Position numbers and translations under genes: made by a program
Assembly (NCBI GenBank): GCA_035285325.1
Contig: JAYKJB010000078.1
Span: 1 to 34,050, forward strand
From: Candidatus Sericytochromatia bacterium
GTDB taxonomy: Bacteria; Cyanobacteriota; Sericytochromatia; S15B-MN24; JAQBPE01
Direction of reading: 5' to 3'
DNA length: 34,050 nt
Notes under the pieces: model-generated
Seen by the model: the letters and a program-made list of their open reading frames with translations, nothing else
Database searches by the model: none
What the model was told of the DNA's origin: nothing
In this document: one piece after another, positions 1 through 34,050 of the stretch
Layout of the letters: every line of letters begins with the position of its first letter
Numbering within the stretch: the stretch's first letter is position 1

Positions 1-1371
1 CCCGAGCAGCGGGCGACGCTGGATGTCACCGTGGTTGAGGAACTCGCGGTGCAGAACATCAGGGTCACCCCAGTCAATCCCACGCTGGTGGTGGGAGAGA
101 CCCTGCCCTTGCAGGCGCAGGTGCGCATGAAGGATGGCCAGGTTCACGCCAATGTGGCCTGGTCGTCGTCGGACAGCATCATGGCCACGGTCAACCCGGC
201 CACGGCTGAGGTCACGGCCCTGAAACCCGGCCGTGTCACGATCGTGGCGGCCTATGCGCTGGACCCTCGCTACAAGGGCATGACCGAGATTGAGGTGGTG
301 ACCGAACGGCCCCCCAGTCCTGCGCCCTTGCCGCGCCCCAGCCTCTTCCCGGTGGCCTTCACGCCTCGCCCGACCCCCCGCCCGCTCACCACGCTTCCCG
401 CGACCCAGGCGACTCGCCTACCCAGTCCTCAGCCGACGTTTTCCCCCTCGCCACCCACGTCTCTTCGCCCCTCCAGCGACCTGCCCGGCACCACCATCGA
501 CGTGGGCGTGCCCTTCGGGCCGTTGAACTTTGCCTTGATGCGCACGCTTTCCTACCAGACGGTGGTGGAGGTGGTGGACTTCCAGACCGTGGTGCTCGCC
601 GACGGCAACCAGTTGACCCTCACCAGCAACGGGGGACGCACCTGGACGGTTTTCCCCAATGTCGGATCTCAGCCGATCCGGGCACTGCACTGGACCTCAG
701 CTGGCGAGGGGTGGGTGGCCGGCGATAACGGCACCCTGCTCCGCGTGCGCATCACGGACGGGCAGTTGCGCTTTGACGTGAAGAACTCGGGCACCAGCGA
801 GTCCATCAAAGATGTTCACTTCCTGCCTGATGGCAACGGTCTCTTACTCCACGGCAGCACCATCAAGCGTTCCGCCGACGGGGGGGAGAACTGGGGCGAG
901 CCGCTGACGCTCTACGCGGAGCGCTTTTACTCGGATGGCCTCGGCGGGGCCGTCGTCATGGGGGGTAACAGCCTGTATCGGCTGGATGCCGGCGGCTTCG
1001 CCAAGGTGGCGGTCGAGGGCCGTGAACGCTTCGACCGCGTGCGTTCGACCAGTGGCACCGTCTGGCTGCGGGACCGTTCCGAACAGCGCTGGTATCGCAC
1101 GGAGGATTGGAAAACCTTCGCGCCACTGCCCTCCGACTTGGTCACGGCCACCCAGATCGTGCGCGGAACCATCAGCGACGTGTACCCGCTCAGCCGGGAG
1201 GTATGGCTGGTCCAGCTCCCCGATCGCAGGCTGATGATCACCCGGGACGCCGGGACGACCTGGTCGGATCCCCGCACCGCCAGCCAGTCCTTCACCACCC
1301 TGTTCCCTTTCAGTGACACTCAGATGTGGGCCCTTGCGGGCGACACCCTGCTGCGTTTGGGCGTTCCCTGA
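1..1371 (+). CDS. Big2-domain plus Ycf48/BNR-like beta-propeller protein, 5' partial
   Basis: The reading frame is open from the first base of the window, so the N-terminus lies outside it; a GTG at 31 is only an internal codon. The first ~100 residues look like a bacterial Ig-like Big2 domain, with a WSSSD core and a following GRVTIVAAY strand. A Pro/Thr/Ser-rich linker of ~55 residues (window ~310-480) follows. The rest has repeated segments of the type SNGGRTWT, SADGGENWG and TRDAGTTW, the Asp-box/BNR signature of Ycf48-like and sialidase-like propellers. Such proteins are usually exported and surface-attached; here the export signal would lie upstream. In Cyanobacteria Ycf48 helps assemble photosystem II, but many non-photosynthetic bacteria use the fold in surface proteins, and the Big2 fusion favours a surface role. 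The substrate is unknown. Fold assignment is fairly sure, function is not. Confidence 0.7.
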   Translation, partial: PEQRATLDVTVVEELAVQNIRVTPVNPTLVVGETLPLQAQVRMKDGQVHANVAWSSSDSIMATVNPATAEVTALKPGRVTIVAAYALDPRYKGMTEIEVVTERPPSPAPLPRPSLFPVAFTPRPTPRPLTTLPATQATRLPSPQPTFSPSPPTSLRPSSDLPGTTIDVGVPFGPLNFALMRTLSYQTVVEVVDFQTVVLADGNQLTLTSNGGRTWTVFPNVGSQPIRALHWTSAGEGWVAGDNGTLLRVRITDGQLRFDVKNSGTSESIKDVHFLPDGNGLLLHGSTIKRSADGGENWGEPLTLYAERFYSDGLGGAVVMGGNSLYRLDAGGFAKVAVEGRERFDRVRSTSGTVWLRDRSEQRWYRTEDWKTFAPLPSDLVTATQIVRGTISDVYPLSREVWLVQLPDRRLMITRDAGTTWSDPRTASQSFTTLFPFSDTQMWALAGDTLLRLGVP

Positions 1372-1433
1372 AGCCACACCCGACCCGCGCCCGCGCGGGC
1401 GGCGACTCCCAGCCCCGACGAGGATGAAGCATC

Positions 1434-1970
1434 ATGACCAAGCGAGCGTTCCGATCGTTTCCATTTGCCGTGCTGACCACCGCTCTCTTGCTAGGTTGCC
1501 CTTCGGTGCCCCCGCCGGTAGCCCCCAGCCCCGCGGCGAGCGTGGCGCCCAGCGTGGCGGACCAGGCTTTCATCGACGGCATGGTGCCGCATCACGAAGG
1601 GGCCGTCATGATGGCCGACGAGGCGCTGAGGAAGGCGACCCGGGAGGAGTTGCGGGCTTTTGCGCGACAGGTGAAGGCCGACCAGGGGGTTGAGATTGCC
1701 CAGATGAAGGCCTGGCGATTGGCCTGGTTCGGGTCTGATAAGACCCCGCCCATGGACCATGCGGCCCACCACGTGTCAGCCAGCGGGGCCGCCTACGACG
1801 CAGCCTGGTGCCAGGCGATGGTGGCGCATCACGAGGGCGCCCTGACGATGTCAGCCGACCTGCTGAAGGCCGCTGCCCGCCCTGAGGTGCGGGACCTGGC
1901 TCAGCGCATCATCGTCGCGCAGGAGCGGGAGATCATCCAGCTGAAGGCCTGGGCGGCTGCCTGGCGTTGA
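1434..1970 (+). CDS. DUF305 family lipoprotein
   Basis: This is a 178-aa protein with a lipoprotein signal: a basic start, a hydrophobic stretch and a lipobox LLLGC with the lipidated Cys at residue 22, followed by a Pro/Ala-rich tether. The mature part holds two similar halves, each with a His-His-Glu-Gly motif (MVPHHEGAVMM at 50-60 and MVAHHEGALTM at 129-139). These are the hallmark of DUF305, a ferritin-like helical family that includes CopM-type periplasmic metal-binding proteins. His-rich helices and Met residues suggest copper or other metal binding, which is inference. ATG 1434 follows GAGGA with normal spacing. The gene lies between the propeller gene and glmS, with no sign that it shares a role with either. 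Confidence 0.85.
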   Translation: MTKRAFRSFPFAVLTTALLLGCPSVPPPVAPSPAASVAPSVADQAFIDGMVPHHEGAVMMADEALRKATREELRAFARQVKADQGVEIAQMKAWRLAWFGSDKTPPMDHAAHHVSASGAAYDAAWCQAMVAHHEGALTMSADLLKAAARPEVRDLAQRIIVAQEREIIQLKAWAAAWR

Positions 1971-2052
1971 ATGGGGCAGCGTCCCGAATGCCGGAACCTG
2001 AATCAGCGCTTCGGGTCGCGTGCGAGGCTGCCCAGTCAGTGGCCGAAGGTGA

Positions 2053-2058
2053 TACAAT
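2053..2058 (+). promoter_or_regulatory. candidate extended -10 of glmS
   Basis: TACAAT at 2053-2058 is directly preceded by TGA, giving a TGN-TACAAT extended -10. No good -35 is seen 16-18 bases upstream. Transcription would begin near 2065, leaving a leader of ~35 bases before the glmS ATG. The gap is too short for a glmS ribozyme. Confidence 0.4.
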
Positions 2059-2099
2059 GACGCCGTTTCCCAGGCATGCAACCCTTCGGAGTACGGCCC

Positions 2100-3929
2100 A
2101 TGTGCGGCATCGTTGGTTACATCGGCACCCAGAGCGCGTCCGACATCATCGTCGACGGCCTCAAGCGGCTTGAATACCGGGGCTATGACTCGGCGGGCAT
2201 CGCGATCGCCCACGACGGCCTGCTCGACCTGCGCCGCGAGGTCGGCAAGCTGCGCAACCTGGAGGCCCAGGTCATTGCCCAGCCGCCGCAGGGCTCGATT
2301 GGCATCGGCCACACCCGCTGGGCCACCCATGGCCGTCCCACCACCTTCAACGCCCACCCGCACACCGACACCAGCGGCGATCTCGTGGTGGTTCACAACG
2401 GCATCATCGAGAACTATGCCGCGCTCAAGAGCCAGCTGATCGGTCAGGGCGTGAAGTTCGCCTCGGACACCGACACCGAGGTGCTGGCCCACCTGATCGC
2501 CAGCCTGTACGAAGGCGACCTGCTGGCCGCCGTGTTCGAGGCCCTGAAGCACGTGGAGGGCACCTATGCCATCGCGGTGCTGCATCGCAAGAACCAGGAC
2601 CTGCTGGTGGGCGCACGCAAGGGCAGCCCGCTGATCGTCGGCATGGGCGAGGGCGAGAATTACCTGGCCAGTGACATTCCGGCGATCCTCAACTACACGC
2701 GCCAGATCGTCTACCTGGATGAGGGGCAGGTCGCCGAGGTGCGCCGGGATGGCGTCAAGGTCTACAACGAGAAGCGCGAGCAGGTGCCCTTCTCGATCGC
2801 CCGCATCGACTGGAATCTCGTGGCGGCCGAAAAAGCCGGCTTCGAACACTTCATGCTCAAAGAAATCCACGAGCAGCCCACATCGCTATCCAACGCGATC
2901 GCCGGTCGCTTCGACGAGCGCGAGGGTCAGCTCTTCCTGGATGACATCGGGCTCGCGCCGGACCTGCTGGCGGGCTTCCGGCGCATCGCGATCGTGGCCT
3001 GCGGCACGGCCTACTACGCGGGCCTGGTGGGCAAGTACCTGATCGAACAGCTGGCCCGCATCCCGACCGAGGTCGACCTGGCCTCGGAATATCGCTACCG
3101 CGATCCTGTGATCGATGCTGAGACGCTTTTCATCGCCGTCACGCAGAGCGGCGAGACGGCCGACACGCTGGCTGCGGTGCGCGAGGCCAAGCGGCAAGGG
3201 GCCACGGTGCTAGGACTGGTCAACGTGATCGGCTCGGCGATCGCCCGCGAGGCGCACGGCAACCTCTACCTGCACGCCGGGCCTGAAATCTCCGTCGCCT
3301 CGACCAAGGCCTACACCTCGATGGTGGCCGGCTTCGAACTGCTGGCGTTGCACCTCGGGCTGGCGCGGGGAACGCTGGCGCTGGACCAGGCGAAGCGCCT
3401 CATGAGCGACCTCAAGCGCGTGCCGGCGCTGGTCTCGCGCATTCTGGAAAACGATCGCGGCATTCGCGAGCTGGCCAGCCGCTTCACCAACCACCGCGAC
3501 TTCCTGTTCCTGGGCCGCGGCCTGAACTACCCCACGGCCCTCGAAGGCGCGCTGAAACTCAAGGAAATCAGCTACATCCACGCCGAGGCCTACGCCGCCG
3601 GCGAGCTGAAGCACGGGCCGATCGCCCTGATCACCCACGAGATGCCGGTGGTGGCCGTGGCTACCGACGGTCCGACCTACGACAAGGTGCTCTCCAACAT
3701 CCAGGAGGTGAAGGCGCGTGACGGCGTGGTCATTGCGGTAGCCACCGAGGGCAACATCACGATCCAGGAGCATGTCGACTACACGCTCTACGTGCCGCCG
3801 GTCGACCCGCTGTTCGCGCCGCTGGTCAACGTGATACCGCTGCAGTTGCTCTCCTACCATATCGCTCGCTTGCGCGGCCTGGACGTGGACCAACCCCGCA
3901 ACCTGGCCAAGTCCGTGACGGTGGAGTAG
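2100..3929 (+). CDS. glmS: glutamine--fructose-6-phosphate aminotransferase (isomerizing)
   Basis: GlmS makes glucosamine-6-phosphate from fructose-6-phosphate and glutamine, the first step toward UDP-GlcNAc for peptidoglycan and lipopolysaccharide. The start is set by MCGIVGY: Cys2 becomes the N-terminal nucleophile of the class II glutaminase domain after Met removal, so the ATG at 2076 (eight codons upstream, adding MQPFGVRP) is rejected. The resulting 609 aa equals the E. coli length. Visible motifs include GHTRWATHG and HNGIIENY in the glutaminase half. Two SIS isomerase domains follow, with CGTAYYAG, TQSGETADT and GELKHGPIALI, and the conserved C-terminus ends KSVTVE. A lone candidate promoter sits upstream, and hemB follows after 63 bases. 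No frameshift or missing catalytic residue is seen. Confidence 0.97.
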   Translation: MCGIVGYIGTQSASDIIVDGLKRLEYRGYDSAGIAIAHDGLLDLRREVGKLRNLEAQVIAQPPQGSIGIGHTRWATHGRPTTFNAHPHTDTSGDLVVVHNGIIENYAALKSQLIGQGVKFASDTDTEVLAHLIASLYEGDLLAAVFEALKHVEGTYAIAVLHRKNQDLLVGARKGSPLIVGMGEGENYLASDIPAILNYTRQIVYLDEGQVAEVRRDGVKVYNEKREQVPFSIARIDWNLVAAEKAGFEHFMLKEIHEQPTSLSNAIAGRFDEREGQLFLDDIGLAPDLLAGFRRIAIVACGTAYYAGLVGKYLIEQLARIPTEVDLASEYRYRDPVIDAETLFIAVTQSGETADTLAAVREAKRQGATVLGLVNVIGSAIAREAHGNLYLHAGPEISVASTKAYTSMVAGFELLALHLGLARGTLALDQAKRLMSDLKRVPALVSRILENDRGIRELASRFTNHRDFLFLGRGLNYPTALEGALKLKEISYIHAEAYAAGELKHGPIALITHEMPVVAVATDGPTYDKVLSNIQEVKARDGVVIAVATEGNITIQEHVDYTLYVPPVDPLFAPLVNVIPLQLLSYHIARLRGLDVDQPRNLAKSVTVE

Positions 3930-3992
3930 GCCTCTTCAGGGAGGAAATGGATGGTGCTCCCGGGCACCTCTCCCACCAAGTGAGGTAAAACG

Positions 3993-4964
3993 GTGAACCT
4001 GCCCCCGACCATCCGGCCCCGCCGCCTGCGCCGCACGCCCGTGCTGCGGGAACTCGTGCGGGAAACCAGCCTGGCGCCGAGCGACTTCATTTACCCGCTC
4101 TTCATCGTGCCCGGCGAGGGCCAGCGGCGACCGGTCGGTTCGATGCCGGGCGTCTCCCAGCTGTCTGTCGACGAGGCCGTGCGCGAATGCGAAGCCCTGT
4201 GGGGGCTGGGTTTGCGCGCGGTGATCCTGTTTGGTTTGCCGCCGGATAAGGATCCCGAGGGCAGCGGCGCTCACGACCCGAATGGCCCCGTTCAGGCTTG
4301 CATTCGGGCGCTCAAGCGTGCCTTGCCCGAGCTTTACGTCATCACCGACGTCTGCTTGTGTGAATACACCTCGCACGGCCACTGTGGGGTGCTGGCGGGC
4401 GAGACCGTGCTGAATGACCCGACGCTCGACCTGCTGGCGCGGGCCTCGGTCTCGCACGCGGCGGCGGGGGCGGACATGGTGGCGCCTTCCGACATGATGG
4501 ACGGGCGGGTGGCGGCGATTCGCCGGGCTCTCGACCTCGCCGGCCATTCCGACGTGCCGATTCTCAGCTACGCCGTGAAGTATGCCTCCGGCTTCTACGG
4601 GCCGTTTCGCGAAGCCGCCGATTCGGCTCCGGCCTTTGGCGATCGCCGGAGCTACCAGATGGACCCAGGCAATGCGCGTGAGGCCCTGCGCGAGGCGGCG
4701 CTGGACGAAGCCGAAGGGGCCGACATGCTGATGGTCAAACCGGCCCTCCCCTACCTCGACATCCTGTGGCGGGTGCGGGAGCAGACCAATCTTCCTCTGG
4801 CGGCCTATCACGTGAGCGGCGAGTTCGCGATGATCAAGGCGGCCGCAGCCAACGGCTGGATCGACGAGCCACGCGTCGTGCTGGAAGCGATGACGGGCAT
4901 CCGACGGGCGGGCGCCGATCTGATCATCACCTACCACACGCCGGACCTGCTGCGCTGGCTGTGA
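3993..4964 (+). CDS. hemB: delta-aminolevulinic acid dehydratase (porphobilinogen synthase)
   Basis: HemB condenses two 5-aminolevulinate molecules to porphobilinogen in tetrapyrrole synthesis. The 323-aa protein carries the cysteine-rich zinc site (Cys121, Cys123 and Cys131 within [12 protein letters not shown]), so it should be the zinc-using type and not the Asp-rich magnesium type. Both active-site lysines are present: Lys196 in [13 protein letters not shown] and the Schiff-base Lys249 in [12 protein letters not shown]. Length is normal. The start is GTG 3993, chosen because the family-typical N-terminus ([14 protein letters not shown]) follows at once. It lies 63 bases after glmS on the same strand and may be co-transcribed. 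No other heme gene is in the window. Confidence 0.96.
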
Positions 4965-5066
4965 CTCCCTGCAGATGAGCGTCTGGGGCCGCTGGCTGCG
5001 GGCGTGTGCCGACCGCACTGGCGTCCCTCCTGCACGAATGGTAAGCTGAGGCGGCTCTGGAAGCGG

Positions 5067-5090
5067 GTTTTGCAGGCGATTTCAGGGTAT
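5067..5090 (+). promoter_or_regulatory. SigB/SigF-like promoter, GTTTTG-N12-GGGTAT
   Basis: GTTTTG (5067-5072) and GGGTAT (5085-5090) are 12 bases apart. This matches the GTTTaa-N12-15-GGGTAT pattern of the SigB/SigF general-stress sigma family and has no good sigma-70 reading. Transcription would start near 5098 and give a ~75-base leader before the hydrolase ATG at 5173. A second element with the same two hexamers lies at 15020-15044. Confidence 0.5.
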
Positions 5091-5172
5091 AGGATCAGTG
5101 TCGGCCGGGGGCCGACGCGGTGGGATCCGATTGATTGCTCGAAGGACAGCGTCGTCTGAGAGGATTCGGTCG

Positions 5173-6144
5173 ATGATAGACCTGATGGCGCCCGTACGCT
5201 GGGTGTCCCCTGAAGAACCGGCCACGGCGCTCTGGCGTGGTCTGGCGCAAGTGTTGACCTTCCCGACGCTCGGGTTGGACCCTTCAGTTGCCTTGCTCAA
5301 TCCGGGCGCCGCGGCAAAGCATACCGTCCAGCGGATTCACATTCCCCTGGGCGATACCACCACGCCCGGCCATCTGTTCGTGCCGCACCACAGTGAGGGC
5401 GCCACGGTCGTGATCGCCCATGGCACCACCGCGCCTCACGCCACCTCCTATTACATGTGGGTGCAGGCGCTGCTGGCCCGTGGCATCAACGTCCTGACTT
5501 TCGAACTGGATGGCCACGGGGAAAACCCGCGCCCCTTGAAGGTTCCGGACATTCAAGACAACGTCCCTGCGGCGATCGCCTATGCCCGCAGCCGGCGGGA
5601 AATTGACCCGGCCCGGGTCGGGCTGCTCGGCATCAGCCTCGGCGGCGCCTGCTCGCTCCACGCCGCAGCGCAGGACCCCGGTGTCAGGGCCGTCGTGACG
5701 GTCGGGAGTCCCAACCGAATTCGTATCGACGAATGGGGCAAGTTCGGTGAGGTCTTGGGCCTGTTCAATCCCGAAGTTGCCCCGACCTTTTTCGAAGCCT
5801 CCCCCAACGTGCTGCTGGGCTTCCTCAAAACCCATCTGCGCAGCGACCATGCGCGGCGCGACGAGCCCAGCGACCTGATGTCCAGCACCACACGCCAGGC
5901 CGTCTCCGCGGCCTTGCGTCAGCTGGATCCGCTGGCGGCGGCAGCGAGCCTTGGCAAGACGCCGTTGCTCGTCATCAATGGCGAGTGGGACTTCATTGCC
6001 CCGAGCGACCACGCGCGGGAATTGTGGACCCGCGCGCCTGGTGAAAAGGCCATGTTGCTGGTGCCACGCCGCAACCATTTCACCGTGATGGTGAGTCGAC
6101 GCGCCGTTCAGGCGATGGCGGACTGGTTCGGCCGACACGTTTGA
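5173..6144 (+). CDS. alpha/beta-hydrolase (dienelactone hydrolase/esterase-like)
   Basis: This is a 323-aa cytoplasmic alpha/beta-hydrolase without a signal peptide. A His-Gly oxyanion-hole strand (IAHGTT, ~82-87) is followed by the nucleophile elbow GISLGG with Ser155. The triad is completed by Asp273 in NGEWDFIAP and His302 in RRNHFTV. The helical lid between ~185 and 250 is unlike its neighbours and probably sets the substrate, which I cannot name. A longer in-frame version from GTG 5098 exists, but ATG 5173 is preferred: it has a GAGAGGA ribosome site at a suitable distance and sits downstream of the SigB-like promoter. It is monocistronic, convergent with the TonB-like gene at 6216. A stress-inducible esterase role is inference from the promoter alone. 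Confidence 0.85.
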   Translation: MIDLMAPVRWVSPEEPATALWRGLAQVLTFPTLGLDPSVALLNPGAAAKHTVQRIHIPLGDTTTPGHLFVPHHSEGATVVIAHGTTAPHATSYYMWVQALLARGINVLTFELDGHGENPRPLKVPDIQDNVPAAIAYARSRREIDPARVGLLGISLGGACSLHAAAQDPGVRAVVTVGSPNRIRIDEWGKFGEVLGLFNPEVAPTFFEASPNVLLGFLKTHLRSDHARRDEPSDLMSSTTRQAVSAALRQLDPLAAAASLGKTPLLVINGEWDFIAPSDHARELWTRAPGEKAMLLVPRRNHFTVMVSRRAVQAMADWFGRHV

Positions 6145-6215
6145 GCCTGGGCATTCTCTCTGGGGCCTGTGCAGGAAAGCGCCGGGAGCTGCGGCAAACG
6201 GGCGACAGCCTTGGC

Positions 6216-7169
6216 TCAGGGCGCAGGGGGCGAAGGCGACGGCGCCTGCTGGCGCAGGAACCAGGCCCCGAGAATGCCTTGCATTTGAGCGCGGAGATCG
6301 GATTGCCAGGGCACCTGGAACGCCTCCCCAGCCGGCACGAATGTCGGGGAAGCCGCCGGGTCCGCCAGCGTCTCGGTGGCGGCACGCTCCGGTCGCACCT
6401 CGACGTCCACGGCTGCTTTGGCGTGCAAGACCGTGAAGCGGACGTCCTGAACCTGGAAGGCCCAGAGTTCCTGTCCATCCGGGTCCGTGCTCACCTGGGG
6501 CGAGGGCCAGGGCAGGGGACTCACGCCAGGCACGTCGGGCGCCCACAGCGCGGTGGAGGCATGGGCATCGGGGCTTGCGGCGATCCCGGTTTCCGGCGGC
6601 AGGAAGAGCCACTGCAGGCCGTCGAGTTGCTTGCCGATGCGCTCCACTTCCCCCCAATCTTTCAGGCCCGGCGGCATGGGGAACTGACGCAGCTGCGCGT
6701 CGGTCATCTTGGCGAAGTAGGGAATCCGACGCATCTTGGCGAATTGCTCGGCCTCGCGACGGGTGGCGGGGGGCGTCGGAAGCGTGGTGGGACGCATGGT
6801 GGGGCGTGGTGTGGGGGTGGCACTGGGGCGCGGGGATGGCTTGGCCATTGGGGTGGGCCGCGGCGTGGGGGTGGGCGTGGGCGCGGGGGTGTGCCGGGGG
6901 CGCACGGGCAGGTCTCCCTGCGCACGCGGTCTCGGGCGTGGCGTCGGCGTCGGCTGTGGGGCGACGATGGCCACGGGAATGACGACCGGGACCGGTTTCA
7001 GGACCGGCAGGCCGCCCCCAAGCGTGAGCACCAACAGGGTCGCGCCGTGCAAGACGAGCGAACCAAGCGCGGCGCGGCGACTGATGGCGAGGGGATGTCG
7101 GAGGCGGGCGGCGCGTGAGGGGCGCTCCGGCCCCATCTCGCCTGACCCCTGTTCGCCGGGGTGCTGCAT
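6216..7169 (-). CDS. TonB-like single-span protein with Pro-rich linker
   Basis: The protein is 317 aa. After a basic N-terminus (~30 residues) comes one hydrophobic segment (~34-56, including LVLHGATLLVLTLGG) that resembles the TonB/energy-transducer anchor. A long Pro-Thr-Arg-rich linker (~70-140, repeated PTPTPRP units) follows, then a ~170-residue soluble region of unknown family. The topology predicts an inner-membrane anchor spanning the periplasm. I do not recognise the C-terminal domain, and no ExbB/ExbD gene is nearby, so TonB function is not claimed. The gene starts 7 bases after the RseB-like gene and is surely co-transcribed with it. ATG 7169 has a weak ribosome site; the internal ATG at residue 12 is an alternative start. 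Confidence 0.6.
   Translation of the reverse strand: MQHPGEQGSGEMGPERPSRAARLRHPLAISRRAALGSLVLHGATLLVLTLGGGLPVLKPVPVVIPVAIVAPQPTPTPRPRPRAQGDLPVRPRHTPAPTPTPTPRPTPMAKPSPRPSATPTPRPTMRPTTLPTPPATRREAEQFAKMRRIPYFAKMTDAQLRQFPMPPGLKDWGEVERIGKQLDGLQWLFLPPETGIAASPDAHASTALWAPDVPGVSPLPWPSPQVSTDPDGQELWAFQVQDVRFTVLHAKAAVDVEVRPERAATETLADPAASPTFVPAGEAFQVPWQSDLRAQMQGILGAWFLRQQAPSPSPPAP
6795..6960 (+). repeat. G-rich low-complexity tract (template strand of the Pro-rich linker)
   Basis: On the + strand this stretch is dominated by GGGGGTGGG, GGGCG and GGGGCG runs. They are the complement of the repeated Pro/Thr/Arg codons in the linker of the TonB-like gene. Many closely spaced runs of three or more G could form G-quadruplexes in the template strand. 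The tract is a coding repeat, not an intergenic array. Confidence 0.6.
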
Positions 7170-7176
7170 CGGACGG

Positions 7177-8361
7177 TCAGTTCAGCCCGAACGCGAACGT
7201 CGCGGGGCGATGCCCCTGCTTGGGGGCGCCGGGAATCGGCACGCTGTTCGCGATGCCCTTGAGCGTCTCCAGGTAGAGGTCGCCGTAGGCGTAAACCAGG
7301 TAATCGCCCTTCTCGACCACCGCGTAGTTGTTGGGCGCGTGGTAGCTGAGGGCGCTGATCTTGTCGACCAGGGCCAGCGCAAAGGCGCCAGCGACCAGGG
7401 TCAGGAACACGTTTGGCTTGGTCCGATAGGTCACGACCATGCGGGAGAGGCCATCGTCATAGCGCAGGAAGACCAGGTCGGTCCCGTACAGGCTCATCAC
7501 GTCGATCACGCGCAACTGGAAGCTGGCCGGAACGTTGGTGGGCACGGCGATCGCCTTGCCGGCGGCACGCGCCTGGTCGAGCGAGGTGAAGCGCCGCATC
7601 TCGGTGGGGCTGCCGGCGGCCAGCTTCAGTTTCGAGGCACCCTTGGGGATGTCGAGGCGCACGATCGGACGCTTGCTGGTCGAGAGAGAGTCGAAGCGAC
7701 TGATGAAGTAAGCGTTTTCCTGCGGGCCCCAGAACCGCTCTTCCTTGAGAATCAGTCCGTTCTCCTTGGCCACCCAGAAGCGATGCCCCGGGGGGGAGTT
7801 GGGGCCGTAGCCCCCGGTCGGCTCCGCCGTGAGCTTGTAGCAGGGGTACAGGGCCACGATGTCGAGTTCCGGTTCGACGGTGACGCGGTAGTTGCGTTGC
7901 AGGGCCGCCTGGTCGAGCAACAGATTGCCCAGCACCAGATCACGGGCCTCCTCCCCAGCGACGGGGACGTCGCTCTGGAACACCAAGGTCTCACGCGGGA
8001 ACATCACCGTCAGACGGCCACGCTCCATGGTCATGTTGAGGCCGGTCAGGTCTTTCGGAGACTGCAGCGCGATTTGATGGGTCAGGGCGTCCTGATACTC
8101 CACCCGGGCCTGCGCGTCGAGTACCATGTCCTGCCGAATCACTTGCTGGGAGCGCACGCCCCGGAACGCGTGGCGGCCCGCCTGGCGGGCCACCAGTTCC
8201 AGCACCTGGGACACCGCGGATGAGGCCTTGGCTCCGGCCGTCGGGACCGCCGCCGCCGGTGGCTCCGCAGCACGAGCAGGTGACGCCAGCAGCGCGGCCA
8301 GCAGCAGCCCGACCATCGTCATCGGGCGGAATCCGAAGGCTAGCAGACGGGCACGGGTCAT
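7177..8361 (-). CDS. exported RseB/LolA-like protein
   Basis: The 394-aa precursor begins with a clear signal peptide (basic start, hydrophobic core VGLLLAALLA, cleavage near ARA-AEP). ATG 8361 is chosen over GTG 8379 because GGAGGAA lies just upstream at normal spacing. The mature N-terminal half (FRGVRSQQVI, MERGRLTVMFPRETLVFQSD) resembles the open beta-barrel of LolA and of RseB/MucB. The C-terminal half (FTSLDQARAAGKAIAVPTN onward) resembles the small second domain of RseB-type proteins. RseB in enterobacteria binds mislocalised lipoprotein or LPS and controls an anti-sigma factor, but no sigma or anti-sigma gene is adjacent here. Order on the minus strand is aspS, this gene, then the TonB-like gene. 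Family call is moderate, role unknown. Confidence 0.55.
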   Translation of the reverse strand: MTRARLLAFGFRPMTMVGLLLAALLASPARAAEPPAAAVPTAGAKASSAVSQVLELVARQAGRHAFRGVRSQQVIRQDMVLDAQARVEYQDALTHQIALQSPKDLTGLNMTMERGRLTVMFPRETLVFQSDVPVAGEEARDLVLGNLLLDQAALQRNYRVTVEPELDIVALYPCYKLTAEPTGGYGPNSPPGHRFWVAKENGLILKEERFWGPQENAYFISRFDSLSTSKRPIVRLDIPKGASKLKLAAGSPTEMRRFTSLDQARAAGKAIAVPTNVPASFQLRVIDVMSLYGTDLVFLRYDDGLSRMVVTYRTKPNVFLTLVAGAFALALVDKISALSYHAPNNYAVVEKGDYLVYAYGDLYLETLKGIANSVPIPGAPKQGHRPATFAFGLN

Positions 8362-8452
8362 CGCTGGCGATTCCTCCACGGGGCCGGTCGCGCCTCAGGC
8401 TCGGGCCGCGAGGGTAAGACGAGGCGCGAGCAGGCCTGGTTCCGCGCTGGGG

Positions 8453-10309
8453 TCACGATCCCACCGTGCGAATGTGTAGCTCCCGCATTTGACGCAGGTT
8501 GATCGGGCCAGGCGCCTGAACCATCAGGTCACTCGCAGACTGGGTCTTGGGGAAGGCAATCACGTCCCGGATCGAATCGAGCCCGGCAATCAGCATGACG
8601 ATGCGATCCAATCCGAAGGCCAGCCCGCCGTGCGGTGGTGCACCGTATTCGAAAGCGTCCAGCATGAAACCGAACTTCTCGACAATCTCGGCATCGGAGA
8701 GCCCCAGCATCTGGAAGACCTTGTTCTGCACGTCGCGGCGATGAATACGCACGCTGCCGCCGCCGAGTTCGGTGCCATTGAGCACGAGGTCGTAAGCCTT
8801 GGCCCGACAGCGGCCGGGGGCGGATTCCAGCAACTCGACATCGGAATCGAGCGGGGACGTGAACGGATGGTGCAGAGGATCCCAGCGCTTCTCCTCGTCA
8901 TTCCATTCGAACATGGGGAAGTCGACCACCCACAGCAGTTCGAAGCGCTTGGTGTCGATCAGGTTCATGTCAGCCGCCAGCTTGAGCCGCAGGCGTCCCA
9001 GCACCTCCCGCACCACCTCGACCCGGTCAGCCGCGAACAGCAGCAGGTCACCCGGGCGCGCGCCAACGGTGGTGGCGATCGCCGCGGCCTCCTCGGCCGA
9101 GATGAACTTCATCACGGTCGAGGCGAAGGTGGCCCGCAGCGCTTCCCCACCCAACGTGTAGGCAACGGTCTTGGCGTTGGCGTCCTCTCCCTCGCTGGCC
9201 GCCTGAACCTTGATCCAGGCCAGGCCCTTGGCCCCGAAGCGCTTGGCGAACTCGCCGAGCTGGTCGATCTGCGCCCGGCTAAGGTCCGCCCCCTTCGGGA
9301 CGCAAATGGCCTTGACGCGCCCGCCACCAGCGATCGCCTCGGCGAACACCTTGAACTGGCTCCGGCTCAGGGTCTCGTTCAGGTCGTGAAGTTCCAAGCC
9401 GAACCGCAGGTCAGGCTTGTCGGAGCCATAGCGGTCCATGGCCTCGGCGTAGGGCATCCGACGCACCGGCTGCGCCACCTCGACGCCTGCGAAGCGCGAC
9501 AGCAGGTGGCAGATGAGCCCCTCGTTGATGTCCATGATCTCGTCCTGCGTGAGGAACGAGGTCTCGATGTCAATCTGGGTGAACTCGGGCTGACGGTCGG
9601 CCCGCAGGTCTTCGTCGCGGAAACAGCGGGCAATCTGGAAATAGCGGTCGTAGCCCGCCACCATCAAGATTTGCTTGAAAATCTGAGGGCTTTGCGGCAG
9701 CGCGAAGAACTCGCCGGGATGCACCCGAGAAGGCACCACATAGTCGCGCGCCCCTTCCGGCGTGCTCTTGGTAAGCATCGGCGTTTCGATTTCCAGGAAG
9801 CCCTGCGCGTCCAGGTGGTTCCGCACGGCCATGGTGACGGCGTGACGAAGCATCAAAGCGCTCTGGAGCTTGGGGGAGCGCAGGTCGAGGTAGCGGTATT
9901 GCAGCCGCAACATCTCATCGACGTCGTCATCCCCGATGGGGAAGGGGGTGGGCTTCGACGCATTCAGGATCACCACCTCACGGGCGTAAACCTCGATCTC
10001 GCCAGTGGCCAGGTTGCTGTTCTGCTGCCCGTCCGGGCGCGCCTTGACGACCCCGCGCACGCCGATCACGAACTCACTGCGCAGCGCGTCGGCGGTCTGG
10101 TGGGCCAGCGGGTCGGTCTGGGGGTTGAATACCACCTGGACCAGGCCTGTGCGGTCCCGCAGATCCACGAAGATGACACCGCCGTGGTCCCGCCGCCGCT
10201 GGACCCAGCCGTACAGCACCACGGTCTGTTCCACGGCCTCGCGGGTCACGGTGCCGCAACGGTGGGAGCGGGGGCCAATCAGGGTGGCAGGCGGTGAGGC
10301 GACGGTCAT
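8453..10309 (-). CDS. aspS: aspartyl-tRNA synthetase
   Basis: AspS charges tRNA-Asp, and possibly tRNA-Asn, with aspartate. The 618-aa protein has the bacterial layout: an N-terminal OB-fold anticodon-binding domain (~15-110), a class II catalytic core, an inserted GAD domain (~300-410) and a C-terminal extension. Motif 2 is FRDEDLRADRQPEFTQIDIE and motif 3 is GLAFGLDRIVMLI. In the anticodon-binding loop RRRDHGG, His42 occupies the position that is Leu in E. coli. ATG 10309 is preferred over the longer frame from 10393: the family's N-terminus begins there, GGAG lies upstream, and the candidate -10 (10392-10397) overlaps the longer start. It is first of a three-gene minus-strand set. Confidence 0.96.
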   Translation of the reverse strand: MTVASPPATLIGPRSHRCGTVTREAVEQTVVLYGWVQRRRDHGGVIFVDLRDRTGLVQVVFNPQTDPLAHQTADALRSEFVIGVRGVVKARPDGQQNSNLATGEIEVYAREVVILNASKPTPFPIGDDDVDEMLRLQYRYLDLRSPKLQSALMLRHAVTMAVRNHLDAQGFLEIETPMLTKSTPEGARDYVVPSRVHPGEFFALPQSPQIFKQILMVAGYDRYFQIARCFRDEDLRADRQPEFTQIDIETSFLTQDEIMDINEGLICHLLSRFAGVEVAQPVRRMPYAEAMDRYGSDKPDLRFGLELHDLNETLSRSQFKVFAEAIAGGGRVKAICVPKGADLSRAQIDQLGEFAKRFGAKGLAWIKVQAASEGEDANAKTVAYTLGGEALRATFASTVMKFISAEEAAAIATTVGARPGDLLLFAADRVEVVREVLGRLRLKLAADMNLIDTKRFELLWVVDFPMFEWNDEEKRWDPLHHPFTSPLDSDVELLESAPGRCRAKAYDLVLNGTELGGGSVRIHRRDVQNKVFQMLGLSDAEIVEKFGFMLDAFEYGAPPHGGLAFGLDRIVMLIAGLDSIRDVIAFPKTQSASDLMVQAPGPINLRQMRELHIRTVGS

Positions 10310-10391
10310 GATGCTCCGCTGGCTTTCATCGTCGAGGGCCGGCAGGGGCCCAGCGAAATGGGAGGAGGGGGACCGCGCAGGGCGGCCCCAC

Positions 10392-10421
10392 ATTATAACC
10401 GGGTGATAAACACGACGTAAA
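10392..10421 (-). promoter_or_regulatory. aspS promoter
   Basis: On the minus strand TTTACG (10421-10416) and a perfect TATAAT (10397-10392) are 18 bases apart. Initiation is expected near 10385, which leaves a leader of about 75 bases before the aspS ATG. Confidence 0.65.
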
Positions 10422-10440
10422 TCAAGCGGGAGGCCGCTGC

Positions 10441-10469
10441 TTGCGCCACTCTGCCCCTCATGCTACGCT
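10441..10469 (+). promoter_or_regulatory. rpsB promoter
   Basis: TTGCGC (10441-10446) is followed after exactly 17 bases by TACGCT (10464-10469), and TGC directly before the -10 makes it an extended -10. Initiation is expected near 10476, giving a ~155-base structured leader before rpsB. Confidence 0.55.
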
Positions 10470-10480
10470 GTATGCTCCGT

Positions 10481-10571
10481 TCTCGGCTTCCTGTCGAAGC
10501 CAGAACACGCTGGTCTTACCAGCGATCCGACACGCAGTGCGCTGCCAGGCGGGGTCCGAGGATTCCTTGGA
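10481..10571 (+). ncRNA. structured rpsB 5' leader with three hairpins
   Basis: Three consecutive stems are visible in the predicted leader. The first is GGCTTC/GAAGCC at 10485-10490 and 10496-10501, extendable by TCT/AGA across one bulged base. The second is a perfect CGCTGGT-ctt-ACCAGCG at 10508-10524. The third is TCCGAGG-att-CCTTGGA at 10555-10571 with one G-U pair. None is followed by a T run, so they are not terminators. Autoregulation of rpsB by S2 through leader RNA is known in other bacteria; its operation here is inference. Confidence 0.45.
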
Positions 10572-10632
10572 TGTCTGGAATTTGGCCACCGCGGATGAGC
10601 AACCCCCCTTTTACCACGAGGTTTGAAAGTCC

Positions 10633-11379
10633 ATGCCCGTCGTCGCGATGAAGAGTCTGCTGGAAGCAGGCGTCCACTTCGGTCACCAGTCCCGCCGTTG
10701 GAACCCCAAGATGAAGCGTTTCATCTTCGCGGAGCGCAACGGCATCTACATCATCGATCTGGCGAAGACCAGCCGCCACCTCGACATCGCTCACAACTTC
10801 CTGCGCCAGACGGCCGCCCAGGGCAAGAGCGTGGTGTTCGTCGGGACGAAGAAGCAAGCTCAGGAAGTCATCAAGGATGAGGCTCTGCGCTGCAACCAGT
10901 ACTTCGTCAACCAGCGCTGGCTGGGCGGCATGCTCACCAACTGGCCGACCATCGCGAAGCGGATTCAGCGCCTGAAGGAGCTGGAAACCCAGAAGATGGA
11001 CGGCACCTTCGACCGTCTCCCGAAGAAGGAAGTGTCGATGCTCGAGAAGGAGCGCGAGAAGCTGGAGCGTCTGCTGGGCGGCATGAAGGGCCTGAAGAGC
11101 CGGCCTGATGTCATCTTCGTGGTCGACCCGCGCAAGGAACACATTGCCGTCAAGGAAGCGCGCAAGCTGAACATCCCCATCGTCGGCATGGTCGACACCA
11201 ACTGCGACCCCGATGAAGTGGACTACATCATTCCGTCCAATGATGATGCCATCCGCTCGGTCAAGTTGATCGTGTCCGCCATGGCCGACGCCGTGCTGGA
11301 AGGTCGTCAGGGCGAGCAGCATCAGGACGAGGCTCCGGTCGCCGCCGCAGCTCCTTCGGCCGAGGCCGCCGCGGTCTAA
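10633..11379 (+). CDS. rpsB: 30S ribosomal protein S2
   Basis: S2 is a late-assembling protein of the small ribosomal subunit. The 248-aa product opens with the canonical [19 protein letters not shown] and contains [12 protein letters not shown] and the [13 protein letters not shown] region. [19 protein letters not shown] precedes an acidic/Ala-rich tail that is variable in the family. ATG 10633 is preceded by GAGGT ten bases upstream. It is the first gene of the conserved rpsB-tsf-pyrH-frr block, with its own promoter, a structured leader, and a strong terminator just after the stop, so it may be transcribed largely on its own. No anomaly in length or motifs. Confidence 0.98.
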
Positions 11380-11409
11380 TCCGACCCGACGCCTTCGCTC
11401 ATTTCTCCA

Positions 11410-11438
11410 GGCCCAGGCTTCACAGCCTGGGCCTTTTT
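11410..11438 (+). terminator. rho-independent terminator after rpsB
   Basis: A perfect 10-bp stem GGCCCAGGCT/AGCCTGGGCC (11410-11419, 11424-11433) with a TCAC tetraloop is followed by five T (11434-11438). It is textbook in form and separates rpsB from tsf. Confidence 0.9.
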
Positions 11439-11479
11439 GATCCCGCATTCCGCACCAGTGGCGAATCAGGGGCTTTTCG

Positions 11480-11488
11480 TGGTATCCT
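11480..11488 (+). promoter_or_regulatory. candidate extended -10 for tsf
   Basis: TGG-TATCCT at 11480-11488 reads as an extended -10, about 90 bases before tsf and just after the rpsB terminator, where a promoter is needed. No convincing -35 is seen. Confidence 0.35.
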
Positions 11489-11580
11489 TCACGGACCAAT
11501 GAAGCGGCCCACGCCGCACGATACAACTTGCGAGACCACCGGCGACGGTTGGACTCATAGCATTCCTGGGAGGGAACACC

Positions 11581-13262
<1,682 letters not shown>

Positions 13263-13290
13263 CGCTGCGCTTCGCTTGGAAGGAACTCTC

Positions 13291-13851
13291 ATGTCGACCC
13301 AAGACATCATTCATCGCGCCGAAGACAAGATGAAAAAGGCGATCGCCGCCACCCAGCGGGATTTCGCCTCCATTCGTACCGGGCGGGCCTCGGCCGCTCT
13401 GCTCGACCGGATCTCCGTGGACTACTACGGGGCCGAAACGCCGATCAAATCGATGGGGAACATCTCCACTCCCGATTCGCGCACGATCCAGATTCAGGTC
13501 TTCGATCGCGGCTCGGTGGGCCTCGTCGAGAAGGCCATCCACAAGAGCGACCTCGGCCTCACCCCCAACACCGATGGGCAGCTCATTCGACTCAACATTC
13601 CGCCCCTGACGGAGGAGCGGCGCAAGGATATGGTCAAGGTGGCCAAGAAGAGCGCCGAAGATGGCCGCGTGGCCATTCGGAATGTGCGGCGCGACGAGAT
13701 GGACGCCGTGAAGAAGCTCGAAAAGGCCAACGAGTGCACCGAAGATGACCGCAAGCGCTCGGAAGACCAGATTCAGAAGCTGACCGATCGCTTCATCAAG
13801 GAACTCGACGAGTTGCTGGCGCACAAGGAACGGGAGATCCTGGAGGTCTGA
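13291..13851 (+). CDS. frr: ribosome recycling factor
   Basis: RRF, with EF-G, splits the post-termination ribosome. The 186-aa length matches the family (185 in E. coli). The helical domain I carries [17 protein letters not shown], domain [12 protein letters not shown], and the C-terminal helix contains [11 protein letters not shown] and ends HKEREILEV. The start ATG 13291, after GGAAGGA, replaces a longer frame from 13189 that overlaps pyrH and adds no conserved sequence. Its stop codon shares one base (TGATG) with the start of the next small ORF, which implies translational coupling. Confidence 0.97.
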
Positions 13852-14087
13852 TGTGCGAGCCTGCGACACTCCTCGGATTGTCGTTCGGTGAGGCGCAGGC
13901 CCGGTTGGTTGCGGCAGGCTTGCCGTGCCTGCCGCCTCAACTGGCGTGTGTGCCCCGCCGCGCCCCGGCGGCCCGTGTGCCCGCTGATTGGCGTGTGCTG
14001 AAAGCGGAACTGCGCCCAGAAGGCTATGCGCTGGTGATCGCCGCCCCCATGACGACGCTGACGGAGAGGCTTGCCGAACCGTGCTGA
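13851..14087 (+). CDS. small uncharacterised protein between frr and cdsA
   Basis: I do not recognise this 78-aa product. Its start overlaps the frr stop by one base (TGATG) with GGAGG upstream, and its stop overlaps the cdsA GTG by seven bases. That is tight coupling on both sides and good evidence it is translated. The N-terminal piece LGLSFGEAQARLVAAGLP and the later RPEGYALVI vaguely recall the start and end of a PASTA repeat (G-x-x-x-x-x-A-x-x-x-L-x-x-x-G-L), but a full domain is not present. It has no signal peptide or membrane segment. In many bacteria uppS occupies this position between frr and cdsA; this ORF is far too short to replace it. Confidence 0.6.
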   Translation: MCEPATLLGLSFGEAQARLVAAGLPCLPPQLACVPRRAPAARVPADWRVLKAELRPEGYALVIAAPMTTLTERLAEPC

Positions 14088-14887
14088 AGCTTCGGGTTCT
14101 GAGCGGGGCGGCCTTCATCGTCGTGTGTCTGGCCTGTCTCTGGGCGGGCGGGATCGCTTACATGGCGATGATCACGGTCTTCGCCCTGTTGTGTGTGCGC
14201 GAGTTGTGTCGTTTGTTCGCGCTCAAGGGCTACGCGCCCGCCACCATGCTGATCACCGCCTCCGTTCTGGTGATGGACGTGCTGGCTGGGTTGATGGGCC
14301 CAACCTACATGGCGCCGCTGTTCACTTTCAGCGCGATTGCCATTCTGGTCTGGCTGCTCACCCGTATCCGCCCTCGTGCGGGCATCGCGGACATTGCGAC
14401 CAGCTGGTTTGCGCTGATCTACATCGGTTTCTTGCCCTGTCACCTGATTCTGGTGCGCAACCTGCCCGAACCCTATGGCTTTCAGTTCAGTGTCCTGCTC
14501 AACACCTGCATCTGGGCCACGGACATCTTCGCCTATTTCGGGGGACGCTGGCTGGGGCGCACCAAGTTGCTGGAGGCTGTCAGCCCCAAAAAGACCATCG
14601 AAGGGAGCCTCACAGGAACTGTCTGTGCCGGCGCCCTCGGGGCGCTTTGGGCCTCGATTTTCGCTTTTCCCTGGGTTCACGGACTCGCCTTGGGCCTGAT
14701 TGTCAGCATCGTGGCCCAGATTGGGGATCTGACGGAATCCCTTCTCAAGCGCGATGCCGGCACCAAGGATTCTGGCACGGCCATTCCCGGCCACGGGGGC
14801 ATGCTCGACCGCCTGGATTCCTATCTGCTCACCGGTGCGGCCGTCTACTACTACCTGCGCTGGGTCTATCACCCCTGGCTGCCCTGA
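14081..14887 (+). CDS. cdsA: phosphatidate cytidylyltransferase
   Basis: CdsA makes CDP-diacylglycerol from phosphatidate and CTP in the inner membrane, the branch point for phospholipids. The 268-aa protein is mostly hydrophobic with about seven to eight predicted spans. It carries the complete family signature near 220-246: SLLKRDAGTKDSG, then IPGHGGMLDRLDS. GTG 14081, with GGAGAGG upstream, is chosen over the longer frame from 13988 because that extension is polar and lies inside the 78-codon ORF. It overlaps that ORF by seven bases and ends the rpsB-to-cdsA block; dxr, often next in other bacteria, is absent here. Confidence 0.95.
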   Translation: MLKLRVLSGAAFIVVCLACLWAGGIAYMAMITVFALLCVRELCRLFALKGYAPATMLITASVLVMDVLAGLMGPTYMAPLFTFSAIAILVWLLTRIRPRAGIADIATSWFALIYIGFLPCHLILVRNLPEPYGFQFSVLLNTCIWATDIFAYFGGRWLGRTKLLEAVSPKKTIEGSLTGTVCAGALGALWASIFAFPWVHGLALGLIVSIVAQIGDLTESLLKRDAGTKDSGTAIPGHGGMLDRLDSYLLTGAAVYYYLRWVYHPWLP

Positions 14888-15014
14888 ACCTCTCGCGGCG
14901 TCGCTTCCCCGATTGTTGCCCGAACGGCAAGCGTGCGCTCGTCCGTGAGGCGATCACCTGCTTTCAAGCTGGTCTCGACAATCCTGGTTAAAAACAACAT
15001 GCAGAAATAGAAAA

Positions 15015-15030
15015 TGTGAGTTTTGTCACA
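15015..15030. promoter_or_regulatory. CRP/FNR-family-like operator, TGTGA-N6-TCACA
   Basis: TGTGA (15015-15019), the six bases GTTTTG, and TCACA (15026-15030) form a perfect CRP-type palindrome flanked by A-rich sequence. The central six bases are also the -35 of the overlapping SigB-like promoter, so a protein bound here would be expected to block or reshape initiation. Confidence 0.5.
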
Positions 15031-15044
15031 AAAACGAAGGGTAT
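15020..15044 (+). promoter_or_regulatory. SigB/SigF-like promoter, GTTTTG-N13-GGGTAT
   Basis: GTTTTG (15020-15025) and GGGTAT (15039-15044) are separated by 13 bases. The region from ~14980 to 15050 is strikingly A+T-rich compared with its surroundings. TATATT at 15042-15047 could serve as a sigma-70 -10, but no matching -35 sits at 16-18 bases. Initiation is expected near 15052, about 120 bases before the TTG start at 15175. Confidence 0.5.
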
Positions 15045-15174
15045 ATTGACTGGGTGTCGGCGAATCTACGGGCCGACCAGCCGCGCCAAGGGGAGGGGGC
15101 GCGCGTTTTGCGGTGTGCGCCACGTTCGTATGGATGTGCTGGCCCCGCGTGCGCGTGCTGGAAAGGAGGCTGCT

Positions 15175-15507
15175 TTGCACAGACCGAGCGTCAACGAGGA
15201 ATCCTGGTTCCGGGAGCAAGAGGCGCGCAGACAGCAGGACCGACGCGCCGAGGTGGAGCATCGGCGGGAAGTCGAGGAGCGGAAACGCCTGGGCGAGTAC
15301 CTGCTCGAAAAGGGCTACATCACGCTGCTTAATCTGGAGGCTGCGCTCCAACGGCAGCAGCACCTGGCCAGTCGGGGGCGACGGGTCGTGCTGGGTGAGT
15401 TGCTGATCGAGATGAATCTGGTGAGGGGCCCTCAGGTACAGGAAGCGCTGCTGCATCAGCGCCAAGCCCTGACGGATGGCGCTGCCTATGTGGAAATTCG
15501 GCGCTAG
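15175..15507 (+). CDS. small protein with tandem MshEN-like (c-di-GMP receptor type) motifs
   Basis: The 110-aa product has an N-terminal charged segment opening NEESWFREQE (7-16) and a polar helix to ~36. Residues 38-61 then match the MshEN nucleotide motif: Arg38-Leu-Gly40, Leu43-Leu44, Gly47, Leu54, Leu58 and Gln61, all at motif spacing. Residues 72-95 repeat it in degenerate form (Leu73-Gly74 and Gln95 kept; Val72 replaces Arg, Asn81 replaces Gly). MshEN domains bind c-di-GMP at the N-terminus of some type IV pilus and secretion ATPases; here no ATPase follows. TTG 15175 is preferred because GAAAGGAGG lies upstream and the N-terminus then aligns with the zinc-ribbon gene at 15735; the frame from 15016 would start inside the promoter. 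c-di-GMP binding is inferred. Confidence 0.6.
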   Translation: MHRPSVNEESWFREQEARRQQDRRAEVEHRREVEERKRLGEYLLEKGYITLLNLEAALQRQQHLASRGRRVVLGELLIEMNLVRGPQVQEALLHQRQALTDGAAYVEIRR

Positions 15508-15531
15508 CAACAGGGGACGTTAGTCGTGATG

Positions 15532-15561
15532 GGCCTCCGCGGTGCGGGGGCCAATTTTTTT
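15532..15561 (+). terminator. rho-independent terminator after the MshEN-like gene
   Basis: The stem GGCCTCCGC/GCGGGGGCC (15532-15540, 15544-15552, one T-G pair) with a GGT loop is followed by AA and seven T (15555-15561). It ends the MshEN-like transcript, so the zinc-ribbon gene needs its own promoter. Confidence 0.85.
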
Positions 15562-15680
15562 AGCGTCCACTCAGGCTCGGTGGGCTCATGTCTCAGACCG
15601 CGGCCTTGGGATGAGGCGCGTCGGCTCGCTCCCAGGGCCGGCAACGTCCTGCCTGATGGCGTGGGGCGGCTGCCAACCAG

Positions 15681-15686
15681 GGGTAT
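15681..15686 (+). promoter_or_regulatory. GGGTAT element before the zinc-ribbon gene
   Basis: GGGTAT recurs here, 49 bases before the TTG start, embedded in a GGGG-TATAAG-CCCC palindrome. It lacks the GTTT -35 seen at the two other GGGTAT sites, so a SigB-like promoter is only possible. TATAAG at 15684-15689 could be a sigma-70 -10, also without a clear -35. Confidence 0.25.
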
Positions 15687-15734
15687 AAGCCCCCTGCCAC
15701 CATCGTCGAGGACTAGATTGAAAGGAGTGCCGGT

Positions 15735-16070
15735 TTGACGAATCCGAGCGAAAACGAGGAAAACTGGTTTCGCGAACAGGAGCGCCGGAAGCGAGAAGAT
15801 GAAGCCCTGGCCGAACAGCATCGGGCCGATGTGGCCGCGCGGGATGCGCGCAAGAGCATGCACTGGATGAAGTGCCCCAAGTGTGGCGCGGACTTGCGGG
15901 CGCGTCGCTACGAAAATATCGAACTCGATGAATGCGTGGAATGCCACGGAACCTGGCTCGACGCCGGTGAACTGAAGGCTTTGGCCCAGGAGAAGGCGGG
16001 CGGATTGTTTGGCTTCCTGACCCGGAAGCGCGGCAGCACAGGCCCTTTGCCTCCCCTACCGCCTCGCTGA
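15735..16070 (+). CDS. TFIIB-type zinc-ribbon protein
   Basis: This 111-aa protein carries a zf-TFIIB-family ribbon: MKCPKCGADL, then after 16 residues CVECHGTWLDAGEL, giving C-x2-C-x16-C-x2-C with the family's typical TWLDAGEL. The first 40 residues are highly charged and begin NEENWFREQE at residues 7-16, the same positions and nearly the same sequence as the MshEN-like protein upstream. The C-terminal tail is short and ends in prolines. Such ribbons are small cytoplasmic metal-binding proteins of unknown function. TTG 15735 follows AAAGGAG. It has its own transcript, because a terminator precedes it, and is convergent with the TauE-like gene. Confidence 0.85.
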   Translation: MTNPSENEENWFREQERRKREDEALAEQHRADVAARDARKSMHWMKCPKCGADLRARRYENIELDECVECHGTWLDAGELKALAQEKAGGLFGFLTRKRGSTGPLPPLPPR

Positions 16071-16099
16071 GCGCAGGCTGATTCGCGGGCCGGCAGGGC

Positions 16100-16870
16100 T
16101 CAGGGGACAATACCCAGCTCTGCCAGGGCCCGTGCGCCGGTGACCACCGCCAGCGAGAGCAAGAACAGGGCGAGGCCTGTGCGGAGGTGCGGTACCGACA
16201 GCCGTGCCAGCCACCAGGTACCGGCCTGCACGCCGACCATCCCGCCAGCGATCAGCGGCAAGGCTGCGTGCGTGTTTGGTGTGCCGAGGCGCAGATGGGC
16301 GATGGCCCCCACCAGGCCCGTCAGCAGAACCACGGCCAGGCTGTTGCCGATGGCCCGTTTCAAGGGCACCCTGAGCGCCACGTTTTGGGCCGGCACCAGC
16401 AGCAAGCCACCGCCCACGCCAAATAGCCCAGACAAGACGCCCACCACGGCCCCCCACGCCACGGCCCGGCCACGTGGCGGCTCACTCCCGTCGCTGACCT
16501 CCGCCGGACGAAAGGGGCGCCACATGCTGTATGCGACGCCCAGCAGCAGGAGGGAGAAGCTCAGGGCCAGCCAGGCGTTGGGCAGATGCACGGCCAGTTC
16601 AGCCCCCAGCGGCGCCAGCAAGGCCGCCGGCACAGCCAACCACGCCACCAGGCGCCCATCGAGATTACCGGCACGCCAATGCGTCCAGGCGCCCCCCAGT
16701 CCGATGGCCGCGACGTACATCAGGCTGGTGCCGACGGCCTTCACCAATGGCCAGCCAAGGCCGATGGCCAGGGCCGGCACCAGCAGGAAACCGCCTCCCA
16801 CGCCGAGCAAGCCCGAGAGCAGCCCCGTCAGCGCGCCCAGCAGCAGGTAGAGGGCATCAAGGGGCGTCAC
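16100..16870 (-). CDS. TauE/SafE family permease
   Basis: This is a 256-aa polytopic membrane protein of the sulfite-exporter TauE/SafE (former DUF81) family. It has two homologous halves, each opening with the family's glycine-rich motif (GLLSGLLGVGGGFLLVPAL near 16-34 and GVLSGLFGVGGGLLLVPAQ in the second half). About eight hydrophobic spans are predicted. Members move small organic or sulfur-containing anions; the substrate here cannot be read from sequence. The GTG start overlaps the stop of the penicillin-binding protein gene by four bases (GTGA), so it is translationally coupled, although no functional link is evident. It is convergent with the zinc-ribbon gene, 29 bases away. Confidence 0.9.
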   Translation of the reverse strand: MTPLDALYLLLGALTGLLSGLLGVGGGFLLVPALAIGLGWPLVKAVGTSLMYVAAIGLGGAWTHWRAGNLDGRLVAWLAVPAALLAPLGAELAVHLPNAWLALSFSLLLLGVAYSMWRPFRPAEVSDGSEPPRGRAVAWGAVVGVLSGLFGVGGGLLLVPAQNVALRVPLKRAIGNSLAVVLLTGLVGAIAHLRLGTPNTHAALPLIAGGMVGVQAGTWWLARLSVPHLRTGLALFLLSLAVVTGARALAELGIVP

Positions 16871-19140
16871 GGATTTTCCGCCGGCATTTCGGGGACCGGC
16901 TCAAGCAAGGTCTCATCCGTCTGGGGCTCGGTGGGGGGCGGTTCTTCCGGTTCCACCGGCTTCAGCTTCGGTCGCGGGGGCAGGGGCTTGGCCACGGTCG
17001 GCCGGTTCAGGTTCACCGGCACCCGCACCGGGGGAGGTTGCTCGGGGACGACTGGTTGGATGGTCATGACCGGTTCCGAGGTCGTGGTCGGACGCGCGGG
17101 CAGACCGGTCATGGGGTCGATCTCGACCTCCGACGGCACGCCGTCTTCCGGCGCAGGTGCCTCCCCATCCTTCAGCAACTTGCCCGTGCGCTTGTTGGCC
17201 CTGGCTTCCTTCACCTTGGAGGGCGCAGGGAAATCGTGCGGCTTGATGTCCCGGTGCGCATAGGTCATGAATTCGCGCCATAAAGGAGCGCAGACCGTGC
17301 CGCCCGTGCTTCCGTAGTTGAGCTTGGAATTGTCGTCGTTGCCCATCCAGACGGAGCAAGCCAGGTCGGGGGTGAAGCCGACGAACCAGACATCGCGGGC
17401 ATCACTGGTGGTTCCGGTCTTACCACCGGCGGGCCGCCCCAGGTTGGCGGCCGTGCCGGTCCCGTGCAAGATGACGCCGCGCATCATGCTGACCAGCTGC
17501 CGCACCGGCTCGGCTTCGTACACCCGCTGGGGCCGGGGGCGATTGTCCTCCAGCAGGCGTCCGTTACGGTCTTCAATCTTGACCACCATCGTGGCCGGGT
17601 TGCGGTGTCCATCATTGGCCAGCACGGCGTAGGCTGAGGCCATCTCGAAGGGTGTGACCTCCGAGGTACCCAGCGGCAGGGACAGGTTCTCCCCCAGCTT
17701 GCTGGTCACGCCCAAGGTCTGGGCTGTCTTGATGACGCGGTCCAGGCCCACCTGATGTCCCAGTTTGACCGCCACGATGTTGACGGAGGACTCCAGTGCC
17801 CGACGCATCGTGATCGGCCCACGGAACTTGTAGTCGTAGTTATTGGGCGAATACACCTGCCCGTTCCCGATCGGGATGCTGATCGGTTCGTCTTCAATCA
17901 CGGTGCCTGGCGTGTAACCCGCTGACAACGCCGCCAGATAGACGAAGGGCTTGAAGGTTGAACCAGGGGGCCGCAAGGCCTGAGTGGCGCGGTTGAACTT
18001 GGTTTTCTTGAAGTCGGTGCCGCCCACGATCGCGCGGACATAACCCGATTTGGGCTCGACCGCCACCAGTGCGCCCTGGTGAATGTTGTACACGGCGTTT
18101 TTTGCCACCGCCTCGCGCAGCATCCTTTCGGCCTGTACCTGCAAGTCGAGGTCCAGCGTGGTGTAGACCCGCAGGCCCCCCTTCATCACGGTATCGGGGC
18201 CATAGCGCTCCACCAGCTGCTGGATCATCCAGGCCGTGAAATAAGGCACCTTGTAGGCATAACTGGTGATACCGGGGTATTTCAGCTCCTGCTTGAGGGC
18301 ATCGCGGTGCTGGCGGTCGTTGATGAAGCCGGCGAACAGCATGCGGTCGAGCACCAGGCGCTGCAGTTTCCGGGCCCCCTTCGGGTTGCGATAGGGCGAA
18401 AAGTATTCGGGCCCGCGCAGGATTCCCGCCAGCATGGCGCTTTCGGCCAGGGTCAGCTTGCGCGAAGACTTGCCGAAATAGTTCAGGGCAGCGGCTTCCA
18501 CGCCGTAGGCGTTGTGGCCCCAGTACACCTGATTCAGGTACATCTCCAGAATTTGCGATTTGCCGTAGTGATGCTCGATCTGAATCGCCAGCCAGGCCTC
18601 GGCGATCTTTCGGGGCAAGGTCTTGGCAGGCTCGAGAAACAAATTCTTGGCCAGTTGTTGGGTCAGGGTCGAGGCCCCTTCCACGGTCTGGCCTTCGGCC
18701 ACGTTGACCAGCAAGGCCCGCCCGATGCCCTTCGGGTTGATGCCGTAATGGTCGTAGAAGTCGGTGTCTTCCATCGCGATGACGGCGTGCTGAAGCGACT
18801 TCGGAATGTCATGCAGGGGCAGCACGACCCGGTTTTCTTCGCCGTGGACGTTGGCAATCAGATGACCGTCCTTGTCGAAGATTTTCGTGGTCTCGTGCGG
18901 GACGTAGAACTGCAGGGTGCTCACGTCCGGCAGGCGCGACAGCGTGACGGCGAGTCCGCCGAATGCCCCCAGGGCTGCCGCGGCGCTGACTGAGGCCAGG
19001 TAGATCCCCAGCCTGGAGACGACCTGGCGAGTGCGGGATGGCCCCGGTGGACGGGGAGGGGGGACCGAGGCCCGACGCACGGTCTGGGGCGACGTCGTGC
19101 GAGGCGGAGCCGCGGGACTGCCCCGACGGAAGGTAGACAA
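16867..19140 (-). CDS. class A penicillin-binding protein (PBP1A family)
   Basis: This bifunctional peptidoglycan synthase is 757 aa. A Pro/Arg-rich cytoplasmic tail is followed by one membrane span (~44-66). The GT51 glycosyltransferase has its catalytic Glu124 in EDTDFYDHYG, plus GASTLTQQLAKNLFL and EMYLNQVYWG. The transpeptidase has Ser394-x-x-Lys397 (PPGSTFKPF), Ser452-x-Asn454 (SSVN) and Lys574-Thr-Gly (GGKTGTTSD), so all three active-site motifs are intact. The C-terminal ~120 residues are Pro/Glu-rich and probably disordered. The TTG start has AGGGAG ten bases upstream. A TAGAAT lies in the 55-base gap from the PNP gene (19170-19175, minus strand), but no -35 was found. It is coupled to the TauE-like gene through a GTGA overlap. 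Confidence 0.95.
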   Translation of the reverse strand: MSTFRRGSPAAPPRTTSPQTVRRASVPPPRPPGPSRTRQVVSRLGIYLASVSAAAALGAFGGLAVTLSRLPDVSTLQFYVPHETTKIFDKDGHLIANVHGEENRVVLPLHDIPKSLQHAVIAMEDTDFYDHYGINPKGIGRALLVNVAEGQTVEGASTLTQQLAKNLFLEPAKTLPRKIAEAWLAIQIEHHYGKSQILEMYLNQVYWGHNAYGVEAAALNYFGKSSRKLTLAESAMLAGILRGPEYFSPYRNPKGARKLQRLVLDRMLFAGFINDRQHRDALKQELKYPGITSYAYKVPYFTAWMIQQLVERYGPDTVMKGGLRVYTTLDLDLQVQAERMLREAVAKNAVYNIHQGALVAVEPKSGYVRAIVGGTDFKKTKFNRATQALRPPGSTFKPFVYLAALSAGYTPGTVIEDEPISIPIGNGQVYSPNNYDYKFRGPITMRRALESSVNIVAVKLGHQVGLDRVIKTAQTLGVTSKLGENLSLPLGTSEVTPFEMASAYAVLANDGHRNPATMVVKIEDRNGRLLEDNRPRPQRVYEAEPVRQLVSMMRGVILHGTGTAANLGRPAGGKTGTTSDARDVWFVGFTPDLACSVWMGNDDNSKLNYGSTGGTVCAPLWREFMTYAHRDIKPHDFPAPSKVKEARANKRTGKLLKDGEAPAPEDGVPSEVEIDPMTGLPARPTTTSEPVMTIQPVVPEQPPPVRVPVNLNRPTVAKPLPPRPKLKPVEPEEPPPTEPQTDETLLEPVPEMPAENP

Positions 19141-19195
19141 GCGGTCAGCGCTCCCTGGCTAGCTCCTTCATTCTAACCGGCCGAGCGGGCCTGCG

Positions 19196-20053
19196 CTACC
19201 CCTGACGGCTGGGCGCCACCGCGATGGCGGCCCGAAGCAGCGTTTCCATGTGGGCGGAGGCCGCCTTGGCCACATCGACGACCTCCTGGTGGGAGGTCTC
19301 CGCTGCGCCCGTGGGGGTGATGGAGATGTTGGTGATGCAGGAGAGGGCGACCACGCGCATGCCCAGGCTGTGGGCGCGGGCCACTTCCGGAACGGTCGAC
19401 ATCCCCACTGCATCGACCCCGGAAAACAGCAGGAAGCGGTTTTCCGCCATCGTCTCGTAGGAAGGCCCCAGCAGGCCGACATAGACGCCCTCTCGGAGCG
19501 CAATACCCGCTTCCATGGCGGCACGAGACAGCCGACCGCGCCAGGCGACATCGTAGGGTTCGACGGCGTGGAGCCCCGCCGCATCTTGCGCGTCGGTTGC
19601 GCCAGGGAAGCCGGCCTGGACCCCTTGCAGGTTGAGGTGGTCCGCCACCAGCATCAAATCACCCGGGCGCCAATCAGCGCGCAGGCCACCGGCGGCGTTG
19701 GTGAGCACCAGGTCGCGCACCCCGAGGGCGGCGAAACAGGCCACCAGGGTCAAGGCCTCGCCCAGGCCGTGCCCCTCATAGAGGTGAAAGCGGCCGCGCG
19801 CCACCAGCACCGGCGGGCCATCCGGGGCCGACCGTCCCCAGCTGAGTACGCCCTGGTGCCCGGCCACGGTGGCCTCCGGAAAGCCTGGCAAGTCCCCATA
19901 GGAGATGCTTCCCCCCTGCACCAGGTCTTCCAGTGCCTTGATGCCGGAACCCAGCACCACCGCGACCCGGGGGAGTTCGCCGGAGACCGCCAGGATGCGC
20001 TCCCGCAGCGCCTCAGCGGCCGGGTTGTGGGTATGCGATGGGGTTGCGGGCAT
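19196..20053 (-). CDS. purine nucleoside phosphorylase (trimeric type)
   Basis: PNP cleaves purine nucleosides with phosphate to base and ribose-1-phosphate in salvage. The 285-aa protein matches the low-molecular-weight trimeric class by length and motifs: VVLGSGIKAL for phosphate, RGRFHLYEGH, LTNAAGGL, LGPSYET with the base-binding Glu, VGMSTVPEVARAHSLGMRV, and SCITN with the Asn that contacts the purine. The Glu/Asn pair suggests 6-oxopurine preference, as in family members of known specificity. ATG 20053 follows GGGAGG. It begins 14 bases after the YqeG-like gene and is likely co-transcribed with it. Confidence 0.94.
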   Translation of the reverse strand: MPATPSHTHNPAAEALRERILAVSGELPRVAVVLGSGIKALEDLVQGGSISYGDLPGFPEATVAGHQGVLSWGRSAPDGPPVLVARGRFHLYEGHGLGEALTLVACFAALGVRDLVLTNAAGGLRADWRPGDLMLVADHLNLQGVQAGFPGATDAQDAAGLHAVEPYDVAWRGRLSRAAMEAGIALREGVYVGLLGPSYETMAENRFLLFSGVDAVGMSTVPEVARAHSLGMRVVALSCITNISITPTGAAETSHQEVVDVAKAASAHMETLLRAAIAVAPSRQG

Positions 20054-20067
20054 GGGTACCTCCCTGG

Positions 20068-20664
20068 TCAGTCCGTCACGGTCGCTTCGTGGCTCGGGCG
20101 GGAGGCCGCATAGGGCATTCCCCCATGGCGTCGTAAAACATAGGTTTCCAGAGAGCGCATCCAGCGGCGGTGCCAGCGACGCGGCACCGATAGCGGATCG
20201 ACCAGAATGGTCAACGCCCCCAGTCGATTGCCGCCGAGCACGTCCGTGAAGAGCTGGTCACCGACGATGGCCGCCTCTTCCGGGCGCAGGCCCAACTCCG
20301 CCAGGGCCCGCCGGAAAGAGCGACGACTCGGCTTGCGAGCGCGGGCGACGTAGGGCAGGCCCAGGTCGTGGGAGGCGATCGCCACCCGGCGTTCCGAGAT
20401 GTTGTTTGACACCACATACACGGCGAAATCCGCCTTGACGGCCGCGATCCAGCGCTGAACGGCCGGGTCGGCCGTCGGGGACATCGCGGCGACCAGGGTG
20501 TCATCAAGGTCGAAGATCAGGCCCCGGATGCCGCGCTGCCGCAAGGCCCCCAGATCGATGTCGGAGACGTGCGCGACGCGCATTCCCGGCCTCAACAATC
20601 CGGGTGGCCTGTCCGGCGCGGGAGAGGCTGGCGAGAAGTCCGGTTCCAGGGAGGAGCTGGCCAA
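20068..20664 (-). CDS. YqeG-family HAD-type phosphatase
   Basis: This is a 198-aa haloacid-dehalogenase-fold protein of the YqeG subfamily. Motif I is FDLDDTLV, motif II VSNN, motif III the Lys in ARKPSRRSF, and motif IV VGDQLFTDVLGGNRLG. All catalytic residues are present and there is no cap insertion. Family members are predicted phosphatases, some acting on phosphatidylglycerophosphate, but the substrate here is unknown. The start is unsure: TTG 20664 gives the longest product with a poor ribosome site. ATG 20583 has GAGG at good spacing but would remove LLRPG, which seems to match the family N-terminus; TTG codons at 20598 and 20595 lie between. PNP follows 14 bases later. Confidence 0.85.
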   Translation of the reverse strand: MASSSLEPDFSPASPAPDRPPGLLRPGMRVAHVSDIDLGALRQRGIRGLIFDLDDTLVAAMSPTADPAVQRWIAAVKADFAVYVVSNNISERRVAIASHDLGLPYVARARKPSRRSFRRALAELGLRPEEAAIVGDQLFTDVLGGNRLGALTILVDPLSVPRRWHRRWMRSLETYVLRRHGGMPYAASRPSHEATVTD

Positions 20665-20818
20665 GGGATACCGTCCCGAGGAGCAGGCGCTTCAGGCATG
20701 CGCCGAACAGGGTCACCGGGCGCCTCTTGCGAAGGGGCCCATGGCAAGGATACCCTACATGAGCTTGCTCTGACACGGTTCGACGGGCAAGTGTCGCAGT
20801 TGTTCTGAGGGGTCGGTC

Positions 20819-21712
20819 GTGCTGCATCGTTTCAGTCGCCTGGAATTGCTGGTGGGTCGCGAGGGCTATGCCCGCCTGAAGGATGCGCGGGTGGCCGTGT
20901 TCGGCCTGGGCGGGGTGGGCTCCTACGCCGCCGAGGCGCTGGCCCGCGCGGCCGTTGGTGAGCTCACCATTGTCGACTTCGACCTGGTCTGCGCCACCAA
21001 CGTGAATCGCCAGCTGCACGCCATGATCGGGACCATCGGCAAGCCCAAGTCCGAGGTGATGGCCGAGCGCATCAAAAAAATCAATCCGCACGGCAAGGTG
21101 ATCGCGCACCAGACCTTCTACAACGCCGAGCGAGCGGAAGACCTGCTGGCCGGCCCGGATGGTCGAGGCTATGACTACGTGCTTGATTGCATCGATAACG
21201 TGACGGCCAAATTGCACCTGATCGCCACCGCCCACGGGCGCGGAATGCCGGTTATTGCGGCCATGGGGGCGGCCAGCAAGCTCGACCCCACCCGCATCAA
21301 GGTGGGCGATATCTCGGAGACGCAAACGTGTTCCCTGGCGAGGGACGTGCGCAAGGAACTGCGCCGCAAATACGGCATCACCTCCGGCATCAAGGCGGTC
21401 TGGTCTTCGGAGAAGCCCATCACGCCCGCGCCTGAGGTCGCAGACTGTACCGTCAAGTGCATCTGCCCCCCCACGCACGAGAAGGGCGTCAACGACTGCG
21501 AGTTGAAGAACCAGATCAACGGCACCATCTCGTACATGCCCGCCATGTTCGGCCTGATGATGGCCGGGGTGGCCTTACAGGACCTGCTGGCCGGGACGCC
21601 CTATGCGCCACCTGAGGCGCTGGAACATCCTTGTGGCGCTGTTTTTTCCCCTGCCGGAGAGGTGCTGGCGCCTCCCGCGCCCGAACGGGCCGCTTGCCCC
21701 GTTCCCGTCTGA
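20819..21712 (+). CDS. tcdA: TcdA/CsdL-like tRNA threonylcarbamoyladenosine dehydratase (E1-like)
   Basis: Members of this E1/ThiF/MoeB-fold family use ATP to cyclise t6A37 in tRNA to ct6A. The 297-aa protein has the Rossmann nucleotide loop FGLGGVGSYAAEALARA, the IVDFDLVCATNVNRQLHA region with the ATP-contacting Asp and Arg, and DCIDNVTAKLHLI. The C-terminal part is unusual: a Cys-rich stretch C-x3-C-x-C-x10-C (within DCTVKCICPPTHEKGVNDCE) that I do not recall from E. coli TcdA and that may bind a metal. The GTG start has GAGGGG upstream. It is divergent from the YqeG-like gene and convergent with the DUF2490 gene. Because ThiF, MoeB and TcdA share this fold, the exact substrate is moderately sure. 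Confidence 0.8.
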   Translation: MLHRFSRLELLVGREGYARLKDARVAVFGLGGVGSYAAEALARAAVGELTIVDFDLVCATNVNRQLHAMIGTIGKPKSEVMAERIKKINPHGKVIAHQTFYNAERAEDLLAGPDGRGYDYVLDCIDNVTAKLHLIATAHGRGMPVIAAMGAASKLDPTRIKVGDISETQTCSLARDVRKELRRKYGITSGIKAVWSSEKPITPAPEVADCTVKCICPPTHEKGVNDCELKNQINGTISYMPAMFGLMMAGVALQDLLAGTPYAPPEALEHPCGAVFSPAGEVLAPPAPERAACPVPV

Positions 21713-21718
21713 GGAATC

Positions 21719-21739
21719 CCTGAGCCGGCTTCGCTCAGG
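21719..21739. terminator. possible bidirectional hairpin between tcdA and the DUF2490 gene
   Basis: CCTGAGC/GCTCAGG (21719-21725, 21733-21739) with a 7-base loop lies at the convergent gene ends and covers the DUF2490 stop. No T run follows on either strand, so factor-independent termination is doubtful. Confidence 0.3.
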
Positions 21740-22559
21740 ACGGGTCGAACAGGGGCCGAAGCTGCGGGGCCAGGTACAGGTAGGCGTTCAGGATGCCGTC
21801 GTGTTCCCAGGCGTTGGCCTGTGAACGCGCGCGCCACATCACGCCCAGATCCAGGCGAGCATCGGCATTGAAGCGATAGCCGATGCCGACCTCGGCGCGA
21901 TTCTGGGCCAACCCTTCGCCGTTGAATTCAAACAGGGGCTCATTCCAGGCGAAGGGGATCCAGCTGGCCCCGTCCGGCGCATAGGCGACCCGCAGCTGGT
22001 TGCGATAACGCAGATGCGCGGTCTGTCCGCTTCCCCCCCAGCGCATCCGATGTTCGAGTCGGTTGCGGTCACTGAACTGCCAGGGCCCCGTGCGCCACAG
22101 GAAGGTGGGCTCCAACTCCAGGCGATACTCCTGTAAGTAGTTGCCCGGCGTTGCCTGCACGCTGATGACGGTGGCCTGGGTTCCCACCACCAGCCACGGC
22201 GCCAGCGTCCAGAGCGGGCCAGCCCGGAAAAAATTCCAGCCCAATCCCGGGTAGCGCAGCCCGAGACGGACATCGCTGAAGGTACGCCAGTGAACGGGTT
22301 GCCCCGTCCAGGGCGCCCGCGAGGTCAGGGGCACTCGCCACTCCGTCCAGTTCCAGAACTCGACGTCGGCCCGAGCCGGGGCCGCGAGCCAGGGCGAGCA
22401 CCAAAGCGTGACGCCCAAGGTGATGATGGCGGCCAGCTGTCGGTCGATGTTGCTTGAGTCACCCGTCCTGGTCTGTCGCCCCGCTCTGCGGGCCTTCCGC
22501 GGAGCGGCCCCCGTGTCCTCAGCAGGGCGCGAGGGGAATGGCATGTTCGGTTCTGTCAT
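21735..22559 (-). CDS. DUF2490 family outer-membrane beta-barrel protein
   Basis: The predicted 274-aa precursor has an unusually long basic N-terminal region before a hydrophobic stretch (AAIITLGVTLWCSPWLAA) and an A-x-A cleavage site (PARADVEF). The mature part is built of alternating aromatic strands. It contains the DUF2490 hallmark pairing of FSDRNRLEHRMRW with later LRYRNQLRVAY and EVGIGYRFNADARLDLGVMW, and resembles small outer-membrane porin-like barrels. Function is unknown. ATG 22559 is preferred to ATG 22568 because GGAAGG then sits at normal distance. It is last in the minus-strand set beginning with the metallo-beta-lactamase-fold gene. Presence of such a protein supports an outer membrane. 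Confidence 0.75.
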   Translation of the reverse strand: MTEPNMPFPSRPAEDTGAAPRKARRAGRQTRTGDSSNIDRQLAAIITLGVTLWCSPWLAAPARADVEFWNWTEWRVPLTSRAPWTGQPVHWRTFSDVRLGLRYPGLGWNFFRAGPLWTLAPWLVVGTQATVISVQATPGNYLQEYRLELEPTFLWRTGPWQFSDRNRLEHRMRWGGSGQTAHLRYRNQLRVAYAPDGASWIPFAWNEPLFEFNGEGLAQNRAEVGIGYRFNADARLDLGVMWRARSQANAWEHDGILNAYLYLAPQLRPLFDPS

Positions 22560-22576
22560 GGAAGCCATCCTTCCGC

Positions 22577-23056
22577 TCAGCGGGCGCGGCCGGTCCGCGC
22601 AAAGAAGGCCTGCAGGCGATCGAGATCGCCGGCATCGGCCGCGCGCTCGGTCGGGGCGACCGCCTTGGGAGCCTGTCGACGTCGCGGCGCGCCGCCCAGC
22701 ACGGGGCCGAACGCATCTGCCAGACGGGCGGCCAGGTCCGCGTCCAGTTCGGGCAGCAATTCGCTGTAAAGCGACACGTGGCGGGCGCGACGTGAATGAG
22801 GCAGGCGGCTCAGCGCCTGGATCGTCTTGCCCTGAATTTCAGGGTCGTCTTGCCGCAGGCAGTCGGCCAGCCAGTGCATCCAGAGGTGTTCGACGGCTGG
22901 GTCGAGCAGGTTCCAGTTGGTACGGGCAAACAGCGTCAGTTGCTCCGTCAGGGGCAACTGGCGAAAGCGCCGATGCCAACCTCGCAACTCGGGTTCGTCC
23001 AGCGCTGGCCCGAACGGAGAGCGGGGCTTCGGCCGGGGATCCGGCGGTGTCGTCAT
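22577..23056 (-). CDS. uncharacterised helical protein
   Basis: This 159-aa product is not recognised. It has a polar, Pro-rich N-terminus and a central region rich in Leu/Trp/His (GWHRRFRQLPLTEQLTLFA, LWMHWLADCLRQDDPEIQ) that looks all-helical and HEAT-repeat-like. A basic/Ala-rich low-complexity stretch and a final short helix follow. No signal peptide or membrane span is seen. The ATG overlaps the stop of the inositol-monophosphatase gene by four bases (ATGA), so it is translated as part of that operon. The DUF2490 gene starts 17 bases after its stop. Confidence 0.65.
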   Translation of the reverse strand: MTTPPDPRPKPRSPFGPALDEPELRGWHRRFRQLPLTEQLTLFARTNWNLLDPAVEHLWMHWLADCLRQDDPEIQGKTIQALSRLPHSRRARHVSLYSELLPELDADLAARLADAFGPVLGGAPRRRQAPKAVAPTERAADAGDLDRLQAFFARTGRAR

Positions 23057-23859
23057 GGGGTCCCGCCGGCGGCCGGCGTTCCGTTGGCCGCCGGCTGTCC
23101 TTGCAAGACCCCGATCATGGCTTCGTGTACCAGGCCATTCGAGGCCAGCACCTCCTTGCCGTAGATGCTGAAGGGCCCACCGTCGTAGGCTGAAACGCGT
23201 CCCCCCGCCTCCGAGACGATCACGCTGCCTGCGCAGAGGTCCCAGGGCGCCAGCCGGGGTTCCCAGAAGCCATCGAAGCGCCCGGCTGCCACCCAGGCCA
23301 GGTCGATCGCTGCCGACCCCAGGCGTCGGACCGCTTGCACGGCGTGTATGAACGAGCCGAAGTGCTGAAGGTTGCTCGACTTCACCTGTACGTCGTAAGG
23401 GAAGCCGGTCACCAGTAGAGAGCGGTTCAGGTCGTTGGTCTGCGAGACGTGAATCGGCTTCCCGTTCAGGGTTGCGCCGCAGCCCAACTCCGCGGCGTAC
23501 AATTCATCCAGCACGGGAGCGTAGATGACGCCCAGCACGGGCACGCCATCGCGTTCGAGTCCGATCGACACGCAGAACAGCGGCAGGCCGTGCGCGTAAT
23601 TGGTGGTGCCGTCGAGCGGATCGACCACCCAGCGGTAGCCGCCTCGGGTGGCCCCTTCGCTGGCGCCTGCTTCTTCCGACAAAATGGCATGGTCGGGGAA
23701 GCGGGCCCGGATCGCGTCCAGAATGATCCGTTCGGCCGCCAAGTCCATCTCGGTGACCAGGTCGATCGCGCCCTTGTAGCGGATCTCGCGAGGGCTGTTG
23801 AGCCCCTCTCGCAACACCTGGCCCGCCGCGCGGGCGGTCGCAATGGCAAAGTCGAGCAC
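23053..23859 (-). CDS. inositol-1-monophosphatase family protein (SuhB-like)
   Basis: This 268-aa Mg-dependent sugar/inositol phosphatase has the full metal-site set: EEAG (Glu of the first metal), VDPLDGTTNYAHG (the DPxDGT motif) and WEPRLAPWDLCAGSVIVSEAGG (the WDxxAG motif). Members hydrolyse myo-inositol-1-phosphate and related sugar phosphates, and the E. coli homologue also acts with the ribosomal antitermination complex. The C-terminus is a Gly/Pro/Ala-rich tail. The GTG start follows AGGAGGG. It sits 69 bases after the cyclophilin gene with a strong hairpin in the gap, and overlaps the next gene by ATGA. Confidence 0.93.
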   Translation of the reverse strand: MLDFAIATARAAGQVLREGLNSPREIRYKGAIDLVTEMDLAAERIILDAIRARFPDHAILSEEAGASEGATRGGYRWVVDPLDGTTNYAHGLPLFCVSIGLERDGVPVLGVIYAPVLDELYAAELGCGATLNGKPIHVSQTNDLNRSLLVTGFPYDVQVKSSNLQHFGSFIHAVQAVRRLGSAAIDLAWVAAGRFDGFWEPRLAPWDLCAGSVIVSEAGGRVSAYDGGPFSIYGKEVLASNGLVHEAMIGVLQGQPAANGTPAAGGTP

Positions 23860-23883
23860 CTTCGAACCCTCCTGGGTCGGTGG

Positions 23884-23917
23884 GGGCAGCTGCGGCGATC
23901 TTCCGTCGCAGCTGCCC
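23884..23917. other. strong stem-loop between the cyclophilin and SuhB-like genes
   Basis: A perfect 11-bp inverted repeat, GGGCAGCTGCG (23884-23894) and CGCAGCTGCCC (23907-23917), has a 12-base loop and lies in the 69-base gap inside a minus-strand operon. No T run follows, so it is not a canonical terminator. An mRNA-processing or stabilising hairpin, or a dyad protein site, is possible. Confidence 0.6.
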
Positions 23918-23928
23918 GGGGGGCGGGG

Positions 23929-24402
23929 TCAGGACACCGTAGAGGCGACCTCTTCGACCAGCACCGCCAGCATGGCGTCGCCGGCTTCGATCGCATCCAC
24001 CACGTCCTGGCCGGCGGTGACTCGCCCGAAGACGGTGTGCATCCCGTCCAGCCAGGGGGTCTCGGTGTGGGTGATGAAGAACTGGCTGCCGCCCGTGTCC
24101 CGACCGGCGTGGGCCATCGAGAGCGTGCCTTTCAGGTGTTTGTGAGGGTTGCCGGCCGTCTCGCACTTGATCTTGTAGCCAGGCCCGCCCGTACCGACCT
24201 GCGGGTGTCCCTTGGGGAGTTCCTTGGAGAGCGGATCACCGCCCTGAATCATGAAGTTGGGGATCACCCGATGGAAGGTGGTGCCGTTGTAGACGCCAGT
24301 CTTGGCCAGCTGTTCGAAGTTCGCCACCGTGTTCGGGGCGTCGGCTGCGAACAGTTCCAGTTCGATGGTGCCTTTTTCGGTTTCGATGATCGCTCGTTTC
24401 AC
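23929..24402 (-). CDS. cyclophilin-type peptidyl-prolyl cis-trans isomerase
   Basis: This 157-aa single-domain cyclophilin has no signal peptide and is probably cytoplasmic. Visible family motifs are [15 protein letters not shown] with the catalytic Arg, the [17 protein letters not shown] active-site strand, and HTVFGRV. GTG 24402 is chosen because the conserved N-terminus ([17 protein letters not shown]) begins there; the frame stays open to 24834, but only as an antisense-type overlap with the upstream gene. The GTG overlaps the stop of the metallo-beta-lactamase-fold gene by four bases (GTGA). It assists protein folding; no specific client is indicated. Confidence 0.93.
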
Positions 24403-25256
24403 GCGATTGCTCCTTCTTGCGTCAACACCACGGGGTCCAAGGCCTGCCCGTTCTCGGACAGGCGGCAGGCGCCCCATTCGGTGTCGTGATAGAACAGCAG
24501 GTGCCAGCCACCTGCCGAAATTTTCTTGAGCCAGTGGGTCCGCTGCTCGATGGAGGTCAGCGGAAAGTTGTCGTAGGCCATCACCCAAAGCGGATGAAGG
24601 TGGTGGCGAGTGGGCATCAGGTCGCCCATGTACACCGCCTGCCCGTCGCTGCCCTCCAGCCGGATCACGATGTGCCCACGCGTGTGGCCGCCTGAGTGGT
24701 GCACATGGATGCCCGGCAGCACCTCGCCATCCCCCTCGACCAGGCGCACCACACCGGCCTGCTGCAGCGGTTCCCAGTTCTCGCGCAGGTAGGTGCCCTT
24801 GGCCCGGTCGAAGGGTTGGGTCAAGTCTTCCCACTCCAACTGGTGGATGTGCACCGTCGCGCGCGGAAAGGTGGGCCGCAGCGTGCCGTCGTCGTCGCGC
24901 CAGGTGGCGCCGCCGAGATGGTCGAAATCGCAGTGGCTCAGGATCACGTGGTCGATGTCGGCCGGCGTCAGGCCTCGCTGAGCCAGGCTGGTCAGCAGGG
25001 TGTCGGCTGGTTCGGCCGCGTAAATCTCCTGCTGCTTGGGGGGGAGTTTATTGCCGAGACCCGTATCCAGCAGGGCCCGGCCAAAGGGGCCGGTGACCAG
25101 CAGGCAATGGGTGCCGAGCCAGATGCGGTTGCGCGCGTCCGGGGTGGTCTTCTTCTCCCAGAGCGGCCGGGGCACCGGACCGAACATCGCCCCGCCGTCG
25201 AGCATGAATCGGCCGGCTGAGACCCAATCGATGGTCAGATTTCCGAGGTTCAACAC
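24399..25256 (-). CDS. metallo-beta-lactamase-fold hydrolase
   Basis: This is a 285-aa cytoplasmic MBL-fold hydrolase. The metal site reads [12 protein letters not shown]: His108, Asp110, Asp112 and His113, so the second His of the usual HxHxDH is Asp. Further ligand motifs are [23 protein letters not shown] and, near the end, FYHDTEW. The N-terminal strand [22 protein letters not shown] and an overall layout like lactonase-type members suggest hydrolysis of an ester or lactone, but the substrate is unknown. GTG 25256 has AGGAA upstream; the longer frame to 25454 runs through the divergent control region. It is the first gene of a five-gene minus-strand set. Confidence 0.85.
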
Positions 25257-25433
25257 GCCGTTTTTCCTGTCTCGCTGGGAGGCCTGCCTGCGCAACCCGG
25301 ACGGGGAACCGGCCAATCCGGCCAACCCGATGGCGCCTGGTGCTTGAGGCGCGGGGCACGGATGTCGCCACGACGGCATGGTACCACGGGGCCTCCGCCG
25401 ACCGCGGCATGGACGCCCGGGCGTTCGATCGGC

Positions 25434-25439
25434 TAAAAT
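25434..25439 (+). promoter_or_regulatory. candidate -10 for the acyl-CoA dehydrogenase operon
   Basis: TAAAAT at 25434-25439 lies ~70 bases before the GTG start, in the gap that is divergent with the MBL-fold gene. No good -35 is seen. The same TAAAAT hexamer stands before the ligase operon at 29437. Confidence 0.45.
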
Positions 25440-25507
25440 GAGACAGTCGCACAACCGCGCCCTGACGGGATCAGCGCCGATCCTGCACCCGATAGATGGA
25501 GGTCACC

Positions 25508-26677
25508 GTGGCCACGCTCGCGAACTCGGTTCGTTCCAATCCCTTTCACCTGACGGAGGACCAGCTCTCGCTCCAAGCGATGGTGCGCGAGTTCGCCGCA
25601 AAGGAGGTCTACCCGCTCGCCCCTGAGCTGGATGAACAGGAACGCTTCGGCAAGGAGATCTTTGACAAGCTGGCCGATCTGGGTTTGCTCGGCATCACGG
25701 TGCCTTCAGAGTATGGCGGTGGTGGGGCGGGTTACATGGAATACGCCCTGGTGGTGGAGGAATTGGGTGCGGCCTGCGGCTCCACCGGCCTCTCCTACGC
25801 TGCCCACAATTCGCTGGGGTGCGGCCCGATCGTTTACTTCGGCACCGAGGAACAGAAGCAGAAATACCTGCCCTCGCTGGCGAGCGGCAAGTACCTGGGT
25901 GCCTGGGGCCTGACGGAGCCGGGTGCCGGGTCGGATGCGGCTGGTCAGAAAACCACCGCGGTGCTGAACGGTGATCACTACTTGCTGAACGGTTCGAAGA
26001 ACTTCATCACCAACAGCCCCTATGCCGGCGTGTTCACGATCATGGCCATGACTGACAAGAGCCAGGGTAACCGCGGCATCTCCGCCTTCCTGATCGAGCC
26101 CGGCTGGGAAGGCTTCTCGATCAGCAAGCACGAGAAGAAGATGGGCATGCGCGGCTCGCCGACCTGCTCGCTGGCCTTTGACAACGTCAAGGTGCCGGTC
26201 AGCAATCGCTCCGGCGAGGAGGGGACCGGCTTCAAGCAAGCCATGATCACCCTGGACTCCGGTCGTATCTCGATCGGCGCGCTGGCGCTGGGCATTGCGG
26301 AAGGGGCCTACCGCGAGGCGGTGCGCTACGCCAAGGACCGCAGCCAGTTCGGCCAGCCGATCGGCAAATTCCAGGCGGTCCAGTTCATGCTGGCCGACAT
26401 GAGCACCAAGATTGCGGCAGCGCGCCACCTGGTGTACAACGCAGCCCGTTTGCGGGATGCCCACGAGCCCTTCAAGCTCGAGGCCTGCCAGGCCAAGCTG
26501 TACGCCTCCGAGATCGCCACCCAGGTGTGTCTGGATGCGATCCAGATTCACGGCGGCTACGGTTACACCCGGGATTATCCGGTGGAGCGCATGATGCGTG
26601 ACGCCAAGCTGTGTGAGATCGGCGAGGGAACCAGCCAGGTGCAGCGCGTGGTGATTGCCAAGACGCTCGGGTTCTGA
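25508..26677 (+). CDS. acyl-CoA dehydrogenase (short-chain/butyryl type)
   Basis: This 389-aa flavoenzyme introduces the alpha-beta double bond in acyl-CoAs, passing electrons to ETF. Motifs are [10 protein letters not shown] at the flavin, the [11 protein letters not shown] strand, [20 protein letters not shown], the CoA-binding [23 protein letters not shown], and [13 protein letters not shown] with the Glu expected to be the catalytic base of short/medium-chain members. GTG 25508 follows a perfect GGAGGT. The ATG at 25496 overlaps that ribosome site and is rejected. Its stop shares a base with the start of the next ORF (TGATG). No ETF or thiolase gene is nearby; two uncharacterised genes follow. 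Confidence 0.95.
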
Positions 26678-27225
26678 TGGGCGATCTGCGACTGGCCTAT
26701 TTCAAAACCATGGCCTGGGCCTCCGGCGCGTACGCCGGAGGCCTCATGGTCGTCGATGAAAATGGCCTGCCGCTCGATTTTCGCTACACCGACCCGGTTC
26801 AGCCGACGCGCCTGCAGGAGGTGCTTTACGGCAAGTCGCTGGATCGCCACATGCGCCAGGAAGTGCTTTTCAAGCACCTGACGGCCCGCATCGATCCGCG
26901 CCCCAACTGGCTGTTCGTGGACGACGATCAGCTCCTACACCTGACGGCCTGCGCGCCGGTGGTCTCGCTGGCCGAGACGCGCCTGCCCCCGCTGCGCGAA
27001 GCGGCCCTCTGCCAGGTCTTGTCCGAGACGGAATGGCTGCTGCAGGCCGGCGAGACGGGCAGCCCCCTCAAGTTCCGCGCGTACAAGCCGGAGTCAGGGG
27101 CGATCGAGTCGCTGGTCGACACGCTGGTGCTGGTGGCTGACTGTGGCCTCGACCCGGTCGAGCCCTTCAACCGGGTCCGGCAGGCCCTTGAAATCGCATG
27201 TGCGCCTTCCTCGGCCCCGGCCTGA
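26677..27225 (+). CDS. uncharacterised protein coupled to the acyl-CoA dehydrogenase
   Basis: The family is not recognised with confidence. The 182-aa product has no signal or membrane span. A patterned N-terminal half (GGLMVVDENGLPLDFRYTDP, then PTRLQEVLYGKSLDRHMRQE) looks like a compact conserved domain. The middle contains WLFVDDDQLL, and the C-terminal part reads as alternating helix and strand. Its ATG overlaps the dehydrogenase stop by one base and its 3' end overlaps the next ORF by 28 bases, so all three are translated from one message. Codon use resembles the neighbours. No role in fatty-acid oxidation is shown by sequence. Confidence 0.7.
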   Translation: MGDLRLAYFKTMAWASGAYAGGLMVVDENGLPLDFRYTDPVQPTRLQEVLYGKSLDRHMRQEVLFKHLTARIDPRPNWLFVDDDQLLHLTACAPVVSLAETRLPPLREAALCQVLSETEWLLQAGETGSPLKFRAYKPESGAIESLVDTLVLVADCGLDPVEPFNRVRQALEIACAPSSAPA

Positions 27226-27749
27226 AAACCCGCAGGGGCGACCTGGCGCTGGTTCCGTTCGCGCACCAGGAATCGACCGAGATGCGAGTCGCGGCCGCCT
27301 CGACGGCGGTGGTCTCGCCATCCGCGGGCCCGCCGCGCGCCGCGGCTGCGGCGCTGGCGATCGCCCCACCCAAGTCCCGCACGCGGGCGGAACTGGCCAA
27401 GCGTCTGGAGGATGCCGACCTGCCCACAAATGTGACCTTGCGCCAGGGCCTGGCTGCCGCCCGCGGCGTGCTGGCCGTACGGCGCCTGGTGCCGGCGGGG
27501 GAAATGCCCACGCCGCAGGTCTATCTCTGGCTGGATCGCCTGGCCAACGCCCGCCGCATCTCTGCCCTGCGGCTCGAACTGGTCGGCATCTTCCCGCGCC
27601 TGCCATTGGGCGAGGGCGCCACCATCCGGCTGGATTCCCAGCGGGATGAGGCCCACTTCCAGATCCTCGACGGGCCGCGCGTGCTCACGACGATCGCCGT
27701 GGCGCGGCGGCGGGACACGGGTGAGTCGGTGGTGGCGCGGCTGGTGTAG
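27198..27749 (+). CDS. uncharacterised protein, third gene of the dehydrogenase operon
   Basis: This 183-aa product is not recognised. ATG 27198 lies inside the end of the previous gene (28-base overlap). It has an Ala/Pro-rich stretch near 30-58, a helical region (RTRAELAKRLEDADLPTN) and a C-terminal beta-rich part (ATIRLDSQRDEAHFQILDG, LTTIAVARRRDTGE). There is no signal peptide or obvious catalytic motif. The competing + frame at 27143-27649 is Gly/Pro/His-rich and looks like a shadow. The gene is convergent with the HD-GYP gene, 43 bases away, with no clear terminator between them. Confidence 0.6.
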   Translation: MCAFLGPGLKTRRGDLALVPFAHQESTEMRVAAASTAVVSPSAGPPRAAAAALAIAPPKSRTRAELAKRLEDADLPTNVTLRQGLAAARGVLAVRRLVPAGEMPTPQVYLWLDRLANARRISALRLELVGIFPRLPLGEGATIRLDSQRDEAHFQILDGPRVLTTIAVARRRDTGESVVARLV

Positions 27750-27792
27750 CCCAACCGCGCCCGAGGAGACGAGTTACTTTCCTGGCTGCCCG

Positions 27793-28806
27793 TCAGGCGG
27801 TGGCGGCCGCCGGTGGCGTCAGCACGTGGCGGGCCAGCCGCTCGACGAACTCCCCGTTGAGCTGGCTGCCGCTGACCTCCCGCATCACCCGGATGGCGCG
27901 CTCGGGCGGCATGCCGGGACGGTAGGAGCGGTCGCTGGTCATCGCGTCGTAGGTGTCGGCCACAGCCGTGATCTGAGCCAGCACGGGGATGCGATCGCCT
28001 TTCAGGCCTTCGGGGTAGCCGCGCCCGTCCACGCGCTCGTGGTGCGAGTAGACCACGTCCAGCATGGCATTGAAGTCATCGACGGGCTCCAGGATCTCAC
28101 GGCCGACCGAGGGGTGGATCTTGATGTGTTCGAATTCCTCGTCACTGAGGCGTCCCGGCTTGTGCAGGATTTCCTGACGCACCGCGATCTTGCCGATGTC
28201 GTGCAGGGCCGCGCCGTGCTCCAGAATCTGCAGGTCGCGGGCAGAGAAGCCGCAGTCCGAGGCGATTGCCAGGGCATACTCGGCCACGCGCAACGAGTGC
28301 CCGTGGGTGTACGGATCCCGCGCTTCCAGGGCCTCGGCCAGCGAATCGACCATGGTGACGACATCCTGGCGCAGGCGGTCCATCAGGGCGCCGCGCGAGC
28401 GCTTGCGGACGACCTCGGCCGTCATCTCGGCAATCCTGGCGGCCAGCCCGTACACTTCGAAGGGGCGGGCGACCGAGACGACCGGGCCGTTGGCGTGCAG
28501 GCGGGCCATGTCGTCCGGGGGGCAGAGGACCGGGCGATCGCTCTGCAGCGGGCTCTGGCCCGCCACCAGCAGGGTCTTCAGCCCCGGGTGACGGCGGCGC
28601 AGTTCCCCGAGGTAGCCGGGGCCGTCGCCCTGGGCCAGGCGGCCATCGGAGACCAGCACGGCCAGGGCCGGAAGCTCTTTGGCCAGCTCGGCGGCATCAC
28701 AGGCCGAAGCCGCCGTGTGCACATGAAACCCGGCGCTGGTCAAAATCTTGGCCACCGTCGCACGCACGACCGACTCGCTCTCGAGAACCAGGACGTGTTC
28801 GCCCAT
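27793..28806 (-). CDS. REC-HD-GYP protein, predicted c-di-GMP phosphodiesterase
   Basis: The 337-aa protein fuses a response-regulator receiver (1-~120) to an HD-GYP domain (~150-330). The receiver keeps the phosphoacceptor Asp54 (LVSDGRL), but the usual acidic pair is Glu9-Ser10 and the conserved Lys is Arg114 (ARPF), so normal phosphorylation is doubtful. The HD-GYP half is intact: DPYTHGHSLRVAEYA, His202-Asp203 in LHDIGK, LHKPGRLSDEEFEHIKIHP, and His255-His256 with the GYP loop in HHERVDGRGYPEGL. Such domains degrade c-di-GMP to pGpG or GMP. No adjacent histidine kinase is seen. A VanZ/DUF2279-like gene lies upstream on the same strand, 128 bases away. The MshEN-like receptor candidate lies ~12 kb away. 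Confidence 0.9.
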   Translation of the reverse strand: MGEHVLVLESESVVRATVAKILTSAGFHVHTAASACDAAELAKELPALAVLVSDGRLAQGDGPGYLGELRRRHPGLKTLLVAGQSPLQSDRPVLCPPDDMARLHANGPVVSVARPFEVYGLAARIAEMTAEVVRKRSRGALMDRLRQDVVTMVDSLAEALEARDPYTHGHSLRVAEYALAIASDCGFSARDLQILEHGAALHDIGKIAVRQEILHKPGRLSDEEFEHIKIHPSVGREILEPVDDFNAMLDVVYSHHERVDGRGYPEGLKGDRIPVLAQITAVADTYDAMTSDRSYRPGMPPERAIRVMREVSGSQLNGEFVERLARHVLTPPAAATA

Positions 28807-28934
28807 TCACCTTCCCCCGACCGGGTGGCCCTGCTTTACCATCATTCCCCGGGCACTCCGTTTCAATGTTATAGACAGATTAAGGTTAGAGGTTGCTAAA
28901 GACAATCAAAATTTTTTGGCGACCTGGTCGCGGA

Positions 28935-29237
28935 TCACGGCAAACGGAACCGCAGAAAGGCCCCCGCGAAGCTCCCGGAGACATCTGCGGCCAGATCGAG
29001 AGGGTCGAACTGACTGTCCAGCACCTCCTTGATCCCACCCAAGGCGATCGTGATCAGGACCGCCTCGGGCACAGGGCGGCCCGCCCGGATCAGCTGGTCC
29101 GTGATGACGTAGCTCAGACCGAAATGGGCCGCTTTGTCTACCGGCACGGGCGGCCAGGTGATGGCCTCGGCGGGGCGGACCATCAGACCGAACGCCAGCA
29201 AGGCCGTCAATACAGGCATAAACAGGATTCGCTTCAC
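28935..29237 (-). CDS. small exported VanZ/DUF2279 (YfiM)-like protein
   Basis: The 100-aa product begins with a signal-peptide-like segment (MKRILFMPVLTALLAFGLMV, then RPAEA). A short domain with DKAAHFGLSYVI and GGIKEVLDSQFDPLDLAADVSG follows. This Asp-Lys-x-x-His and Lys-Glu...Asp pattern is shared by the YfiM/DUF2279 and VanZ-like membrane-associated families, whose function is largely unknown. GTG 29237 is chosen because GGAG lies nine bases upstream and the signal starts there; the frame runs open to 29378 without conserved sequence. The HD-GYP gene follows on the same strand, but co-transcription is uncertain. Confidence 0.65.
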   Translation of the reverse strand: MKRILFMPVLTALLAFGLMVRPAEAITWPPVPVDKAAHFGLSYVITDQLIRAGRPVPEAVLITIALGGIKEVLDSQFDPLDLAADVSGSFAGAFLRFRLP

Positions 29238-29540
29238 GGCGGGACTCCAACTCCAACCACGGAGGCAAGGGACGAGCTGGTTGACTCGTTCCCTCAAGTT
29301 AATTAGCTGTTCTTGGGTTGAGGCACGTCGGTGACTCGACGCACGCCCGCCGGCGGCTTGACGGTCTCTCCAGACCAAGGTCGATTCCCGCGACTCAGGG
29401 ACCGGCCACGCGCTGGCTGCTTTTGCGTCGACTTGCTAAAATGGTGTCACTGTGCCCCACACGGGACGTTCCTGAGGTCCACACGCAGCTGGCGTGGTGT
29501 TCAGGCATCGCTTCCGAACCAGCCGAGGATGTCCGCCCGC
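29238..29540. other. divergent control region before the ligase operon
   Basis: No protein gene is supported in these ~300 bases. An imperfect stem GGGACGAG/CTCGTTCC (29269-29276, 29285-29292) and an inverted repeat CCTCAA...TTGAGG (about 29291-29322) around an A+T-rich core lie nearer the leftward gene. The extended -10 of the ligase operon lies at 29434-29442. The ORF that opens at 29331 and runs into the first ligase is an upstream extension without conserved residues. Confidence 0.5.
29434..29442 (+). promoter_or_regulatory. extended -10 promoter of the three-ligase operon
   Basis: TGC-TAAAAT (29434-29442) is a good extended -10 with no clear -35. Initiation near 29449 would give a leader of about 90 bases before the first ligase. 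Confidence 0.5.
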
Positions 29541-30929
29541 ATGACCCAAGCCATCCGCCACGCATCGGTGGTTCAGAATGCCATCGATCATTACGATCAG
29601 CTGCTTCGCGAGGCGGGCCTCTCGGCGGCCGATTACCAGGCCTTCCAGCAGCGCGTGATTGCCGGGAAGATCACCTTTGGCGGTCGCTCCAGCTGCCCCT
29701 ACCTGCGGCCCCAGTTCATCAGCGCCGCGCAGTGGCAGCACGTTCAGCACGTCTCCAAGCTCGTGAACCAGGCCATGGCGAAGGCCGCCGAGGTGATTCA
29801 GACTGACCCGGCGATCCGCGACCTGCTTCGCCTCACGCCTGAGGAAGAGACCCTGATCGGGCCCGATCCTGGGTACCCGTGGCTGACGCCCACCTGTCGC
29901 TACGATTCCTTTATCAGCGACAAGCACTACGGTTACGTCGAATTGAACGCCGAGTGCCCCGCCGGTCCGGCCTTCACCACCGTACTGGCCAACCTCTGGC
30001 TGGAAGAACCCGTCATGCAGCGATTCCAGGAGAAGTACCAGGTCGAAAGTTTCGACGTGCGGGTGCCATTGCTGGACATGCTCTTGAAGGTGTACGCGCA
30101 CTGGCGGCAGAACGGCCACACCGACCGGAGAGAGAAGCCTCAGATCGCGATCATCGACTACCTCGATGTCCCGACGCTGGAAGAATTCTATCTTTGCCGA
30201 GACTACTTCCGCGCTCAGGGGCACATCTGCGAGGTGGCGGACCCGCGCGATCTGGTCTTCCAGGACGGACGCCTGCGGACCAAAGACGGTTACGAGATCG
30301 ACCTGGTTTACCGTCGTCTGCTGACCAACGAATTCCTGGAACGCTTTGACCAGTTGCAAGCCTTCTGGGACGCCTACCGTCTGGGCGCGGCCTGCGTCGT
30401 CAACCCCTTCCGTTCCAAGCTGCTGCACAAGAAATCCATTTTTGCCGTTGTGACCGACGAACGCGTCATGGCGTGTTTCAGCCCAGAGGAGCGGGAGGCC
30501 GTTCAGAGTGCGGTGCCCTGGACGCGGTTGGTGCAGGCCGGTTCGACCCAGACCTTCACCGGTCAGACGATTGACCTGCTGCCGTGGATCGTCGAGAACC
30601 AGCAGAACCTTGTTTTGAAGCCCAATGATGAGTACGGCGGCAAGGGCATCTACATCGGCTGGACCAGTTCCGCGGAGGAGTGGGCCAAAGCCATCCAGGA
30701 AGCGCAGCAAACCCCGTATGTGGTGCAATGGAAGGTGGACGCGCCCCAGGTGCCGTTCCCCGTTTGGGGGGAGCAGGGCTTGGTCTGGGAGCCTCAGACC
30801 ATCGACATCGATCCTTACATGTTCTTCGGGGAGGCCCACGGCTTCCTCACCCGGTTGTCGACCACCGCCCTGTGTAACGTCACGGCGGGGGGCGGCATTG
30901 TGCCCACCTTCGTCGTTTCCGAGAAGTAA
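29541..30929 (+). CDS. circularly permuted ATP-grasp-like ligase
   Basis: This is a ~462-aa cytoplasmic protein. The N-terminal half is helical with PYLRPQFI and YGYVELNAECPAGPAF. The middle has a Rossmann-like PQIAIIDYLDVPTLEEFYL and the EIDLVYRRLLTNEFL strand. Then come VVNPFRSKLLHKKSIFAVV, LVLKPNDEYGGKGIYIG (lysine plus glycine-rich ATP loop) and a C-terminal LTRLSTTALCNVTAGGGIVP. This order fits circularly permuted ATP-grasp ligases (DUF407/COG2308-like), which form amide bonds through acyl-phosphates. ATG 29541 or the in-frame ATG 29529 are both possible. GAGG touches 29529 too closely, so 29541 is preferred; the frame from 29331 is rejected. It is first of three ligase genes; the next starts 10 bases later. 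Product unknown. Confidence 0.7.
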   Translation: MTQAIRHASVVQNAIDHYDQLLREAGLSAADYQAFQQRVIAGKITFGGRSSCPYLRPQFISAAQWQHVQHVSKLVNQAMAKAAEVIQTDPAIRDLLRLTPEEETLIGPDPGYPWLTPTCRYDSFISDKHYGYVELNAECPAGPAFTTVLANLWLEEPVMQRFQEKYQVESFDVRVPLLDMLLKVYAHWRQNGHTDRREKPQIAIIDYLDVPTLEEFYLCRDYFRAQGHICEVADPRDLVFQDGRLRTKDGYEIDLVYRRLLTNEFLERFDQLQAFWDAYRLGAACVVNPFRSKLLHKKSIFAVVTDERVMACFSPEEREAVQSAVPWTRLVQAGSTQTFTGQTIDLLPWIVENQQNLVLKPNDEYGGKGIYIGWTSSAEEWAKAIQEAQQTPYVVQWKVDAPQVPFPVWGEQGLVWEPQTIDIDPYMFFGEAHGFLTRLSTTALCNVTAGGGIVPTFVVSEK

Positions 30930-30939
30930 AGGACGCGCC

Positions 30940-32073
30940 ATGCCCAGGAACCTGGAACAGTTCACCATCGGGGTCGAGGAAGAGTACCAGATCGTCGATC
31001 CGGACACCCGTGAGTTGAAGAGTCACATCTCGGCGCTACTCGAAGAGGCCGGTGCCACCCTGGGCGATGCGCTCAAACCGGAAATGCACCAGTCCGTCAT
31101 CGAGGTGGGCACGGGCATCTGCAAGAACGTCCAGGAAGCTCGGGCGGACGTGGCGCGCCTGCGTAAAGCGGTTGCCGACGCGGCACGGAAAGGCGGCATG
31201 CGCATTGCTGCAGCCAGTTCCCATCCATTCAGCGACTGGCGTGACCAGGCCATCACGGATCGGGAGCGGTACCACAATATCGTGGAAGACCTCCAGGATG
31301 TCGCGCGCGGCAACCTGGTCTTCGGCTTGCATTGCCACATCGGGATCCCGGATCGAGACCTGGCCATCGAGATCTTCAACGAGGCCCGCTACTTCCTACC
31401 TCACATTCTGGCCCTCTCCACCAGCAGTCCTTTCTGGCTGGGGCGTCAGACGGGCCTCAAGTCCGTTCGTTGCATCGTCTTCAAGCGGTTTCCGCGCACG
31501 GGCATTCCGGAAACCTTCCGCAGTTGGGGAGAGTTCGAAAGCTACGTCGACACCCTGATCAAAACCGGCTGCATCGACGATGGTAAGCGCATCTGGTGGG
31601 ATCTGCGTCCGCATTCGTTCTTCAACACGATCGAGTTCCGGATTTGTGACCTGCCCACTTCGATCGATGACACCATCGCGATCGTGGCGTTGATTCAGGC
31701 GTTGGTGGCGAAGCTTTACGTGCTGCGCAGTCAGGACCTGGGCTTCCGGGTCTATTCCAGCGCCTTGATCGAAGAGAACAAGTGGCGCGCGTATCGCTAT
31801 GGCATCCACGGCAAGCTGATCGACTTCGGGATGAAGGCGGAGAAGCCCACCCCGGACCTGATCGAGGAACTGCTGGCCTTCGTGGATGACGTGGTGGACG
31901 AACTGGGCAGCCGGAAAGAGGTGGAGCACGTTCGCACCATTCTCAAGCGCGGCACCAGCGCGGACCGGCAACTGGAAATTTACAGGGAGACGAACGACCT
32001 CAAGGCCGTCGTCGATTGGGTGGTGGCCGAGACCACGGCGGGAATTGAAGCCCCTGCCGCGACCGGCGCCTGA
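30940..32073 (+). CDS. YbdK-type carboxylate-amine ligase (GCS2 family)
   Basis: This is a 377-aa member of the glutamate-cysteine-ligase-2 family (COG2170), which uses the glutamine-synthetase-like fold. It has TIGVEEEYQIVDPDTREL at the N-terminus with metal-binding acids, VFGLHCHIGIPDRDLAIEIF, ALSTSSPFWLGRQTGLKS, the WWDLRPHSFFNTIEFRICD core and ENKWRAYRYG. YbdK of E. coli has only weak gamma-glutamylcysteine ligase activity in vitro, and members found beside ATP-grasp genes are thought to make other peptide-like compounds. ATG 30940 follows AAAGGA ten bases after the first ligase; the longer frame from 30625 lies inside that gene. No peptidase or transporter gene is adjacent. Confidence 0.92.
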   Translation: MPRNLEQFTIGVEEEYQIVDPDTRELKSHISALLEEAGATLGDALKPEMHQSVIEVGTGICKNVQEARADVARLRKAVADAARKGGMRIAAASSHPFSDWRDQAITDRERYHNIVEDLQDVARGNLVFGLHCHIGIPDRDLAIEIFNEARYFLPHILALSTSSPFWLGRQTGLKSVRCIVFKRFPRTGIPETFRSWGEFESYVDTLIKTGCIDDGKRIWWDLRPHSFFNTIEFRICDLPTSIDDTIAIVALIQALVAKLYVLRSQDLGFRVYSSALIEENKWRAYRYGIHGKLIDFGMKAEKPTPDLIEELLAFVDDVVDELGSRKEVEHVRTILKRGTSADRQLEIYRETNDLKAVVDWVVAETTAGIEAPAATGA

Positions 32074-32088
32074 AACGCATACGACACC

Positions 32089-32110
32089 CGTCCGGCGCTG
32101 ACGCCGGGCG
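32089..32110 (+). other. hairpin between second and third ligase genes
   Basis: CGTCCGGCG (32089-32097) and CGCCGGGCG (32102-32110) pair over nine bases with one T-G, closing a CTGA loop. No T run follows. It lies in the 64-base gap before the RimK-like gene and could mark RNA processing or partial attenuation. Confidence 0.5.
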
Positions 32111-32137
32111 ACCTTCGATGGAGATGAGCAGGTAACC

Positions 32138-33097
32138 ATGGCAGCAAAGAAAATCGGGATCCTCTGCGGCTTTGAGGACAGCTTCCCCCACGCCTTCGTG
32201 AACAAGGTCAACGAACTGGGCGGCGGGGAAATTGTCGGTGAGTTCGTGCGTCTCGGGGCGCCCAAGATGGGTGAACCCTCTGGCTACGACCTGATCGTCG
32301 ACCGCATCTCCCACGAAATCCTGACCTACAAGCCCTTCCTCAAGAACGCGGTTCTGACCGGCACTTACGTGGTCAACGACCCGTTCTGGTGGATGGCCGA
32401 CGACAAGTTCTTCGATGGCGGGTTGGTCTCGCAACTGGGCGTGGCCCATCCTCGCACCACCGTGCTGCCGGCCAAGCGTCGCTTCCCGCGCACCACCGAG
32501 ATGTCCTACCGCAACCAGGCCCTGGTGGACTGGAAGGAAGTCTTCGACTACATCGGCTTCCCGATGATCCTGAAGCCCTACGACGGCGGCGGCTGGCGCA
32601 ACGTCTACAAGGTCAACAACGTGCAGGAATTCTTCAAGGCGTATGAAGAAACCGGCAACCTGGTCATGATCGCGCAGACCTGCATCGACTTCGACGACTA
32701 CTTCCGCTGCCTGTGCATCGGCAAGGACAACGTGTTGCCCATTCGCTACAACCCGCGCGCCTATTTCCACGAGCGCTACGTCCCCGGCACGCCTGACCCC
32801 AGCGATCCGCTGGTGGCCCGCGTGATCAAGGACGCGCGCACCATCTGCCACGCGCTGGGCTACGACATGAACTCGGTCGAATTCGCCTGCAAGGACGGCG
32901 TGCCCTACGCCATCGACTTCATGAACCCCGCGCCGGACATGGACTACCACTCGATCCGCCCCGAGAACTTCGAGTGGGTCGTGAACGCCATGGCCGAGAT
33001 GGCCGTGCGCTACGTCCGCGAAGGGCGCAAGATGCCCAAGCGTCACGCCTGGCAGTTCGCCCTCGACGAGGCCAAGCCCACGGCGGCGGCGAAGTAA
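32138..33097 (+). CDS. RimK-like ATP-grasp ligase
   Basis: This 319-aa cytoplasmic ATP-grasp ligase is of the canonical, non-permuted order. The N-terminal preATP-grasp part starts KIGILCGFEDSFPHAFV and contains YVVNDPFWWMADDK. The ATP-binding lobe has PMILKPYDGGGWRNVYKV with the phosphate-loop lysine and glycines, followed by VMIAQTCIDFDDYFRCL. The metal-binding end is VEFACKDGVPYAIDFMNPAPD, with Glu and Asn placed as in RimK relatives. Such enzymes join an amine, often an amino acid, to a carboxylate. Nothing in the sequence names its substrate. ATG 32138 has GATGAGCAGG upstream. It is last in the ligase operon and is followed by a strong terminator. Confidence 0.88.
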   Translation: MAAKKIGILCGFEDSFPHAFVNKVNELGGGEIVGEFVRLGAPKMGEPSGYDLIVDRISHEILTYKPFLKNAVLTGTYVVNDPFWWMADDKFFDGGLVSQLGVAHPRTTVLPAKRRFPRTTEMSYRNQALVDWKEVFDYIGFPMILKPYDGGGWRNVYKVNNVQEFFKAYEETGNLVMIAQTCIDFDDYFRCLCIGKDNVLPIRYNPRAYFHERYVPGTPDPSDPLVARVIKDARTICHALGYDMNSVEFACKDGVPYAIDFMNPAPDMDYHSIRPENFEWVVNAMAEMAVRYVREGRKMPKRHAWQFALDEAKPTAAAK

Positions 33098-33114
33098 GCG
33101 CTGCGCCAATTACA

Positions 33115-33145
33115 GGGCCCCTGCCACCAGGCGGGGGCCCTTTTT
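33115..33145 (+). terminator. rho-independent terminator of the ligase operon
   Basis: The stem GGGCCCCTGCC/GGCGGGGGCCC (33115-33125, 33130-33140, one T-G pair) with an ACCA loop is followed by five T (33141-33145), 17 bases after the RimK-like stop. Confidence 0.9.
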
Positions 33146-33200
33146 GGTGCGCGCAGGCCAGCGACGACTTTCCGGCCAGAGCGCCGGCAAGGCAGAGAAC

Positions 33201-34050
33201 TCAGCCCTGCCTGCGCCGACCCTTGCGTGTCTTGGGCAGCGCCTTCAACCAGGCCGTCAGGTCTTCCGGCTGCCTGAAATCGAGCAGCGCCTCGCCCAGG
33301 TCTTCCAGCTGTTCGGTGGTCAGCCCTTCCAGCTGGGCCTGCCCCTCGGCGCCGGGCAGACCAATGCGACGGCCTAGCATGCGGAGAACGAAGCGGAGCG
33401 CTTCTTGCTGGCGGGCCTCGGCTTGCCCTTCGGAGCGGCCTTCGGCGCGACTTTCTGCTCGGACGGCGTCGAGGTAGGCCTCCACGGTCGGATACTTGAA
33501 GAAGGGACGAAGGGTCATCTGGACCTCCGGCAGGGCCTGGAACGCACGCGCAAGGGCGGCCTCCAGGGCTTTAGTGTAGCGCAGGACCGAGGGGGCGGGC
33601 AACGCCTGGAGGGCCTCCAGGGCAAGGGCCAGAGCCGGTATATCGGCCGGCTCTCGGCAGTGGGCGGCGGCGGCCAGGACGGCAAGGGGTGGGTTCGCCG
33701 CAGCAGCCTCAGGAACGGCGATAGGCGGCAGTTCGCTCGGGCCGACCACGAAGGGAGTGATGCTCCCCATATCGCCCATCGGAAGAGGATTCCGGGCCCA
33801 GGCGGCCACGTTCGGATCCGGGGCGAGAACGACGAGATTCGTGGGTACCTGGTGGCGGGCCTGGATGACGGAGACATAGACCGGCCAGGCCCAGCGCTTG
33901 CCCTCATCCCGGCGCAACTGCAGCTCCAGCACGACGATCCGCGCGACCGGTTCCCCGAGGGTCACGACCAGGTCAGCCCGCCACTCGACGGGCACGGCAT
34001 CGACGATCGCCGTCTCGACCACCCGGGCGGGGCTGGCCGTGGGGACTTCC
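33201..34050 (-). CDS. DUF4351/PD-(D/E)XK-like protein, 5' partial
   Basis: The frame is open to the right edge, so the N-terminus is missing; GTG 34022 is probably an internal codon. The visible N-terminal part (WRADLVVTLGEPVARIVVLELQ, then RRDEGKRWAWPVYV) has the Asp...Glu-x-Gln pattern of Rpn/PD-(D/E)XK nuclease-like families. It is followed by VVLAPDPNVAAWARNPLPMG and a helical middle. The C-terminal third has a Glu/Gly/Arg/Ala-rich segment (AEGRSEGQAEARQQEA), then LGRRIG...LTTEQLEDLGEALLDF, which resembles DUF4351 and ends in a basic tail. Such genes are often mobile or multicopy, but no insertion-sequence ends are in view. Function is unknown; nuclease activity is inference. Confidence 0.75.
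   Translation of the reverse strand, partial: EVPTASPARVVETAIVDAVPVEWRADLVVTLGEPVARIVVLELQLRRDEGKRWAWPVYVSVIQARHQVPTNLVVLAPDPNVAAWARNPLPMGDMGSITPFVVGPSELPPIAVPEAAAANPPLAVLAAAAHCREPADIPALALALEALQALPAPSVLRYTKALEAALARAFQALPEVQMTLRPFFKYPTVEAYLDAVRAESRAEGRSEGQAEARQQEALRFVLRMLGRRIGLPGAEGQAQLEGLTTEQLEDLGEALLDFRQPEDLTAWLKALPKTRKGRRRQG

Follow-up and report, generated by a model that had tools for sequence, protein, structure and literature searches.

A probable chimeric gene of a Sericytochromatia bacterium with a zinc-ribbon protein head and an MshEN-type body

Two adjacent genes and their shared head

The window, which is the whole stretch of 34,050 nucleotides analysed here, carries the genes pyrH, frr, and cdsA, followed by two small open reading frames (ORFs) and then, on the opposite strand, TauE and PBP1A. 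The identities of pyrH, cdsA, TauE, and PBP1A were confirmed by family models, while frr was recognised by eye. A 78 aa ORF between frr and cdsA (13851-14087) overlaps the start of cdsA and has no Pfam match. The features of the locus, by position in the window, and the one related sequence elsewhere in the genome are:

14081..14887, + strand: cdsA (phosphatidate cytidylyltransferase; Pfam CTP_transf_1, E 1.5e-59), the conserved upstream anchor, in the same place in the related genome G001
15015..15030, no strand assigned: perfect palindrome TGTGA-N6-TCACA in an AT-rich stretch of the gap between cdsA and the 110 aa gene
15161..15169, + strand: ribosome-binding site of the 110 aa gene and 5' limit of its DNA similarity with the ribbon gene
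15175..15507, + strand: probable chimeric gene, 110 aa, TTG start (family models and alignment)
15175..15282, + strand: head, residues 1-36, with the core NEESWFREQE at 7-16, probably taken from the ribbon gene
15286..15357, + strand: MshEN motif I, residues 38-61, RLGEYLLEKGYITLLNLEAALQRQ, key positions intact
15388..15459, + strand: MshEN motif II, residues 72-95, VLGELLIEMNLVRGPQVQEALLHQ, with R1V, G10N, and L17V
15532..15561, + strand: likely intrinsic terminator, a 9 bp stem with 8 GC pairs followed by AATTTTTTT
15720..15727, + strand: ribosome-binding site GAAAGGAG of the ribbon gene
15735..16070, + strand: single zinc-ribbon (TFIIB-type) protein, 111 aa, TTG start, with the original head as residues 1-36
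G000:C32:48102-48290 (contig C32 of the same genome): paralogue of the body of the 110 aa protein, within a DUF4388-MshEN protein

Both small ORFs begin with TTG behind a ribosome-binding site, as had been read from the sequence alone, and both sites are strong ones: the 110 aa ORF has AAAGGAGG at a spacing of 5 nt from the TTG at 15175, and the ribbon gene has AAAGGAG about 6-7 nt from the TTG at 15735. The sequence-only reading had also reported an N-terminal tag shared at residues 7-16. This is indeed present, as NEESWFREQE in the 110 aa protein and NEENWFREQE in the ribbon protein (9/10 identical), and it is longer than was claimed, since residues 1-36 of the two proteins align without a gap and are identical at 18 of 36 positions (50%). 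For residues 2-36 the ungapped score is 94; the highest score among 200,000 shuffles that keep the composition is 62. At the DNA level, the similarity begins at the GAAAGGAG ribosome-binding site and extends through the head, with a score of 67 against 49 for the best of 500 shuffles. Residues 1-41 of the ribbon protein, used as a query against all six frames of the 3.83 Mb genome, have the 110 aa protein as their sole match (E 1.2e-4, residues 3-36). The next match reaches only E 0.3, and no third head-bearing frame was found in this six-frame search, so that the search for further heads proposed in the earlier reading places the head on these two ORFs only. E, R, and Q are abundant in both heads, as might be expected were the likeness due to chance between two charged N-termini, but this explanation is refuted to near certainty by the failure of any shuffle to attain the observed score, by the genome-wide E value, and by the inclusion of the ribosome-binding site in the DNA similarity.

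The C-x2-C-x16-C-x2-C ribbon previously read in the second ORF is there as C47-x2-C50-x16-C67-x2-C70, and the protein passes the Pfam Zn_ribbon_TFIIB model (PF13453) with 50.5 bits, the cut-off being 22. The 110 aa protein has the head in common with such small single zinc-ribbon TFIIB-type proteins, but it has no cysteine at all, no four-cysteine ribbon, and no match to PF13453.

Between the two genes, 25 bp past the stop codon of the 110 aa ORF, there is a terminator-like hairpin (folding z -4.7), with one terminator-like site found in the region against 1.0 expected by shuffling. This suggests that the 110 aa gene terminates its own transcript, and the two genes need not be co-expressed; their co-transcription is made unlikely by the hairpin. 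No match to a σ70 promoter was found between 14850 and 16150. The palindrome, which lies about 145 bp before the start of the 110 aa ORF, is the E. coli CRP consensus, TGTGA-N6-TCACA, and a possible CRP-family site. The pattern occurs at six sites in the genome, against none for a reversed-pattern control. At a second of these sites (L142) both the core and the flank are similar to those at 15015-15030.

Donor genes and the origin of the fusion

A profile of the head, run on 18 genomes of the class and 386 genomes of the phylum, found four clear ORFs: the two in the window and two ribbon proteins, one from G001, which is of the same family, and one from G009, of the same order. P4, E8, E9, F12, E16, and H29 are invariant across all four. 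Ribbon proteins of Lentisphaeraceae and Thermodesulfovibrionia MAGs have a recognisably similar start, in which P4, E8, and E16 are kept, and a wider search for ribbon proteins brought up mainly proteins that have two ribbons and no such head. As the head is found on ribbon proteins of other genomes, its original owner, judged from these sequences, is the ribbon family, with the MshEN-like gene as the recipient. The CPKCG of the window protein is CPRDG in the ribbon orthologue of G001 (L123:4061-4357), one ribbon cysteine being gone and the head retained. The nearest solved structure to these small zinc-ribbon proteins is Thermus ZifS (8YOZ), and a literature search on PF13453, zf-TFIIB, 8YOZ, and ZifS found no functional study of the family. 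The present analysis gave no support to the metal- or redox-sensing role that the sequence-only reading had suggested for the ribbon protein.

The body has a different source. The best match of the body (residues 36-98 of the 110 aa protein) in the genome is the C-terminal part of a protein of 321 residues encoded on contig C32, with 57% identity (E 7e-18). The N-terminus of the C32 protein is DUF4388 (35.8 bits, cut-off 25), and all 10 of the 10 genomes of the order that were examined have a DUF4388-MshEN relative. In a tree of 62 columns, a 98/99 branch parts the other families from the f1 copies together with the 110 aa protein, whose own branch is long, making its exact placement unsure. 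The C-terminus of the DUF4388-MshEN proteins of the order recurs as a diverged copy in the body, which shares their ten-residue linker and unusual motif II, but the 110 aa protein is without DUF4388 and the middle region and has the ribbon head. The swapped module suspected in the sequence-only reading is thus supported and gains a direction, the head coming from the ribbon gene and the body from the DUF4388-MshEN family. On this sequence evidence, the 110 aa gene is very probably a chimera of two donor genes.

MshEN is a module much used in this genome, with 31 motif matches spread over about 20 frames, several of them small stand-alone ORFs of 110-190 aa. In one ORF (G000:C124:46191-46745, L131) a C39-like peptidase domain (Pfam PF13529, 43.4 bits, cut-off 24) comes after three MshEN units, and the product might be a c-di-GMP-controlled peptidase.

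In the fusion, a duplicate of the 5' end of the ribbon gene, comprising its ribosome-binding site, TTG start, and about 36 codons, would have been linked to a copied C-terminal MshEN segment from the DUF4388-MshEN gene, and the product placed between cdsA and the ribbon gene. In G001 (contig C427) the gene order is the same without the chimera, and the ribbon gene starts 20 bp past the stop codon of cdsA. The simplest reading of this synteny is that the chimera was inserted in the present lineage, while the fusion may alternatively be older than the split between this genome (G000) and G001, with loss of the chimera in G001. The head of the chimera is identical to that of the G000 ribbon protein at 17 of 33 positions and to that of the G001 ribbon protein at 9 of 33, which would suggest that the fusion came after the split. 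For the body, dS to the C32 paralogue is about 1.3, greater than the 0.61 between the G000 and G001 copies of that paralogue, and the fusion may therefore predate the split. The head thus points to a later date and the synonymous distance of the body to an earlier one, and these sequences give no firm date. The pairing of head and MshEN is absent from every other genome among the 98 relatives searched, though the class is thinly sampled, and none of them yielded an orthologue of the chimera. An assembly artefact is unlikely, given an identity of only 57% between body and paralogue and a head that differs from that of the ribbon gene at most synonymous sites. The component modules were already known; their pairing is new and known from one genome.

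The MshEN motifs and c-di-GMP binding

The 24-residue motif that had been read at residues 38-61 and the second copy at 72-95 are both present in the body. Against the published motif, RLGxx(LVI)(LVI)xxG(LVI)(LVI)xxxxLxxxLxxQ (PMC5013675), motif I (RLGEYLLEKGYITLLNLEAALQRQ) departs from the strict form solely at position 11, which is Tyr, and at position 2 it has the consensus Leu where the nearest paralogue has Phe. Motif II does not have the full set of Arg, Lys, or Leu at position 1, Leu-Gly at 2-3, Gly at 10, Leu at 17 and 21, and Gln at 24: it has Val at position 1, Asn at 10, and Val at 17, with Leu-Gly at 2-3, Leu at 21, and Gln at 24 retained. The linker between the motifs is 10 residues, as in the donor family, rather than the 5 that would make a 53-residue unit. 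In the donor family, positions 1 and 10 of motif II are Trp and Asn. The description of the second copy as degenerate therefore stands in so far as it departs at key positions, but part of this departure was inherited from the donor family.

The chimera passes the NCBIfam c-di-GMP_motif model NF053729 (41.1 bits, cut-off 38), and a profile search of the PDB matches it to PilF and MshE. In the predicted structure, the head continues past the RLG motif as one unbroken helix (residues 6-46), with a mean pLDDT of 82 (ten rows). Foldseek places this model with MshE bound to c-di-GMP (5htl, probability 1.00) and with PilF GSPII-B (9gl5, probability 0.99, 0.9 Å over 59 columns); with an alignment of only about 60 residues, the TM-scores come out modest (0.46), and the E-values are weak. 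With Vibrio cholerae MshE (5HTL) and Thermus PilF GSPII-B (9GL5) the chimera has in common the two-motif, four-helix unit and a full motif I, and its modelled fold superposes on these ligand-bound structures. It differs from them in having neither ATPase nor MshEN_C subdomain, in its altered motif II, in its linker of 10 rather than 5, and in the foreign helical head fused to helix 1. The earlier proposal of a c-di-GMP-receptor-like body is upheld, as a type of body, by sequence and predicted structure, and the two readings taken jointly, a chimera with a body of this type, are reasonably probable.

Whether the body still binds the nucleotide is a separate matter. The genome encodes diguanylate-cyclase domains, with 14 GGDEF matches, and together with the many MshEN units this would suggest that c-di-GMP is likely to be present in the organism. 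With motif I intact and motif II altered, in part by inheritance, binding by the chimera is plausible and slightly favoured, if not assured. That the body has lost binding and is now a plain helical scaffold has somewhat less than an even chance. The Arg to Val and Gly to Asn changes in motif II and the ten-residue linker would fit such a loss, as would the fact that the odd motif II is common to the donor family. So would the extension of helix 1 by the head, since PilF GSPII-A, which does not bind, owes this in part to a helix 1 that is extended and capped and hinders the ligand (PMC12002112), an analogy that counts against binding here. Against loss, motif I is complete, with the consensus Leu at position 2 that the nearest paralogue lacks, and motif II still has its LG pair (2-3) and Gln 24. 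Thermus PilF GSPII-B, whose two position-1 residues are Lys and Leu, binds c-di-GMP at 6 nM; the authors widened the consensus for this position to R/K/L. Hydrophobic residues at position 1 raised the affinity of GSPII-B, and such a residue does not on its own abolish binding (PMC11731258). The Val in motif II is therefore not a clear loss.

The head and its possible role

Since the search found no chimera orthologues, selection was judged from paralogues, and the figures are comparisons over few codons. Between chimera and ribbon gene, codons 7-16 of the head core have changed synonymously 4 times on 4.2 synonymous sites, with a single residue replaced, while codons 17-36 have a pN of 0.45. 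For the body against the C32 paralogue, omega is about 0.28, with synonymous sites near saturation. This suggests that the head core has been kept by selection. The head might instead be a passive leader, the start and first codons of the ribbon gene having been kept for expression and the head merely solubilising the body, which would account for DNA similarity that begins exactly at the ribosome-binding site and for the wide divergence of residues 17-36. This is made rather unlikely by residues 7-16, which remain 9/10 identical though nearly all of their synonymous sites have changed, and by the retained P4, E8, E9, F12, and E16, which are the positions conserved in ribbon orthologues.

The chimera protein would most likely be a small stand-alone c-di-GMP effector, holding the nucleotide in MshEN mainly through the intact motif I. 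Head and MshEN helix 1 would form one long helix, with the ligand site at the root of the borrowed part. In PilF the first turn of helix 1 has to unfold for c-di-GMP (PMC11731258), and entry of the ligand into the chimera would likewise need this turn unwound, breaking the helix between head and body. Binding would in this way alter the pose of the head, and hence the docking of its Trp11-Phe12 end on the partner of the ribbon head. That c-di-GMP gates the head through helix 1 is proposed tentatively, since the modelled head runs into helix 1 and the first turn unwinds in PilF. That the heads of the chimera and the ribbon protein dock on one common partner, as the sequence-only reading suggested, is possible though rather doubtful, the sole ground for it being the selective keeping of the ten core residues. 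The whole scheme, a c-di-GMP switch made by fusion in which the ligand unwinds the docking helix, with the chimera as ligand-controlled competitor or partner of the ribbon protein, is on present evidence improbable as a complete account.

Of similarly low probability is an arrangement in which the two heads pair with each other as a heterodimer through their long N-terminal helices, c-di-GMP then acting on the ribbon protein directly. In its favour, the models show each head as a helix of about 40 residues that continues into the body, and the two genes adjoin. From the sequence, these helices are highly charged and have no clear hydrophobic heptad, the ribbon protein keeps its head in genomes that do not have the chimera, and a likely terminator separates the genes, all of which argue against pairing.

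A probable chimera of this kind would be a traceable case of bacterial gene birth, in which parts of two genes were joined at a syntenic locus, with both donor genes still present in the genome and the unfused locus seen in a relative. A head with a function would amount to an unrecognised docking element in the small zinc-ribbon family, and the chimera could then serve as a natural probe for the partner of this element.
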